Of a stretch of DNA of 64,000 nucleotides, positions 1 to 64,000 are shown piece after piece (positions within the stretch are counted from its first letter, which is position 1; each line of letters begins with the position of its first letter). The notes beneath the pieces were generated by a model that saw only the letters and a program-made list of their open reading frames with translations, was not told where the DNA came from and did no database searches. Source of the DNA: Pedobacter sp. PF22-3 (GTDB lineage Bacteria > Bacteroidota > Bacteroidia > Sphingobacteriales > Sphingobacteriaceae); assembly GCF_026239555.1 (NCBI RefSeq), contig NZ_JAPIVP010000013.1:1-64000 (forward strand). The letters run 5' to 3'. A program made the translations under genes and the position numbers.

Positions 1-58
1 GCGCAGCTTGGGTAACGCCCAAATCAGTTTACAATTTTCAGTGATCAGTCTTTTTTGT

Positions 59-165
59 AGACCTCGCAGGTTTAATTCGTAATTTATATTGTTTTTTAGC
101 AGCCTTATTGAGGGCGATGCTGTTTAAAAACCTGCGAGGTCTAATGGTTTCGAAACCTATAAGGT
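59..165. repeat. Palindromic intergenic repeat cluster
   Basis: A perfect 15-bp inverted repeat (AGACCTCGCAGGTTT at 59-73, its complement at 128-142) is followed by the perfect palindrome GGTTTCGAAACC (146-157) and the overlapping ACCT-ATA-AGGT (155-165). It lies just downstream of the stop of the minus-strand FKBP gene at 176, so it may act as its 3' end structure. No coding content is credible here; the plus-strand reading frame that starts inside it is a shadow. Confidence 0.6.
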
Positions 166-175
166 CTGATCAACT

Positions 176-1144
176 TTATTTCGCCAGTGGCGCTGCCGCA
201 TTCGGCTTGATGATACCTTTCAGCTCTACATCAAATACCAATGGTGTAAATGGATTAATTGGTCCGCCGCCATTTTCGCCAAAACCCAATTTCGAGGGCA
301 AAATCATTTTGATCTTACCGCCAACTCCGATTAGCTGAATACCCTGGATAACCCCTTGTGGCAATTGGCCTAATGGCAAGCTTCTTGGTACATATTGTAC
401 ATTTTCAGAGAAAATTCCGGCCTCTTTTGCAATTTTAGCATTTGAAGTATCAAAAACATTTAATGTCCCGTTCGATTTTTTATTCGTAAACTGACCAGTA
501 TAGTCCATTAATACCGTATCTGTTAAGGTTGCTCTTTCTGAATTGCCAGGTGCGTAAATTACATACTGCAAGCCAGATGGTGCAGTAGTTACCTTTAGGT
601 TATTCTCTTCAACGTACTTAGCTATTTTGGCAGGTTCTACTGTTTTGTTTTTCTCATTTAATGCTTTGTATTCAGCTTCGAAAAAAAGTCTTTTCTTTGC
701 CTCAAAAATAGAGTCGGCATCTTTCCCTTTGTGTAAAACCTTCTCAATTTTAATGGTAAACGAAGCAATGTTCGATTTTAATCCTTTAGGTTTCGGCTGG
801 CCTGAATATTTCTCCATCGAATCCAGGTTCAATTTAAAAACGGCGCTATCTCCTTCGCCAAGCAGTTTCAATCCAGAGGCCAAATCGCCTTTAAACATCG
901 ATTTGCTAATGGCAAAAAAAGCAGGACGCTCATTATCATAAGTATTTACCATTACCGAATCTGGATTGGTATTGGTTTCTACTGTTTGAACGCCGTTTAA
1001 CTTTACGTAGTCGCCTTCCTGAATTTTTGGCTTACTTTCACTTTTATAGATCTTGTAAGTCATATCTCCTTCACCCTTTTCGAACTTGTTACAGGCAGAC
1101 AGGCCTAATGCTGCTGCCAAGAGAATAATTATTCCTTTTTTCAT
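176..1144 (-). CDS. FKBP-type peptidyl-prolyl isomerase-like lipoprotein (diverged active site)
   Basis: A 322-residue lipoprotein: signal peptide with lipobox LSAC and lipidated Cys18. The C-terminal ~130 residues form an FKBP domain (FDTS motif, GGKIKMILPS, closing strand FDVELKGI). The N-terminal half (~40-155) also has an FKBP-like layout and may be a degenerate second copy. Family knowledge: FKBPs isomerise Xaa-Pro bonds and act as chaperones, here probably at a periplasm-facing membrane. The residues aligned with FKBP12 Trp59 and Tyr82 appear to be Val and Phe (GVIQG and GFGENG), so catalysis may be weak. It is a tandem paralogue of the next gene (shared MKKGIII start, same length and layout). 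FKBP fold is secure; activity is uncertain. Confidence 0.9.
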   Translation of the reverse strand: MKKGIIILLAAALGLSACNKFEKGEGDMTYKIYKSESKPKIQEGDYVKLNGVQTVETNTNPDSVMVNTYDNERPAFFAISKSMFKGDLASGLKLLGEGDSAVFKLNLDSMEKYSGQPKPKGLKSNIASFTIKIEKVLHKGKDADSIFEAKKRLFFEAEYKALNEKNKTVEPAKIAKYVEENNLKVTTAPSGLQYVIYAPGNSERATLTDTVLMDYTGQFTNKKSNGTLNVFDTSNAKIAKEAGIFSENVQYVPRSLPLGQLPQGVIQGIQLIGVGGKIKMILPSKLGFGENGGGPINPFTPLVFDVELKGIIKPNAAAPLAK

Positions 1145-1211
1145 TTAATATTTTAATTAAAAATTAGCCTACAATCGGTTTTTGGATAGCAGGCTACTTC
1201 ATCTGATCAGA

Positions 1212-1241
1212 CAAAGATAGGCTATAATAAGTTTTTACGAA
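1212..1241 (-). promoter_or_regulatory. Candidate Bacteroidota promoter for the FKBP gene
   Basis: The minus strand carries a perfect -7 element TATCTTTG (1219 down to 1212), about 67 bp upstream of the start codon at 1144. The -33 region is only TTCG-like at the expected spacing, so the assignment rests on the -7 box. Confidence 0.4.
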
Positions 1242-1287
1242 TCTTTGCAAAGTTTTATTTCTCGCTTCAACGTCAAAAAAAATTAGG

Positions 1288-1324
1288 CAAAAAAAAATCC
1301 TGCTTAACTTAATAAGCAGGATTT
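1288..1324 (-). terminator. Rho-independent terminator after the second FKBP gene
   Basis: A 12-bp stem (AAATCCTGCTTA with its complement, 6-nt loop) is followed on the minus strand by a run of T residues (A-tract at 1289-1297 on the plus strand). It lies 18 bp past the stop of the gene at 1342-2331 and separates the two FKBP genes into different transcripts. Confidence 0.8.
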
Positions 1325-1341
1325 AAAATATATTTTAAAAA

Positions 1342-2331
1342 TTATTTTTTAACCGGAGCAGCCGTTACCGGAGCTGAAGTTGCTGGTTTTCCTTTAATAA
1401 TATCTTTGATCTCTAAATCAAAAGCAATTGGGCTGAAAGGCATGATACCAACTTGTGGTGCACCTTGCTCGCCATAACCTAAGTTAGAAGGGATAATCAC
1501 TTTAATTTTACCACCTTTACCAATTAACTGTAAAGCTTCAGTAAATCCTGGAATTGTACCGCCAACTGGCATTTTCTGAGGACCGTAAGGTTTACCTGGT
1601 TTAAATTCGTTTTCTGCTTTAGCCAGTTTCTCATCACTTGTATCGAAGATTTTGTATTTACCGTCTTTACCTTTTTTAGTTACTCTACCAGTATAATCAA
1701 TTAATACGGTATCGCCTAGAGCTGGTTTTTCTGCACTTCCTGGGTTTTCGATTATGTAATGCAAACCACTAGCAGTAGTTTTTGTAGCCAGTTTAGTATC
1801 TTCTAAATAAGCTTTTAACTTAGCTGGTTCAGCAGCTTTCTTTTTTTCAGAACTAGCTTTATAATCAGCCTGGAAAAACTCCTGAGCTCTTTTGTTAAAA
1901 GTAGAGTCAGCTTCGCCAGCTTTCTTTTTAAATACTTTTTCGATTTTTACCGTAAAAGTAATGTATTTATCATTTTTGAACTGCTCTGGTTTAGGTTGTT
2001 TACTATGAAATGCCATCGTATCCAGGTTTACTTTAAAAGTAGCACTATCACCTTCTCCAAACAACGTTAAAACATCGTTCATATCGCCAGCATACATTTT
2101 TTTCTGTGCAGGAAATACTGCAGGTGTTTCGCTATCGAAAGTGCTTGATAAAACTGAATCTTTATCGTTTTTCTGAATAAAATTCATTTTAACGATATCA
2201 CCTTCTTTGATTTTTTCGTTACCTGCCGAGTGGTGAATAGTATATAGTAAGCCACCAGCTCCTTTTTTCTCTTGTTTACATGCTGCTAAACCTAAAGTGG
2301 CTGCTGCTAGAATAATAATTCCCTTTTTCAT
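1342..2331 (-). CDS. FKBP-type peptidyl-prolyl isomerase lipoprotein (paralogue)
   Basis: A 329-residue lipoprotein with lipobox LAAC (Cys18) and the same two-part layout as the gene at 176-1144: an FKBP-like N-terminal half and a clear C-terminal FKBP domain (about 185-310), then an Ala/Pro/Lys-rich tail ending PVKK. The position of FKBP12 Tyr82 is kept as Tyr (GYGEQG), while Trp59 is replaced by Phe (IPGFTE). A role as periplasmic folding helper is inferred from the family. A strong terminator follows directly. The two paralogues probably arose by local duplication. Confidence 0.92.
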   Translation of the reverse strand: MKKGIIILAAATLGLAACKQEKKGAGGLLYTIHHSAGNEKIKEGDIVKMNFIQKNDKDSVLSSTFDSETPAVFPAQKKMYAGDMNDVLTLFGEGDSATFKVNLDTMAFHSKQPKPEQFKNDKYITFTVKIEKVFKKKAGEADSTFNKRAQEFFQADYKASSEKKKAAEPAKLKAYLEDTKLATKTTASGLHYIIENPGSAEKPALGDTVLIDYTGRVTKKGKDGKYKIFDTSDEKLAKAENEFKPGKPYGPQKMPVGGTIPGFTEALQLIGKGGKIKVIIPSNLGYGEQGAPQVGIMPFSPIAFDLEIKDIIKGKPATSAPVTAAPVKK

Positions 2332-2378
2332 TTATTAATTTGACTTTTTAAAATTTTTATTGTTTTATTTCTTGTTTT

Positions 2379-3389
2379 CTAAGCGATCAATTGTTCTTTA
2401 TATTCTGCTAATATCGATTTAAATTCGTTTACTACATCAGCTAAAGGTTTTTCTGATGCACCACCGGCCGCATTTCTATGCCCACCGCCATTAAAATATT
2501 TCTTACAGATTTCATTGGCTGGAAAATCGCCTGTAGACCTTACAGATAATTTAACTTTATCGGTACGTTCTACAATTAAGGCTGCCAGGCGGATGCCATT
2601 GATAGAAAGGGCATAGTTTACCACACCTTCCGTATCGCCTGTAATGCTATGGTACTGCGCCAACTCTTCTTTGTTAACCGAAATGATCGCAGTATTGTAA
2701 TCTCTTAAGACTTCTAGTTTATTAGACAGGCAGTAACCTAAAAAGCGTAACCTGTTTTCGCTCGAGTTATCGTATACCAACTCATGGATTTTCGATTGGT
2801 CTGCCCCTAAATCGATCAGATTTGCAGCAATACGGTATACTTCAGCTGTTGCTGACGAGAAGCGGAAAGATCCCGAATCGGTCATTATACCCGTATAAAG
2901 GCAAGAAGCTACATCTTTATTAATCAGTTCGCCATCCTGTAACTGATTTACAATAAAATCATAAACCAATTGTGCAGCAGCACAGGCATTAATATCCCAA
3001 TGGCGGTAATCGTCAAAATCTTCAGGTTCGAGGTGATGATCAATCATGATCTTTTTGGCACCTGCAGCCCTAACCAATTCGCCCAATTCATTAATACGGC
3101 TTAGGGTATTAAAATCAAGACAAAATATGAGCGAGGCTTCATCCACCAATTGTGCTGCCTTTTCCTGCGCCTCTGTAAAAATAATTACATCGCTATTATT
3201 TGGCATCCAATGCAAAAAAGTAGGGTAATCGGTTGGGGTGATTACCTTTACATGGTGGCCTTTCTGAATTAAATATCCATATAAACCCAGGGATGATCCC
3301 ATTGCATCGCCATCAGGTTTGTGATGCGTAGTGATCACAATTCGTTGTGGCGTAGCCAATAATGTTTTTAATTCAGTTAGTGTAAGCAT
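2379..3389 (-). CDS. nrnA: Bifunctional oligoribonuclease / PAP phosphatase (DHH family)
   Basis: A 336-residue DHH/DHHA1 protein. HHKPDGDAMGSS near residues 22-34 and IDHHLEP are the metal-binding phosphoesterase motifs of the DHH domain; GGGHRNAAGG near the C-terminus is the DHHA1 substrate-binding motif. Family function: degrades short RNA oligonucleotides to mononucleotides and dephosphorylates 3'-phosphoadenosine 5'-phosphate. I chose the Met at 3389 (MLTLTELK) over an upstream Met at 3407 because a perfect -7 box TAGCTTTG sits at 3412-3405 on the minus strand, so the upstream codon would not be transcribed. It is not visibly in an operon with the FKBP gene downstream. Confidence 0.92.
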   Translation of the reverse strand: MLTLTELKTLLATPQRIVITTHHKPDGDAMGSSLGLYGYLIQKGHHVKVITPTDYPTFLHWMPNNSDVIIFTEAQEKAAQLVDEASLIFCLDFNTLSRINELGELVRAAGAKKIMIDHHLEPEDFDDYRHWDINACAAAQLVYDFIVNQLQDGELINKDVASCLYTGIMTDSGSFRFSSATAEVYRIAANLIDLGADQSKIHELVYDNSSENRLRFLGYCLSNKLEVLRDYNTAIISVNKEELAQYHSITGDTEGVVNYALSINGIRLAALIVERTDKVKLSVRSTGDFPANEICKKYFNGGGHRNAAGGASEKPLADVVNEFKSILAEYKEQLIA

Positions 3390-3594
3390 ATGTTTTTTGC
3401 GCTGCAAAGCTAAGTAAATTTTGATTAGGATTTAAAGATTTTAGGATTAACAGGATCATGTGAAAATTAGGATTGGAAGATTTTGAGGATTTATTACAAT
3501 TTAAAAATGCTAAGGCTGAAGGATAAATTAAAATTAACAGGATTATTGAGCCAATAACTGTTTAATGCATTTTAAAATCTTAAATTGATGTTTA

Positions 3595-3625
3595 TTGATT
3601 ATTCATCAATTAAAACGTAATTTTG
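3595..3625 (+). promoter_or_regulatory. Promoter of ndk
   Basis: TTG at 3595-3597, a 20-bp spacer, then TAATTTTG at 3618-3625 match the Bacteroidota -33/-7 consensus. The implied start of transcription (~3630) lies 20 nt before the ATG at 3652, which excludes the longer reading frame that begins at 3595. Confidence 0.65.
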
Positions 3626-3651
3626 CAAAAAAAATTGATATCAAAAGCACA

Positions 3652-4071
3652 ATGAGCACTAACAGAACTTTTACCATGATCAAGCCTGATGCAGTAGCAA
3701 ACGGCCATATCGGATCAATCATTAACGACATTACTAATGCTGGTTTCAAAATCATTGCATTAAAATATACTAAACTTACTGAGGAAACTGCTGGTCAGTT
3801 TTATGCAGTTCACGCTGAGCGTCCTTTTTATAAAGATTTAGTAAGCTTTATGTCTTCAGGACCAATCGTTGCGGCTATTTTAGAAAAAGACAACGCGATC
3901 GAAGATTTCAGAAAATTGATCGGTGCTACTAACCCAGCTGAAGCTGCAGAAGGCACAATCCGTCAGAAATATGCAAAATCGATTGATGCAAACGCTGTTC
4001 ACGGTTCAGATTCTGATGAAAATGCAGAAATTGAGGGTAACTTCTTCTTCAAAGCAGACGAACGTTTCTAA
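3652..4071 (+). CDS. ndk: Nucleoside diphosphate kinase
   Basis: 139 residues beginning [15 protein letters not shown]. It transfers the gamma-phosphate from ATP to nucleoside diphosphates through a phosphohistidine; the catalytic His is 117, in the motif NAVHGSDS near the C-terminus. Length and motifs are those of the bacterial enzyme. The start was chosen from the family N-terminus and from the promoter just upstream; a longer in-frame start at 3595 adds 19 residues foreign to the family. A terminator follows 25 bp after the stop, so it is monocistronic. Cytoplasmic housekeeping function; call is secure. Confidence 0.97.
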
Positions 4072-4095
4072 TTACCAACACAAAAAATTTACAAT

Positions 4096-4124
4096 AAAAC
4101 CCCGAATATTCGGGGTTTTATTGT
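4096..4124 (+). terminator. Rho-independent terminator of ndk
   Basis: A perfect 24-nt palindrome (half-site AAAACCCCGAAT, 4096-4119) is followed by TATTGTTTT on the plus strand, right after ndk. Confidence 0.85.
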
Positions 4125-4205
4125 TTTATCTATTTTGTATCTTTCGGCCTTAAATATAATCCATCATTTAAACCTGGTGGAATTAATTACACGATAACAC
4201 AAATA

Positions 4206-4979
4206 ATGAAACGAATTTTCTTAGCGGTATGCTTATCTGGTATCGCTGTTGCATCTTATGCACAAACCAAAACAGCAACAAAAAAACCTGCTACCAAAAA
4301 ACCGACCGCGGTAACTAAAACATCAACTTTAAAAATGGGTGGCCTACAATCTGCCTTAGACTCTACCAGTTATGCTTTTGGCACTTCAATTGGTGCCGGT
4401 TTAAAAACAACTGGCCTTTCTACCTTAAATTACGAAGTGTTGTTAAAAGGCCTGAAAGATGCATTTACCGGCGGCAAGGTTGTATTAACCCAACAACAGG
4501 CCCAACAATGTATAAATGAAGCACTGGCAAAGGCATCATCAGTAAAAAACAAAGCTGAAGAAGCAGCAAATAAAATTAAATATGCACCAATTATGAAAGA
4601 AGGACAAGATTTTTTAGAACAGAACAAAAAACGTGCAGGTGTACAAACAACTGCGAGTGGCTTACAATACGAAGTTTTAACTGCTGGTACAGGCGTTAAA
4701 CCACAAGCTACAGATTCGGTACTGGTACACTACAAAGGCACATTGTTGAATGGAAAACAATTTGACAGCTCTTACGACAGAGGCGAGCCGATTTCTTTCC
4801 CACTGAACCGTGTGATTCCGGGATGGACAGAAGGCGTACAACTCATGCCAGCAGGTTCAAAATATAAATTTTTCATCCCTTACAATCTGGCTTACGGCGA
4901 ACGTGGTGCAGGACAGGATATTCCACCTTACAGCACTTTGATTTTTGAAGTTGAGCTATTAAAGGTTAACGGAAAATAA
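4206..4979 (+). CDS. FKBP-type peptidyl-prolyl isomerase, FkpA/Mip-like
   Basis: A 257-residue secreted protein: signal peptide ending SYAQ, a Lys/Thr/Pro-rich linker (~20-40), an alpha-helical FKBP_N dimerisation domain (~50-135) and a canonical C-terminal FKBP domain (~150-255). Active-site signatures are intact: FDSSYDRGEP, VIPGWTEGV and AYGERGAG carry the equivalents of FKBP12 Asp37, Trp59 and Tyr82. This makes it the best candidate for real prolyl isomerase activity among the three FKBPs in the first 5 kb. No lipobox is seen, so it is probably soluble in the periplasm. A perfect palindromic terminator follows. Confidence 0.94.
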   Translation: MKRIFLAVCLSGIAVASYAQTKTATKKPATKKPTAVTKTSTLKMGGLQSALDSTSYAFGTSIGAGLKTTGLSTLNYEVLLKGLKDAFTGGKVVLTQQQAQQCINEALAKASSVKNKAEEAANKIKYAPIMKEGQDFLEQNKKRAGVQTTASGLQYEVLTAGTGVKPQATDSVLVHYKGTLLNGKQFDSSYDRGEPISFPLNRVIPGWTEGVQLMPAGSKYKFFIPYNLAYGERGAGQDIPPYSTLIFEVELLKVNGK

Positions 4980-4989
4980 AAACGCTATT

Positions 4990-5037
4990 CGTCATCTCGA
5001 TCCGATAGCTATCGGATCGAGATGACGATTTTTTTTT
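4990..5037 (+). terminator. Perfect 38-nt palindromic terminator
   Basis: A loop-less perfect palindrome (19-bp half-site starting CGTCATCTCGATCC, 4990-5027) followed by nine or more T residues. It ends the FKBP gene. The outer arm GTCATCTCGA is the same as the ends of the dispersed repeats at 8341 and 43162, so this terminator seems to be a repeat-derived hairpin. Confidence 0.85.
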
Positions 5038-5066
5038 AAATCTTAATGCAATAAGATTTTAATGTG

Positions 5067-5153
5067 CAGTCAGATGTTACCTTCTGACTGTTTTTTTATT
5101 GAATAACCCCATCAAAAAAGTGATTGATACTATGTCAGATGGTAACATCTGAC
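5067..5153 (+). repeat. Two GTCAGATG-type hairpins
   Basis: CAGTCAGA/TCTGACTG (5067-5090) followed by seven T residues looks like a second terminator. A related hairpin GTCAGATG-gtaa-CATCTGAC lies at 5134-5153. The two share the arm GTCAGATG and a GTTACC/GGTAAC centre, so they are copies of one repeat. Confidence 0.6.
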
Positions 5154-5250
5154 ACCTCTAAACAACAATTTCTTTAGAATGGAGCTAAATAAACCCGCAA
5201 TTAAAACTTTCTTGAATATTCGATGTTAGCTATTACAAATTAACATGAAT

Positions 5251-5427
5251 ATGAAAAAAGCATTCCCTTTAGTACTGATTGCATTTTTATGCACCACCTT
5301 AAGCAGTTGTGAACTGGTAGAAGGTATATTTAAAGCCGGCGTTTGGGTAGGCGTAATTGTAGTTGTAGTAGTGGTTGCGCTGGTGATCTGGATTTTGTCC
5401 AAAATATTTGGCGGAGGCAGGAGTTAG
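5251..5427 (+). CDS. Small membrane lipoprotein of unknown function
   Basis: A protein of only 58 residues from MKKAFPL (an alternative Met lies two codons upstream at 5245). It has a signal peptide with lipobox LSSC, then a short amphipathic stretch, then a hydrophobic segment made almost wholly of Val/Ile (~28-48) and the basic tail GGGRS. This gives a lipidated N-terminus plus one transmembrane helix. Small proteins of this pattern recur in Bacteroidota; I know of no experimentally defined function. It stands alone between two hairpin-rich gaps. Real gene likely from the coherent signal/TM architecture. Confidence 0.7.
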   Translation: MKKAFPLVLIAFLCTTLSSCELVEGIFKAGVWVGVIVVVVVVALVIWILSKIFGGGRS

Positions 5428-5487
5428 TTTACTCTTGAGTAAAAAGTCTACATTACTTAGTCGGGATTATCATCCCTATTAAAATAT

Positions 5488-5517
5488 AAAGGGCAAAAAT
5501 TAATCTTTTGTCCTTTT
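5488..5517. terminator. Bidirectional terminator between convergent genes
   Basis: The stem AAAGGGCAAAA/TTTTGTCCTTT (one mismatch, loop about 7 nt) with A/T-rich flanks on both sides lies between the plus-strand small lipoprotein and the minus-strand DciA-like gene that ends at 5526. It can serve both. Confidence 0.5.
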
Positions 5518-5525
5518 ATTATGTC

Positions 5526-5816
5526 TTATAGAAAAACCATTTCGGTAATCACCTCGCTACCGGCATGCTCATTTAATTTCTGAATGATTCCCTGTCGCAC
5601 CATAATCAGCTCATTTTTGATGACAGAAGATTCAATCCTCAAAAACAGTTTTTTATCGTGAATATAAATTTGTTTCGTGCGGTTGGCTATTGCTGTACCC
5701 ATTATTTCTGGCCAGATAGATAAGATTGAAGTTTCATCAAACTTACGTCGCAAGCGATACACATCCAGCATTTTGCTGATGGCATCTTTAACCGTAACAT
5801 CATTGGGTTTACGCAT
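5526..5816 (-). CDS. DUF721 / DciA-like protein
   Basis: A 96-residue protein of the DUF721 family (KMLDVYRLRRKF, WPEIMGTAIANRTKQIYI, LFLRIESSVIKNEL). DciA in other bacteria helps load the replicative helicase DnaB; in Bacteroidota the protein is short, as here, consisting almost only of the domain. Its ATG overlaps the stop of recF by 8 bp (the shared bases read ATGCGTAA), so the two are translationally coupled. Linkage to recF fits a replication/repair role. Family call secure; helicase loading in this phylum is inference. Confidence 0.85.
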   Translation of the reverse strand: MRKPNDVTVKDAISKMLDVYRLRRKFDETSILSIWPEIMGTAIANRTKQIYIHDKKLFLRIESSVIKNELIMVRQGIIQKLNEHAGSEVITEMVFL

Positions 5817-6912
5817 TTTGTATCGTTCCGTTATCTACTTCAAACAAAGTTACATCAACTTCTATTTTTTCAAAAATTGATTTTACTCGTTGTTTGCCTG
5901 TATCTGTAATAAATATCTGCCCAAAATCGTGATGGGATACCATTTGCATTAGTTTTTGAACGCGGTTATCATCCAGCTTGTCAAAAATATCATCTAACAA
6001 AAGCAAAGGCTTAAACCCTTTATTTTTAGCAAGATAAGCATATTGGGCAATTTTTAAGGCAATTAAAAAAGACTTTTGCTGCCCTTGCGAGCCAAACTTT
6101 TTTAAAGGCATCCCACTGATGATAAAAGCCAGTTCATCTTTATGGATACCGGTTGTGGTCCGCTCCAATACACGGTCTTTTTCTACTGATTTTTTCAATA
6201 GCTCCTCAAAAGTAGCATCATTCAATTGCGATTGATAATTCAACTCAACGATTTCCTTATTTTCGGTAATGTATGTATAATATTGGTTAAAAAATGGAAT
6301 AAACTCATCCATAAAAGCTTTGCGGATGGCGAATATTTTATTGCCGGCCATAACCAATTGTTCATCCAAAATTTCGAGCAGCGTAGGGTCATACTTTCTG
6401 GTAACGGCAATCTGTTTTAACAAAGCATTCCGGTTTAACAGAATACGATTATAGATGATCAATTGATCCAGGTAATGGGCATCGGTCTGCGAGATCACAT
6501 TATCGATAAACTTTCTCCGCTCCTCACTTCCTTCCATAATCAAGTTTACATCATAGGGCGAGACCATTACAACCGGAAAGAGGCCAATATGATCGGCCAG
6601 TTTCTCATATTCTTTTTTATTGCGTTTAAATTGCTTTTTCTGGTTTCGCTTTACACCACAAGAAATTTTTTCGTTCTTTTCATTACGGTCAAAATCGCCC
6701 TGGATCATGAAAACCTCTTCATTGGCTTTGATCTGCTGGCTATCTATGGGGTTAAAGTAACTTTTACACAGGCAGAGGTAGTGAATCGCATCGAGCATAT
6801 TCGTTTTTCCGGCGCCATTATTACCCGTAAACACATTCACAGTTTCCGAGAAGTGGAGATCTGCATCTGTATAATTCTTGAAATTTAGAAGGGTAATATT
6901 TTTTAACCACAT
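5809..6912 (-). CDS. recF: DNA replication and repair protein RecF
   Basis: A 367-residue SMC-like ATPase of the RecFOR pathway that helps RecA load at single-strand gaps. The Walker A motif GNNGAGKT is at residues 30-37, the ABC-type signature area GSQGQQKSF comes late in the protein, and Walker B LLLLDDIFDKLD is followed by the D-loop. Length is normal. The stop overlaps the downstream DciA-like gene by 8 bp. Start MWLKNITLLNFKNY is the family N-terminus. Confidence 0.96.
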   Translation of the reverse strand: MWLKNITLLNFKNYTDADLHFSETVNVFTGNNGAGKTNMLDAIHYLCLCKSYFNPIDSQQIKANEEVFMIQGDFDRNEKNEKISCGVKRNQKKQFKRNKKEYEKLADHIGLFPVVMVSPYDVNLIMEGSEERRKFIDNVISQTDAHYLDQLIIYNRILLNRNALLKQIAVTRKYDPTLLEILDEQLVMAGNKIFAIRKAFMDEFIPFFNQYYTYITENKEIVELNYQSQLNDATFEELLKKSVEKDRVLERTTTGIHKDELAFIISGMPLKKFGSQGQQKSFLIALKIAQYAYLAKNKGFKPLLLLDDIFDKLDDNRVQKLMQMVSHHDFGQIFITDTGKQRVKSIFEKIEVDVTLFEVDNGTIQNA

Positions 6913-7017
6913 AAATATGTCACAAATTTACCGTTTTTTAACTTCTTAAAACCCATTGTTTAAAATAAACGTTAATAAGATTTAAAAAAATTGTACTTTC
7001 ATCGCAAGGAGAAATCA

Positions 7018-7425
7018 ATGGTTGCACAAAAAATGTTAGAAGGAAATGTTCTATGGTCTTATGATCATGAACTGAACAACGATAAAAATTCGAACTGGAT
7101 TAAAAAAATCGCTGATATATTTTCGTTTTTAAAGCCCGTTCACAATCACGAAGGCGAAATTTTATTAGCTTCTAATGGCATCTTTATTACCGGAGATGAA
7201 CAACTGGAGCTTCCGTTATCTCATATAGAAGAGGTCTATATGGGCTTCGACGATTTATTCCCAGCTTCGTCAGCCAAAAACTTTGGTGCATTTTGGCAGC
7301 CGATCAGAATCAGGTCTATTGTGAGCAACTCTGAAAGCCAAACCGTTTACCTGGTCATTAACCACACCGGGATTTTTAGCGACAACCAAACCTGGTTTAA
7401 TACACTAATTAGCTTGTTACGCTAA
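7018..7425 (+). CDS. Unrecognised conserved-looking protein
   Basis: 135 residues from MVAQKMLEGNVLW. The start is fixed by the Shine-Dalgarno-like AAGGAG at 7006-7011, seven bases before the ATG; an in-frame Met at 6991 lies upstream of that site. No signal peptide or membrane segment. The middle (GEILLASNGIFITGDEQLELPLSHIEEVYMGFDDLF) and C-terminal part suggest a small beta-rich fold, reminiscent of PH-like domains, but I cannot assign a family. It is divergent from recF and followed by a promoter, so it is a single-gene unit. Confidence 0.7.
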   Translation: MVAQKMLEGNVLWSYDHELNNDKNSNWIKKIADIFSFLKPVHNHEGEILLASNGIFITGDEQLELPLSHIEEVYMGFDDLFPASSAKNFGAFWQPIRIRSIVSNSESQTVYLVINHTGIFSDNQTWFNTLISLLR

Positions 7426-7494
7426 TGATCGTGATGATTTTACGATCTGAACGCCTAATTAACTAATGTTTAATCAAATACTTCAAAATAAAGG

Positions 7495-7524
7495 TTGATA
7501 CTTTGATTGAAAAATGTATTTTTG
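7495..7524 (+). promoter_or_regulatory. Promoter of the TPR gene
   Basis: TTG at 7495-7497, exactly 19 bp, then TATTTTTG at 7517-7524: a full match to the Bacteroidota consensus. The start codon follows at 7549. Confidence 0.7.
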
Positions 7525-7548
7525 CAATCTTAAATTTTTTAAACAAAC

Positions 7549-8214
7549 ATGTCTACAACAGATAACCAGACAATTCAACCAACTAAAAAAGGTTCATTTT
7601 TACAAGAGAATAATAAGAGCTTACTGTTTATTGCAGGTGCTGTAGTTTTATTAGTTTTAATATATCTTTGGTATCAAGGCGTGTATTTAAAAGGTCGTGC
7701 TGAAGAAGCCGCCAGCAAAATGTACAAAGCAGAGCAATTTGTTGGAGTAGATTCATTATCGAACAGAGCAGTTAAAGGAGAAGGTGGTTACCCAGGCTTT
7801 GAGCAGATTGCTAAAGAATACGATAACACAAAATCGGCAAATCTAGCTAACCTTTATTTAGGTGGTATTTATTTACGTAAGGGCGAATATAAGCAAGCCA
7901 TAGAGGCTTTAAGCAAATATAGCGCTACCGGCAGCCCGGTTGCAGATCCATTGGCTTTAGGCTTATTAGGTGATGCTTACAGCGAATTGAAAGACTATAA
8001 ACAAGCCGCAACCTATTATAAAAAAGCGGCTGATAAAGCGAGTAAATTTACTTCACCAATGTTCTTAAAAAAATTAGGATTGGTTAACGAAAGCCAAAAT
8101 GATTTCAAAGGTGCTGTTGATGCTTATACTAAAGTAAAAACGCAATATCCGGAGAGTGCAGAAGCACAGTTAATTGATGCTTACATTGCAAGAGCTCAGG
8201 AAAAAGTTAAATAA
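7549..8214 (+). CDS. Membrane-anchored tetratricopeptide-repeat protein
   Basis: 221 residues: a polar N-terminus (~1-27), one transmembrane helix (LLFIAGAVVLLVLIYLWYQG, ~28-46), then an outer-facing domain with at least three TPR-like helical pairs (ANLYLGGIYLRKGEYKQAIE, LGDAYSELKDYKQAATYYKKA, SQNDFKGAVDAYTKVKTQYP). The layout resembles YfgM-type ancillary SecYEG/periplasmic chaperone proteins, but that function is inference. It has its own promoter and a terminator 26 bp after the stop. Confidence 0.88.
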   Translation: MSTTDNQTIQPTKKGSFLQENNKSLLFIAGAVVLLVLIYLWYQGVYLKGRAEEAASKMYKAEQFVGVDSLSNRAVKGEGGYPGFEQIAKEYDNTKSANLANLYLGGIYLRKGEYKQAIEALSKYSATGSPVADPLALGLLGDAYSELKDYKQAATYYKKAADKASKFTSPMFLKKLGLVNESQNDFKGAVDAYTKVKTQYPESAEAQLIDAYIARAQEKVK

Positions 8215-8239
8215 ACACTAACTAAAACATATTTACAGA

Positions 8240-8268
8240 AAAGATCATCGAAAGATGGTCTTTTTTTG
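8240..8268 (+). terminator. Terminator of the TPR gene
   Basis: Stem AAAGATCATC/GATGGTCTTT (one G-U pair) with a GAAA tetraloop, followed by a T-tract. Confidence 0.8.
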
Positions 8269-8340
8269 TTTAAAGCTTTTCGTAATTGCAATTATTGATC
8301 TTTCGACTAAATTATCAATGACATATTCTTATAGAAAGAT

Positions 8341-8465
8341 CGTCATCTCGACTGGAGCATCGCGGAATGGAGAGATCTATGAGCCAGATTAAATTGGAAA
8401 ATAGATTTAGCTTCGCTGAGCACTACGTGGTTCTCGATTGCGTTGCACTCCGCTCGAAATGACGA
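8341..8465. repeat. Dispersed GTCATCTCGAC repeat, copy 1
   Basis: About 125 bp bounded by CGTCATCTCGACTG and its near-inverse CGCTCGAAATGACG, with GGAGAGATCT and TTTAGCTTCGCTGAG inside. The same ends and interior blocks recur at 43162-43279, so this is a mobile-like miniature repeat. It contains no gene. Confidence 0.75.
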
Positions 8466-8707
8466 CACACCGAGACTATTCATTCTATTTCTTACTTGGT
8501 AGCTCACCAAACGACAGATGGCCTTATACCATAACCATTATCTTTTTTCTGGAAATCAGGTGCAGATGCTTTTAGGTTACTGCAGCCCCCGCTCTCCGTT
8601 CCTTCCGATGAAAAATCGGAACCACTGCGATCAGGTTTAGGTGGCACAGGCAGTAATGCTATTTTGGGTTGCATGGTGTAGAGAGAGAGGCAGTTGCCTA
8701 TTTATTC

Positions 8708-8766
8708 ACCATATAAGGCATTTAAGGGCATATAAGCTTAAATGTTCTTATATTTACTTATATGGT
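8708..8766. repeat. Nested inverted repeat of TATAAG blocks
   Basis: ACCATATAAG (8708-8717) pairs with CTTATATGGT (8757-8766), and CATTTAAG (8719-8726) with CTTAAATG (8737-8744), giving a long interrupted cruciform inside the composite element. Confidence 0.6.
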
Positions 8767-8782
8767 TATATATTTAGCTAAT

Positions 8783-8813
8783 AAAAGATCCTTCGCTAGA
8801 CTCAGGATGACAG
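8783..8813. repeat. AAAAGATCCTTCGCT...TCAGGATGACAG repeat, copy 1
   Basis: A ~31-bp sequence with a TCCT.../...AGGA stem. It occurs again almost unchanged at 9099-9129, so it is a direct repeat 316 bp apart. Confidence 0.6.
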
Positions 8814-9098
8814 CAGCTTGATCCGTTCCGTGATAACGTTTACATAGAAGATGTTTTAAATCAGTTAAGATGCTGTAATTACACAACAGGTATTGGACTA
8901 GAAAAGAAATTTATATAAAACTATGTAATTCTACCTCCAATAGAAGCATAGACACTGCGTTTTAGACCTGATTGAAATGGAAAGTCCACGCAGCGAGAAC
9001 TTGTAATGGAAAGCAGGGACAAACATTAAAAAGAGCTTCTGCAATTGCTCTTCAAGCAATCTTGACCACACTCCTTTTTTTTTACAGATTTAAATTGT

Positions 9099-9129
9099 AA
9101 AAGATCCTTCGCTGCGCTCAGGATGACAG
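9099..9129. repeat. AAAAGATCCTTCGCT...TCAGGATGACAG repeat, copy 2
   Basis: Second copy of the repeat at 8783-8813, just beyond the stop of the minus-strand pth gene (9152), with stem TCCTTCGC...GCTCAGGA. It may double as a 3' end structure for pth. Confidence 0.6.
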
Positions 9130-9151
9130 CATGATTTACACAATTAACCAT

Positions 9152-9712
9152 CTATTTATTAAAAGCCGTCATCGTATGAGCAGGCCCAATGGTAACGAAG
9201 CTCTTAATTAGCTCCACACTTTTATCGATTAATGCAGGAAGTTCTAACTGTTCATTTTTATCAAACAAACCCAATACAAAATCCACCTGCCTGCCTTTTG
9301 GGTAATCGTTTCCGATGCCAAAGCGAAGGCGTGCATAATTTTGTCCACCACAAACTTCTTCTATGCTTTTTAGTCCATTATGACCAGCGCTGGAGCCTTG
9401 CAGTTTTAATCTTAGCTTTCCCAGGGGCAATGCAAGATCATCAACAATAACGAGTACATTTTCTGGCGCTATTTTCAGTTCCTTCATCCAATAGTTAACA
9501 GCCTTACCGCTCAGGTTCATAAAAGTAGTGGGCTTGATTACATGCAGTTTTTTGCCTTTAAAGCCAACCTCAGCATAATACGCCAAACGGATATTATCGA
9601 AGCTACCACCTAAACCTTTAACCAGTTCATCGGCAATATCAAAACCAATATTATGCCTGGTGTGTGCATACTCCGGTCCGATATTTCCTAAGCCAACTAT
9701 AAGATATTTCAT
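9152..9712 (-). CDS. pth: Peptidyl-tRNA hydrolase
   Basis: 186 residues; cleaves the ester bond of peptidyl-tRNAs released from stalled ribosomes. N10 and catalytic His20 (YAHTRHNIGF) are in place, with the DDLALPLGKLRLK and GSSAGHNGLKSI motifs of the family. Length is normal. A -7-like TATCTTTG (9724-9717, minus strand) ends only four bases before the ATG, with no clear -33. It follows rplY in the common ctc/rplY-pth order, but a terminator at 9807-9840 lies between them. Confidence 0.96.
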   Translation of the reverse strand: MKYLIVGLGNIGPEYAHTRHNIGFDIADELVKGLGGSFDNIRLAYYAEVGFKGKKLHVIKPTTFMNLSGKAVNYWMKELKIAPENVLVIVDDLALPLGKLRLKLQGSSAGHNGLKSIEEVCGGQNYARLRFGIGNDYPKGRQVDFVLGLFDKNEQLELPALIDKSVELIKSFVTIGPAHTMTAFNK

Positions 9713-9806
9713 GGGGCAAAGATAAAATGTTTAATGGAAGATGGAAAATGGATTATGGAAAGATAGGCGATCAGCGTTAAGCGTTTGGCGGGTTAATCCT
9801 GGCAAA

Positions 9807-9840
9807 TAAAAAAAGCGTCCCGACTTAAATCGGAACGCTT
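9807..9840 (-). terminator. Terminator of rplY
   Basis: On the minus strand, AAGCGTTCCGA pairs with TCGGGACGCTT (one G-T mismatch) around a 6-nt loop, followed by seven T residues. Confidence 0.8.
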
Positions 9841-9873
9841 CATCTTAAAATCAGGAAATCCTAAGAATCCTGA

Positions 9874-10458
9874 TTATTTTTTACCTTTAGCAGCTTCAGT
9901 TTCTGCTTGTTTTAATGCTCTAGACATTGCAACAGAAACGATCGTATCTTCAGGAGTGTTAGTGATTACGTATTTATCACCTTTAAGGTCACGAACACGG
10001 AATAAACTACCAACTTCTAATTTCTCTAAGCTTACTTCTACATTTTGTGGCATATCAGCTGGTAATGCTTTAACACGTAGTTTACGTAATTTCTGGATTA
10101 ATTTACCCCCCATTTTAACACCTGGAGAAGTTCCTGTTAATTTAACCGGGATCTCCATAACGATTTCTTTCTCGTCGAATAACTGAAGAAAATCGATGTG
10201 CATTAATACGTCGGTAAGTGGGTGATATTGAGTATCTTTAACGATAGCTTTAGTTTTAGCACCGTTTACATCAATTTCCACAAAGTTAACTTCCGGGGTA
10301 TAAATAACATCTCTTAAATCAGCAATAACTACAGCTAAGTGTTGTTGCTCTTTTCCACCATACAATACCGCCGGAACTTTACCTTCGTAACGAAGTTCCT
10401 TGGCATCGCGTTTCCCTACGTTCTCTCTTGGAGAACCGCTAATTGCGATTGTTTTCAT
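9874..10458 (-). CDS. rplY: 50S ribosomal protein L25 (Ctc/TL5 type)
   Basis: 194 residues. The N-terminal ~90 residues are the L25 5S-rRNA-binding domain (ISGSPRENVGKRDAKELRYEGKVPAVLYG) and the rest is the TL5/Ctc beta domain (EKEIVMEIPVKLTGTSPGVKMGGKLI), ending in a short charged tail (ETEAAKGKK). It is the long Ctc form found in most bacteria other than gammaproteobacteria. It sits between prs and pth, the usual neighbours. Confidence 0.95.
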   Translation of the reverse strand: MKTIAISGSPRENVGKRDAKELRYEGKVPAVLYGGKEQQHLAVVIADLRDVIYTPEVNFVEIDVNGAKTKAIVKDTQYHPLTDVLMHIDFLQLFDEKEIVMEIPVKLTGTSPGVKMGGKLIQKLRKLRVKALPADMPQNVEVSLEKLEVGSLFRVRDLKGDKYVITNTPEDTIVSVAMSRALKQAETEAAKGKK

Positions 10459-10611
10459 TTTTATTTATATTTATTTATTAGTAGTCAGTTTAAGTATCAA
10501 GTATCAAGACCTTAAGCCTTAAACCCTCTACCTTCAACCTTATTTAAACTCTTTTTATCGCTTCGCGTTTGGCGGCTGGCGTTTTAACCGCTTATCGCTA
10601 AACACTTTGCA

Positions 10612-11553
10612 CTAAACCCTAAACAGATCACTAATCGACCCATGTTCGTTTACATTGGCAATTGCCCTTGCAAATAAACTGGCCGTACTTAACACCCTAA
10701 TTTTCGGACTTTCCTGTTTCAACGGAATGGTATCTGTAACGATTAACTCGGTTAATACCGAATTCTCTACCGTTTCAACTGCTTTGCCAGATAATACAGC
10801 ATGTGTACAAACTGCTCTTACACTTGCGGCACCATTTTCCATAATCAAAGCCGCAGCTTTTGATAAAGTTCCTGCAGTATCACAAATATCATCGATCAAT
10901 ACGACATCCTGTCCGGTTACATCACCAATAATCGACATGGATTCGATTTCATTTGCACGTTTACGGCGTTTATCGCAAATAATTACTTCAGCATTAAAAA
11001 ACTTGGCAAAAGTACGTGCCCTGTATGAACCACCCATATCTGGCGATGCAATAGTTAAGTTTTTTAAGCCTAAGCTTTTGATATAAGGTACAAAGATTAC
11101 CGATCCATCTAAGTGATCAACCGGGATATCAAAGAAACCCTGTATCTGTGCAGCATGCAAATCCATCGTCATAATACGGTGAATACCTGCCGATTTTAAT
11201 AAGTTAGCCACCAATTTGGCACCGATTGCTACACGCGGCTTATCTTTTCTATCCTGACGGGCTAGACCATAATAAGGAACAACTGCTGTAATATAATGTG
11301 CCGATGCTCTTTTAGCCGCATCAACCATAAGCAAAAGCTCCATTAAATTATCGCTGGGCTGATAAGTAGACTGGATTAGAAAAACATCACTACCACGGAT
11401 TGACTCATCAAAGGAAGGTTGAAACTCGCCATCACTGAATTTGTGAATGGTTACGCTACCAAGTGGCTTGCCGTAATGTTCGGCAATCTTAAGTGATAAT
11501 CCTTTAGAACCTGTTCCGGAAAAAAGCTTTACCGGGTTAAACTGCAATGGCAT
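10612..11553 (-). CDS. prs: Ribose-phosphate pyrophosphokinase
   Basis: 313 residues; makes PRPP from ribose-5-phosphate and ATP for nucleotide, His and Trp synthesis. Motifs: FSDGEFQP and ESIRGSDVF, the flexible-loop region YYGLARQDRKDKPR, the divalent-cation binding area MDLHAAQIQGFF, and the PRPP loop VVLIDDICDTAGTL. Normal class I length. The 153-bp gap to rplY holds low-complexity CCCTAAA-like and GTATCAAGTATCAAG repeats rather than a clear terminator. Confidence 0.97.
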   Translation of the reverse strand: MPLQFNPVKLFSGTGSKGLSLKIAEHYGKPLGSVTIHKFSDGEFQPSFDESIRGSDVFLIQSTYQPSDNLMELLLMVDAAKRASAHYITAVVPYYGLARQDRKDKPRVAIGAKLVANLLKSAGIHRIMTMDLHAAQIQGFFDIPVDHLDGSVIFVPYIKSLGLKNLTIASPDMGGSYRARTFAKFFNAEVIICDKRRKRANEIESMSIIGDVTGQDVVLIDDICDTAGTLSKAAALIMENGAASVRAVCTHAVLSGKAVETVENSVLTELIVTDTIPLKQESPKIRVLSTASLFARAIANVNEHGSISDLFRV

Positions 11554-11573
11554 GGGTTCGTGTAGTTACGGTT

Positions 11574-11611
11574 AAAAAAAATCGGATCATGTCTATTTAA
11601 AACATGATCCG
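11574..11611 (-). terminator. Terminator of tRNA-Gln
   Basis: A perfect 10-bp stem (CGGATCATGT with its complement, 9-nt loop) followed by eight T residues on the minus strand, just after the tRNA and before prs. It isolates the tRNA from prs. Confidence 0.82.
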
Positions 11612-11625
11612 TTATTAAATTTTAG

Positions 11626-11696
11626 TTGTCCGACCTGGATTCGAACCAAGACAAACGGTACCAAAAACCGTTGTACTACCCTTATACTATCGGACA
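11626..11696 (-). tRNA. tRNA-Gln (anticodon UUG)
   Basis: 71 nt including discriminator A. The acceptor stem is TGTCCGA/TCGGACA, the anticodon stem ACGGT/ACCGT encloses the loop TTTTGGT, which reads anticodon TTG, and the T-loop is GGTTCGAATCC. The U1-A72 first pair is typical of tRNA-Gln. CCA is not encoded (the minus strand continues A-CTA). Confidence 0.95.
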
Positions 11697-11731
11697 AGCT
11701 TTCTCAAGGATATTCTCCTCGAAAGGGAATG

Positions 11732-11762
11732 CAAATGTAGGAACCTTATTTTAAATATGCAA
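11732..11762 (-). promoter_or_regulatory. Promoter of tRNA-Gln
   Basis: Minus strand: TTG (11762-11760), 20 bp, TACATTTG (11739-11732), a full consensus match, placing the transcription start about 30 nt before the tRNA. Confidence 0.65.
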
Positions 11763-11922
11763 GAGTGATTTTAAAATATTTTTAATTTCTTTCCTGCTGT
11801 TCCTGTTTGCGATGCAAAGATAAAAAAATCATCATATAGCGTGCAACATTTTCTTTTTTTATACGACTTTTTTTACTGCTAACCACTTAAATCATTTATT
11901 ATCAAAAGACTAAAATTAAACT

Positions 11923-14900
11923 ATGAATTACTCAAGGATCAACACCATTGGAGGCTGGCTGTGTTTTATTATTGCCGCACTCACGTACATCTTAACTTTA
12001 GATCAATCTGTAAGTTTCTGGGATTGTGGCGAATTCATTTCTTCTGCTTTTCGAATGGAGGTGGTTCACCAGCCTGGTGCCCCGATAGTTTCTATGATCC
12101 AAAGGTTATTTTCGGCGCTCGCTTTAGGCGATAAAACCAAAGTAGCCTACTTCGTTAATATATCTTCTGCACTTGCAAGTGCTGGTACGATCCTCTTTTT
12201 GTTCTGGACCATTACGGCACTGGCCAAGAAAACGGTAATTAAAAAAAGCGAGGAAATCACCAATCAAAAAATCATCGGGATTATGGGCGCCGGTTTGGTT
12301 GGGGCTTTGGCCTATGCTTTTTCCGACAGTTTCTGGTTTTCTGCAGTAGAGGCCGAGGTTTACGCCATGTCGTCGCTTTGTACAGCCATCGTATTCTGGG
12401 GCATATTAAAATGGGAATCGCAGGCTGATGAACCAAAATCAGACCGTTGGTTACTTTTTGTAGCCTACATTATGGGAATTTCCATTGGCGTACACATCTT
12501 AAACCTGCTTACCATCCCGGCTTTAATATTTGTTTATTACTTTAAAAAGAATCCATCACCTAATTGGCAAAGTATTTTAAAGGTATTTTTTGTTTCAATT
12601 GCTGTGCTCGCAGTAGTTCAATTTGGCATCATTCAATACATAATATCTTTTGCCGCAAGCTTCGATTACTTTTTTGTCAACACCATGGGTTTGGGCTTCG
12701 GAACGGGCATATTGTTTTTTGCAATGCTCATAATCGGCAGCCTGGTTTATGGCATCCGTTATTCTATCCTTAAAAATAAAAGGATTTTAAACCTGGTGAT
12801 GTTATTTACCGTTCTATTACTATTTGGATATAGCTCTTTTGCGCTCCTGATCATCAGGGCACAGGCTAAACCAAATTTGAACAACTATAATGTAGATAAT
12901 GTATTTTCTTTCTCGAGGTATGTGGGTCGCGATCAATACGGCGACAGGCCCCTGCTTTATGGAGAGAACTACAATTCAGAAAAAATAGGAATTAAAGAAA
13001 CGGGCAAGATTATCCGCAAGGGCGATAAAAAATATGAACCTGCAGGCACCAAATCGGAATATATTTTTGCCGATAAAACTTTACTGCCGCGTATGTACAG
13101 CGATAAACCAGAACATATTAATTTTTACAAAAATTATATGGGTTTTGATGATGAACATAAACCTACCCTGCTGGATAACCTAAAATACATGTTTTCTTTT
13201 CAGACCGGGCAAATGTACATGCGTTATTTCATGTGGAATTTTGTAGGCAGACAGGATAATGAAGATGGACAATTTGCTGGAAAAGACGGAAATTGGCTTA
13301 GCGGCGTAAAACCATTGGATGCCATCAGGCTTGGGAGTCAAAAAAACCTTCCGCCATCCATCGTAGAGAATAAAGCTTACAACAGGTTTTTCTTTTTACC
13401 TTTAATTATTGGCTTAATTGGCGCCATTTGGCATTTTAAGCGTAACCAAAAAGATGCAGGCATTATCGGTTTGCTTTTTGTATTCACCGGGGTGGCCATA
13501 GTTGTTTATCTAAACTCTGTCCCTATTGAGCCCCGCGAAAGAGATTATGCTTACGTAGGCTCGTTTTATGCTTTTGCCATCTGGATCGGTTTAGGGGTAT
13601 TTGGGTTAAAGGATTGGGTATTTCAGAAATTAACACCTTTGCGTGCCAGTATTTTGGCTACCGTTATAGCTTTGTTTGGCGCTCCGATCATTATGGCCAA
13701 CCAGGGCTGGGATGACCATGATCGTTCTGATAGCCATGTAGCGAGAGATATGTCTGTCAATTACCTAAAATCCTGCGCGCCTAATGCCATATTGTTTACC
13801 TATGGCGATAATGACACTTACCCGGTTTGGTATGCACAGGAAGTAGAAAATATCCGCCCCGATGTGCGCGTAGTGAATTTAAGCTTATTTACAACTGATT
13901 GGTATATTGATGGAATGCGAAAAAAACAAAATGAATCTAGCCCCCTACCTATCACCTTAAAACATGAGCAATATGTGGAAGGTACGAGGGATATCATGTA
14001 TTATCAGGATTATAAGATTGCGCAGCATATTGAATTACAGGAAATTTTAGACGTATTGTTATCCGATCATGACGAAGATAAAGTAACCATGACAGATGGT
14101 TCTAAATACAATGTATTACCTACCAAAAACCTTAAGCTGGCCGTAAGCCCACAACAAGTATTAGATACGGGAACCGTACCAAAAGAAGATGCCGGTAAAA
14201 TAGCTAGCAGTATGGAATGGACTTACAATTCGAATTTTGTAACCAAAGGTACCTTGGCATTATTTGATATTTTAACGCACAATAACTGGGAACGGCCGAT
14301 TTATTTTAGCGGCGCCATGCCGAACGAGCAGTATTTGGGACTTAATAAATACCTTTATTCTGAAGGTTTAAACAAAAGGCTGCTCCCCTTAAAACCCGAC
14401 ACTGCAATTACACAGGATTTTGATCGCGTAAACCTGAAACCGATGTACAACAACCTGATGAATGTGTATGGTTTCGGCAACATGAAATATGCCAACCATT
14501 TAGACAGGCAATCTGCCGATGATGTAACCATGTTATCGAACATGTTTAATGGTTTATTAACCGGGCTAATTAATGAGGGTAAAATTGCCGAGAGCAAAAA
14601 AGTAGCAAATAAGTACTTTGAAGTAATTCCGGCTAAATTTTACAGCATGCGCCAGGTAATGAGCACTTATTATTTTACCGAAAACCTATATCGGTTAAAT
14701 GATTTAAACCGTGCAAATGCCATGATCAAAAAAACAGCCGATTACGTAGGCAGGGAACTCACTCACCTGGCTGATGTTTCGGAGAGCAAAAATCAGCTAT
14801 CATCAGAACAGGATGTGCGTTTCTACCTGGGTTATTTAGGCCAAATGGTAAAAATAACCGAGGCATTTAAACAGGAAAGTCTAAGCAAAAGCCTCGAAAA

Positions 14901-14949
14901 AAAATATAACGATCTGATTGTAAGGTTTACTCCATTTGCTGCAGGATAG
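11923..14949 (+). CDS. DUF2723 multi-pass membrane protein, copy 1
   Basis: 1008 residues. The N-terminal ~60-300 holds about seven hydrophobic segments with the DUF2723 hallmark SFWDCGEFISSAFRMEVVHQPGAP; further membrane segments lie around 490-600 with PIEPRERDYAYVGSFYAF; the C-terminal ~400 residues are soluble and start at NQGWDDHDRS, with YGDNDTYPVWYAQEVENIRPDVRVVNLSL. DUF2723 is shared with eukaryotic TMEM260, reported to be a protein O-mannosyltransferase, so a lipid-sugar-dependent glycosyltransferase is a reasonable inference. It is a tandem paralogue of the next gene and is separated from it by a terminator. Confidence 0.88.
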   Translation: MNYSRINTIGGWLCFIIAALTYILTLDQSVSFWDCGEFISSAFRMEVVHQPGAPIVSMIQRLFSALALGDKTKVAYFVNISSALASAGTILFLFWTITALAKKTVIKKSEEITNQKIIGIMGAGLVGALAYAFSDSFWFSAVEAEVYAMSSLCTAIVFWGILKWESQADEPKSDRWLLFVAYIMGISIGVHILNLLTIPALIFVYYFKKNPSPNWQSILKVFFVSIAVLAVVQFGIIQYIISFAASFDYFFVNTMGLGFGTGILFFAMLIIGSLVYGIRYSILKNKRILNLVMLFTVLLLFGYSSFALLIIRAQAKPNLNNYNVDNVFSFSRYVGRDQYGDRPLLYGENYNSEKIGIKETGKIIRKGDKKYEPAGTKSEYIFADKTLLPRMYSDKPEHINFYKNYMGFDDEHKPTLLDNLKYMFSFQTGQMYMRYFMWNFVGRQDNEDGQFAGKDGNWLSGVKPLDAIRLGSQKNLPPSIVENKAYNRFFFLPLIIGLIGAIWHFKRNQKDAGIIGLLFVFTGVAIVVYLNSVPIEPRERDYAYVGSFYAFAIWIGLGVFGLKDWVFQKLTPLRASILATVIALFGAPIIMANQGWDDHDRSDSHVARDMSVNYLKSCAPNAILFTYGDNDTYPVWYAQEVENIRPDVRVVNLSLFTTDWYIDGMRKKQNESSPLPITLKHEQYVEGTRDIMYYQDYKIAQHIELQEILDVLLSDHDEDKVTMTDGSKYNVLPTKNLKLAVSPQQVLDTGTVPKEDAGKIASSMEWTYNSNFVTKGTLALFDILTHNNWERPIYFSGAMPNEQYLGLNKYLYSEGLNKRLLPLKPDTAITQDFDRVNLKPMYNNLMNVYGFGNMKYANHLDRQSADDVTMLSNMFNGLLTGLINEGKIAESKKVANKYFEVIPAKFYSMRQVMSTYYFTENLYRLNDLNRANAMIKKTADYVGRELTHLADVSESKNQLSSEQDVRFYLGYLGQMVKITEAFKQESLSKSLEKKYNDLIVRFTPFAAG

Positions 14950-14970
14950 GCAAAAAACATTCTAAATTTA

Positions 14971-15008
14971 ACCCATAGGCAGATTTAATCTTTCTGCTTA
15001 TGGGTTTT
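14971..15008 (+). terminator. Terminator after DUF2723 copy 1
   Basis: Stem ACCCATAGGCAGA paired with TCTGCTTATGGGT, followed by TTTT. Confidence 0.8.
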
Positions 15009-15163
15009 TGCTTTCCAATAAATGAAAATCCTTTATGTTAAAGCCCTTAAGCCGTTAAAAATTGTTAAATCAATGCAAAAATTTACCTGTTTTATCGACT
15101 AGAATAGTTAATTTCGGCAGCATTTTTATGTGAAAACATTTTTTAATATCATTAAACAAACCA

Positions 15164-18100
15164 ATGAATTATTCAAAAGTTAATAATATAGTAGGCTGGA
15201 TCTGCTTTTTAATTGCTACACTAACTTACGTTTTAACCTTAGAGCCTTCTGCCAGTTTTTGGGACTGTGGTGAATTTATCGCCTCAGCATTTAGAATGCA
15301 GGTTGTCCACCAGCCTGGCGCGCCTTTGTTCTTAATGATCCAACGTTTCTTCTCTATTTTTGCAGCTGGAGATTTAACCAAAATTGCTTACTGGATGAAC
15401 GTAGGTTCGGCTGTTTCGAGCGGAGCAACCATCTTATTCCTATTTTGGACCATAACCGCATTGGCTAAAAAAACAATATTAAAAGCTGGTGAAGAATTAA
15501 CTATAGGCAAGTTGATTAGTATTATGGGTGCAGGGGCTGTTGGTGCACTGGCTTATACTTTCTCTGATAGTTTTTGGTTTTCGGCGGTAGAATCTGAGGT
15601 TTATGCACAGTCATCACTGTTTACTGCCATTGTATTCTGGGCCATTCTTAAATGGGAAGCACATGCAGATGAGCCAAGGGCCGACCGTTGGTTACTGTTT
15701 ATTGCCTATATTATGGGTTTATCAATTGGTATCCACTTACTAAACTTATTAACTATACCAGCCCTTGCTTTTGTTTACTATTTTAAAAGAACCGATAAAG
15801 CAACCACTTCTGGAATTATCAAAACACTTATAGTTGGTATCTTAATTTTAGCAGTAATTCAGTATGGTATTATCCAATACTTAGTTTCGTTTGGTGCTTA
15901 TTTCGATCTGTTCTTTGTGAATACATTAGGTCTTGGTTTTGGAACTGGTGTTTTATTTTTCGCTATTTTATTGATCGGCGCCCTGGTTTGGGGAATCCGT
16001 TATTCGATCAAACATCAAAAGAAACTATTAAACTTAGGTTTAATTTCAACCGTTTTAATCATTTTCGGATACGCTTCTTTCTCAATGATCATCATCAGGG
16101 CAAAGGCAGATCCGAATTTAAATAACAGTGCACCTAAGGATGCTTTCTCTTTCTTAAGTTACCTAAACCGTGAGCAATATGGTGATAGACCACTGGCCTA
16201 CGGACCGAACTATAACTCTGAAAGAACAGGTGTAACGGAGGGTAAAACCATCTGGAGAAAAGGTAAAGATAAATATGAAGTGGCGGGTAAAAAAACCGAT
16301 TACGAATATAACAACAACACTTTACTACCTCGTATGTATAGTGATGACGCTAGACATGCCAGTTTTTATAAAGAATGGATGCACTTAGATGATAGCAAGC
16401 ACCCGAACGTAGTCGATAATGTTGGGTTTTTGGCCAGCTACCAGATCGGTTACATGTATATGCGCTATTTTTTCTGGAATTTTGTTGGTCGCCAGAACGA
16501 TGAGCAAGGTCAGGGCAGCGGATTTGAAGGTGAATGGATTAGTGGTATTAAGCCATTTGATAGCTGGTTACGTGGTGATCAAAGTCATTTACCACCATCA
16601 ACTGTTGATAATAAAGCGTACAACCGTTTCTTCTTTTTACCATTGATTATGGGCATAATCGGTGCACTTTGGCACTTTAAACGCAACCAGAAAGATGCTG
16701 GTGTAGTGGCCTTGTTATTCTTTTTTACAGGTATTGCGATTGTATTATACTTAAATCAAAAGCCTTTAGAACCGCGCGAAAGGGATTATGCTTATGTAGG
16801 ATCGTTCTATGCCTTTGCCATATGGATTGGGCTAGGGGCATTGGGGATTAAAGAGTGGCTGTTTAAAAAATTAACGCCAACGGCCGGGGCTATTGGTGCC
16901 ACAGTAATTGGTTTATTGGCCGCGCCGGTAATTATGGCTGAGCAGGGATGGGATGACCATGACCGTTCTACCAAACTGGTTCCTCATGATATTGCTTTGG
17001 ATTACTTACAATCCTGTGCACCAAATGCCATCTTATTTACTTATGGTGATAATGATACCTACCCGCTTTGGTATATCCAGGAGGTAGAAAATGTTCGTCC
17101 TGATGTTCGTATTGTAAACTTAAGTTTATTTGATACAGATTGGTACATTAATGGCTTAAGACAAAAACAAAATGAATCAGCTCCATTGCCAATTACCATG
17201 AAACCTGAACAGTATGTACAGGGCGAAAGGGATGTGATGCCATATGATGATTATAAAATTGCAGGTAGTGTTGAGCTTAAAAATGTAGTTGATTTATTGT
17301 TATCAAACGATGAGAGCGATAAAGTACCGATGCAAGACGGATCAAAATCTAACTTCCTGCCAACTAAAAACCTTAAAATTACGGTAGATCCTCAGCAGGT
17401 AATTAGTACAGGAACAGTGTCTGCAGCTGATGCTTCAAAAATTACCACCACAATGGATTGGAAATTTAATAAAGGTTATGTTACCAAAGGAACTTTGGCA
17501 ATGTTTGATATCCTGGCACATAACAACTGGAAACGCCCAATTTATTTTGCTTCTACTGTTCCTTCTGAGCAATATAACGGCTTGGATAAATATTTATATA
17601 GCGAAGGCTTAGCTTTACGCTTAATGCCGCTTAAAGCTGATACAACTGCATCAGAAGATAGACCAGAGCAATTGAACACGCCTATATTGTACAATAATGT
17701 GATGACTAAATTTAAGTGGGGAAATATGAAAACTGCTAAATATTTAGATCCGCAATCATCAGATGATACGTTCATTTTTACGAACCTCTTCAGTAGCTTA
17801 ACCAACAGCTTAATTAAAACAGGTAAAATGGATGAGGCCAAAAAAGTGGTCGATAAATATTATGCGGTAATGCCTGATAAATTCTTCGGCATCCGTACAG
17901 TTGTCGTAAAATTCTATATGGCTGAAAACTTATATAAATTAGGTGAAACCGCCAGAGCCAATGAGATTTTAGACAAATCAGGTGATTACATCAATAAGGA
18001 ATTGAACTACCTGGCTGATATTTCACAATCAAAAGGTTTAACCGGATCGCAGAATATCCAAACCGGCTTATACTATCTGGACCGGATGATTAAAACGAGT

Positions 18101-18202
18101 AAAGCTGCGGGTCAGGATAAGTTGAGCGATAAGCTGCAGAAAATCTTCAATAACCTTGAAGGCCGCCTATCAGTGTTCTTCCCACAGCAAGGTCCGCAAT
18201 AA
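15164..18202 (+). CDS. DUF2723 multi-pass membrane protein, copy 2
   Basis: 1012 residues, collinear with copy 1 over its whole length: SFWDCGEFIASAFRMQVVHQPGAP at the N-terminus, the same run of hydrophobic segments, PLEPRERDYAYVGSFYAF, then EQGWDDHDRS and the soluble half. The C-terminal region after ~870 (AENLYKLGETARANEILDKS) looks TPR-like. The acidic FWDCGEF loop is kept in both copies, in line with a catalytic role as in GT-C transferases, but no substrate can be read from the sequence. Probably an old tandem duplication. Terminator follows. Confidence 0.88.
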   Translation: MNYSKVNNIVGWICFLIATLTYVLTLEPSASFWDCGEFIASAFRMQVVHQPGAPLFLMIQRFFSIFAAGDLTKIAYWMNVGSAVSSGATILFLFWTITALAKKTILKAGEELTIGKLISIMGAGAVGALAYTFSDSFWFSAVESEVYAQSSLFTAIVFWAILKWEAHADEPRADRWLLFIAYIMGLSIGIHLLNLLTIPALAFVYYFKRTDKATTSGIIKTLIVGILILAVIQYGIIQYLVSFGAYFDLFFVNTLGLGFGTGVLFFAILLIGALVWGIRYSIKHQKKLLNLGLISTVLIIFGYASFSMIIIRAKADPNLNNSAPKDAFSFLSYLNREQYGDRPLAYGPNYNSERTGVTEGKTIWRKGKDKYEVAGKKTDYEYNNNTLLPRMYSDDARHASFYKEWMHLDDSKHPNVVDNVGFLASYQIGYMYMRYFFWNFVGRQNDEQGQGSGFEGEWISGIKPFDSWLRGDQSHLPPSTVDNKAYNRFFFLPLIMGIIGALWHFKRNQKDAGVVALLFFFTGIAIVLYLNQKPLEPRERDYAYVGSFYAFAIWIGLGALGIKEWLFKKLTPTAGAIGATVIGLLAAPVIMAEQGWDDHDRSTKLVPHDIALDYLQSCAPNAILFTYGDNDTYPLWYIQEVENVRPDVRIVNLSLFDTDWYINGLRQKQNESAPLPITMKPEQYVQGERDVMPYDDYKIAGSVELKNVVDLLLSNDESDKVPMQDGSKSNFLPTKNLKITVDPQQVISTGTVSAADASKITTTMDWKFNKGYVTKGTLAMFDILAHNNWKRPIYFASTVPSEQYNGLDKYLYSEGLALRLMPLKADTTASEDRPEQLNTPILYNNVMTKFKWGNMKTAKYLDPQSSDDTFIFTNLFSSLTNSLIKTGKMDEAKKVVDKYYAVMPDKFFGIRTVVVKFYMAENLYKLGETARANEILDKSGDYINKELNYLADISQSKGLTGSQNIQTGLYYLDRMIKTSKAAGQDKLSDKLQKIFNNLEGRLSVFFPQQGPQ

Positions 18203-18226
18203 TAAACGGATCTTGAAATAGCTTAC

Positions 18227-18259
18227 AAAGCAGCTGCATTAATTTGTAGCTGCTTTTTT
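18227..18259 (+). terminator. Terminator after DUF2723 copy 2
   Basis: Stem AAAGCAGCTGCA / TGTAGCTGCTTT with a short A/T loop and a T-tract. Confidence 0.78.
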
Positions 18260-18263
18260 ATTT

Positions 18264-18396
18264 GCTTGCGCTCGTTTCTAACGAGCGCAGTAATAGCTTT
18301 ACGATTTCATCGTAAAAGATGATATAAATTTAAATTTAGGATAAAATCGTAAATATGACCAACTATCTACATGCTCGTTGGAACAAGTGTGAGCAA
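18264..18396. repeat. REP-like palindromes left of the RayT gene
   Basis: Hairpin TGCGCTCGTT-tct-AACGAGCGCA (18267-18289), then TTTACGAT-ttc-ATCGTAAA (18298-18316), then a degenerate inverted copy containing ATGCTCGTTGGAACAAGTGTG (18371-18391 region). The same parts flank the other side of the transposase gene. Confidence 0.8.
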
Positions 18397-18432
18397 TTAT
18401 GATTTTTCTGAATAAATAAATATTTTTATTAA

Positions 18433-18987
18433 ATGTCAGATCAATACCAAGCAAGAGATCCGGAAGGCATCTATTTTTTAACTTTTACGATTGTTGATTG
18501 GGTAGATATATTCACCCGCTCATCTTATAAAGAAATTATTTTAGATTCATTAAAGTATTGCCAGTCTAGCAAGGGCCTTATACTGCATGCATATTGCTTA
18601 ATGACTAATCATATCCACCTCATTGCATCTGTCGGAAAAAACATAAAGCTTTTTGAAATAATTAGAGATTTTAAAAAGTTTACAAATAGGGCGATTATCG
18701 AAGAGATTAATTCAGGAAATGAAAGCAGGAAAAAGTGGCTGCTGAGTAAGTTTGAATTCGCAGGAAAATACCTTAAAAGAATTGAGAATTATAAGGTTTG
18801 GCAAGATGGTTACCATGCTGTTGAATTAATCAGTCGAGATTTTACATTTCAAAAGCTAAATTACATTCATCAAAATCCAGTTAGAGCTGGAATTGTATCA
18901 GAGCCCGAACATTATATTTATAGTTCCGCGACTAATTATCATGGGCTTAGCGGACTAATAGAAATTGAATTACTAGACATTGATTAA
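18433..18987 (+). CDS. REP-associated tyrosine transposase (RayT)
   Basis: 184 residues of the Y1/IS200-like HUH transposase superfamily. The metal-binding HUH motif is HIH at 60-62 (MTNHIHLIAS), and the catalytic Tyr is probably 144 in the diagnostic stretch NYIHQNPVRAGIV. Single-domain RayTs bind and cut REP palindromes and are domesticated rather than full insertion sequences. It is flanked on both sides by matching palindromes in inverted arrangement, which are its likely substrate. The gene is intact with no frameshift. No accessory TnpB. Confidence 0.93.
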   Translation: MSDQYQARDPEGIYFLTFTIVDWVDIFTRSSYKEIILDSLKYCQSSKGLILHAYCLMTNHIHLIASVGKNIKLFEIIRDFKKFTNRAIIEEINSGNESRKKWLLSKFEFAGKYLKRIENYKVWQDGYHAVELISRDFTFQKLNYIHQNPVRAGIVSEPEHYIYSSATNYHGLSGLIEIELLDID

Positions 18988-19000
18988 TATTTATTGAATG

Positions 19001-19131
19001 CTTGCGCTCGTTTCTAACGAGTGCAGCAATTGCTTTACGATTATATCGTAAAGCAAGCTAAATATACCGATAACTAACACCGTAAAATACGGTATCCTAT
19101 TTACACGCTCGTTAGAAACGAGCGTGAGCAC
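19001..19131. repeat. REP-like palindromes right of the RayT gene
   Basis: TGCGCTCGTT-tct-AACGAGTGCA (19003-19025) is a direct copy of the left hairpin; GCTTTACGAT-tat-ATCGTAAAGC (19032-19054) matches the second left hairpin; CACGCTCGTT-aga-AACGAGCGTG (19104-19126) is the inverted copy. Together with the left side this is a REP doublet (BIME-like) on each side of the gene. Confidence 0.8.
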
Positions 19132-19135
19132 CCAC

Positions 19136-19172
19136 AAAAAAAAATCCCGTTTAGCATAGCCAAACAGGATTC
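19136..19172 (-). terminator. Terminator of accA
   Basis: On the minus strand a stem of AATCCTGTTTG with its near complement (one mismatch) around a short loop, followed by nine T residues. Confidence 0.78.
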
Positions 19173-19192
19173 AAGTTTATTTTAGTTAATGA

Positions 19193-20155
19193 TTATTCGT
19201 TTACTACGCCCATATCACAGAATTTCTCAATCCTTTGCTCAATCAGCTTATCGGTTTTTAATTTACCCAAAGTGGCTAAATCTTTCACGATATATTCTTT
19301 TAATGTTTTACCCATCAACTCCGGATCCTGATGTGCACCACCAAGCGGCTCAGGAATAATGCCATCGATTAGTTTGTTGCCAAACATATCATCAGAAGTC
19401 AACTTTAAGCACTCAGCAGCTTTCTCTTTAAAATCCCAGCTTCTCCATAAAATAGAGGAACAGGATTCAGGAGAAATTACCGAATACCAGGTGTGCTCTA
19501 ACATATATACTTTATCACCGATACCGATACCCAAAGCACCTCCAGAAGCCCCCTCACCTACCACAATGCAGATAATCGGCACGCGTAGAACAGACATTTC
19601 CAGTAAGTTTCTGGCGATAGCTTCACCTTGTCCACGCTCTTCGGCTTCTAAACCAGGGTAAGCACCCATTGTATCGATAAAAGAGATAACAGGCTTATTA
19701 AATTTTTCGGCCAAACGCATTAAACGCAGGGCTTTGCGGTAACCTTCCGGATTGGCCATACCAAAGTTGCGAAACTGGCGCTCTTTGGTATTTTTACCTT
19801 TTTGGTGACCGATAACCATTACCGTTTGACCATTTATGGTAGCAAAACCACCAACAATTGCTTTATCATCTTTAACCGTTCTATCACCGTGCATTTCAAT
19901 AAAATCATCGCAGATCATATTGATATAATCAAGGGTTTGCGGGCGATCTGGATGACGGCTCATCTGAACCTTGTTCCAACCGGTTAAATTTTTATATAAG
20001 TTATTGGTAGTTTCATCTAATTTACCATCAAGTTCGTCCAAAGTGGCAGACATATCTACCTTGGTTTTTTCGGCAACTTGCTTAACCTTTTCTATCTGCT
20101 GAACTAAATCGGCAATAGGTTTTTCAAAATCGAATGATGTTTTTATTTGCTGCAT
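19193..20155 (-). CDS. accA: Acetyl-CoA carboxylase carboxyltransferase subunit alpha
   Basis: 320 residues; with AccD it transfers the carboxyl group from biotin to acetyl-CoA, the first step of fatty acid synthesis. The N-terminal coiled region ([15 protein letters not shown]) is followed by the crotonase-like carboxyltransferase domain: [29 protein letters not shown], the oxyanion-hole segment [12 protein letters not shown] and [13 protein letters not shown]. Length normal. accD is not in the window. Confidence 0.97.
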
Positions 20156-20282
20156 AATTGAACCACAAAAATAAGTAATTATTTTTAGTTTGTAACCAAC
20201 AGTTTTTCGTTTGCGTTTTTACCGGAGTAAATCGTGTTAGCAAGGCTGCTAAAAGAGCGTTATAAATACGATTTATTTCTTT

Positions 20283-20820
20283 TTTTGGAAAGCAGTTTCA
20301 GTGGTTATTGGGTTGGGTTCCGTCCTGCTCTTCCTCCTCCCGATGAAAATCGGGATCGGTCCGATCAGGTTTAGATTACACCTGTTTTTGCAGCTACGCG
20401 GGGTTTCCGTGCCATTGCCTAAAAGAAGTTCGTGAAAACAAGAACCCTGACTAAAAGATTATTACCGGATAATAACCAAACGTTCCTAACGGAACGTAAA
20501 CGCCAATTATACAATTGGCTACCCAGGAATCGTCCCACTGGGACGATTAATTTAACCGTTTTTACCACGGGTACCCAAAACGTCCCACGGGGACATGTCA
20601 TAGGTAGCAGAAAAATACATTTCATGTTTTTCGTTCCATAGGAACGTTTCACGTTTTTCAAAAAGAAAAATATTTGACCACCATGCCGGGTTTCCGTGCA
20701 CTGCCCTAACCTACCTAGCCCTGATTGAAATGAAAAGCCCTCAAACGAGGCACGAGTGAGGACTTGTAATGTAAAGCAGGATTAACGATAATCATTGTGC
20801 TGCCTCTGCGCTCCAAAAAA
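20283..20820 (+). other. Composite structured intergenic element, copy 2
   Basis: Fills most of the gene-free stretch 20156-20936. The 5' part (20285-20400) has the hairpin TCCCGAT-gaaa-ATCGGGA (20338-20355) followed by GATCAGGTTTAG (20363-20374). The 3' part (20715-20816) has TAGCCCTGATTGAAATG, AACGAGGCACGAG, ACTTGTAATG, AAAGCAGGA and TGTGCTGCCTCTGCGCTCC. Order and spacing match copy 1 at 8545-9085, and the hairpin differs from copy 1 by a compensatory T-A to C-G pair. Part of the 3' half also recurs inverted at 42840-42978. Confidence 0.55.
20481..20646. repeat. Array of five short palindromes
   Basis: CGTTCC-taac-GGAACG (20481-20496), CCAATT-atac-AATTGG (20503-20518), AATCGTCCC-act-GGGACGATT (20528-20548), GTCCC-acg-GGGAC (20582-20594) and CGTTCC-ata-GGAACG (20632-20646), all inside the composite element. 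The stems differ but share the form xGTyCC...GGyACx. Two overlapping frames on opposite strands here are artefacts of the palindromes. Confidence 0.7.
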
Positions 20821-20854
20821 ATAAAAAATGCAGAACACTTGAATCAAAAAAAAG

Positions 20855-20930
20855 AGTTCCGTGAAGACACGGACCTCGGCGAGGAGAGTTGACAAATTAA
20901 TAGCAATGTGCACAGAAAGTTGTCAACTCT
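20855..20930. repeat. GTG/CAC hairpin and long stem at the 3' end of the S10 peptidase gene
   Basis: GTTCCGTG-aag-ACACGGAC (20856-20874) belongs to the same hairpin class as those at 24550-24738. AGAGTTGACAA (20885-20895) pairs perfectly with TTGTCAACTCT (20920-20930), an 11-bp stem ending 7 bp from the stop of the peptidase gene; it may serve as its 3' end although no T-tract follows on the minus strand. Confidence 0.55.
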
Positions 20931-20936
20931 AAAATT

Positions 20937-22496
20937 TTAGAATTTAGCGGCTTCGCCCGGCTTAGGCAATGCTTTTTTAATAAACTCGCGGATATGGTTA
21001 TTTGCCATTTTCAGATCATCTTTACGCAGGTACATCATATGCCCGCTACGATAACCTTCCCAGCTCATACGGTCTTGCAGTTTACCCGCAGCATCTAACT
21101 GCCACATGCTATATTTGGCATTAAAATAATCGCAGGCGCCATCATAATAACCCGATTGCACCAATAAATGTAAGTACGGGTTTTGCGCCATAGCCTGCCG
21201 GAGATTATCTCCGGTCTGATCTCCCGATTTATCCCATGGATACACAGAACCAAACATATTGTATTTCAAATCGGTTTTATAGTTTAGCTCGTTGCGGATA
21301 TACATGTTGATAGCCGGTGTAAAAGAATGTAGCCAGGAGGTGAGTTCAGCATTGTAATCAGGTCCTTCGCCAGCGCTCATTTTATCTATACCCCTATAAC
21401 GCGAATCTAACCGGCCAACAGTGAAACCTTTATCCCTCAATAGTTCTTTCCAAAAGAAATCGGTTGGTACATTAAGGTTATAATCTAAAATTACTTTTTC
21501 GGAAATGCCCGAGTAACGAGCCATTTTTACGGCGATTACTTTCTTTTTATCCACACTCAACATTCCTCCCTGCGAAATGGCCGGGATGAGTTCGTTAATG
21601 GTAAAACTTTCCACTTCAGGAAGCATAGCCGTTAAGTCTTTATTTTGTAAATCGGCTGTCAAAGCTTTATGGTACCATGCGGTTGCTGCAAAATACGGTA
21701 AACGCAAAGCTGCATCAACAGGACCGCTGCGCTCAATACCCAATTCGGTTGGCGAAACCAATACCACACCATTTAAATACATCCATTGACTGTTTTGCAA
21801 CTCTAAAGCTAAGCCTGAAACACGTGTAGTGCCATAACTTTCGCCAATTAAAAACTTTGGCGAAGCCCATCGGTTATTACGGGTTACAAAAGTATTAATC
21901 CACTCGGCCAGGTATTTGATATCGGCACGTACCCCGAAGAATTTATTGGTTGGAATATCTTTACTCACCGCTCTGGAATAGCCCGTGTTAACCGGATCGA
22001 TGTATACAATATCTGCCACATCTAAAATAGAATATGGATTTTCTTTATAACCATAAGGCTGTACAGGATAACCTTCGTCATCAATATTCAAAACCACCGG
22101 ACCGGTATAGGCAATGTGCATCCACACCGAAGCAGACCCCGGACCGCCGTTAAAAGAGATTACTAAAGGTCTTCTATCCCGGTTTTGTACATCACTTCGT
22201 TCGTAATAAGTATAAAATAAACCAGCAATCGGTTTGCCATCCTCATCCCAAACCGGTAAGGTACCGGTAGTAGCTTTATACGGAACAGCTTTGCCATCAA
22301 TATTTACCGAATGGTTGGTTACTACCGAGCTCTCCACTTTAATGTTCCTTTCGTTTGCCGAAGATTTAGCGTCTTCATTAACAGTAACCTGCGCAGCAGT
22401 TACATTTTCCTTTGACTGACTTTTTCTTGGTGCTTGCTGTGCATGTGCAAAAATACCCATGCTTAAAAATGTAGCGAGTATAAATCTGAATTTCAT
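20937..22496 (-). CDS. Secreted S10-family serine carboxypeptidase-like protein
   Basis: 519 residues. Signal peptide MKFRFILATFLSMGIFAHAQ, a Lys/Ser/Glu-rich linker to ~60, then the S10 alpha/beta-hydrolase domain. Signatures: oxyanion region FNGGPGSASVW (NGGPG at 116-120), nucleophile Ser220 in GESYG, probable Asp452 in QSGYYDGACDY, and His486 in SGHMMY. The usual Pro of SGHxxP is absent, as I expect for bacterial members. Carboxypeptidase activity on peptides in the periplasm or outside is inferred from the family. Single gene. Confidence 0.92.
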   Translation of the reverse strand: MKFRFILATFLSMGIFAHAQQAPRKSQSKENVTAAQVTVNEDAKSSANERNIKVESSVVTNHSVNIDGKAVPYKATTGTLPVWDEDGKPIAGLFYTYYERSDVQNRDRRPLVISFNGGPGSASVWMHIAYTGPVVLNIDDEGYPVQPYGYKENPYSILDVADIVYIDPVNTGYSRAVSKDIPTNKFFGVRADIKYLAEWINTFVTRNNRWASPKFLIGESYGTTRVSGLALELQNSQWMYLNGVVLVSPTELGIERSGPVDAALRLPYFAATAWYHKALTADLQNKDLTAMLPEVESFTINELIPAISQGGMLSVDKKKVIAVKMARYSGISEKVILDYNLNVPTDFFWKELLRDKGFTVGRLDSRYRGIDKMSAGEGPDYNAELTSWLHSFTPAINMYIRNELNYKTDLKYNMFGSVYPWDKSGDQTGDNLRQAMAQNPYLHLLVQSGYYDGACDYFNAKYSMWQLDAAGKLQDRMSWEGYRSGHMMYLRKDDLKMANNHIREFIKKALPKPGEAAKF

Positions 22497-22661
22497 TGCG
22501 TTTGGTTTGGTTGCTAAATATCAAACTATTGTAGCGTTAATCAAAAAGCACATTATAAATGTTACCATAAAAAAGCCGATACTGCACCCGCAATACCAGC
22601 TTTTAACAAGTCTTAATGATTTTACACAAATAACCAGAGATGGATAAATGACTGAAATTAA

Positions 22662-24593
22662 TTACTTCAATGTTGTTTTACTAAAAATATGGTATTCTCC
22701 AGGCGCTAAAGTTCGCGTATAATTGCTGGTGCTTAAATTAATACCGGCACCAACCGCATCAACCCAAGCTCCAGTCGTACCAAAATCGATATTGGCCGTT
22801 TGGCTCACTACATCAAAATTACCTACCACCACAACGGTATTAGTGCCTTCTGTTAACTTGATATATTTGATGCCGCCGGCAAGATCATACGTTGAGTTAG
22901 TTGAGTTAAAAATACTGTTATTCTTTTTCAACCTGATGAATTTGGCATAAGCATCATATAATGCCTTGCGGTTAGGGTCACCATAATAATCCCATTTAAT
23001 AGGTTTTTCGCCAGTTCTCCCATTAAAATCAATATTAATATCATAACCCAGCTCCCCAAATTGCCAAATCATTTTAGGTCCGGGAATACTGAATAAAAAG
23101 GCTGCCACAAGTTCTTCTCTTTTTAACGAGGTGGCCAGGTTTCCCTTAATTACATAATTTCCAGACGCGTTGCCGTAAGTAATATTCTTAAAATTTAATC
23201 GCTCCTCATCGTGACTTTCGCCATAACCAACTAAATTTTCTGATTTAGCAAAGCCATGGTTGGCATAAAAACCCCATTGAAAATTGGAATTATCCAACCA
23301 GCCCATCGTAGCCTCATTCATGTTATAATTCATATTATTCCAAAGCATCATACCATTATCTGCCAATACCTTTTCTTCAGATTCTTCTGCAAAGTGCTCC
23401 AAAATCACATAGAAATTAGGATCCAAACTCTTCATGTAGCCATTATAATCTTTCCAAATGGCAATCCGGCTGGCATCGTACAACCTGAACTGTGCATCAT
23501 CTGTTGATTGCTTTTGCGTAAAACCCTTCGAAAGATCGAAACGAAAACCATCAATTTTGTATTGCTGCATCCAAAACTTCATTACATCTTTCGAGAATTT
23601 TCTGGTGGCCGCACTTTCATGATTAAAATCGTAACCTACATTAAACGGATGTTTGGCATCTACGTTAAACCATGGGCTATTTGCTGTAGGTTTTGAGCCA
23701 TCGAAATACAATTGCACCATTGGCGATTGACCGAAAGAGTGATTTAATACCATATCCATAATCACGGCAATACCACGGCCATGGCACTCATCAATAAAAT
23801 TCTGTAATGCGGTTTTGGTACCGTAATATTTATCTGGCGCAAAATAAAATGATGGATTGTAACCCCAGCTTAAATTCCCTTCAAATTCATTTACAGGCAT
23901 TAATTCTATTGCATTGATTCCCAAACCCGTTAAATAATCGAGTTTGGCCAAAGTTGATGCATAATTATGATCAGTGGTAAAATCACGTACCAATAATTCA
24001 TAAATGACCAGGTTATCTTTTGCGGGACGGGAGAAACTTGTGTTTTTCCAGGTATAAGCCGGCTGATTGGCTTGCATTACACTTACTATCCCGGTTGTTT
24101 TACCAGTTGGGTAGGCTTTTAAATTGGCGTAAGTTGCTGCACTAATGTACTTATCGTTATCAGGATCAAGTATTTTCTCGCAATAAGGATCGGCAACTTT
24201 TAGGTTTCCATCTACATAAAACTGATAGGCATATTCTGTATTCGCATTTAAATTATTGACCTGAATCCACCAATAATTTCCATCAGGGGTATTTTTCATG
24301 GGTAAGGCAGTGGTAGACCAATCGTTAAATTCACCAATCAAGGATACTGATTTTTTTCCGGGTGCATAAAGTGTTACCATAGCTGATGTGCCGTTATTGG
24401 TAAACACCACACCATCTTTGGCACCTGCTGGCAGATCGGCTTTTTGATCAGTTTGTGTAGGTTCTAAACCACCATCTGATGCTTTTTTGCAAGCCGCACT
24501 AAATGTTGTTATGAAGAGCAATAGGTAAACAATCGTTTTGACTCTTTTTGTTTCGTGCAGACACGAACCAAGGCGGTTAAGATTTTTTTTCAT
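22662..24593 (-). CDS. Alpha-amylase family (GH13) lipoprotein with N-terminal CBM48-like domain
   Basis: 643 residues from the Met at 24593 (an in-frame Met at 24650 would add 19 unlikely residues). Long n-region, membrane-spanning segment and lipobox SAAC with Cys35: a lipoprotein, likely surface exposed. A beta-sandwich domain (~65-135, LIGEFNDWSTTALPM, ending YAYQFYVDGN) is CBM48-like; the (beta/alpha)8 barrel follows with region I MDMVLNHSFG, nucleophile in GFRFDLS, acid/base Glu in VILEHF and third carboxylate in ESHDEERL, so the catalytic set is complete. It is the last gene of the maltodextrin locus. Residues ~9-15 (GSCLHET) are encoded by a repeat hairpin. Confidence 0.92.
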   Translation of the reverse strand: MKKNLNRLGSCLHETKRVKTIVYLLLFITTFSAACKKASDGGLEPTQTDQKADLPAGAKDGVVFTNNGTSAMVTLYAPGKKSVSLIGEFNDWSTTALPMKNTPDGNYWWIQVNNLNANTEYAYQFYVDGNLKVADPYCEKILDPDNDKYISAATYANLKAYPTGKTTGIVSVMQANQPAYTWKNTSFSRPAKDNLVIYELLVRDFTTDHNYASTLAKLDYLTGLGINAIELMPVNEFEGNLSWGYNPSFYFAPDKYYGTKTALQNFIDECHGRGIAVIMDMVLNHSFGQSPMVQLYFDGSKPTANSPWFNVDAKHPFNVGYDFNHESAATRKFSKDVMKFWMQQYKIDGFRFDLSKGFTQKQSTDDAQFRLYDASRIAIWKDYNGYMKSLDPNFYVILEHFAEESEEKVLADNGMMLWNNMNYNMNEATMGWLDNSNFQWGFYANHGFAKSENLVGYGESHDEERLNFKNITYGNASGNYVIKGNLATSLKREELVAAFLFSIPGPKMIWQFGELGYDINIDFNGRTGEKPIKWDYYGDPNRKALYDAYAKFIRLKKNNSIFNSTNSTYDLAGGIKYIKLTEGTNTVVVVGNFDVVSQTANIDFGTTGAWVDAVGAGINLSTSNYTRTLAPGEYHIFSKTTLK

Positions 24594-24738
24594 TTGGTTA
24601 GAGATTTTAAAGTTTAATACAGAAGTTCTTATTCTGGTTCGTGGAGACACAAACCAGGGAGATAGATATGACTTATCCTACTCGGTCTGTGTCACCACAG
24701 ACCGAAATATGAATAATGGTCTTGTGAGGACACAAACC
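24550..24738. repeat. Four GTG/CAC hairpins (REP-like)
   Basis: Hairpins at 24550-24569 (GTTTCGTG/CACGAACC), 24637-24656 (GGTTCGTG/CACAAACC), 24683-24704 (CGGTCTGTG/CACAGACCG) and 24718-24738 (GGTCTTGTG/CACAAACC). All share GTG-3/4 nt-CAC at the tip and GGT(T/C)/(A/G)ACC at the base. The first lies inside the coding sequence of the GH13 lipoprotein; the other three fill the gap to the MFS gene. Confidence 0.75.
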
Positions 24739-24751
24739 ATGAAGCAGTATT

Positions 24752-26128
24752 TTAGACAGACCTGTTTTCTTCTACTCCAAGTTTTGAAGCTAAAACTTCG
24801 TCTGTTTTTTTAGGTTCACGGATGAATACATAACAGATTATTGCGGCCAGGATCATCAGTCCTCCACCTAACTGTACGGCTAAAAGCCTGTCGTTATTTA
24901 ATACATTACGCATTAACCAACCAAAACCCAGGGAAGCTATAATTTCTGGCAGTACAATAAAGAAGTTGAAAATTCCCATGTATATTCCTATTTTATCTTT
25001 GGGCAGTGATCCACTTAACATGGCATAGGGCATAGAAAGGATACTTGCCCAGGCAATGCCTACCCCCGTCATGCATAAGTACAGCATGTTTTTATCGTGC
25101 ACCCAGGCCACACTAATTAAACCTATGGCACCACAAATTAAACAAAGGGCATGCGTGGTTTTACGGCCCAATGCATCGGCAATTTTAGGCAGCACCAGTG
25201 CAAAAAGAAAAGTAATTACGCTATAATAGGCAAGCGTTAAACTGCCAAAATCTGCGCCATGCGCGTAAACCGGATCGGCAGCATCTCTACCCCCAAAAAC
25301 ATTCACCGCTACAGCTGTGGTATAATAAAACCACATTAAAAACAGGCCTGGCCAGGTAAAAAACTGAACCAAAGAAACAATCTGCATCCTTTTTGGCATA
25401 TTGGTTAAGGCATGAAAAATTTCTCTTGCACCTCCACCAAAACCTTTATTGCTTTCTTTTACTTTTTCTTTAAAATCTACATCCTGAGGCGGATATTCCT
25501 TAGTGGTAAGCACCGTCCATAATACAGCGGCAAAAAAGAAAAAAGCGCCGATATAGAAAGAAAATTTTACGTTTTCCGGAATATTACCCTTTTCTGCAGT
25601 ATTGGTTAAATGGAATATATTGTTCATGATCCATGGTAACGCCGAAGCCACACTGCCCCCCAAACCAATCATCATACTCTGCATAATGAACCCGCGGTTC
25701 ACCTGACTATCTGGTAATTTATCGGTAACAAAAGCGCGGAAAGGTTCCATTGCAATGTTTCCAAAAACATCTAAAATCCAAAGTAAACCAGCTGCCATCC
25801 ACAGCACGCTGCTATGTGGCATAAAAATTAATGCAATACTGCTTACAATGGCCCCAAGCATAAAATAAGGTCTTCTTCTACCCCATTTTGGATGCCAGGT
25901 ACGATCGCTCAGGTAACCTATTATGGGCTGCACCAATAAACCCGTTAAAGGGGCTGCCAAAAACAATAGTGGAACCTGATCTGGATGGGCGCCCAGATTT
26001 TCGTAAATACGCCCCATGTTGGCCCTTTGTAAATCCCAACCGAACTGAATCCCGAAAAAACCAACACTCATGTTAATGATCTGTGCAAGTGTTAATTTAG
26101 GGTTCTCGAATACTGTTTTTAAGCTCAT
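24752..26128 (-). CDS. MFS transporter, SLC45/GPH-like (probable maltose/maltodextrin importer)
   Basis: 458 residues with about 12 hydrophobic segments. The stretch LTGLLVQPIIGYLSDRTWHPKWGRRRPYF carries the MFS cytoplasmic loop (SDR...GRRRP) in the form seen in sucrose/maltose carriers of the SLC45 group; a second loop is PKIADALGRKTTH. Position between two GH13 genes and downstream of the GH65 phosphorylase supports uptake of maltose or short maltodextrins across the inner membrane, where the phosphorylase would use them. Substrate is inferred from context. Confidence 0.88.
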   Translation of the reverse strand: MSLKTVFENPKLTLAQIINMSVGFFGIQFGWDLQRANMGRIYENLGAHPDQVPLLFLAAPLTGLLVQPIIGYLSDRTWHPKWGRRRPYFMLGAIVSSIALIFMPHSSVLWMAAGLLWILDVFGNIAMEPFRAFVTDKLPDSQVNRGFIMQSMMIGLGGSVASALPWIMNNIFHLTNTAEKGNIPENVKFSFYIGAFFFFAAVLWTVLTTKEYPPQDVDFKEKVKESNKGFGGGAREIFHALTNMPKRMQIVSLVQFFTWPGLFLMWFYYTTAVAVNVFGGRDAADPVYAHGADFGSLTLAYYSVITFLFALVLPKIADALGRKTTHALCLICGAIGLISVAWVHDKNMLYLCMTGVGIAWASILSMPYAMLSGSLPKDKIGIYMGIFNFFIVLPEIIASLGFGWLMRNVLNNDRLLAVQLGGGLMILAAIICYVFIREPKKTDEVLASKLGVEENRSV

Positions 26129-26217
26129 TTTGTTTAGTTTAAGCGTTTAGTGAAGGGCGCATGGCGTTATTTTCTATTGCTTTAATAAATTCTACGATAA
26201 CTAGTGTCTCATTTTTC

Positions 26218-26308
26218 ACCACAGAGAACGTAGAGTTTTGAGACAGCGTTCACCGAGAATAAATATCCTTCGTGTTTCTCTGTGCTGTTACTTTGTGTGC
26301 TCTGTGGT
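26218..26308. repeat. ACCACAGAG inverted repeat in an operon gap
   Basis: ACCACAGAG (26218-26226) and CTCTGTGGT (26300-26308) bound a 91-bp segment with further imperfect complementarity (GAACGTAGAG / CTTTGTGTGC). It lies in the 233-bp gap between the MFS gene and the GH13 gene upstream, the longest gap inside this locus, so it may mark a transcript end or processing point. Confidence 0.5.
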
Positions 26309-26361
26309 TAGTTTTAGTTTTTTCCGCTAAGCGCGTAACGCAAGATGCATAGCAAAAATCT

Positions 26362-28134
26362 TTAAAATTCTATCACCTGTGCACTAACCGGCGCCAAGGT
26401 TACTGGAATGCTTGTTCCTGCCGGGATATCTAATTTTTTATCGGTCAACAGTTCGGTAACGGGCGATGAACTCTTAACCTTTAAAATTTCTTCCGGAATT
26501 TTGATATTGGCGGTTAAGGTTTTTGTCCGATCGAAATTGGCTACTACCAATAAACGCTGTTTGCCAGTGTAACGGATAAAAGCATACATGCGGTTATTCA
26601 TATTTCCGGTAACAGGCACTTCATAAATTTTGCCGTTAATTACAGCATCACTTGCTGACGTAACTTTTAATAATTGACTGTAATACGTTCTTAAATTTTG
26701 TTGTGCAGCATTTAATTTATGGCCATCAAACAAGCCACCGTTCATCCATTTCTGGTGGTTTGGCACACCCCAATAATCGAAAATGGTAGTTCGGTTATCA
26801 TCTCCACCATAACCTTCCTGCCCTTTTCCCGGTTCGCCTACTTCCTGACCAAAATAAAGCATCACAGGTCCTCCGCCCAAGGTTGCCGAAACTACCATTG
26901 CAGGCAAAGCCAGCTCGGCCTTGCCTGCAAATCCGTCAGAAGCAATACGTTCTTCATCGTGGTTTTCTAAAAAACGCAGCATGCGATGGCCAAAACCGAC
27001 ACTTTCTTGCTGCCAAACGAAACCGATGTCTTTTACATCTGCATTTGGTTCGTTTTTGATCAGCCTTTTCAAACCATCATATAAACCTACTTTATCGTAG
27101 AGGTAATCAAATTTGCCTTCATCCAAATATTGTTTATAAACTTTTGGGTTATAGGCTTCTCCTATAAAAATTAAATCCGGATTTAATTTTTTAACCTGCG
27201 GGATTACCCAGTTCCAAAATGCAATGGGTACCATTTCGGCCATATCACACCTGAAACCATCAACTCCTTTATCGGTCCAAAAAATTAAAATATCGCGCAT
27301 TTTTAGCCAAACCGGTGGAATGGGATCAAAATATTGTTTTTCGCCATTCTGATAATCTACGCCGTAATTCAACTTAATCGTTTCGTACCAATCGTCGTAT
27401 TTAGGCTGTGCTGAAAACACATTATTCCCTGTTGCTTTTGCCGGATTCTCTTCAAGCTTACCATCCTGAAGTACTGAAAGTGGTGTTTTTTGTCCGTTTG
27501 TAGGCACCACTAAAGCCTGTCCAGGGATATAATAAAAATCATTCTTAGGGCTAAACGCTACAGTTTTATCATCATTAGCACCAAAATCGATCACATTTTT
27601 TGGTTTTGCACCAGAATGATAACTTCTGGCAACATGGTTGGGCACAAAATCAATCAGCACTTTTAAGTTTTTAGCATGGGTTCTTTTCACCAGTGCTTCA
27701 AACTCTTTCATCCTGTTTTTAATGTCAACTGCCAGATCGGGATCCACGTCGTAGTAATCGCGGATGGCATAAGGCGAGCCCGCCCTGCCTTTCACTACGT
27801 CGGCATCATCAGGTTTAATTCCATAGGCAGTATAATCGGTTAAACTCGCATGGGCAAGTACACCGGTATACCAAATATAGTTTACATGGAGTTCTTTAAT
27901 GCCAGCTAAGGCTTTATCGGTAATATCGTTAAACTTACCGGAACCATTTTGTTCGATGGTACCATAAGGGATATTGGTAGTATTCTTATTCCCAAATAAG
28001 CGGGGCAGTAACTGATATATAACGATCTGTTTATCGTTCATTTTTGTACGCTGTTTTTGTGCAAAGGATGATGTTGAAATAAATAAAAAGAAAATTGCAA
28101 CAAAGCAAGCCACCGTTTTAAGATTGCTTCGCAT
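26362..28134 (-). CDS. Secreted alpha-amylase family protein (GH13)
   Basis: 590 residues from MRSNLKTV, with signal peptide ending SSFAQ. An in-frame Met at 28170 overlaps the GH65 stop as ATGA; that longer form is possible and would mean translational coupling, but its first residues (MIVDVKYEMEDV) are acidic and unlike a signal peptide, and GGAAG precedes the shorter start. Catalytic regions are complete: LIDFVPNHVA, GFRCDMAE (nucleophile), FIGEAYN (acid/base), ENHDEER (third carboxylate). It has an N-terminal barrel with a long loop domain and a C-terminal beta domain. Periplasmic hydrolysis of maltodextrins is the likely role. Confidence 0.9.
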   Translation of the reverse strand: MRSNLKTVACFVAIFFLFISTSSFAQKQRTKMNDKQIVIYQLLPRLFGNKNTTNIPYGTIEQNGSGKFNDITDKALAGIKELHVNYIWYTGVLAHASLTDYTAYGIKPDDADVVKGRAGSPYAIRDYYDVDPDLAVDIKNRMKEFEALVKRTHAKNLKVLIDFVPNHVARSYHSGAKPKNVIDFGANDDKTVAFSPKNDFYYIPGQALVVPTNGQKTPLSVLQDGKLEENPAKATGNNVFSAQPKYDDWYETIKLNYGVDYQNGEKQYFDPIPPVWLKMRDILIFWTDKGVDGFRCDMAEMVPIAFWNWVIPQVKKLNPDLIFIGEAYNPKVYKQYLDEGKFDYLYDKVGLYDGLKRLIKNEPNADVKDIGFVWQQESVGFGHRMLRFLENHDEERIASDGFAGKAELALPAMVVSATLGGGPVMLYFGQEVGEPGKGQEGYGGDDNRTTIFDYWGVPNHQKWMNGGLFDGHKLNAAQQNLRTYYSQLLKVTSASDAVINGKIYEVPVTGNMNNRMYAFIRYTGKQRLLVVANFDRTKTLTANIKIPEEILKVKSSSPVTELLTDKKLDIPAGTSIPVTLAPVSAQVIEF

Positions 28135-28166
28135 TACATCTTCCATTTCATATTTTACATCTACAA

Positions 28167-30485
28167 TCATACCAACTCGGCGTTATTTACTTCAATTTCG
28201 GCATTTCCAGCCAACTTGAAGAACTGATTTCTGATGCCGATTTCTAAATCAACACCTGCATTATTTTTGATATTGATGCTGTTTTCGGTAATATTTACTT
28301 TTAAAGTAGCGCCCCTGAAACCGATGGTAAATGAAAAAGATTTCCACTTGCCCGGCAAGAAAGGATTAAAATGCAATTTGCCATCTCGTACGCGCATCCC
28401 TGCAAAACCTTCTACCACACTCATCCAGGTTCCTGCCATAGAAGTAATATGTAAACCGTCTTCGGTATCGTTGTTATAATCATCCAGATCTAAACGCGCA
28501 GTACGTAAGTAGAATTCGTAGGCACGTGCTTCATCATTTAATTTGGCAGCTAAAATACTGTGTACGCAAGGCGACAATGAACTTTCATGTACAGTACGCG
28601 GCTCATAAAAATCGAAGTTGCGTTTTAATGTATCCAGGTCGTAATCTTCTTCAAAGAAATATAAGCCCTGTAAAACATCGGCCTGTTTAATAAAGCATGA
28701 CCGTAAAATCCTGTCCCAGCTCCATTTTTGATTAATCGGACGATCGCTGGCCGGAAGGTCTTTTACCAAAATTTGCTCTTTATCTAAATATCCATCCTGT
28801 TGTAAGAAAATCCCCAATTTTTCATCTTTTGGATAATACATCTTTTCGATAATATCAGCCCAATCGGTAAATTCTTTTTGATCGAAGTTTAAACTTTTTA
28901 ACAGGCTGTTGTATTTTTCAGGTTGTTGTGTTTTTACAATTTCGGCAGCTTCTGTTGCATATTTCATGCACCATGTAGCCAAAATATTGGTATACCAATT
29001 ATTATTTACATTGTTTTCGTACTCATTTGGTCCGGTTACGCCAAGCATTACATACTGTTGTTTATCGTTGCTCCAGTTAACACGTTGTTTCCAGAAACGG
29101 GCGATACCGATCAACACTTCTAAACCATAATCTGAAAGATAACTTTCATCACCAGTATAACGGATGTAATTGAAAATGGCAAAAGCGATGGCTCCATTAC
29201 GATGGATTTCCTCAAAAGTAATTTCCCACTCGTTATGACATTCTTCACCATTCATGGTTACCATTGGATACAATGCTGCACCAGCTGCAAAACCTAATTT
29301 TTCGGCATTTTCTATGGCTTTTCCCAATTGTTTATGGCGATAAACCAACAGGTTTTTACTAACATCCTGTGGAGCAGTTGCCAGGTAAAAAGGCACACAA
29401 TAGGCTTCGGTATCCCAATAAGTAGAGCCACCATATTTTTCTCCTGTAAAACCTTTCGGACCGATATTTAAGCGATCATCTTTACCGGTATAGGTTTGGA
29501 AAAGCTGAAAAATATTAAAACGGATAGCCTGTTGTGCCGAAACATCACCTTCGATAATGATATCACTTTCTTCCCATTTCGCTGCCCAGGCTTCGCTTTG
29601 TTCTTTTAATAAAGTATCAAAACCCTTAGCAGATGCTTTGGTTATTACCGACTTTGTTTCTTTTAAAAGTGATTCTTTAGGATAATTTTCTGAAGATAAA
29701 TTGGCCGCGATTTTCACCAAAGTAATCTCTTGGTTTACTTTAACATCCACAGAAAAAGTTTGTCCGACAAATTTCTCCTTACGTATGGCTTCCGGATTAA
29801 AATCTAATTTTCCCTCATTTTTATAGAGTTCAATGCTGCTTCCGGTACAAACTTCAAATTCGGTTTTCTTTGTTCTTAATTTGATATAAGCCTCTGTTCC
29901 TGAAATTTCATCAGCAACTTTATCCCAGAATTTTTCATCATAGTTGCTATCCTGATTTTTAACATCCCCATCAATAAAAGGCATTAATGTTAATTTGCCC
30001 TCAAAATTTAACGGGGTAATGCTATAACGGATGGCACCAACTTCATCATCAGCAATGCTGCAAAAACGGGTTGATTTAACTTTTAAGGTTTTACCACTTT
30101 TTAATTTGGCGCTGAAGGTACGTTCCAGGTATCCGGCATGCATGTTCAACACCCGTTTAAAATCGCTTACCTCAGCTGTTGCCAGATCAAGGATTTCATC
30201 ATCGATTTTTACTTCGACACCTACCCAATTTGCGGCATTTAGTACTTTGGCAAAATATTCTGGATAGCCATTTTTCCACCATCCCACCCGGGTTTTATCT
30301 GGATAATACACTCCTGCAACATAATTCCCCAGCAGGGTTTCTCCGCTATAAGTTTCTTCAAAATTAGCGCGCTGGCCCATACGTCCATTACCCAAACTGA
30401 AAATGCTTTCCGAAATTTTATTTAGATGTGGATCAAAGCCTTCTTCGATAATATTCCACTCATCCGCTTTAATGTAGTTTTTCAT
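28167..30485 (-). CDS. GH65 maltose phosphorylase-like enzyme
   Basis: 772 residues, no signal peptide, so cytoplasmic. An N-terminal beta-sandwich (~1-270) is followed by a linker and the (alpha/alpha)6 barrel (~320-690), then a C-terminal beta sheet. The general acid is probably Glu488 in VTGPNEYENN, matching the family motif; GGSTYWDTEAY and the phosphate-site segment DLPASDRPINQKWSWDR fit. Family members phosphorolyse alpha-glucobioses with inversion. With pgmB next door the expected reaction is maltose + Pi to glucose + beta-glucose-1-phosphate; trehalose or kojibiose phosphorylase cannot be excluded. Its stop overlaps a possible GH13 start. Confidence 0.92.
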   Translation of the reverse strand: MKNYIKADEWNIIEEGFDPHLNKISESIFSLGNGRMGQRANFEETYSGETLLGNYVAGVYYPDKTRVGWWKNGYPEYFAKVLNAANWVGVEVKIDDEILDLATAEVSDFKRVLNMHAGYLERTFSAKLKSGKTLKVKSTRFCSIADDEVGAIRYSITPLNFEGKLTLMPFIDGDVKNQDSNYDEKFWDKVADEISGTEAYIKLRTKKTEFEVCTGSSIELYKNEGKLDFNPEAIRKEKFVGQTFSVDVKVNQEITLVKIAANLSSENYPKESLLKETKSVITKASAKGFDTLLKEQSEAWAAKWEESDIIIEGDVSAQQAIRFNIFQLFQTYTGKDDRLNIGPKGFTGEKYGGSTYWDTEAYCVPFYLATAPQDVSKNLLVYRHKQLGKAIENAEKLGFAAGAALYPMVTMNGEECHNEWEITFEEIHRNGAIAFAIFNYIRYTGDESYLSDYGLEVLIGIARFWKQRVNWSNDKQQYVMLGVTGPNEYENNVNNNWYTNILATWCMKYATEAAEIVKTQQPEKYNSLLKSLNFDQKEFTDWADIIEKMYYPKDEKLGIFLQQDGYLDKEQILVKDLPASDRPINQKWSWDRILRSCFIKQADVLQGLYFFEEDYDLDTLKRNFDFYEPRTVHESSLSPCVHSILAAKLNDEARAYEFYLRTARLDLDDYNNDTEDGLHITSMAGTWMSVVEGFAGMRVRDGKLHFNPFLPGKWKSFSFTIGFRGATLKVNITENSINIKNNAGVDLEIGIRNQFFKLAGNAEIEVNNAELV

Positions 30486-30491
30486 AGCTAG

Positions 30492-30552
30492 TATTGAGAA
30501 GTGAGATTTGAGATATGAGACATATTGCCCTAAACCCTAAACCCTACACCAT
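30492..30552. repeat. Low-complexity GAGATTTGAGAT and CCCTAAA block
   Basis: TGAGAAGTGAGATTTGAGA and the telomere-like CCCTAAACCCTAAACCCTA between the GH65 gene and pgmB. Both motifs recur on the other side of pgmB (31196-31325); the CCCTAAA type also occurs at 10598-10622. Confidence 0.6.
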
Positions 30553-30556
30553 AAAT

Positions 30557-31243
30557 CTATAAATTCTCTAAATCTTTAATTGTTAATTTGTCTAATCCGC
30601 TTACTACCAGATCAGCCTGGCTAAGCACACTTTTTTCGCCGATACCGATGGCTTTCATGCCACCTCTTTTTGCTGCTTCTACCCCTGCAACAGCATCTTC
30701 AAAAACCACACATTCATCGGGTTTAAAACCTAAAAGTTCGGCTCCTTTTAAAAATACTTCCGGATCAGGTTTTGATTTGGTGACCATATTACCATCAACA
30801 ATTTCATCGAAGAAATGAGCAAGGTTTGTTTTTTCTAAAATAATTCCCGAGTTTTTACTTGCTGAACCCAATGCCAGTTTATAACCTGCTTTGTGAATCT
30901 CGGTCAAGAAATCAACTGTTCCGGGCAAAACTTCTGCAGGTGTCATTTTGGTAATCATACCTACATACCAACTGTTTTTCAAAGTAGCCAATTCTTCTTT
31001 TTCTGCATCAGTCTTTTCTACATCACCCCAGGCCAAAATCTTATTCAAACTTTCTACCCTACTCACGCCTTTTAACTGTTCGTTCTGCTCTTCTGTAAAA
31101 TCGAAGCCCATGGTATTGGCCAAACGTTTCCAGGCTTTATAATGGTAAACCGCAGTATCTACCAGTACGCCGTCCAAATCAAATAAACAAGCTTTGATTT
31201 GAGATTTGAGATCTGAGATTTGAGATTTGAGATTTTCTTGCAT
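30557..31243 (-). CDS. pgmB: Beta-phosphoglucomutase
   Basis: 228 residues from MQENLKSQ (an upstream in-frame Met at 31288 is also possible). A HAD-superfamily enzyme that converts beta-glucose-1-phosphate to glucose-6-phosphate. The motif FDLDGVLVDTAVYHYKAW has nucleophile Asp22 and acid/base Asp24, and DTAxxHxxAW is specific to beta-PGMs; GSASKNS and EDAVAGVEAAKRG are the later HAD motifs. The family usually begins just before IKACLFDLDG; here ~15 extra residues (KSQISDLKSQ) come from the repeat GAGATTTGAGAT. Functionally paired with the upstream-acting GH65 enzyme. Confidence 0.95.
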   Translation of the reverse strand: MQENLKSQISDLKSQIKACLFDLDGVLVDTAVYHYKAWKRLANTMGFDFTEEQNEQLKGVSRVESLNKILAWGDVEKTDAEKEELATLKNSWYVGMITKMTPAEVLPGTVDFLTEIHKAGYKLALGSASKNSGIILEKTNLAHFFDEIVDGNMVTKSKPDPEVFLKGAELLGFKPDECVVFEDAVAGVEAAKRGGMKAIGIGEKSVLSQADLVVSGLDKLTIKDLENL

Positions 31244-31325
31244 CTTTGTTATATTTTTTTGTATCAGGTAATCAGTATCAAGTATCAAGATGTAAATCCT
31301 ATATCTTAAACCCTCAACCTAATAC
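31196..31325. repeat. GAGATTTGAGAT repeat running into the pgmB coding region
   Basis: Tandem TGAGATTTGAGATCTGAGAT (31200-31233) covers the codons for the first residues of PgmB, followed outside the gene by ATCAGTATCAAGTATCAAG and TTAAACCCTCAACC. The GTATCAAGTATCAAGA unit also occurs near 10495 between prs and rplY. Confidence 0.65.
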
Positions 31326-31331
31326 CTTTTT

Positions 31332-33245
31332 CTATCTTAGCTCAAGCACCAATGTGGTCTTAGCGGGTACTTTAATATTTTTGAATTCGATGTTTTCCCC
31401 AGTGATTACGTTTTTAGCGGAAGTAATTCCTGTTGTTCTTTCGGCAAAACGATCAGTATTCAGTGTTTTTTCTTTTTCTGTATTGTTTACAATAACCATT
31501 ACAGTGCCTTTTGGTTCTGCATTGTAGCGGAAATAAACATAAATATCATCTTGGGGAACAAACTGCATTAATTTGCCTGTTTGTAGAGCCGGACTATTTT
31601 TGCGGAAATTGGCCAGCGTTTTAACAAAGTTGAAGGCCTCATTTTCTTTCTTGGTACGTCCATCAGCAACGAATTTATCTTTTTTGTCGCCCTCCCAGCC
31701 TCCAGGAAAATCAGAACGGATCAGCCCATCCGGATTGGAGAAGTTTTTCATCAGGATTTCCGTTCCATAATATAGCTGCGGAATGCCGCGCATGGTTAAC
31801 AGGATACTCATGCCCATTTTATATTTATCGAAATCTTCGCCAACCATTGAGTAGAAGCGGCTCATATCGTGATTATCTAAAAAGATGCAGTTGGTATTGG
31901 GGTTTTTATAAAGAAAATCGTGCGCTAAAGTGGCATATAAACGGTTAATTCCGTCTACCCAACCATTTTTACCATTTATCCCTTCATAAATTGCATCTTT
32001 TAAAGTAGCATCAGTAATGCCTTGTAAATGGGTATCAAAACCACGATTAACGGTGTTACCACCTGTAAAAAAAGCCTGGTTCGCTACTGCAGTTACCAAT
32101 GTTTCGCCAAAAACAGATAAGTGCGGAAATTCTGCCTGAACTTTTAAAGCCCAATCGGCCATATAAACCGGATCGTTATATCCGTAAGTATCCAAACGTA
32201 AACCGTCAATTCCAGCATATTCGATCCACCAGATGTGGTTTTGGGTGAGGTAATTTTGCACATAAGGATTACGTTGATTTAAATCGGGCATTGTAGGAAC
32301 AAACCAACCATCCAGCATTTGTTTACGATCTGCAGCTGAAGCATGTATATCCATCAAGGTCTGATCGCGATAACTGGTCTGGGTGTATGTTGGCCATTGG
32401 TTTAACCAGTTTTTCATGGGTAAATCTTTATAAAACCAGTGGTGGGTGCCAATGTGGTTATGTACAATGTCTTTAATCACTTTTAATCCTTTGGCATGGG
32501 CAATCTCTACATACTTTTTGTAAAGTTCGTTTGTACCGTAGCGGGGATCTATTTTATAATGATCGGTTACTGCGTAGCCGTGATACGAAGCCTGAGGCAT
32601 ATCATTTTCTACTTCTGGTGTCATCCAAACTGTGGTTACGCCCAAATCTTTCAGGTAATCGAGGTGGTTAATTACCCCCTGGATATCGCCACCGTGGCGG
32701 TAATACATGCTGTCGCGGTTTAATGCGGTTTCAGTTAAACCCTGAACAACATCGTTGCTTTTATCACCGTTCGAAAAACGATCGGGCATCAGCAGATAAA
32801 TAAAATCTTTGTTGGTTACCCCTTGAATTCTGCCGGCACTTTTATCGCGGTTTTTTAATTCGTAGGTGTAAGTAAATATCTTTTTTCCGTTAACGGCAAA
32901 ATTAATCGGGAATTTCCCAGCTTTGGCCGTCGGAGCAATGGTTAAATCGAGAAATAAATAATTCGGGTTTTCAACTTTGTTAACCTTAACCAGTTTAACT
33001 CCCGGATAAGTTAAGGTTACAGTTGTATTGGCAATCTGATCGCCATGTACCAATAATTGCAGTTTAGGGTTGTGCATATCGGTAAACCAAAACATCGGTT
33101 CGATACGCTCGAGTGTTTGGGCGAAAAGGCTATTAAAAGAAAGGATAAACAAAAGCGCAACGGTACTGCTTATCTTTTTAAAAAAAGTATTAGTATGAGC
33201 GTTAAATAGCAACTGATTTTTTTTAAGGGTATGAAGTCTGATCAT
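31332..33245 (-). CDS. SusA-like neopullulanase / cyclomaltodextrinase (GH13)
   Basis: 637 residues. A long signal peptide ends NSLFAQ (~43); the N-terminal domain (IEPMFWFTDMHNPKLQLLVHG) is of the cyclomaltodextrinase-N type, then the catalytic barrel: KDIVHNHIG, GLRLDTYG (nucleophile), VFGETLV (acid/base), FLDNHDMSR (third carboxylate), then a C-terminal beta domain. This is the domain order of Bacteroides SusA, a periplasmic enzyme degrading imported maltodextrins. It follows susE across a hairpin. Family secure; exact specificity inferred. Confidence 0.93.
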   Translation of the reverse strand: MIRLHTLKKNQLLFNAHTNTFFKKISSTVALLFILSFNSLFAQTLERIEPMFWFTDMHNPKLQLLVHGDQIANTTVTLTYPGVKLVKVNKVENPNYLFLDLTIAPTAKAGKFPINFAVNGKKIFTYTYELKNRDKSAGRIQGVTNKDFIYLLMPDRFSNGDKSNDVVQGLTETALNRDSMYYRHGGDIQGVINHLDYLKDLGVTTVWMTPEVENDMPQASYHGYAVTDHYKIDPRYGTNELYKKYVEIAHAKGLKVIKDIVHNHIGTHHWFYKDLPMKNWLNQWPTYTQTSYRDQTLMDIHASAADRKQMLDGWFVPTMPDLNQRNPYVQNYLTQNHIWWIEYAGIDGLRLDTYGYNDPVYMADWALKVQAEFPHLSVFGETLVTAVANQAFFTGGNTVNRGFDTHLQGITDATLKDAIYEGINGKNGWVDGINRLYATLAHDFLYKNPNTNCIFLDNHDMSRFYSMVGEDFDKYKMGMSILLTMRGIPQLYYGTEILMKNFSNPDGLIRSDFPGGWEGDKKDKFVADGRTKKENEAFNFVKTLANFRKNSPALQTGKLMQFVPQDDIYVYFRYNAEPKGTVMVIVNNTEKEKTLNTDRFAERTTGITSAKNVITGENIEFKNIKVPAKTTLVLELR

Positions 33246-33260
33246 GCTAAAACTTAAAAT

Positions 33261-33287
33261 GCCCTACAGCAATAAATGCTGCAGGGC
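33261..33287 (-). terminator. Intra-operon hairpin between susE and the SusA-like gene
   Basis: GCCCTACAGCA / TGCTGCAGGGC: an 11-bp stem with one mismatch and a 5-nt loop in a 57-bp intergenic gap. Only a weak T-run follows on the minus strand, so it is more likely an RNA-processing or stability element, or a leaky terminator, than a full stop. Confidence 0.5.
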
Positions 33288-33302
33288 GGTATGTATAAAC
33301 AA

Positions 33303-34319
33303 TTAGTTTTTAACCATGGTGGCTTTTTTTGCGGCCACATCTAAAGTGATAGTGTAGTTTCCGGCAGTGGTAACGGCAATATTATCACCTCCATTTGTAA
33401 GGGTACCTAAGCTACCGCCAAGGTTTGTAGCCCAATCATGCGCAAACCTAAATTTGAAAGCGCCGGTAGTTAAAGTGGTTTTAATGGTATAAAAATTAGC
33501 TTTACCATCATTGGTTACCTTCATATCGGTATCATTGCCCCATCCACCTACGGTAGCGTCGCCAATAATCGACCATTCTTTAGGAACGCCAATGGTATAA
33601 GTACCTGCGTTCAGATCAACAGTTACCTGTTTCACTACCGCATCAGGCGATTTAAGGTTATCGCCTGCACCAGTGCTGATCTTACCACTTCCAGCATCGC
33701 CATAAGCTACATCCCATTTTTTTGCCGGGGTAATTTTAAATTCGAGGTTACCGGGTGTGAACGCGATCATTCCCGTATAAATACCATTGCTTGAAACAGA
33801 GATCAAACTATCTGCAGTAGATGGATTCCAACCCTGATATGCTCCAGGAACATATACCCATGCCGAGGCAAGATAAGGTGTAGCGGTTAAGGTAATTACG
33901 TTTGAATAAGTTAGATCGTTTACTGCAGCACCCGATTTTAGCCTCACCTCAATCTGTGCCGCAGTTCCTACCTTTCCTCCCAGTGCCAAAATCATATTGT
34001 TTACTTCAGTAATGGTTGGTGCATAGGTCTTGGCAGTCACGGCCACTTCTCTTACCGGAGAAAAATTAGTGCCCTTTAAACCAAATTGTAAGCTGGTGTT
34101 TACCGGCACTATGTATCCGGTTGAAGTAGCAATTGGGTAACTTAAGGTAAATGCTGCCTGTGAGGCATTGGATTGTACCAAATTAAGTGTGGTTGCTGAT
34201 GTTGTTAATGTTCCTGCGGGGCTAATATTTGAAACGGTTTGGGTTTCGTCTTTTTTACAAGACCATAGCGAAACCGCCATAAGACCAACTGCCAGGGTTT
34301 TGAGAAATATCGATTTCAT
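33303..34319 (-). CDS. SusE-like outer-membrane starch-binding lipoprotein
   Basis: 338 residues, lipobox LWSC with Cys21. An N-terminal SusE-type Ig-like domain (TLTTSATTLNLVQSNASQAA, ~35-150) is followed by two repeated carbohydrate-binding modules, around 150-245 (WVYVPGAYQGWNPSTAD) and 250-338 (WSIIGDATVGGWGNDTD). SusE-type proteins bind starch at the surface and influence the size of maltodextrin taken in. Third gene of the susCDE block, 18 bp from susD. Confidence 0.9.
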   Translation of the reverse strand: MKSIFLKTLAVGLMAVSLWSCKKDETQTVSNISPAGTLTTSATTLNLVQSNASQAAFTLSYPIATSTGYIVPVNTSLQFGLKGTNFSPVREVAVTAKTYAPTITEVNNMILALGGKVGTAAQIEVRLKSGAAVNDLTYSNVITLTATPYLASAWVYVPGAYQGWNPSTADSLISVSSNGIYTGMIAFTPGNLEFKITPAKKWDVAYGDAGSGKISTGAGDNLKSPDAVVKQVTVDLNAGTYTIGVPKEWSIIGDATVGGWGNDTDMKVTNDGKANFYTIKTTLTTGAFKFRFAHDWATNLGGSLGTLTNGGDNIAVTTAGNYTITLDVAAKKATMVKN

Positions 34320-34337
34320 CTCTTTTAAGATTAAATA

Positions 34338-35942
34338 TTAATAACCAGTATTTTGAACCAAATTTGGGTTTGCAATCAGATCTGCTAAAGGAAGCGGATA
34401 TAAATTACGGTAAGCAGGCAAAGAAGCACCAGCTTGTACACCACCTTTGAAAGGCCACAAATAAGTTGAGCCTGTAAATTTACCATAGCGAATCAAATCT
34501 GTTCGGCGGTGACCTTCCCAGTATAATTCGCGGGCGCGCTCATCAAGATAAAAATCAACCGTTAACGCCGCTGCCGACACGTTTCCAGTGGCATTGCCAT
34601 AGGCGCGTTGACGTACTATGTTTACATAAGTTAATGCTTGTGCAGCACTACCACCAGAACCACCACGGGCTACAGCTTCGCCGTAAATCAAATATTGTTC
34701 AGCCAAACGGAACAGGGGAAAATCAACCGAGCTAAAAGTTCCATTAAGCGAACGGCCCATGGCACCTGTAGATGTTATGTTTTTAAATTTAGTTACACGC
34801 AAACCATCTTTAAATACGCCTACCTCGTCAACTGTAGCTTTATCCCCTACAAATACGCCCCTTGTATCTAATTTCCCTAAAGTATCGGGAAATAAAGCAG
34901 GCAGGTTTTGGCGTGTTCTGTTTCCAGACCAGCCCCCATTTGGAACGCCATAATCTGCTGGGCTCCTTTTCATGTATTTATCGGTAAAACCTACTGCTGC
35001 ATTAATCAAAAATGTTGTACCACCATAGTTGGTTCCGTTGATACCATCATAGTTAATGGTTAAAATATTTTCGGTATTGTTAAGATCATTATCAGCTTTG
35101 AACAGATCCATATAATTTGCCTTTAAGCTGTAACCTGCATTGATTACCTTACTCGAGTAGGTAATGGCTTCGGTATATTTAGCTGTTCCGGTGTACACCT
35201 GGGCGTTTAGGTATAACCTGGCCAGTAAAGCCCAATCAGCCCCCTTATCGGCACGCCCATACTCATTGGTGCGCGCATCGGCCAAATCGCCTTCAATGGC
35301 TTTTAATTCCGATTCTACATAGGTAAACAAAGCAGCCCGTTGGATCTGTTTCGGATTTACCTTACCAATGGCATCATCCTCTGTAATAAACGGCGGATTT
35401 CCGAAAGCATCCATCAGTACCCAATACTGATAGGCACGTAAGAAACGGGCCTCGGCACGGTAGCGGTTAATTGCAGTGACATCGGCCCCGGTGATATTTC
35501 TGCTGGCTAATTTCTCAGGAGTACTTTCACGGAGAAACTCATTGCAGAAGGTAATCTGTAGAATGCTTCTGGAATACAAACCACGCAAAAACTGGTTATC
35601 AGGGGTCGGGGTACCGTAATCCAGTTCAGGAATACCCACATCGCCCCAGGCGCAGATGGCCTCATCGGTTACCAACTCCTGTGATGACCAGAATAACCTT
35701 AAAAAATCAGCAAAACCTGCATTTAAACCGCCCACATCGCTGTTATCCGATCCCGATGGACTGGTAAGTGCATATGTTGCATATAGCTTAACTAAGCTGT
35801 TTTTGTAACCTGCCGGCGTTGCATAAACATTCTCGGCGGTTACATCATTGGTTGGTGTCAGGTTTAAATCTTCTTTTTTACAAGCATTTAAACTGATTGC
35901 CAGGAAACCCAATGCTAATATTGTTTTAAATGAATTTTTCAT
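34338..35942 (-). CDS. SusD/RagB-family starch-binding lipoprotein
   Basis: 534 residues, lipobox LNAC with Cys21. TPR-type SusD fold: SusD-like N-terminal half (GYKNSLVKLYATYALTSPSGSD, LRAYQYWVLMDAFGNPPFI) and C-terminal RagB/SusD domain (FRLAEQYLIYGEAVARGG, ERARELYWEGHRRTDLIRYGKF, YPLPLADLIANPNL). It caps the SusC barrel and binds glycan at the cell surface. Directly follows susC (22-bp gap). Starch specificity is from locus context. Confidence 0.95.
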   Translation of the reverse strand: MKNSFKTILALGFLAISLNACKKEDLNLTPTNDVTAENVYATPAGYKNSLVKLYATYALTSPSGSDNSDVGGLNAGFADFLRLFWSSQELVTDEAICAWGDVGIPELDYGTPTPDNQFLRGLYSRSILQITFCNEFLRESTPEKLASRNITGADVTAINRYRAEARFLRAYQYWVLMDAFGNPPFITEDDAIGKVNPKQIQRAALFTYVESELKAIEGDLADARTNEYGRADKGADWALLARLYLNAQVYTGTAKYTEAITYSSKVINAGYSLKANYMDLFKADNDLNNTENILTINYDGINGTNYGGTTFLINAAVGFTDKYMKRSPADYGVPNGGWSGNRTRQNLPALFPDTLGKLDTRGVFVGDKATVDEVGVFKDGLRVTKFKNITSTGAMGRSLNGTFSSVDFPLFRLAEQYLIYGEAVARGGSGGSAAQALTYVNIVRQRAYGNATGNVSAAALTVDFYLDERARELYWEGHRRTDLIRYGKFTGSTYLWPFKGGVQAGASLPAYRNLYPLPLADLIANPNLVQNTGY

Positions 35943-35964
35943 TTCTCTATTTCTTTATTCAGTA

Positions 35965-38931
35965 TTAGAATCCAACATTTAAGCCTAAAGTATAGGTACG
36001 TGGACGAGGGTAAAGGTTATAATCGATACCCGAAACCAATTCCGGATCTATACCCTTATATTTGGAAACCACGAACACGTTTTGGCAGTTTGCGGATATG
36101 CGCATGTTTGCGCTCCCGGTTTTCGACAGCTTACCAACATTATAAGATAAACCCAGGTTATCCATTTTCAGGAAAGAAGCATTTTTGATAAAATAATCGC
36201 TCAGGTATTGTACACCAGAACTTCCTGAGAAATTGGTTACATATAAATCTGAAGTAGAATTATTAAGAATTCCCTGGGTACTTAATACATTGTTCCTGAT
36301 ACCAAAGTTTGACGAAATATTGTCGTAAACGTAGTTACCGATATTGGCTCTTAATACTGTACTTGCCGTCCATTTTTTATAGGTAAACGAGGTGTTGAAA
36401 CCTAAGATTACTTTAGGATCAGGTGATTTATAGAAATACTGGTCTGCTGCCGAAATGCTACCATCGCCGTTCAGATCCTGATAAACACCTTCAAGTGGTT
36501 TGCCATCGGCATTGTATACCTGTTTATACACATAGAATGAACCCGGTAACTGATTAACCGCATTATATTTTAGGTGGATACCAGTACCCCCGGTAATGTC
36601 GCCAGCATCAATTTTGAAACCTGAATTTGGATTTAAGGTTAGGTTGGTAACCTCTCTTTTATTGTACGCGGCATTGATGCCCAGTTCCCAACTGGTATTC
36701 TCTGTTTTAATGGCTACATAATTTAAGCTTACCTCAGCACCCCTTACATCCATATTTCCCACATTGGTTGTTAATACGTTGGTAAAATTAGTCCCTACCG
36801 GAATGGTTACAGTGCTTAACAAATCCTTGGTTTTTTTATAGTAAACATCAATGCTTCCATATAATCTACCTTTTAGGAAACCATAATCTAAACCAGCATT
36901 ATAAGTGGTTGTGGTTTCCCATCTCAAGTCAGGATCATAACCTGCCGGACTATAATAGTTGTAGAAATTATTTCCTACCTGATACTGGCCATTGTTCGTA
37001 CTGGCGTAGTATTTGGATAGGTAATCGTAATTGCCGATACCATCTTTATTACCCGTTTCGCCATAGCTTAAACGCAGTTTCAGATCTGATAGGGTTTCGC
37101 TGTTTTTCAAAAAATTCTCGCCGATAATTCTCCAGGTAAAACCTACTGATGGAAAATAACCCCAGCGGTTGTTCTGGGCAAATTTAGAGGAAGCATCAGC
37201 CCTCATGGTACCCGATAAAATGTATTTATCGTTTAAAGTATAATTGAAACGGCCATAGTAAGAAAGCAATTTGTTCTGCTCAATTGAAAAAGGGAAAACA
37301 GGTGTGGTTAACAGTTCTCCGGTACCTTTATAGGTGGCGAAGTTATAATTGGTGACTGCATCGTCGTAATAACCGTAACCAGCTGTTACATCAAATTTAC
37401 TTTTGATGCTTTCTACCGTTTTGGCATAACTTAAATAGGCTTCAGAAAATTTGTTCATCTCGGTATTTAACCGGTTTGAATATGATCCGCTGGTTGATGC
37501 GCTCTGTGCAGCATAGATAGGTACAATGGTACGTCCACGACCTTTGGAATAATCATAACCCACATTTACCACGGCATGTAATTCAGGTAAAAAATGGAAA
37601 GAATAGTCCAATTTTAAGTTACCAAAACTTCTCGCAGCATTTCCACTATTATCCTGTTGCCTGATTAAGGCTACCGGATTGCGCGGTGCATTAGGATTAG
37701 GCACACCGTTAGAACTTAACCATTCGAAATAACCGCCATAGTTATTGCTGGCATAAACGGGTTGTGTAGGATCGAACTGAATAGCTGCACCAATGGCACC
37801 ATCATTTGGATATTGCGACTGGCTTAAAGAACCTTTTAAGTTCAGTTCGGCTTTCAGGTGATCAGTAAAGAATCGGGGCGCAACAGATATGGCACCTGTA
37901 GCCCTTTTTAGTTTACTGGTAATCACCACTCCGTCCTGATCAAGGTACCCTGCCGATACACGGTACGGAACACCTTTTAGAGACCCTGCAATACTTAAAT
38001 TGTTATCTGTAGAGAATGCGTTCTGGTAAATTTCATTCTGCCAATCGGTATTTGCCGTACCCAACAATGCTTTTTGGGCTGCACTACCATTTGCATTTAC
38101 AAAGGCACGCACCTGATCGGCTGTAAGCACATTTACTTTTTTAGCAACGCTGGCAATGGAGTTATTGGTGCTGAAATTGATCACAGGTTCGCCGGATGTC
38201 CCTTTTTTCGTCGTGATCAGGATTACCCCATTAGATGCCCTTGAACCATAAATGGCCGTAGCATTTGCATCTTTTAACACGGTAAAAGTTTCGATATCGT
38301 TAGGGTTAATCAATGAAAGCGGACTAGGTGCATTACCGATACTGTTACCACTAAATGGCACACCATCAACCACGATCAAAGGATCATTACTGGCATTAAG
38401 CGAGGCACCTCCACGGATGCGAATGGTACTACCGCCACCTGGTGCTCCACCACCCGAAACGATGTTTACACCAGCTACCTTACCCTGGATTAATTGCTCA
38501 GGCGTAGTAATGGTACCTTTTTGGAAATCCTTGGCATTGACCGTAGTGATTGAACCAGTCAGGTTTTTCTTTTCGGCAGTACCATAACCGATTACCACAA
38601 CTTCGTTAAGTTTCTGTGCATCGGGCACCAACTGAAAATTAACAGTTGCATTTGCTGAAATGCTTACGGCTTTATCAAGGGTTTGATAGCCGATAAAACT
38701 TGCAGATAACGTTATCGAACCATTCGATAATCCTACCAGTTTAAAATTACCATCGGCATCGGTCGAGGTACTTCTTGTTGTTCCTTTAACAATTACAGAA
38801 GCACCAGGTAATGGTAGGCCGGTTTCATCAAGCACCTTACCAGATACCGATCCGGTTTGTGCTTTTACCATTAATGCTGAAAAAACCAACAGCACCAAAA
38901 GCCCCTGTTTTAACAGGTAAAATACTCTCAT
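35965..38931 (-). CDS. SusC/RagA-family TonB-dependent transporter
   Basis: 988 residues. Signal peptide to ~24, carboxypeptidase-regulatory-like domain (~26-105, GKVLDETGLPLPGASVIVKG), TonB-box region and plug (NEVVVIGYGTAEKKNLTGSIT, VDGVPFSGN, GSRASNGVILITTKKG), then the beta barrel ending in LGLNVGF. No N-terminal STN/signalling extension, so it is not a sigma/anti-sigma transducer. Imports maltodextrin through the outer membrane with SusD. First gene of the operon, downstream of two LacI-type operators. Confidence 0.96.
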   Translation of the reverse strand: MRVFYLLKQGLLVLLVFSALMVKAQTGSVSGKVLDETGLPLPGASVIVKGTTRSTSTDADGNFKLVGLSNGSITLSASFIGYQTLDKAVSISANATVNFQLVPDAQKLNEVVVIGYGTAEKKNLTGSITTVNAKDFQKGTITTPEQLIQGKVAGVNIVSGGGAPGGGSTIRIRGGASLNASNDPLIVVDGVPFSGNSIGNAPSPLSLINPNDIETFTVLKDANATAIYGSRASNGVILITTKKGTSGEPVINFSTNNSIASVAKKVNVLTADQVRAFVNANGSAAQKALLGTANTDWQNEIYQNAFSTDNNLSIAGSLKGVPYRVSAGYLDQDGVVITSKLKRATGAISVAPRFFTDHLKAELNLKGSLSQSQYPNDGAIGAAIQFDPTQPVYASNNYGGYFEWLSSNGVPNPNAPRNPVALIRQQDNSGNAARSFGNLKLDYSFHFLPELHAVVNVGYDYSKGRGRTIVPIYAAQSASTSGSYSNRLNTEMNKFSEAYLSYAKTVESIKSKFDVTAGYGYYDDAVTNYNFATYKGTGELLTTPVFPFSIEQNKLLSYYGRFNYTLNDKYILSGTMRADASSKFAQNNRWGYFPSVGFTWRIIGENFLKNSETLSDLKLRLSYGETGNKDGIGNYDYLSKYYASTNNGQYQVGNNFYNYYSPAGYDPDLRWETTTTYNAGLDYGFLKGRLYGSIDVYYKKTKDLLSTVTIPVGTNFTNVLTTNVGNMDVRGAEVSLNYVAIKTENTSWELGINAAYNKREVTNLTLNPNSGFKIDAGDITGGTGIHLKYNAVNQLPGSFYVYKQVYNADGKPLEGVYQDLNGDGSISAADQYFYKSPDPKVILGFNTSFTYKKWTASTVLRANIGNYVYDNISSNFGIRNNVLSTQGILNNSTSDLYVTNFSGSSGVQYLSDYFIKNASFLKMDNLGLSYNVGKLSKTGSANMRISANCQNVFVVSKYKGIDPELVSGIDYNLYPRPRTYTLGLNVGF

Positions 38932-39160
38932 ATTTGAAGCTCGTTTAAGTATAAAAATTTGGTTAAATATTATAGTGATTTACACATAGGCCTAATTTAC
39001 AGCTGTTCATGAGATTTCAAAATTTATTTAAAAAATATATTTCAGGCTAAAATTGCCGTAAGAAAATCAAGCTAAAAATCAGCTTTTCCACACAGATAAA
39101 AAAACCATATTAAATAATTTTTAATTTTTAATTGTCTAAATATCAATTATTTAAAAATTA
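38932..39160 (-). other. Long leader between the susC promoter region and susC
   Basis: About 230 bp of A/T-rich sequence without a gene. I see no strong hairpin or riboswitch pattern; if transcription starts near 39155 it is the 5' untranslated leader of susC. Confidence 0.35.
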
Positions 39161-39192
39161 CAAATTTAAATTTAAAGTGTAATTATTACACT
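39161..39192 (-). promoter_or_regulatory. Candidate susC promoter with a palindrome in the -33 region
   Basis: TAAATTTG (39168-39161, minus) fits the -7 consensus; there is no good -33 TTG at 19-20 bp. The near-palindrome AGTGTAAT-t-ATTACACT (39176-39192) covers that position. A weak -33 suggests dependence on an activator. Prediction only. Confidence 0.35.
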
Positions 39193-39208
39193 AAGCTATT
39201 TTTACTGC

Positions 39209-39234
39209 TTTTTTCGGGAACGTTCCCGAAAAAA
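39209..39234. promoter_or_regulatory. LacI-type operator 1 (proximal)
   Basis: Perfect palindrome with core TCGGGAACGTTCCCGA and A/T arms (26 bp in all), with the central CG typical of LacI-family sites. It lies between lacI and susC, centred ~44 bp from an identical-core second site. Confidence 0.85.
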
Positions 39235-39255
39235 ATAGATCAAAATTCTGTCATC

Positions 39256-39275
39256 TTTCGGGAACGTTCCCGAAA
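39256..39275. promoter_or_regulatory. LacI-type operator 2 (distal)
   Basis: Perfect 20-bp palindrome TTTCGGGAACGTTCCCGAAA, the same core as operator 1, spaced about four helical turns away. TTACACTAAG occurs beside each site (39186-39195 and 39298-39307) as a direct repeat. Confidence 0.85.
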
Positions 39276-39367
39276 ATCGTCAAAATTTCTTCGTGTTTTA
39301 CACTAAGTGAAGAAAATTTTTGAAAATTTTGAACTAAAAAACACCCCTGTTTTTGGCCTTTTTTTGT

Positions 39368-40378
39368 CTATTTATTAGTCGAATTTCGCTTGATTATTTT
39401 GGATGTTAAAACCACCTCATTTGGCCGGTTTTTATTGGCTTGATCATCCAATACGGTAAACAGTAATTCAGCTGCTTTTTCCCCTATTTCAATAGCGGGT
39501 TGGGTGATGGTTGTAAGTGAAGGATTTAACAAAGGAGCAATTTCCAAACTGGAGAAACTGATCACCTTTAAATCATTGGGAATGTTAACATTAAGATCGT
39601 AGCAGGCATAATAAGTGGCAAAAGCCAAACGCTCTACCGAGGTAAAAATACCGTCGGGTTTTAATTGCGTTAAAGCCTCCTTAATGATCAGGCTATTTTC
39701 TTCATAACTGTTGCTGCAATCAACAATAAGATTTTCTTCAAATGTAACCTGATATTTGGCCAGTGCATCAATATAACCCTGCATACGGGTTTTACCTATT
39801 GATAAACTTTTATTCACCACCAGGTAAGCTATCCGCTTGCAACCCTGCTCTATTAAATGTTCTGTAGCCAGAAAACTACTGTCATAATCATTGGTAATTA
39901 CCCTCGGGGTATCAATATCTTCGTAAATGCGGTCGAAAAATACCAATGGCAATCTTTTACTCCCAAATTTATTGAGGTAATTATGATCATTGGCCTCGCC
40001 GGAAACCGACATGATAATACCATCGGCCCTGCCGTTATGCAAATGGCGGATGAAAGTTACTTCTTTTTGGTAATCATCATCCGTTACATAAATTAAGATA
40101 TGGTAACCATTTTCTCTGGCTACGCGCTCAATACCATGTATAGCCTGTGAGAAATAATTATTGGCCAATTCGGGTACAATAACTGCTATCGTTTTACTTT
40201 TTTGCTCCCTTAAATTACTGGCGTAATGGTTGGGCTGGTAGTTTAATTCCTTCGCCTTGGCCAATATACGCTCCTTTGTAGCACCATTAATGTCACTATT
40301 ATCCCTAAAAGCCCGCGAAATTGTAGAAGTAGATAAATTTAACGCCTCTGCTAACTTCTTAATATTAATGCTGTCCAT
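39368..40378 (-). CDS. LacI-family transcriptional regulator of the maltodextrin locus
   Basis: 336 residues. N-terminal helix-turn-helix (INIKKLAEALNLSTSTISRAF, ~4-24) and hinge helix region (NHYASNLREQ) are followed by a periplasmic-binding-protein-like ligand domain (TIAVIVPELANNYFSQAIHGIE to the C-terminus). It lies directly upstream of susC in the same direction, and two identical palindromes stand between them. The probable effector is maltose or a related sugar. Whether it represses or activates cannot be read from sequence; the sites lie upstream of the predicted -7 box, which would allow activation. Confidence 0.93.
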   Translation of the reverse strand: MDSINIKKLAEALNLSTSTISRAFRDNSDINGATKERILAKAKELNYQPNHYASNLREQKSKTIAVIVPELANNYFSQAIHGIERVARENGYHILIYVTDDDYQKEVTFIRHLHNGRADGIIMSVSGEANDHNYLNKFGSKRLPLVFFDRIYEDIDTPRVITNDYDSSFLATEHLIEQGCKRIAYLVVNKSLSIGKTRMQGYIDALAKYQVTFEENLIVDCSNSYEENSLIIKEALTQLKPDGIFTSVERLAFATYYACYDLNVNIPNDLKVISFSSLEIAPLLNPSLTTITQPAIEIGEKAAELLFTVLDDQANKNRPNEVVLTSKIIKRNSTNK

Positions 40379-40664
40379 TTTTGGCTGTTAAACCCTAGTA
40401 GTTTGAATAAACGCTGTAAATATAAACTATAAGTCCGAAATATTTCACAGGCTTTAAAATCATGTTTGCTTTTTTAATGGTAAACCCGGCATACTACCGT
40501 AAATCACAGTCGGAAAAATAGTTAGTCAGCCCATTTTCTAAATTTTATAAATAAATATTCTTTTTTTTTAAAACAAAAAGCATCTTTGACGCATTAATAA
40601 ACTATATGCGCAATCATTTGCAATTTCCAGTTGAAAAACAAACGATATGAAATAAAATTACAAA

Positions 40665-41024
40665 ATGGCGAACAAGAAAATACTCATTGCCGATGACGAC
40701 GAAGGAATTGTTGACGCGATAACAATGATTTTGGAAGTAATGGGTTATGTTGTTGAATTTACATATGATGGTGGAGCAGTTATTGACGCTGTAAAAAACA
40801 AACCAGACCTGATCATGCTTGATATCTGGATGAGTGGATATGATGGCAGAGATATCTGTAAACAGCTTAAAAACGATCCTCAATTTAAGGAAATCCCTAT
40901 TTTAATGATTTCAGCCAGCAGGGATATCAGACAATCTGCGCTGGATGCTGGTGCAAACGATTTTATGGAAAAACCATTTGAGATGGATTCGTTATTGAAT
41001 AGAGTAGAAATTTTGTTGAATTAG
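40665..41024 (+). CDS. Single-domain response regulator (receiver only)
   Basis: 119 residues, a CheY-like receiver with acidic pocket DDD (10-12), phosphoacceptor Asp53 (LIMLDIWMSGYDG), the Ser of ILMISAS and the Lys of MEKPFE. No output domain, so it acts by protein contact or in a phosphorelay. No kinase gene is adjacent. Divergent from lacI across a 286-bp gap with no clear promoter. Confidence 0.93.
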   Translation: MANKKILIADDDEGIVDAITMILEVMGYVVEFTYDGGAVIDAVKNKPDLIMLDIWMSGYDGRDICKQLKNDPQFKEIPILMISASRDIRQSALDAGANDFMEKPFEMDSLLNRVEILLN

Positions 41025-41044
41025 CTTGATACTACCCGAACTGT

Positions 41045-41163
41045 AACCCTGAATTTATTTCAGGGTCTTTTGAACGATGATTCTATTTGGAAAATTAATA
41101 ATGATGAATCAATATTAACAGCATTGCAGTTAAATGGATCCTGAAACAAGTTCAGGATGACGA
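41045..41163. repeat. CCTGAA/TTCAGG dispersed repeat pair
   Basis: ACCCTGAA-ttta-TTTCAGGGT (about 41046-41066) is followed by TCTTTTG and may end the response-regulator transcript; TCCTGAAACAAGTTCAGGATG lies at 41142-41161. They are the two ends of one intergenic repeat. Confidence 0.55.
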
Positions 41164-41209
41164 GCTTAAGTAAGGCCTACATATAGAATCTTAATGGTCA
41201 AATTTTCTG

Positions 41210-41563
41210 TTAATCAATCTCCACAAAATAAATCTTTTCGGGTAATTGCTTAAAAACAAACTCTGTTACACCACAAAGCCAAATTTTATGGTGCTTAAAT
41301 TCTCCCCGAAACTGTTCCAGCAGATAGTCACCGCCACCACCCAAATTCTCTTCGCGTGCATACACAAGATGTAAAATTTCGGCATGATCAATATGCTCAT
41401 CAGCCATTAATAATTTACATTCATTTTCAGCAGCAGCTACCCAGTTTAACAACTCATCAGCACCTTCTACCATTTGCAAATCTTCTGTTGCCCCGCCCCA
41501 TTCGGGTATATCGGCATACCATTCGTGTTTTGCATTCTTATAAAAACGAATTGTTCTCTCCAT
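41210..41563 (-). CDS. Unrecognised small protein
   Basis: 117 residues from MERTIRFYKNAKHEWYADIPEWGG. A longer frame to 41695 would overlap the start of dinB on the other strand; the inner Met gives a compact, Trp/Glu-rich acidic protein (DLQMVEGADELLNWVAAAENE, GDYLLEQFRGEFKHHKIWLCGVTEFVF). No signal peptide, membrane segment or known catalytic motif. Probably cytoplasmic. Divergent from dinB with 65 bp between start codons. Confidence 0.65.
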   Translation of the reverse strand: MERTIRFYKNAKHEWYADIPEWGGATEDLQMVEGADELLNWVAAAENECKLLMADEHIDHAEILHLVYAREENLGGGGDYLLEQFRGEFKHHKIWLCGVTEFVFKQLPEKIYFVEID

Positions 41564-41628
41564 ATTTTGTAAAGAAAAAAAATCTAGCCCAATAATCCTG
41601 ATAAAATTCACGAAATTTAGATCATTCC

Positions 41629-42729
41629 ATGTCTGATTTAACTCCACCGGTTTTAAGAAAAATAATTCATATTGACATGGATGCTTTTTATGCATCTGTA
41701 GAGCAACGTGATTTCCCTGAATATCGTGGAAAACCTGTAGTGGTTGGCGGTAAGCCAGACAGTCGTGGTGTGGTTTCTACAGCCAGTTACGAAGCCAGGC
41801 AATATGGAATCCGCTCGGCAATGCCATCGAGTAAGGCTTACCAGCTTTGCCCGACAGCCATTTTCGTATATCCTCGTTTTGATGCCTATACTGCAGTTTC
41901 GAAAGCACTCAGGGAAATTTTTAGTCGGTATACGGATCTAATAGAGCCCCTATCGTTGGATGAGGCTTACCTGGATGTAACGGAAGACAAACTCGGCATC
42001 GGCTCGGCTCTTGATATTGCACAATCGATTAAAGATGCCATTAAAAATGAGTTAAATTTAACAGCTTCGGCAGGTGTATCGATCAATAAATTTGTAGCCA
42101 AGGTGGCTTCAGACATGAACAAACCCGACGGCTTAACGTTTATTGGCCCTTCCAAGATCGAAGCTTTTATGGAAAAACTCCCGGTCGAAAAATTCTTTGG
42201 TGTTGGCAAAGTTACCGGTGCCAAAATGAAGGCCATGCAGATTAATACAGGTGCAGATTTAAAAAAACTAACAGAAGCACAGCTCATTGCTCAATTCGGG
42301 AAATCGGGAAGATTTTATTATAAAATTGTTCGTGGGATAGACGAACGGCCTGTTCGGGCAAACCGCGAAGCAAAATCGGTAGGTGCAGAAGATACTTTTT
42401 CAGAAGATACCAATGATGATGCCGTGATGCACGATCTGCTGAAACAGATTAGTGAAACCGTGGCCAAACGCCTGGAAAAACACCAGCTAAGCGGAAAAAC
42501 AATAACCCTAAAAATCAAGTTTGCGGATTTTAAACTCATTACCCGCAGCCGTTCCTTCGCCACACCGATTAACCAAGCAGCAGTAATTTATGCAGAGGCG
42601 ATTAAACTTTTGGAAGAGGCAGCAATCGGCATAACCCAGGTCAGGTTGTTGGGCATTACCTTATCGCGCTTTTATGATGATGTGGAGATAGAAAAGCCAG
42701 AGAATAACCAATTGGAATTTGAGTTTTAG
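41629..42729 (+). CDS. dinB: DNA polymerase IV (Y family)
   Basis: 366 residues; error-prone translesion polymerase. Catalytic motifs HIDMDAFYASVEQRD and SLDEAYLDVTED supply the metal-binding carboxylates, followed by helix-hairpin-helix (VEKFFGVGKVTGAKM) and little-finger domains. The C-terminus NNQLEFEF fits a beta-clamp-binding peptide. Length normal. No LexA-type box identified upstream. Confidence 0.96.
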   Translation: MSDLTPPVLRKIIHIDMDAFYASVEQRDFPEYRGKPVVVGGKPDSRGVVSTASYEARQYGIRSAMPSSKAYQLCPTAIFVYPRFDAYTAVSKALREIFSRYTDLIEPLSLDEAYLDVTEDKLGIGSALDIAQSIKDAIKNELNLTASAGVSINKFVAKVASDMNKPDGLTFIGPSKIEAFMEKLPVEKFFGVGKVTGAKMKAMQINTGADLKKLTEAQLIAQFGKSGRFYYKIVRGIDERPVRANREAKSVGAEDTFSEDTNDDAVMHDLLKQISETVAKRLEKHQLSGKTITLKIKFADFKLITRSRSFATPINQAAVIYAEAIKLLEEAAIGITQVRLLGITLSRFYDDVEIEKPENNQLEFEF

Positions 42730-42839
42730 AACCACGAACCATCATTAAGGGATGACTTTTTCGGCCGAAGTCTGTCTCCTGATAGAAACATGCTGACAAA
42801 ACCGTACGGTAAAATACCAACCGACAGGACTAAGCCGAT

Positions 42840-42978
42840 CAGTTTTCATTTGGAGCGCAAGGCCTGTACAGCACATAAAGTTTCTTCCTGTTTTCCGCTT
42901 TTCCGCTTCGCTGCCTCGTGCCTCGTTGCTGCAGGGTAACGCTTCAACCAGGGCTAAGCCAGTAATACGGTATTTCAT
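42840..42978 (-). repeat. Composite element 3' half, copy 3 (inverted)
   Basis: Read on the minus strand: TAGCCCTGGTTGAAGCG, AACGAGGCACGAG, GGAAAACAGGA, TATGTGCTG and CTTGCGCTCCAAA, in the same order as 20717-20816 on the plus strand. A 77-codon open frame across it (42745-42978) is a by-product and not called as a gene. It is part of the gene-free stretch 42730-43483. Confidence 0.55.
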
Positions 42979-43057
42979 TTTGGGGGTTTAGGGTGCACAA
43001 AACCTGGTTCCTAAACCCGACAATGGCGGCAGCACAATTTCATTAAGTTAAGCGCCA

Positions 43058-43142
43058 CACAATTGTCAGTTTGAGCGTAGTCGAAGACTTCTTGAACTTT
43101 ATAAATTGCTGGTAAGTACCCTTCAACTACGCTATAAATGAC
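43058..43142. repeat. TTTGAGCGTAGTCGAAGA repeat
   Basis: CAGTTTGAGCGTAGTCGAAG at one end and CCTTCAACTACGCTATAAATG at the other form the imperfect inverted ends of an ~85-bp intergenic repeat. No gene. Confidence 0.5.
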
Positions 43143-43161
43143 AGACTCCCCAAAAAAAATT

Positions 43162-43279
43162 CGTCATCTCGACTGTAGCGCAGCGAAATGGAGAGATCTT
43201 TTCAACCGAACTATTAAAACCTAGTTTAAAAGATTTAGCTTCGCTGAGCCTTCGGGTTCTCCACTGCGGTCGAAATGAT
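43162..43279. repeat. Dispersed GTCATCTCGAC repeat, copy 2
   Basis: CGTCATCTCGACTGTAGCG...GGTCGAAATGATA with inner blocks AATGGAGAGATCT and GATTTAGCTTCGCTGAG; same ends, order and size as 8341-8465. Confidence 0.75.
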
Positions 43280-43419
43280 ACTTCGATACAGCAATGACGA
43301 TTTTTCGAGTATCTATATACCGTTAAATCCAAATGTCGCTCGTATTAATTTATTTATTTTAAGGACTTTACTGCTAAAAATATGCCGATCTTACTTGAGG
43401 AAACGTGGCATATCGAGAA

Positions 43420-43454
43420 CAAAAAAAGGTTCTACAAATTAATGCAGAACCTTT
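43420..43454 (-). terminator. Terminator of the glutaminase-like gene
   Basis: AAAGGTTCT pairs perfectly with AGAACCTTT, followed on the minus strand by a T-run (A-tract at 43420-43427). Confidence 0.8.
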
Positions 43455-43483
43455 GATTGTTAATTTAATGGAGGGGTGAGTTA

Positions 43484-45958
43484 TTATTTAGTATTTAATT
43501 TATCAGAAAGCATTTTCATATAAAAACCGCCCACTACACTTCTGGCTTTAAAGTTATCTCGGATACCGGTATTTGAATCATAAAAATCATTTAACGGCAC
43601 TCTCGATTCGGTTTCGATAGCATGTTTGTAAACCGGATGCACCAAAGCCTCGAACTCTTTTTGTGTTGGCGCAAAAGTAGCGGTCCATAAAATCCAGTCG
43701 TTTTTAGTGTAAGCTTTTCTGCTATCTAAAGGAATTCCGTATTTATTTTGTTTCGTCAGGTAATATTTGGTCTCGGTATCATATATTTTTTGAGGGAATA
43801 AATTTAAGTTTAAAACCTTATCCCACACCAGGTTATATTTCTGGCTCCAGGTATTCTTATCATTGAAAGTTAGGGCATAATGATCGCCCGCATCGGCCAT
43901 TTCCATCCATTTCGGCACCATACTTTCGGCAATAGCCCTATATTTTTTAGCGATATCATCATAACCCAATGTTTGGGCCATTTGGGCATAACAGGCTATA
44001 CCTACAATTGCTTTTACAGATAAATTGGCATTACGGGCCAGGTGACCGGCAAAATCATCGGTACATAATTGTGTTTTAGGGTCTAAGCCCTCTTTTGTCA
44101 AATAATCAACCCAGGTAGTCAGGGTTTTCCAGTGCGCTTTGGCATAATCGGCATTTCCCTTTACTTTGGCAATCGCAGCAGTTAGGATGATCATATTACC
44201 TGATTCTTCTACAGGCATCGGCTCGCCATAAGTTTGTCCGTTGGCCAACGGGTAGGTTCCTAAATCGTGTGCCGCCCAGGGATGAGGATATTTTCCACTT
44301 TCGCTGAAATAGAAAATACCATTCAACATGCCCTCTAATAATTCAGGGTTATAAATCAGGTATAATGGTGCAGATGGATAAGTTACATCAACGGTATTGA
44401 TAAAACCACCACTATTATTTTCTTTAGATAACCATAAAATTTCACCTTGTGGACTTTTTACCAATGTATGTGCAGCAATACTTTGTCGATAACCTAACAC
44501 ACATAAATCAGCATATTCTTTACCGCCAGATTTTAAGGCATCTGCATATAAAGTCTGGTTAAAAGCTTCACACTTCTCGATCACTTTTTTGTATTCGTCA
44601 GCCGCAGCCGTTAATTGTGCTTCGATGGTTTCTTTACCCGAGGTATTCCACCATGGCCTTAAATTTTTATTAAAATATTGAATGCTGTAAATTTCATCAT
44701 AACCCAGTTCAACATATTTTTCTACCGCAGCTTTACCTACAGTACCGAAAGGGATAACGGTATTTAAAGCGAGCATCTTACCCTGTTTAGCTGTTGAAGC
44801 AGAATTATCTTTTCTAAAAGCGTCAGCAGCATCTTTTTCGCTTGTTACAAACTGGATGGCATTGCTGGTTTTTGGTGCAGCTACATAGAAATAACCCCAA
44901 TCAATACGCATATCATCACTCGCTTTTTGAAGAATTGGCTGTTCTACCGTACCTGTTTTTAGTACCGATAATTTGGCCGTGCTGTATTTACTGGCCTTAA
45001 CCTCTTGTGTAGGACGATAAACGGCAATGTTTGATGAGGCACTCAGGTATACTTTTACCTGGTGTGTTTTGCCATCATTTGCTTTTACCTGATAAGAAAC
45101 GTAAGAAACCGGGCGTGCAAATAAACCCAAATCGTTCATCAACAATGGTGAAGTGAAAGTTAATTTAAGATCTATTTTACCACAAGTAAAGTTATAAATC
45201 GTTTGCGTCGCATTAATATCGACACTTTTTTGCCTGGCGATCTGTACTTTTTCGGCATTGTCTTTTAATTTATCTACTAAACCAAAATCAAGGAAACGAC
45301 CTCCCGCAGTATTGATCAGGTGGATGGCCATTACATTTGATCCGGCTTTTAAAGCACTTTTATCGCTTTTGCCTAAAGCAATATATTTAAAATCATTGGT
45401 CCAACCTTCTTTCGTGTAGATTTTCTTTCCATTCAGGTAAACCTCGATGTTATCATCGTGATTGATTTTTAAAAACAGTTCGTTTATTGATGCAGGATTA
45501 GCGACATTAAAGGTTCTCCTCACCCATATATCGTGCGATTTCCATAATGTTTTCACGTTTTTGGCATCGTCTCCTATAGGTGCATTACCTGTTTGCCAGT
45601 TGCTGGCCGGGTAGTTTGCAGCTTTCCAATCGCCCTGAGGCTCGGTTTCTGTATACTTTACATCATAAGCTTTTTCATATGAAGCAGGTACAACCGTTTT
45701 ATAGGCGGTACTTTCTTTACCTAAAAAACGATAAATACCACCATCAACATTAATCATTCCTAAAAGCGAATGATCGGCGCCCGTCCAATGCTGGGTAGAA
45801 GATTCATTTAGTTTATCCGTGGTAGACCAGATACTGAAATAGGTATTGTGTGTAATTAAGGGATAAGCCGGGGCTTTTCGATCCTGCGCCTTTAGCAAAC
45901 TGCCTGCAAACATACAGCCGAGTATACCTAAGACTTTTAAAATGTTGGTTCTGTTCAT
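43484..45958 (-). CDS. Secreted glutaminase A-like protein (DUF4964/DUF5127/DUF4965/DUF1793)
   Basis: 824 residues. Signal peptide ends LLKAQ. Order: DUF4964-like segment (YPLITHNTYFSIWSTTDKLN, ~30-90); a beta-sandwich insertion (~110-240, WVRRTFNVANPASINELFLKI, IEVYLNGKKIY) like the jelly rolls of some glycosidases; DUF5127 (~245-400); DUF4965/DUF1793 six-hairpin region (~410-820, GYRQSIAAHTLVKSPQGEILW, DDFAGHLARNANLSVKAI, YNLVWDKVLNLNLFP). Named after fungal glutaminase A, but the bacterial members' substrate is not established. It lies at the end of the lipoprotein locus with its own promoter and terminator. Confidence 0.85.
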   Translation of the reverse strand: MNRTNILKVLGILGCMFAGSLLKAQDRKAPAYPLITHNTYFSIWSTTDKLNESSTQHWTGADHSLLGMINVDGGIYRFLGKESTAYKTVVPASYEKAYDVKYTETEPQGDWKAANYPASNWQTGNAPIGDDAKNVKTLWKSHDIWVRRTFNVANPASINELFLKINHDDNIEVYLNGKKIYTKEGWTNDFKYIALGKSDKSALKAGSNVMAIHLINTAGGRFLDFGLVDKLKDNAEKVQIARQKSVDINATQTIYNFTCGKIDLKLTFTSPLLMNDLGLFARPVSYVSYQVKANDGKTHQVKVYLSASSNIAVYRPTQEVKASKYSTAKLSVLKTGTVEQPILQKASDDMRIDWGYFYVAAPKTSNAIQFVTSEKDAADAFRKDNSASTAKQGKMLALNTVIPFGTVGKAAVEKYVELGYDEIYSIQYFNKNLRPWWNTSGKETIEAQLTAAADEYKKVIEKCEAFNQTLYADALKSGGKEYADLCVLGYRQSIAAHTLVKSPQGEILWLSKENNSGGFINTVDVTYPSAPLYLIYNPELLEGMLNGIFYFSESGKYPHPWAAHDLGTYPLANGQTYGEPMPVEESGNMIILTAAIAKVKGNADYAKAHWKTLTTWVDYLTKEGLDPKTQLCTDDFAGHLARNANLSVKAIVGIACYAQMAQTLGYDDIAKKYRAIAESMVPKWMEMADAGDHYALTFNDKNTWSQKYNLVWDKVLNLNLFPQKIYDTETKYYLTKQNKYGIPLDSRKAYTKNDWILWTATFAPTQKEFEALVHPVYKHAIETESRVPLNDFYDSNTGIRDNFKARSVVGGFYMKMLSDKLNTK

Positions 45959-46008
45959 AATTTGTGTGTTGAAATCTGATCGTATATTTTGGTTAGATTT
46001 AACGTTAG

Positions 46009-46053
46009 TTAAACGTTTTACTAAAGTATAAAATATAATTTACTTTTCGCAAG
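46009..46053 (-). promoter_or_regulatory. Candidate promoter with operator-like core
   Basis: Minus strand: CTTG (46053-46050), 21 bp, TACTTTAG (46028-46021, 7 of 8 to the -7 consensus). The palindromic core AAACGTTT (46011-46018) falls at the expected transcription start, where a LacI-type protein could block it. Weak evidence. Confidence 0.35.
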
Positions 46054-46096
46054 AGAAGCCAATTTTAATTGTCCGAACGACATTTAAACAGAATCT

Positions 46097-46145
46097 AAAG
46101 AAGTCAAGCTTTAACGACCATAATGCCGGGAAACTTGACTTCTTT
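46097..46145. repeat. 12-bp hairpin in the 45959-46337 gap
   Basis: AAAGAAGTCAAG (46097-46108) pairs perfectly with CTTGACTTCTTT (46134-46145) around a 25-nt loop. The rest of this 379-bp gap holds the promoter and terminator described separately and no gene. Confidence 0.6.
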
Positions 46146-46275
46146 GGAGATCTGCTGCTTTTCTGCTAAATAGACCCTAAAATAAATCCGATAGCTACCG
46201 GATCAAGTGACCTTAGCCATTAAGGAGTTGAGTTTTTAATTGCCTGAATCCTAATAAAAACTTAACTTTTTTTTC

Positions 46276-46310
46276 AAAAAAATACATGAAGTTTTTAAGC
46301 TTCATGTATT
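46276..46310 (-). terminator. Terminator at the end of the SusC/D lipoprotein operon
   Basis: AATACATGAAG pairs perfectly with CTTCATGTATT, followed on the minus strand by a T-run, 27 bp past the stop of the last lipoprotein gene. Confidence 0.82.
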
Positions 46311-46337
46311 ATTCAAATGGTTTGGAGCGCCAATTAT

Positions 46338-47171
46338 TTAGGGTTGTTTTTTATTGATGGTCCATTCGGATAGCTGAAATATACGGCTTCCCCTATTGGC
46401 TTTGATGTAAAGACGATAGAATTTATAGGCTACAAAGTTGTCAAAATAATATCTTTTCGTCACACGTCTATCGCCAGAATTGGCCCAAGGACAAGTGGTT
46501 ACGGTGTGTAAGTCGGTATACTGGATACCATCTATTGATCCCTGCAAAATCCAATACCGTGGGTCGCGATCTTCAGCATCGTTACCCGAGGTTAAGGTGT
46601 AAGCGCCAACTACCTGCGGTGTTGTAAGTTCGAAAGTACATCTTTGCGTACCATCAAAACCCGCCTGTAAAAATTTGGTCGTGATGTCTCCATCAACCAA
46701 TTTTTTAGATCCCTCATCAGAATTGGGGCCGGCACCGGCTTCTAGGTTTACCGAGAATATGCCTCCAACCGTCTGCATATAATTTTCCCCGATTTTGGTT
46801 GGATCGAAATTCGGATCGACAATATTTAAAAGCACTTCTTTTGAGGCAGAATAACCCTGGCCATTTCTGGCGGTTAAGGTTACTTTATATTTGCCTGGGA
46901 AACGATAGACATGTTTTGGATTGACCGAAACAGAAGTACTATCATCTCCAAATTGCCACAACAAAGTTTTATAATTTGTAGAGCTACCTGTAAACTGGTA
47001 TTCTAAAAACTTGGTCGGACTGGCAACTGTATAGTCAAAACCTGCTGTTGGTTTAGGTTCATCCACTACAGGCACAACCTCTTCTGCATCCTTCTTACAC
47101 TTTACTGTGGTGATTACAATAAGTATTAAAAGAGATAGGATACTGCATGATCTTTTTACATTATTTTTCAT
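46338..47171 (-). CDS. PKD + F5/8-type C (discoidin-like) lipoprotein
   Basis: 277 residues. Hydrophobic N-terminus with Cys26 (TTVKCKKDAEE) as probable lipidation site. A PKD domain follows (~40-120, LLWQFGDDSTSVSVNPKHVYRFPGKYKVTLTA), then an F5/8-type C-like beta-sandwich (~135-275: LVDGDITTKFL, YTLTSGNDAEDRDPRYWILQGSIDG, VAYKFYRLYI, FQLSEWTIN). No enzyme motif; a surface glycan- or protein-binding role is inferred. The C-terminal domain is a close paralogue of that in the gene at 58626. Last gene before the terminator. Confidence 0.85.
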   Translation of the reverse strand: MKNNVKRSCSILSLLILIVITTVKCKKDAEEVVPVVDEPKPTAGFDYTVASPTKFLEYQFTGSSTNYKTLLWQFGDDSTSVSVNPKHVYRFPGKYKVTLTARNGQGYSASKEVLLNIVDPNFDPTKIGENYMQTVGGIFSVNLEAGAGPNSDEGSKKLVDGDITTKFLQAGFDGTQRCTFELTTPQVVGAYTLTSGNDAEDRDPRYWILQGSIDGIQYTDLHTVTTCPWANSGDRRVTKRYYFDNFVAYKFYRLYIKANRGSRIFQLSEWTINKKQP

Positions 47172-47184
47172 ATCTAATTAATAT

Positions 47185-48621
47185 TTAAGGCGTTGGAAAT
47201 AATTGAGATTTTGGTATTACCCTTTTTGATAAAACATTCGGCACTTCTATTTCTAGATAAGCCTGCTGCCCACCAACATTTTCACGGTGATGTGCCTCAA
47301 TAGTGTAACGTTTACCGCGTTCTAAAAAGATAGTGCCCTTACGCGAATCTTTATCCCACTGAGTGGTATAATCATCTACCAAAGCAACACCATTTACATA
47401 TAACCTTGAGCCATCATCCCAGCGGGTTTGATAAAAAGTATAGGTACCACGTACGGGTGCCAGGAACTCGCCCTTCCATTTACTTGCAAAATTATCTCTG
47501 CTTAATTGTTTTCCGGCAGCATTTTTTACATTATCCGGCCATCCATCGCCACTAAAGTTAATGGTCTCATCTATCCTCGTCAAAAATGGTGCACGTCCGT
47601 CATCCGGATCTAACTGGGTGTCTGTATAATATTTGGCCGTTAAACCAGTGCCGTTTCCTGTGATGTACGAGTTATTATCCAAATTTACGTTTGGATCTAC
47701 CACCACTATTATTTTGCTCCTGGTAGGGTGAATCACATGGTTAGTGGCTTCACTAATACTAAAGGCGAATGCAAATTTCTTATTGGCAACAATGTTGGCA
47801 TCAAAAACCGGCCATGGAATCTGAAGTCTGACAACCGCACTCGAAGCACCTGTGGCAAACCGAACCAAGGTATCAACGCTGTAATCTTTAGCAGCCAGGT
47901 GTATGGCATCAACAGGCAAAGTTCCGTTGCCCACCAAAGTAGCAATGGTATCGATATTCTCTTTTATTTTAATGTTGAAAGCCGTTGAAGGTTGGTTTTC
48001 TAAATTTACTATAAGTGGAATAGTTACCCCTGCAGGCCCCACAATGTAATCTCCCTGGTACACCAAGTTATAGATACCTGCATTTTTTAATGTTAAGTAA
48101 TGTAAATCGGTAGTTTTTAACAAGTCAGAAGTATTGATGATCACCATAATGGTAGATTTGCCGGCAGCAATCTTATTTCCTTTGCCCGGAGCTGAAAGCC
48201 TTAGTGCAAAAACAACTTTTTTCCCATAATTACGCTCCAATACAGAGCGGCGCACAATGGCAATACCTTCACTGTTATCGGTCCCATAAGCCACGTTAAT
48301 TACATTAGGGTACTCTACTGCTGTAGATGGCATAAGTACTGCATTTGTAATGGTTCCATTATTAATTAACTGCGTAACGGTATCGTTATTTAAAGTTAAA
48401 CCCACCTGAAAGGCCTCTTCTGCAACGCCGGTCAAAGAAATTTTAAAAGGCACCTTAACGTATTCGTTATCTATAGATACCTTCCCGGCAACAATACCTT
48501 CTCCTGTTATACTCCTGGTATTGGGATCGGGCAATGTTAAATCTTCTATTTTTGATTTGCGACAAGAATAAATGCCAATAATGGCTAAACTTATCAATGC
48601 GATATATATAATTTTTTTCAT
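47185..48621 (-). CDS. DUF1735 + PA14 domain lipoprotein
   Basis: 478 residues. Lipobox IYSC near residue 20. Two successive DUF1735-like beta domains (~35-170 and ~175-310, each with a VPFKISLTG / IPLIVNLEN start and a DTVTQLINNGT / DTIATLVGNGT motif), then a C-terminal PA14 domain (~325-470: GLTAKYYTDTQLD, FASKWKGEFLAPVRGTYTFY, DDGSRLYVNG). PA14 is a carbohydrate-binding beta-barrel in adhesins and glycosidases. No catalytic residues seen. 13 bp from the PKD gene and 31 bp from the next, so one operon. Confidence 0.85.
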   Translation of the reverse strand: MKKIIYIALISLAIIGIYSCRKSKIEDLTLPDPNTRSITGEGIVAGKVSIDNEYVKVPFKISLTGVAEEAFQVGLTLNNDTVTQLINNGTITNAVLMPSTAVEYPNVINVAYGTDNSEGIAIVRRSVLERNYGKKVVFALRLSAPGKGNKIAAGKSTIMVIINTSDLLKTTDLHYLTLKNAGIYNLVYQGDYIVGPAGVTIPLIVNLENQPSTAFNIKIKENIDTIATLVGNGTLPVDAIHLAAKDYSVDTLVRFATGASSAVVRLQIPWPVFDANIVANKKFAFAFSISEATNHVIHPTRSKIIVVVDPNVNLDNNSYITGNGTGLTAKYYTDTQLDPDDGRAPFLTRIDETINFSGDGWPDNVKNAAGKQLSRDNFASKWKGEFLAPVRGTYTFYQTRWDDGSRLYVNGVALVDDYTTQWDKDSRKGTIFLERGKRYTIEAHHRENVGGQQAYLEIEVPNVLSKRVIPKSQLFPTP

Positions 48622-48652
48622 TTTATACTATTTTAAATGATCAGCAAATCTG

Positions 48653-50347
48653 TTATTGATCTAGCCAAACGCGGCCATCAAGCCCCCAGGTTTGTTTATT
48701 GGCAATTTTTAACCAGTTTATAATCTGTGCCGGGATATCTGCTGTTTGAGGAACAAATATGGCCAGTGTTTCTGGAGCAGGTGGGCAGATCAGATCGTTA
48801 AAACTCTCCCAGTCATAGGTGCCCTGAAATTTGAAATCATGTGCCTGAGAACTTATATCGGCCATGATATTGCCATTACCATCTGTTGCGGGCCAGTATC
48901 CTACCAGAAAATTAAAGTATGGGTGACTTTGATCTATTGAAGTTTGACAGGCATAATTGCCAATCATACCATCTGGAACAGAAAATTTAAAAAAGCGGAT
49001 ATCACTTACATACACATCAGGCTCTCCGTGCCCATTTCCATTTAAATATCCCAATTTTAAAGGATTAGCATTTGCCAACGAGCCTGAACCGGTAATTTCG
49101 ACCTCATTATTAAAGCTACCGTTGGTGTAGGTACGAACAAACCTTTGTCCATTGCGCACCTCTATCTTTGCTGTTAAGTTTGTCCATTTCCCCTTTGGAA
49201 AACTTCCGCCCCTGCATTGGTGGTAATCTCCATCTTTAGTACCCCGCCATTCAAAATACCAATAGTCTTCTTCCAGATAAATTACCCAACCTACACTTGG
49301 GTGGCCGCTCGACCACTCATTACGTTTACCCAAAACGCTTGGCCAGAAAAACTTGTCTTCGTTCTTTTTAACCTTAAGTTCTATGGTCACCTTTGTGGTA
49401 TCGTCAATGTTATAAACATTAGCATCAGCGGCATCAACCTGTGCCCTAACATCTTGTCCCTTAAAACGGATGGTTTTACCTAAATACCGGTTACCGGTAA
49501 ATGGCTTTGTTAAAATTCGTTTGTTGTAGGTTGGCGCATAATAAATTACAAATGAATTTACTTTGGGCTGGCTAAAAATGGTTTGGTCATCAGCATTTGC
49601 AGGTAAGGTATATTGCCCACCAGCACTTGATGCAATAACAACCAGCCATTGCTCATTGTTATAATTAGGCCTTTTCTTTAGTGCAGCAAGGAGTTCTCCT
49701 ACTGCAGTATCAAATTTTTCTATCGCTGCTTTGTATGCCGGAAAAGAAACATCATACCCGGATGCTGCCCCTGCTGCATTAATCCCTGTAAAATGACCGA
49801 CGATAACTGATGCGGTATCGCTGCCGATATTGCTGATTAAACCAGCTTTAACGGCATCATCATCTGCAACCAAATTACTGGCATCAGCCCCCGTGTTTAA
49901 CGATTTAAAAACTGCTGAAGGGGTATAGGTTACGATTTTCGATTTTGCACTTGCCTCTTTAATCCTGTTAAAGATAATAGGGTAATTCTGCAGATTGTTA
50001 TTCGTTAATTCATTATTGGTAACCTTATGTTTTTCCATTTTAACCCCGGTTAACATATTTGCCCAATTACTTGCGTTTGAGGTTGCTTCAGGATCACTTA
50101 AACCTACCCAAGTGTAAATAGCATGTGGTAAAATTGCATCTATATTTGGTGTATTGGCATCTAAAACCGATTGCCCCCTCGCCCCATCAACCACCAAATA
50201 AAGTACCTTTCGGTTTCCGTATTTAACGGTTGTAGTATCGCTGGCATTCTTATCCCCAATGGTTCTATCGAACTCTTTATTGCAGGAAAATATGGCCGTG
50301 GTTATGATTGTTGCGATTAAGCCAATCAATAATCTATATTTTTTCAT
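48653..50347 (-). CDS. Lipoprotein with degenerate phosphodiesterase-like domain, LamG-like and DUF4983 domains
   Basis: 564 residues from MKKYRLL (Met at 50356 also possible); lipobox IFSC. Residues ~45-285 have an alkaline-phosphatase-superfamily layout (KVLYLVVDGARG, NTPNIDAILPHAIYTWVG, NMLTGVKMEKHKV), but the usual late motif with Asp-His-Gly reads VIASSAGGQY and the D-x-x-GH motif reads VIVGHFTG, so most metal ligands look lost. A concanavalin-like LamG region (~300-470: WYFEWRGTKDG, LKLGYLNGNG) and a C-terminal DUF4983-type segment follow. Likely a binding protein built on an enzyme fold. Confidence 0.75.
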   Translation of the reverse strand: MKKYRLLIGLIATIITTAIFSCNKEFDRTIGDKNASDTTTVKYGNRKVLYLVVDGARGQSVLDANTPNIDAILPHAIYTWVGLSDPEATSNASNWANMLTGVKMEKHKVTNNELTNNNLQNYPIIFNRIKEASAKSKIVTYTPSAVFKSLNTGADASNLVADDDAVKAGLISNIGSDTASVIVGHFTGINAAGAASGYDVSFPAYKAAIEKFDTAVGELLAALKKRPNYNNEQWLVVIASSAGGQYTLPANADDQTIFSQPKVNSFVIYYAPTYNKRILTKPFTGNRYLGKTIRFKGQDVRAQVDAADANVYNIDDTTKVTIELKVKKNEDKFFWPSVLGKRNEWSSGHPSVGWVIYLEEDYWYFEWRGTKDGDYHQCRGGSFPKGKWTNLTAKIEVRNGQRFVRTYTNGSFNNEVEITGSGSLANANPLKLGYLNGNGHGEPDVYVSDIRFFKFSVPDGMIGNYACQTSIDQSHPYFNFLVGYWPATDGNGNIMADISSQAHDFKFQGTYDWESFNDLICPPAPETLAIFVPQTADIPAQIINWLKIANKQTWGLDGRVWLDQ

Positions 50348-50385
50348 TATAATCATCTTAATTTATATCTGGTTAGCTTAATCTA

Positions 50386-52008
50386 TTATTCGATGGTTAC
50401 CCTAATGATGTGATATAACGGTAAATTATCAAAACGATAAAATTCACCAATTAACAATAATGCTTTTTTACCATCTGCAGATTTGGTTTCGATCACATCA
50501 GATAAGCCACCATTAAAAGGACCGGTAGAATTGTATCCTTTTGCCAATGTCCCTGTCGATGTTAATACCATAAAACCATTTCTGGTAATGTTATTGTATT
50601 TTATAAAGTTCCCGCTTGCTACAATTAATCCGTTATTAAGCTGCTTGGCGAAACCAGGAAAACCACCTTCAAATGATCTGGAAGCAAATGTCTCATCTAA
50701 AGTTCCGTTATCATTTAAAACCGCCATACCAAATGCTGGTTTACCATTGTATTGGCTAAAGATTCCAGTAATCACATATTTTTTTGTAGTAGCATTATAA
50801 GTACATGAACTTATGGTATTATCTGCCCCTGAGCCGGGCGTAAAAGAGGGATCGAGGTTTCCGTCAGGGTTTAAACGAACGATACGATTGGCCGGTTGAC
50901 CATCAAACGTACTAAAGCTCCCAAATACCACCAGTTTTTCCAATTTATCTGCATCCGTATGCATATAACTATCGATATTTCCATTTCCACTTTCCTTCCC
51001 TTTATTGGTTGTAGTATTAAAACGAAATGTTTTATCAAGGCTACCATCTAAATTAAAGCGCAAAACCTGGCGAATATCTGTACTATCCAATATTACCGTA
51101 TCCCTTGATAAGTCGTAGTTAAACTTATCATAAGTTCTTTTTACGTAAAATCTAAAATTACCTGTTGCTAAAATTTTTCCCTGATGGGCATATAAACGGT
51201 TGATATAACCATTTGTACCACCGTTAAACCTCGGGAACCATTTTTGCGTAACCGTATCGGTAACCGTTGGTTTTCTTTTCGTTTGGATTTTTACCGTATC
51301 TATTGCTCCAGTGGTGAACAAGCTGGTAATGTTGCTGATATTTTCGGTACGCTGGTTAAATCCGCTAAAACTACCCGCAATAATAAAGCGACCCCCAATT
51401 TCCAAAACCCTATATAATGGACCATTTGCCCCTTTTCCGGTACGGAAAGTACGATCGTATTCTCCGTCAATGGATGTTCTGGCAATTCGATTGATTGGAA
51501 CCACCCCACCTTTGTTATCAAAATTGGTAAAGTTACCTACAACGATAGCTCTTCCATCAACCATTTCGTATACCTGACTTACATAACCGTTGGTACCCGC
51601 TACAGCTTTAAAGGTAGGATCGATCTGAATGAGTCCCTTTACAGTAAAAGTTGGACCAATAAATAACTGATCGCCAATGGCGATGGATGTTACGCCCGAA
51701 CTGCCGCTTTCCGGAACTTTAACTGTAATTTCTGTGGCGGTTACATTAACTACCTCGGCCTTTTCGCCGTTAAACATAAAGGTCAATTGATCTTTATATT
51801 TATCAAAGCCCGAAGCTTTGATGACCACAGAGGTACCTACGACCCCAACAGCAGGAACAGGAACATCGGTTTGAGAGATGGCTACTCCTAAAGGCGATTT
51901 AGCATCAGCATAAGGGTCAGGGATCACATCATCAGCCTTTTTACACCCTTGAAAGCTTAAGGCAAGTAAAGTGATTATTGTGAATATAAATTTAATCTTT
52001 TTCATCAT
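50386..52008 (-). CDS. TIG/DUF5008 + delta-60 repeat beta-propeller lipoprotein
   Basis: 540 residues, lipobox SFQGC. An N-terminal TIG/IPT-like Ig domain (~45-125, GVVGTSVVIKASGFDKYKDQLTF) fits DUF5008; then at least five delta-60-type repeats (RIARTSIDGEYDRTFRTG, VLRFNLDGSLDKTFRF, IVRLNPDGNLDPSFTPG, MAVLNDNGTLDETFA, FMVLTSTGTLAKGY), each paired with a [IV]xxGxFxxF strand, giving a predicted propeller (~130-540). Binding role inferred; no catalytic motif. Second Met (52005) is an equally good start. Confidence 0.82.
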   Translation of the reverse strand: MMKKIKFIFTIITLLALSFQGCKKADDVIPDPYADAKSPLGVAISQTDVPVPAVGVVGTSVVIKASGFDKYKDQLTFMFNGEKAEVVNVTATEITVKVPESGSSGVTSIAIGDQLFIGPTFTVKGLIQIDPTFKAVAGTNGYVSQVYEMVDGRAIVVGNFTNFDNKGGVVPINRIARTSIDGEYDRTFRTGKGANGPLYRVLEIGGRFIIAGSFSGFNQRTENISNITSLFTTGAIDTVKIQTKRKPTVTDTVTQKWFPRFNGGTNGYINRLYAHQGKILATGNFRFYVKRTYDKFNYDLSRDTVILDSTDIRQVLRFNLDGSLDKTFRFNTTTNKGKESGNGNIDSYMHTDADKLEKLVVFGSFSTFDGQPANRIVRLNPDGNLDPSFTPGSGADNTISSCTYNATTKKYVITGIFSQYNGKPAFGMAVLNDNGTLDETFASRSFEGGFPGFAKQLNNGLIVASGNFIKYNNITRNGFMVLTSTGTLAKGYNSTGPFNGGLSDVIETKSADGKKALLLIGEFYRFDNLPLYHIIRVTIE

Positions 52009-52039
52009 TTAATTTTCTTGAGGTAAAAACAGTTATGAC

Positions 52040-52780
52040 TTATTTTGAGGAATTAGAAGGCGCTAAACCGCTAAAATATACATCACTAAAAAAATCACTC
52101 TCGTTAAAGCCAAAATAAGCGCCGCCTCTTATGTCATTATAGGCCAAAGTGTGTACAACGCCATTGGTAGGTTTTATATCAGATGATGCCACCTTATTGA
52201 TGTACCAATTATCATTAGGTTTTGAAGCATCAGGAATATAAGTTAAGTTTAATTGGCGGTAGCCTATGTATTTGATATTGTTTGCAGTAGCATAGGTTAC
52301 CCCGATATTTGAGATATTACCCCCAAAAGAATAATACAAACCACCCGGATAAACGCTCTTAACATCAAAATCGATCTGCTGATAGTCCTTTAACCTATTC
52401 ACACCCTTAAACATGTAGCGTTGCAGATATCTCCTCCAGATTACCGGGCTAATCTGATCCAGCGTTTTAACGGTATCTTTTCCTGAATAAAAAAGAAAAT
52501 TATTTAACCCATTGGTTTTAACTGTGCCGATTGTTTTTTTAATTACCTCATCATCAGGCGCAAAAAAAGTAAAGTCTTCGTTAGAAAAGTTGCTTTCCAT
52601 ACCCGCCAGCTTTACAATCTGGGCGATGGTATCAAAAGGTACTTTTTTAGCCTGTAAATATTGAAGCATATTCCCATTAAAATTAGGATTAGCCAGGCCT
52701 CCATCACGATAATATTCATCACGTTTACAAGCATTTAATACAAGCAGTAAAGCAGCACAAGCAAAAATTAGCTTTTTCAT
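52040..52780 (-). CDS. Fasciclin-domain lipoprotein
   Basis: 246 residues from MKKLIFACAALLLVLNAC (Cys18 lipidated); an upstream Met at 52825 would overlap the SusD stop. One fasciclin (FAS1) domain (~40-215: MLQYLQAKKVPFDTIAQIVKLAG, DFTFFAPDDEVIKK, GVVHTLAYND). FAS1 domains mediate adhesion. It follows a SusD gene, as does the fasciclin protein at 58626, and shares its N-terminal pattern. Confidence 0.87.
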   Translation of the reverse strand: MKKLIFACAALLLVLNACKRDEYYRDGGLANPNFNGNMLQYLQAKKVPFDTIAQIVKLAGMESNFSNEDFTFFAPDDEVIKKTIGTVKTNGLNNFLFYSGKDTVKTLDQISPVIWRRYLQRYMFKGVNRLKDYQQIDFDVKSVYPGGLYYSFGGNISNIGVTYATANNIKYIGYRQLNLTYIPDASKPNDNWYINKVASSDIKPTNGVVHTLAYNDIRGGAYFGFNESDFFSDVYFSGLAPSNSSK

Positions 52781-52796
52781 ATCTCTTTTATTATAA

Positions 52797-54317
52797 TTAA
52801 TTACCACCATTAACCCAGTAATCATTCAATTTCATAAAGGGGTTGTTGTTTAGTGCACCAGAATTAATTGGCCAGGTCCAGGCACCACGACTAAATTTAT
52901 CTGACGTGAGCACGTTGTAAGAATACTGACTGTTCAGGATTCTCTTCGTTCTAACCAAATCGAAATAATGTTGACCTTCTCCAATCAGCTCTCTTGAACG
53001 TTCGTAAAAGATAAATTCTTTAAGATCTCCGTTTGAAGAGGTGTACGGGGATGCGCCAGCACGTGCTCTTACCAGATTAACCAATCTTATGGCCTCGGCA
53101 TCTTCATCAATATTGGCCAGCGCTTCTGCTGCAAGCAGGAGTTCTCCACCGTACCTAAAAATCATAAAGGTGTTGTCAGGATTGGCATCTTCCTCTCCTA
53201 CTATAAAAGAGTTTTTGGCATACTTTAACATCATGAACTTGCCATTGTCGGCAAAAATATCTTCATTAAACCAGGTAGTAATTCTTTTGTCGCCACCATC
53301 CTGAAAAAGTTTCTGCATGTATTCGCCACGGTAATAAGCAAAACTTACACGGTGGGTATATTCTGGTCTTTTGTACGGATAATGCAAAAACATATCGGCA
53401 ATAGGTGCAACATTCAGCACGGCATCACCATAATTTATACTTTGATAAAATTCGAACAGGCTTTCATCTGAACGGCCTTTGATCACTGTTGACCAATCTG
53501 AAAGTGGTAATAACCGATAAGCGTTACTGGCAACCAATTCTTTCCCTAAATCTGCAGTAGCCTGATAATATTTTCTAGCGTTAGCACCATCAAAACCTGC
53601 ATTCCACATATTCATCTCCATCATTAAGGCAATGATACTGCCTCTACTTGCACGAACCCCTTTTAGAGCAGGATCGCCATAGGTAAATGGAATCTGATTT
53701 TTATAACTGTTTAAATCGGCAATACATTTATTTAATACGGATACAAAATTTTCGCGGGGTAGTGATGTAGAATGAAATGCATCAGTATAATACACAACAT
53801 CGCCAAATAACCGCACCATGGTAAAGTAACAAAGTGAACGAATAAATGCAGCTTCAGCTTTAAACTGTCCTTTTTCGGTATCAGTAACACCAGGAACACC
53901 TTCATCTAATTTCGCAATCAAAATATTGGCACCTTGAATTGCCCTGTAATAACCACTCCAATCGGTTATTCTATCAAAATTGTAATAGTCCCAGGGTTGC
54001 CCCCTTCTGATCAGGTTTAACAGATCGTTTCGGCCTAAGTACTCCACATATTCGCGTGAAGCGGCATTATCAGACTGGCTTTCGTGCAACACCTCGCCCG
54101 ATCTGTATTCTCCAACTGCACCAACATAATGTGTTTCGTTTATTTTGCTAAAAACAATCCTCGACAGATCATAAATATTGGCAACAACATCCTCTTTAGT
54201 CTGGAAATAGTTGTTCCCTGTTAGTTTATCTAAAGGCTGTACGTTTAAAAACTTTTTACATGAAGGCAGGCAAAAACATGCTGCAATAACCAAAGTGTAA
54301 ATAATAACTTTTTTCAT
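52797..54317 (-). CDS. SusD/RagB-family lipoprotein (module 2)
   Basis: 506 residues, lipobox LPSC near residue 20. SusD-like N-terminal part (FLNVQPLDKLTGNNYFQTKEDVVANIYDL, AEAAFIRSLCYFTMVRLFGDVVYY) and C-terminal RagB/SusD domain (LLLAAEALANIDEDAEAIRLVNLVRARAG, YERSRELIGEGQHYFDLVRTKRI). Partner of the SusC that ends 12 bp upstream. Ligand unknown. Confidence 0.94.
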   Translation of the reverse strand: MKKVIIYTLVIAACFCLPSCKKFLNVQPLDKLTGNNYFQTKEDVVANIYDLSRIVFSKINETHYVGAVGEYRSGEVLHESQSDNAASREYVEYLGRNDLLNLIRRGQPWDYYNFDRITDWSGYYRAIQGANILIAKLDEGVPGVTDTEKGQFKAEAAFIRSLCYFTMVRLFGDVVYYTDAFHSTSLPRENFVSVLNKCIADLNSYKNQIPFTYGDPALKGVRASRGSIIALMMEMNMWNAGFDGANARKYYQATADLGKELVASNAYRLLPLSDWSTVIKGRSDESLFEFYQSINYGDAVLNVAPIADMFLHYPYKRPEYTHRVSFAYYRGEYMQKLFQDGGDKRITTWFNEDIFADNGKFMMLKYAKNSFIVGEEDANPDNTFMIFRYGGELLLAAEALANIDEDAEAIRLVNLVRARAGASPYTSSNGDLKEFIFYERSRELIGEGQHYFDLVRTKRILNSQYSYNVLTSDKFSRGAWTWPINSGALNNNPFMKLNDYWVNGGN

Positions 54318-54328
54318 AATAAATATTT

Positions 54329-57300
54329 TTAGTTGCCTGTATTAAGTTCTAAGTTTAAACCAATGTTATAGGTACGTGGTACAGGGTAACCGTTAGAAAT
54401 ATCGCGCCCTAATGCGGTTACGTTTTCTGGATTTGGACCACTATATTTAGAAAATGTGATTAAGTTATTGGTAGAACCAAAGATCCTTAAATTGGCCAGT
54501 CCGTACCTGCGGATCAACTTCTTATCGAACATGTAAGACAGCGTTAAATTATTAATTTTCAGATAGCTACCACTTTCCTGCCATAAGGTTTGATCGGCTC
54601 TAAGTGGCTGAATATTTCCATAACGGGCAAAATCATAAGGGTATGGGTATTTAGCCACATCACCAGGGCGCTGCCAGATATTTAAATCGCCTAAAGGTAC
54701 CACGGCATTTAATGCATAAGGATTTCGCATAATGGCAATACGATCAGCAAGGGCATTATTTAAGATTGTCCTATCGGCTGTGTAACTGGCATACACGTTT
54801 AAGCCCCACTTTTTATACCTCATGGTGAGGGATAAACCACCTGTAAACAATGGTTGTGAGTTTCCGGTAATTTCGTAATCACGGCCATCCAGAATGTAAT
54901 CGCCATTAACATCTTTCAAAATCGGGTCTCCACCGTAAAAGAAGGTGTTGTTGGTTTGGTACCTTTTTCCGGTAACCGGATCTACCGGTACATCTGCATC
55001 TGTTTTGTATACGCCCTGGTTAATTCGCAAATAGTTTGATAAGGTATTTCTGCCTACTCGGAAAACATTATGCTGCAGATAACCAGAACCATCGAAGCGG
55101 ATATACTGTCCGTTATACTCTTCAGGCAATTTTAACAACACATCACGGTTATATGCGCCATTTATTGAAAAAGATAAATCGAAATCCTTGCTGGTAATGG
55201 CTTTTACAATTAAGTTGACCTCGGTACCATAGTTGGCGATACCCAAATCGTTACTTGCTAGTTTGTTAAAACCTGTAGTATTTGATAAAACACGATCGAA
55301 CAATAAATTATCTACCTTTTTGAAATAACTATCTACAACGATTGAAAATCTGTTCAGGAAACCAATATCAAAACCAATATTGTATTGACTTGTAGTGGTT
55401 GGCTTTAAAGCCGGATTTGGAATTAAATCGTAATCGATACCGATGGTTTGCGTATTGTTATAATTTCCATTCAGGTTATAAATACCATAAATACTTTGAA
55501 GATTACCTGTAGGTACAATATTTTGGCCCCATGTTAACCTTAAACTACCATAGTCTAGCCATTTTTGATCAATTAACCAGTTTTCTTTATTAAAATTCCA
55601 CCTTAAACCTACTGAAGAGTTTTTAGAATATGGATTTTCCAAACCACTTGATGAAGTACCATCTAAACGGTAAGAGAACTCGGCTACATATTTTTTATCA
55701 TAATCATAAGATAGTGATCCTGCAAAAGAGGCAATTGTAGCATTTTTATAACTACTTAACACCCCGCCACCTCTTGAATAATAACCATCGTAACCGAGTG
55801 GCCCCTGAAGCTGATCATTTGGAATTCTTTCCTGCCGGCTTATGGATGATTGGGCACCTAGTTTATAAATTTCATTAAATGTATTGATAAAGAAATTATG
55901 CTTATCGCCCAATGTTTTAGCGTAGGTAATTGCATTTCTATTGTACAACTGGAAATTTCTGCCGTTATAATCATAAAGTTTGGCAAATGATCCATTGGCC
56001 GCAGCCGGTGTAAATGTAGTTTCGGTATCTGAAGTATAATCGTAACTCAAGGTAGAAGATGCTGCCAAACCAGGTATAAATTCGTAACGGGCATCAATAT
56101 TTGCCCGTAAATTTCTAGAGTTATTATCATTCAGTGTTTGCAAAGCAGATAATACCCCGCCAGAAGCCTGGTAAAAAGATGGAGGCGGTAAAAGTGTTGA
56201 GGCCTGACCGTTTGAAGCTACCCCCGATTGAAGTAAGCCGGCACCGTTACCTTTATTCTGTTTACCCACCGAGCCATTAACGAAACCGAAAAATCTAAAT
56301 TTATCATTCGGTTTAAACTCCATGTTCATATTTAAATTGTAACGATTATAACCAGTATTTTTAATTACCCCTTTTTCTGAATAATAGCCCATATTGGCTT
56401 TGTAATTAAATTTTTGGTCGCCGCCATCTAAAGCCAGGTTATGACTTTGGTTAAAGGTTGTTTGATAAAATACATCCTGCCAATCAGTAGAATTATTCCA
56501 GTAGGCATTTAAACTATCGGCAAGAAAAGGTGTATTGCTAATTCCCCTGATCTGATCTATGGTTTCTGCGTTTAAAATAATCTGCTGGATTTTTAATTGA
56601 CGTTCGGAATTACCACCTAATGTTTCGCGTAATTTAGGCGGAGCATTAACGAAAAAGTTCGATACATATTTAATCCGCGGCACTTTAGAGTTACCTCTTT
56701 TAGTGGTGATGATGATTACCCCATAAGCACCTCTGGATCCATACATGGAAGTCGCCTGCGCATCTTTCAGGATCTGGATGTTTTCAACATCTTCCTGAGG
56801 GATCAGCGAAAGTGGACTTACACCAGGACCCTGCGTTTGAAAACCAAACTCTGCCGCCCTATCTGCATCCAAAGGCACACCATCTATAATATACAATGGC
56901 GATGTGGGTTGTAAAAATGAATCGTTGCCACTGCCTGAAATGCTTAAACTGGATAAACCACGAAGCTGTACCGATCCCCTAAAACCCGGAGCACCGGTAT
57001 TGTTCTGGATATTTAACCCCGGTACTTTACCCTGTAAAAGCGTCTCAATGTTTGATACCGGAACATCGGAAACATCTTTACCGCTAAGCACCGTTACCGA
57101 TCCAGCGGTTGTTTCTTTTGGTCTGTTTTGATAAGCTACAATAATGATATCATTCAGATCTTTACGGTCTTCGCTAATGGTAACCGTAATATTGGTTTGA
57201 CCGGTAATTTTGGCTGATGCGGTATTGTACCCTAAAAATTTAAACAACAGTGTTCCGCCAACAGGTACGTTAACCGAAAACTTTCCATCGCCATTGGTTT

Positions 57301-57475
57301 GCGTTAAGCCTTTATTTGTGCTTTGCAAAACAACAGATACGCCTGGCACCCCCTGTTTGGTATCTTTATCGAGTACCCTGCCATTTACAATAATGTTTTT
57401 TTCCTGCGAATAGGCATTCGTACAACATATTATACATACAATAAGTAATGTATATAAAAGTATATTTCTTTTCAT
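54329..57475 (-). CDS. SusC/RagA-family TonB-dependent transporter (module 2)
   Basis: 1048 residues from MKRNILLYT (Met at 57496 also in frame). Signal peptide ending NAYSQ, carboxypeptidase-regulatory-like domain (VNGRVLDKDTKQGVPGVSVVLQS), plug (IETLLQGKVPGLNIQNNTGAPGFRG, LYIIDGVPLD, MYGSRGAYGVIIITTKRG) and barrel to IGLNLELNTGN. No STN extension. Very different in sequence from the maltodextrin SusC. Substrate unknown; neighbours give no CAZyme clue. Confidence 0.95.
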   Translation of the reverse strand: MKRNILLYTLLIVCIICCTNAYSQEKNIIVNGRVLDKDTKQGVPGVSVVLQSTNKGLTQTNGDGKFSVNVPVGGTLLFKFLGYNTASAKITGQTNITVTISEDRKDLNDIIIVAYQNRPKETTAGSVTVLSGKDVSDVPVSNIETLLQGKVPGLNIQNNTGAPGFRGSVQLRGLSSLSISGSGNDSFLQPTSPLYIIDGVPLDADRAAEFGFQTQGPGVSPLSLIPQEDVENIQILKDAQATSMYGSRGAYGVIIITTKRGNSKVPRIKYVSNFFVNAPPKLRETLGGNSERQLKIQQIILNAETIDQIRGISNTPFLADSLNAYWNNSTDWQDVFYQTTFNQSHNLALDGGDQKFNYKANMGYYSEKGVIKNTGYNRYNLNMNMEFKPNDKFRFFGFVNGSVGKQNKGNGAGLLQSGVASNGQASTLLPPPSFYQASGGVLSALQTLNDNNSRNLRANIDARYEFIPGLAASSTLSYDYTSDTETTFTPAAANGSFAKLYDYNGRNFQLYNRNAITYAKTLGDKHNFFINTFNEIYKLGAQSSISRQERIPNDQLQGPLGYDGYYSRGGGVLSSYKNATIASFAGSLSYDYDKKYVAEFSYRLDGTSSSGLENPYSKNSSVGLRWNFNKENWLIDQKWLDYGSLRLTWGQNIVPTGNLQSIYGIYNLNGNYNNTQTIGIDYDLIPNPALKPTTTSQYNIGFDIGFLNRFSIVVDSYFKKVDNLLFDRVLSNTTGFNKLASNDLGIANYGTEVNLIVKAITSKDFDLSFSINGAYNRDVLLKLPEEYNGQYIRFDGSGYLQHNVFRVGRNTLSNYLRINQGVYKTDADVPVDPVTGKRYQTNNTFFYGGDPILKDVNGDYILDGRDYEITGNSQPLFTGGLSLTMRYKKWGLNVYASYTADRTILNNALADRIAIMRNPYALNAVVPLGDLNIWQRPGDVAKYPYPYDFARYGNIQPLRADQTLWQESGSYLKINNLTLSYMFDKKLIRRYGLANLRIFGSTNNLITFSKYSGPNPENVTALGRDISNGYPVPRTYNIGLNLELNTGN

Positions 57476-57496
57476 AATATTAACTTTATTGATCAA

Positions 57497-58588
57497 CTAT
57501 TCGTTAGCAAATTTTGGGTTCTCATTTTTGAAATGAAAGACGATTTCCCAGTCGCCAGCCTTATAAATAGCGAAATCGACGCCGAAACTGCCCACGGTAC
57601 GTGTACCACCAAAACCAATCCGGGAGTAACTCAGCTCTGCTTTTGCCCTTGATCCGCCCCTGGCGTAAGATGTAGGGATTTCTACCAATGGAATAGGATA
57701 CGCAACATCATATTGAACATATTTGTCGGTTTTTTGGATATTGAAACCATGGATCATCTTATCCCAAACTGTTTCATTGAAAAACTTCGGATCAATCGGT
57801 AAAGAATCTGTGCCCAAAACTACAATGCGTAACGAATGTCCATTACCGCCTGAGGTTAGCGGACGGATATATACAACCGCATCCTTTTTCTCATTGTTGC
57901 TCACCAAGTTTAAGCTTGAAGTTGCACCAATTACATTATTTAGATAAGGACGAATGTAATCCCTCCGTTTTTTATCAAACGGAAAATTTGGATCAGGTGC
58001 AGGCAAACCCGTGTATGCATTAAAATCATTCGATGGTTCGTAAGGGCGCTCTCTGAAAGGCCTGATCTGAAAGTCCCTAATCAGGCGCTCTCCACCCGTA
58101 TTTTTAACCTTAACATCAAAAAAGCGGGTATCCTGAGAGAAGTTGGTACTATCAGTCGGGCGCGGTTTTAATATCTGATTAGTTGCCGATGGCCATAAGA
58201 TAAACTCACCTGATGAACGTATTTCGAATATGGGATGCGTTTCGATTTTTCTTTTAGCCTCAATTTCTGCCAAACTTTTTTCTAAACCGGTATAAGGGGC
58301 TGTCCATACGTAAGTTGGTGCTGTTGTAAAAAGATCGCTCACTGGCTTTCCATCACCAAACCTTACGTTTACAATTTCGAAGGTGATCGGATTGGTTGAG
58401 TTATCGCTGTTAAAGCCACCGATAAGATTGGTTCTACCGATAATTGGCTCCAGAATTTTATTACTAAAATTCACATTGTTGCTCATATAATCTTTCTCAT
58501 CAGGTAAATCGAAAATCTTCTTACAGCTGCTAAAAAGGGTTACGGTAAGCAAAACGAGCGCAAAATATTTATATATGATCGATTTCAT
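57497..58588 (-). CDS. DUF5007-like lipoprotein
   Basis: 363 residues from MKSIIYKYF; lipobox LFSSC (Cys22). After that a mostly beta protein (INGGFNSDNSTNPITFEIVNVRFGDGKP..., FDVKVKNTGGERLIRDFQIRPF, SLRIVVLGTDSLPID, FAIYKAGDWEIVFHFKN) that I assign to DUF5007 with moderate confidence. Length (~360) matches that family. No known activity. Lies between the two SusC/D modules, 21 bp before the second SusC. Confidence 0.75.
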   Translation of the reverse strand: MKSIIYKYFALVLLTVTLFSSCKKIFDLPDEKDYMSNNVNFSNKILEPIIGRTNLIGGFNSDNSTNPITFEIVNVRFGDGKPVSDLFTTAPTYVWTAPYTGLEKSLAEIEAKRKIETHPIFEIRSSGEFILWPSATNQILKPRPTDSTNFSQDTRFFDVKVKNTGGERLIRDFQIRPFRERPYEPSNDFNAYTGLPAPDPNFPFDKKRRDYIRPYLNNVIGATSSLNLVSNNEKKDAVVYIRPLTSGGNGHSLRIVVLGTDSLPIDPKFFNETVWDKMIHGFNIQKTDKYVQYDVAYPIPLVEIPTSYARGGSRAKAELSYSRIGFGGTRTVGSFGVDFAIYKAGDWEIVFHFKNENPKFANE

Positions 58589-58625
58589 CGGACTATTTAT
58601 TTTAGTGTTTTTATTTCCCATCACT

Positions 58626-59735
58626 TTATTTCGTTTTGTTTATGGTAAACTCAGCCAGCTGGAAAGTGCCGCTATTTCTAAGCTCGGTAATCACAATGCG
58701 GTAAAATTTGTAGGCAACCGTATTGGTACACCTAAATACCTTTTGCTGGTATCTTTCCTCAAAGAAGAAGTTAGACCTTCTATCCAGTTCTACCCAGTTA
58801 GAGCCATCCATTGAGCCTTCGTAAGTCCATGCTTTTGGATCTCTCTCGTTGGCATCATTGGCAGATGTTAAAGTATATACCGATGAAACAGCAGGTGTTT
58901 TAAGTTCAAACCTCATCCATAGTTCGCCCTGTAAATCGGCCAGGAATTTAGTATGATCATCACCATCGATTACTTTTCTTGAATTTTCTCCACTGGTTAT
59001 ACCTCCACCATTTTCACGGTTGGATGAAAATATACCGCCAATTTCGAGGTAAAGGTTTGGTGGTGGTGGTACAAAAGTTAACCGGGTAACGAACTCATTA
59101 AAACCAAATACGTGATCGGCACTGATCACATGCACAATACCATTCTTTGTTCTAATGTTATTTGATGATGTGGTACTGGTTGCCCAGTTGCGAATAAATT
59201 TGCTTTTTTTGGTATTATCGAAATTAATAATCTCCGGCCCGGCAGCAACCTGACCAGAAGCCGATATTTTGGTTACACTTGCATGCATGGGATAACCCAT
59301 ACGTACGCTTTTCAAATCTAAACCATCCTGAAGTTTTAATGAATCGGTTGTTTTTTTACCTCTTATAATGTAGTACGAGGTCATTGTATCTAACTGAACG
59401 GCATCGATATTGGCTAAAAAAAGCGGGTCCTTATCAGATAGTTTCCTCAAGGTATTTAAGTTCCGTAAAGCCAATTGAAAGCTTGGATTACTTACTGCAA
59501 ACAAGGTAACATTACTATCGGTTAATGTTTTTTTCAAGCCCATCCTGTCAATCGCAACAATAAGCGAGTCGAAAACGCCCGGTTTGCTTTTCAGGTACTC
59601 GTAAGTATTACCAGAAAAAGTTGCATTCTGATCTGGTGCATCATAAAATCCTCCATTCTTTTTGCAGGCCAGGTTAATGAGTGTTAGCAACGATAAGATT
59701 GCCAATGCGCCTAAATATTTTATTGAATTTTTCAT
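58626..59735 (-). CDS. Fasciclin + F5/8-type C lipoprotein
   Basis: 369 residues from MKNSIKYLG (Met at 59747 overlaps the SusD stop). Lipidated Cys near residue 24 (INLACKK). A FAS1 domain (~40-215: TYEYLKSKPGVFDSLIVAIDRMG, VTLFAVSNPSF, GIVHVISADHVFGF) is joined to an F5/8-type C-like domain (~230-368: VIDGDDHTKFL, YTLTSANDANERDPKAWTYEGSMDG, VAYKFYRIVI, FQLAEFTIN). The C-terminal domain is paralogous to that of the PKD protein at 46338. Adhesion/binding role inferred. Confidence 0.85.
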   Translation of the reverse strand: MKNSIKYLGALAILSLLTLINLACKKNGGFYDAPDQNATFSGNTYEYLKSKPGVFDSLIVAIDRMGLKKTLTDSNVTLFAVSNPSFQLALRNLNTLRKLSDKDPLFLANIDAVQLDTMTSYYIIRGKKTTDSLKLQDGLDLKSVRMGYPMHASVTKISASGQVAAGPEIINFDNTKKSKFIRNWATSTTSSNNIRTKNGIVHVISADHVFGFNEFVTRLTFVPPPPNLYLEIGGIFSSNRENGGGITSGENSRKVIDGDDHTKFLADLQGELWMRFELKTPAVSSVYTLTSANDANERDPKAWTYEGSMDGSNWVELDRRSNFFFEERYQQKVFRCTNTVAYKFYRIVITELRNSGTFQLAEFTINKTK

Positions 59736-59746
59736 ATCCGTTATCA

Positions 59747-61264
59747 TTAGCGCCAGTAAGCATTTTGGGTTAATAAACTGTTTTGAGAAAGGAGTTTTCT
59801 GGATATTGGCCAGTAAATTCCACCAGAATTAATGAGATTCATAAATTTGGCGTCGTTCTGTTTGATTTTGTTGTAACGGATCAGATCATACCACCTGGAG
59901 CCTTCGCCCATCAATTCGCGGTGGCGCTCTTCGAAGATTAATTTGATAACATCATTAGTGTTGATTGCATCAACCAAAGCCGTTACGTCATCGTATCTCC
60001 TACCCTGTACAACCAGCAATTCATTTAAAGCTCCGTTTTGATCACCCAAAACCGATAATGCTTCCGCGCGCAGCAAAATGATATCTTCTAAGCGGGTAAA
60101 AACCAGAGCACTGGTAAAATACCTGAAGTTTGGATCTGTTCCTCCGCCCTGGATCACTTTGATTTTACTGAAAATGGGATATTTACCATTAAGGTTGGTA
60201 AAATATCTTCCATCATATTTAGCCTGGCCCAAAGTATCTACCGCAAACCTTTGGTCTTTTGGGAGATTGAAATATTTTAGGATCGAATCTTTTGGAAGGT
60301 AAATATCCGGAACTGACTTGGTCATAACCGGTTCAGCTAGCGTCAACTCTTCAATATGCCCGGTTGATGAACCATCCACATGGCCATAATCAGAGTTGAA
60401 ACCAAACATCTGTCTGGTATTTTTATTGTAGAAAAAACCATTAGAGTTCGATAAATCAGCACTTCCCGTAAAACCGCCCGCGCTTCTACCATAATTATCT
60501 TCAACAAATTTGGCATATTTAGAAACGCTGGTATAATCGGCATTCCAGGCTGCCAAATGAGCTAAAACCGCATATACCGTAACTTTTGTGGCCAAAGCAC
60601 CACCCCATCTTCCCGAAGTTTCATTATAATAATCAGTTGGCTGCTGCACATCACCACCGCTGTAGATAAATGGCAAATCAGCTGCTGCTTTAAGCATTTC
60701 CTGTTCTGCCCAAGCTAAAATCCTGGCCTGGCTTTCGCGGGGTTTATTGTTAAATTTACCTTCGTCTGATGAGGTAATGAACGGCACATCGCCCCAAATT
60801 CTCACCATGTAGAAATAAGCAAAAGCCCTTAAAAATCTGGCCTGAGCAATATCTACCGTCATGTTATTGCTGGTGTATCGTTTATCTGTTTCTTTTACAT
60901 GCCCAACATTTTCCAGGAAAACATTGGCACCGTTTACTATGGCGTAAAACCTTGTCCAATCAGATAGGGCCTCCATTACAGGATATGCGGCATTTAAATT
61001 ATTGCCGATCACTGCCTTTAAATCCTGTCTTTTCGGACTTAAAAACTCTCCTGTTCTTACATCTCCATAAATCCAATGACCATTATTATCTGATAGTGCA
61101 GCCCGGGTTAAAGCATATACACCCAAAATTCCAGATCGGGCATCCTCTACCGTATTCCAGGCATTTTTCTCTCCTACAACCCTGGTAGAATCGGTTTCTA
61201 AAGCTTTGTTACAGCTAGAAAAGGCTATTACAGAAACCAGTAGTGTGTAAAATATATTTTTCAT
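59747..61264 (-). CDS. SusD/RagB-family lipoprotein (module 1)
   Basis: 505 residues from MKNIFYTLLVSVIAFSSC (Cys18). The frame is open up to 61369, but that would overlap the SusC gene ending at 61299, and the inner Met gives a standard lipoprotein signal. SusD fold: ARSGILGVYALTRAAL, QARFLRAFAYFYMVRIWGDVPFI, and the C-terminal ILLRAEALSVLGDQNGALNELL, FEERHRELMGEGSRWYDLIRYNKI. Ligand unknown. Confidence 0.93.
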   Translation of the reverse strand: MKNIFYTLLVSVIAFSSCNKALETDSTRVVGEKNAWNTVEDARSGILGVYALTRAALSDNNGHWIYGDVRTGEFLSPKRQDLKAVIGNNLNAAYPVMEALSDWTRFYAIVNGANVFLENVGHVKETDKRYTSNNMTVDIAQARFLRAFAYFYMVRIWGDVPFITSSDEGKFNNKPRESQARILAWAEQEMLKAAADLPFIYSGGDVQQPTDYYNETSGRWGGALATKVTVYAVLAHLAAWNADYTSVSKYAKFVEDNYGRSAGGFTGSADLSNSNGFFYNKNTRQMFGFNSDYGHVDGSSTGHIEELTLAEPVMTKSVPDIYLPKDSILKYFNLPKDQRFAVDTLGQAKYDGRYFTNLNGKYPIFSKIKVIQGGGTDPNFRYFTSALVFTRLEDIILLRAEALSVLGDQNGALNELLVVQGRRYDDVTALVDAINTNDVIKLIFEERHRELMGEGSRWYDLIRYNKIKQNDAKFMNLINSGGIYWPISRKLLSQNSLLTQNAYWR

Positions 61265-61298
61265 CTTACTTGATGTTTTGTTCGTTCTTGTTTTCATC

Positions 61299-64000
61299 TT
61301 ATAGCTCCATTTTAACACCCAGGGTATACGTTCTCGGAATAGGTTGGCCATAACCGGTATCAACGCCATCGTAGCTAACCAGTTCGGGATCCTGACCAGT
61401 GTAAGGCGTGATGGTGAAAATATTGCTCACTGCACCGTACACAAAGAATTTGTTGATTTTAATGTTTTTCTTATTGAGCAAATTACCCAGTTCGTAACCC
61501 AATGAAACCTGTCTTAATTTTAAGAATGAAGCATTCTCTAAGAAGAGGTCCTGATCTGCACGATATGGAATTACCGTACTCCAAGGATTGTAAAGGGGAT
61601 ATTTTGAGTAATCACCACGTTTCTCCCAGAAAGTAATTTCCTTCACAGAGTTGATATCGGTATTACCTTCGCGGTTAACAAAATCAAAACGGTTAGCCAT
61701 CTCCTGGTTGATTAGCTTTCTGCCTAAATTAAAGTAGAAACTTGTACCCAAACTCCAATTGCCATACTTAAAGTTATTATCAAAACCACCTGAAAGGGCT
61801 GGTAAGGAGTGGCCTTTCAATACTTTATCATTATCATCAATGGTGTTATCTCCATTTTGATCTTTCCAGCGTGGGTCGCCTGCCTTTAAAACAATTCCTT
61901 TATATTTTAACTTTTGCCCGTTAACTGTTGGTACATCAGCATCCGAAGTATAAATACCATTATTCTCCAGTAACCAATATTGATCTACCGGTTGGCCAAC
62001 TTTCAAAAACCTGTTGCCCACCACCAACTGATCCAATCCTCTAGGCAATGCTTTTAGTTCGTTAGCATTGTGATTAAAGTTTAAGGCCGAATTCCAGGAG
62101 AATTTACTTTTTGCGATGACCTGGGCACTCACGGTAAAATCGATCCCCATGTTGTTTACAGACATGCCACTTTCTATCGCTTGTTTATAACCATATTCTG
62201 CATAAGCAGGGATCCCAATTAGTTGGTTTTTATCGGTTTTACTATAAAGATCAACTGAAACGTGAAGACGGTTTTTTAACATGGCTACATCAGCACCAAT
62301 ATTCAGTTGATCTGAGTATGACCAGGGCACCCCATAACCAACCCAACCAAACTGGTAAGGGCGGGTTAATACCCCGAAGGCATTGTATCCTGGCACTGTT
62401 AAATTACCGGTATAGCCTACTGAAGCTGTATATTGTGGGCCTTGTGTATAATTATCGTAACTGAAGGTACGCCCCATTCTACCCACACTTGCACGCAATA
62501 CCAAATCATCAACGAAGCTCTTGTTTTTCAAAAATTCGTTTTTGAGATTCCAGGCGGCAGAAATAGTTGGCGAATAAAACCAACGGCTTGTGGGTTGTGC
62601 GTTTGAAGAGCCGTCTAAACGTAATATGGCTGACAGGAAGTATTTATCGCTAAATGAATAATCGGCTTTTCCATAAAATGACAATAAGTTATCTTCTGTT
62701 TTATCTAAAAACCGGTAAGTTAATTCTCTCGGAAAGGCTACTGGTGTTAAATAACCTCCGTTATCCGTGCCATCATCATTTTTAGGCTTAGAATCAAGCA
62801 AGTTGATTTTAATATAATCGTTAACACCTTTATAAGCGTAGGCGTTACTGTATTTATAAATATCCCACTGCATCGATTGCCCTAAAGCAAAATGAAAATC
62901 ATGAACCTTATTCAGGTTTAAATCGTAAGTTACCTTGTTATCCATCATTAATCTCTGGCTAAAGCCATAATAATTAGATGCATAACTATTTCCTTGCAAA
63001 AGCGTTCTGGCGTAGAAAACATCCCTATAGCCTTCACTGTAATCGGCATTAAAAGATGACACCACTTTAAACTGGCCAAAAATCCCTTCTAATTTGGCAT
63101 AACCTTGAATGGAGTTCGTTTTGTTATCATCAAAACCTTTTTTGTACTGTTGCAGGTATGAACCATAGAAATCTTTATTTGGAGGCAGCGGCGCGCTTAA
63201 ATCAGGAAAATAATTCAGTTGTGCAAATCTGTCGCGTAAGGTTTTATTTCTATCGCGGTTTAAGCGGTTCGCATTAATCATCGTTGAAAACAGCAACCAC
63301 TTGGTTGGCTTCATATTGATATTGAAAGTGGCGCTATAACGGTCGATACCCGTTTCATCGGCTACGCCTTCACTCTTGGTATTACCCAATGCAAATCTAA
63401 AGTTCGCCCTATCGGTACCGCCAGCCAGTGAGAAATTAATACCATATACCAGCGCATTTTTATAGTATAAATCGGTCCAGTCTGATTTTCCACTATATAC
63501 ATTATTTAGCGAATCACTTAAATATACCGGATACTCTTCATCATCAGAATACCTGCCGTTTGTGGTGTATACATCATAAAAGCGCTGCCTGAAATTATTT
63601 TCATACTTACCATTGATGGTATTTACGAATGGTTTTTGCACCATGCCGATATACGAATTGAAAGAGATAGCGCGGTATTTGCCAACTGCTGTTTTTGAGG
63701 TTAAAACAATTACCCCATTAACACCTCTTGGTCCGTAAACGGAGGTGGAACCTAAATCTTTTAACACCTCTACGGATGCAATATTATTCATATCGATACC
63801 GGCCAGTAAATTAGTTGCCGGTCCGATTCTGTTAAAATCGAATTGCTGTATGTCGAAGGCAAAAGGATGCTCCCTTACCAAAGGGATTCCATCAAGAACC
63901 ACCAGCGGCTGGGCATCGTATAAATCCTTTTTAGATAATAAGGGCATGGCAGCTCCTCTTATAAACATGTTCTGGATAGAACCAGGTTCGCCTGAAGGTT
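61299..64000 (-). CDS. SusC/RagA-family TonB-dependent transporter (module 1), 5' end outside window
   Basis: At least 899 residues; the frame runs to the window edge (upstream of the first Met at 63968 it continues as PSGEPGSIQN), so signal peptide, regulatory-like domain and part of the plug are missing. Visible plug motifs: NMFIRGAAMPLL, PLVVLDGIPLVREHPF, VEVLKDLGSTSVYGPRGVNGVIVLTSKT; then the barrel to TLGVKMEL. Whether it has an STN signalling domain cannot be seen. Followed by its SusD. Confidence 0.93.
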   Translation of the reverse strand, partial: PSGEPGSIQNMFIRGAAMPLLSKKDLYDAQPLVVLDGIPLVREHPFAFDIQQFDFNRIGPATNLLAGIDMNNIASVEVLKDLGSTSVYGPRGVNGVIVLTSKTAVGKYRAISFNSYIGMVQKPFVNTINGKYENNFRQRFYDVYTTNGRYSDDEEYPVYLSDSLNNVYSGKSDWTDLYYKNALVYGINFSLAGGTDRANFRFALGNTKSEGVADETGIDRYSATFNINMKPTKWLLFSTMINANRLNRDRNKTLRDRFAQLNYFPDLSAPLPPNKDFYGSYLQQYKKGFDDNKTNSIQGYAKLEGIFGQFKVVSSFNADYSEGYRDVFYARTLLQGNSYASNYYGFSQRLMMDNKVTYDLNLNKVHDFHFALGQSMQWDIYKYSNAYAYKGVNDYIKINLLDSKPKNDDGTDNGGYLTPVAFPRELTYRFLDKTEDNLLSFYGKADYSFSDKYFLSAILRLDGSSNAQPTSRWFYSPTISAAWNLKNEFLKNKSFVDDLVLRASVGRMGRTFSYDNYTQGPQYTASVGYTGNLTVPGYNAFGVLTRPYQFGWVGYGVPWSYSDQLNIGADVAMLKNRLHVSVDLYSKTDKNQLIGIPAYAEYGYKQAIESGMSVNNMGIDFTVSAQVIAKSKFSWNSALNFNHNANELKALPRGLDQLVVGNRFLKVGQPVDQYWLLENNGIYTSDADVPTVNGQKLKYKGIVLKAGDPRWKDQNGDNTIDDNDKVLKGHSLPALSGGFDNNFKYGNWSLGTSFYFNLGRKLINQEMANRFDFVNREGNTDINSVKEITFWEKRGDYSKYPLYNPWSTVIPYRADQDLFLENASFLKLRQVSLGYELGNLLNKKNIKINKFFVYGAVSNIFTITPYTGQDPELVSYDGVDTGYGQPIPRTYTLGVKMEL

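Follow-up and report, generated by a model that had tools for sequence, protein, structure and literature searches.

Flavo-1 (RF01705) is the closest described relative of the element studied here. It was rated a probable RNA by Weinberg et al. 2010 (PMC2864571), and Rfam models it as one 76-nt unit of the type sRNA gene. BIMEs and REPINs (TnpA-REP) form a second related group. They are extragenic hairpin repeats with units of 20–40 nt, and RAYT enzymes mobilise REPINs; in Bacteroidetes, the RAYTs of subclass 2.6 have flanks with "atypical secondary structures" (PMC6006769). Both groups were compared with an element that recurs in a window of 64,000 nucleotides from Pedobacter sp. PF22-3 (NZ_JAPIVP010000013.1, positions 1 to 64,000), whose 5.6-Mb genome has Pedobacter species as its close relatives. 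MITEs (e.g. Correia or ERIC-type), short non-coding elements with inverted ends that are dispersed between genes, served as a third comparison.

The element shares its helices and its phylum with Flavo-1, and the cores of its right-hand units exceed the curated Rfam cut-off. Its arrangement differs: the units are paired on opposite strands into dyads whose outer ends are conserved, and they also form tandem arrays, whereas the top Flavobacterium-type Flavo-1 loci that were checked mostly hold one unit. The likeness to BIMEs and REPINs lies in the high copy number, in the lack of target duplication and in extragenic hairpins that occur as inverted pairs, singly and in arrays, but the Pedobacter units are longer (about 65–100 nt). 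As in MITEs, the dyad is short, non-coding, inverted-ended and dispersed between genes; unlike them, it has a structured hairpin in each arm. The motif itself is known. Its inverted-pair form appears to be undescribed in the literature searched, which held nothing on point about Flavo-1 function or palindromic repeats in Pedobacter.

Anatomy of the window copies

The Rfam Flavo-1 model (curated cut-off 42 bits) matched the right halves of two copies in the window, here called A and B, on the plus strand and far above chance (E = 8.5e-8 for one half and 1.9e-6 for the other). In copy A, the core at 8960-9024 (45.0 bits) and its outer end make up a right unit at 8960-9055. In copy B, the core at 20713-20787 (49.9 bits) lies in a right unit at 20713-20816, with the outer end GCGCTCCAAAAAAA. 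The left half of copy A gave a minus-strand match at 8581-8642 that fell short of the cut-off (29.3 bits), so that this half looked like Flavo-1 turned round. A covariance model (R1) was trained on 22 right-hand units with their outer ends from this genome. It scored the right units at 79.4 bits (A) and 77.2 bits (B), and it recovered both left halves, which were absent from its training set, on the minus strand. These left units, at 8549-8642 in copy A (46.7 bits, E = 3.6e-9) and 20285-20376 in copy B (53.9 bits, E = 3.5e-11), carry a Flavo-1-like hairpin and have the outer ends TTTTTTCTGGAAATCAG and TTTTTTTGGAAAGCAG, respectively. The element is therefore a dyad of a left minus-strand unit and a right plus-strand unit, and each region of ~540 bp is best read as two Flavo-1 units back to back. 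A preliminary description of the window had recognised two halves in both regions, but it noticed neither the known family nor the inversion of the halves, nor the arrays described below.

A unit folds into a helix of 6 pairs that includes an A-G mismatch, followed by a block of 2 pairs flanked by an A-G and a G-A mismatch, and then a variable hairpin tip. The typical dyad is ~250 bp long with a spacer of ~50 bp, and its outer ends, TTTTGGAAAGC...GCTTTCCAAAA, face outward. Single-sequence folding energy was uninformative (z -1.8 to +0.7).

The interiors of copies A and B measure 317 bp (8643-8959) and 336 bp (20377-20712). Such gaps are unusual, since the gaps of "-+" neighbours among the R1 units of this genome peak at 47-53 bp. 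The equal spacing given in the preliminary description is thus coincidental. Its view of the middle as an insertion-tolerant stretch of unrelated small repeats agrees with the interiors of copy B orthologs, which are often just 49-50 bp (as in L307, L309, L311 and L312). The middle has therefore gained extra material: copy B acquired clustered small palindromes (about 20475-20660), and copy A another common repeat, AAAGATCCTTCGCTAGACTCAGGATGACAGCA, unrelated to the units (about 8783-8815). The copy A interior is ~166 bp in several orthologs. Two similar stretches of ~24 bp (20396-20419 and 20683-20705, GGGTTTCCGTGC...) flank the palindrome cluster of copy B, as if a target had been duplicated by insertion or two dyads had merged.

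A third copy, previously taken for a partial one at 42840-42978, contains one complete minus-strand unit at 42850-42959 (R1 50.4 bits, E = 3.2e-10). It is the partner beside it that is degenerate: interior and partner core (CCTAAACCCGACAATGG) occupy 42960-43035, and the partner scored below the R1 model threshold. Over 174 bp this copy is 80% similar to the dyad at C56:168980-169157.

Loops of GATGAAAAATCGG-type hairpins contain a short repeat (GATGAAACCTGTGAAACAAGCAAGCACACCATA...TGCTTAAATCGG) in several Flavo-1 tips (L310, L312, L314, L315, L317) and also elsewhere (L005:1017-1078). Its position suggests that hairpin loops are insertion sites.

Copies across the Pedobacter genome

Further copies are numerous. 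Rfam alone returned 90 Flavo-1 matches in the genome, 39 of them over the cut-off, and R1 found at least 159 distinct units in the genome regions scanned. Several ends of draft contigs hold arrays or near-identical copies (C8:1-311, C10:126111-126709, C12:502483-502863, C19:1-824, C24:20738-21317, C60:213-811), and the number of copies counted is therefore probably too low.

The orientation of the units follows a rule. All 19 isolated opposite-strand doublets of R1 units were of the order "- +", and none was "+ -". Among neighbouring units less than 700 bp apart, 43 were "-+", 15 "+-", 14 "++" and 6 "--". Tandem arrays, e.g. -+-+-+, occur at C3, C1 and C45, and units also occur singly. Dyads at far-apart loci were 80-86% similar over their whole length, interior included, which argues that they were copied as a unit.

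Covariation and folding

The exchange between TTCCGAT/ATCGGAA and TCCCGAT/ATCGGGA that distinguishes the two copies is real, and it sits in the hairpin tips of the left units. The preliminary description had taken it as a sign of a structured element under selection, and alignments of many copies gave strong covariation. In a 22-sequence alignment, the covariation score was 0.446, compared with 0.173 after shuffling. In 139 distinct rows there were 538 doubly changed cells (153 when shuffled), and 90.5% of cells were paired; here and below, the pairing columns are those of a model-fitted alignment, which is biased toward structure, a bias bounded by slid-partner controls that reached 48-53% at best. 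Pair 14:155 was UA in 53 rows, CG in 34, AU in 30 and GC in 22, with no wobble.

The strongest test comes from a single inherited site. The copy B locus was taken from 30 Pedobacter genomes, 24 of which held a total of 54 units. In these units 92.9% of cells pair, and doubly changed cells number 226 as against 69 shuffled. By parsimony on the tree of a neighbouring gene, the 11 core pairs underwent compensatory double changes 47 times, whereas single changes kept the pair 13 times and broke it 7 times. The base pairs of Flavo-1 are thus supported by covariation. Each half folds by itself.

Inheritance and distribution among species

Copies A and B are old, with the same sites occupied across many Pedobacter species. 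About 19 other Pedobacter species also have the copy A site, which adjoins pth, occupied; for the copy B site this holds in 23 of the 29 other Pedobacter genomes examined. Within the genus, R1 matches number 34 to at least 100 in 14 genomes and 0 or 1 in 11. In a sample of the phylum, 44 of 297 genomes, many from one genus of one family, had Rfam Flavo-1 matches.

Persistence goes together with repeated loss and replacement. At site C56:61662, the states found were a full dyad, the left unit only, the right unit only, another hairpin, or genes just 18 bp apart. These states are scattered over the gene tree, and they were lost and replaced repeatedly. Three species at this site (L372, L378 and L379, compared with L370) carry an unrelated hairpin (AACCTCGCAGGTTT..AAACCTGCGAGGTTT) in place of the dyad. 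They are not mutual sisters, and the replacement hairpin is of the same kind in each, as though the site favours hairpins.

Flank comparison at 80 pth loci, and joined flanks searched against all loci collected, revealed no clean empty site, nor did the loci compared include a fresh insertion with an empty site and a target duplication. A dyad at C11:8797 lies between palindromes of a RAYT-type repeat; it is part of a mosaic and no clean nested insertion. Plasmid and phage record collections gave no match at blastn sensitivity.

Eight IMG/VR contigs (L362-L369) hold a Flavo-1 form that resembles a three-way junction (GCGTTAGGGAT...core...AGCCCGACCC..GGGTAACGCC). On a 5,676-bp microvirus-like phage contig it lies beside an apparent replication gene (L362:3599-3656), and in two tailed phages that are related to each other (L363, L366) it follows closely on an apparent terminase gene; both genes were named by eye.

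Nature and origin of the dyads

The most probable explanation, which we hold with moderate confidence, is a BIME/REPIN-like repetitive DNA dyad that once spread as one unit and in which each hairpin is maintained by selection. We infer past mobility, a single-stranded DNA route and a trans-acting enzyme: the dyad would be an extragenic repeat of which whole copies were dispersed over the genome and built up into tandem arrays, probably via single-stranded hairpin DNA recognised by a putative trans-acting enzyme. After placement it is inherited vertically, and compensatory change keeps each hairpin foldable. Some observations tell against this. A regulatory function could explain why many species keep the element at the same sites, and the G-U excess given below is equally compatible with RNA and with one-strand DNA. 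Among the loci compared, we saw no clean recent insertion and no transposase gene with a convincing adjoining unit.

A wider proposal, which we advance tentatively and with a little less than even confidence, is that Flavo-1 is a DNA-level hairpin element, which forms dyads and arrays in Pedobacter, spreads by a putative ssDNA enzyme other than a RAYT with Flavo-1 at its flanks, and also occurs in Bacteroidota phages, including an ssDNA microvirus. An orphan "RNA" since 2010, Flavo-1 now becomes a testable problem of repetitive DNA, in which the enzyme that recognises the hairpin has to be named and the long persistence of the structure at the same intergenic sites explained.

The units might instead be functional structured RNAs, either small RNAs or untranslated-region elements, whose inversion gives one correct fold for each direction of transcription. 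This agrees with the Rfam type and the rating of Weinberg et al., with the compensatory evolution in place at the copy B site, and with the transcriptome of F. psychrophilum, in which some 5' transcribed regions overlap Flavo-1 matches (PMC9723704). Read along the strand of the motif, G-U pairs are more frequent than A-C mismatches (43 to 17, p = 0.001), so that one strand matters. Wobble pairs, however, are few (about 2% of cells) although pairs are exchanged heavily, a suggestive pointer away from RNA. A cis-regulatory RNA would also be expected in a fixed orientation to the regulated gene, but copies were found between tandem, convergent and divergent genes alike, and the single units in tandem spacings were sense to the upstream gene in 11 cases and antisense in 9; a strand preference is likewise lacking in F. 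psychrophilum (PMC9723704). Moreover, no dyad transcript carries both units in sense, and the copies per genome range from 0-1 to at least 100 in one genus. We consider this reading unlikely. Transcriptomics placed Flavo-1 matches in sense or antisense without distinction, a pattern simply explained by the inverted dyads, the absence of a preferred strand relative to genes and the independent folding of the halves. With so many units, and with self-folding halves kept by paired mutations, the motif behaves like a repetitive DNA element and not like a simple small RNA. Covariation alone, we caution, is no proof of RNA.

Somewhat less likely again is a classical MITE, in which the outer ends would be the terminal inverted repeats of a putative cut-and-paste transposon and the dyad would be moved by its transposase. 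Inverted ends (TTTTGGAAAGC/GCTTTCCAAAA), a length of ~250 bp and similar, dispersed copies are all present. Yet by inspection no target-site duplication was visible at the 19 isolated dyads, and neither a full-length relative with a gene between such ends nor a parent transposon was seen in the loci examined. The entire arm of ~100 nt is a structured, covarying unit, and single units and arrays exist besides the dyads.

Mobilisation as REPINs by resident RAYT (Y1 transposase) genes is improbable. Inverted pairs and arrays of extragenic palindromic units without target duplication are REPIN-like, and a Y1 gene is present in 14 of 14 Flavo-1-rich but only 3 of 11 Flavo-1-poor genomes of the genus, a correlation confounded with clade because the Flavo-1-poor genomes are mostly more distant. 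The GT[AG]G tag that REPINs carry at the hairpin's 5' foot was not seen; before the helix, units start with TAAACC or TAGCCC. An R1 scan of 36 Y1-transposase loci from this and other genomes yielded no convincing adjoining unit, with one partial match of 31 bits (L183), and within 1.5 kb of the RAYT-type loci of this genome no R1 unit was significant (best 13.5 bits). Five of these loci, apparently intact, are each flanked by different palindromes of their own. A resident RAYT is therefore an unlikely partner, and for lack of both the tag and the RAYT association we file the dyad as a new arrangement of Flavo-1 rather than as a REPIN.

The preliminary description had proposed an RNA or cruciform structure with GATCAGGTTTAG in the first half paired to CCTGATT in the second. 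The complementarity of GATCAGG and CCTGATT, however, simply follows from their being the same motif in inverted copies on opposite strands. Pairing between the halves would require a base-for-base match, and left-right pairing in dyads (65% of cells, against 68% with shuffled partners and 96% within halves) refutes it as the conserved structure; although it may form transiently, we regard it as very improbable.

Further features of the window

An intrinsic terminator was rejected on inspection: T-runs precede the left unit and A-runs follow the right unit, the wrong order in either direction. Between copies A and B lies a RAYT-type transposase gene (18433-18987, motifs NHIH and YIHQNP), accompanied by its own palindromic repeats (GCTCGTTTCTAACGAGC) at 18254-18329, 18990-19065 and 19097-19139. 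Two adjacent ORFs of ~1,010 aa (11923-14949 and 15164-18202) have a DNA similarity of ~74% and look like a tandem duplication.
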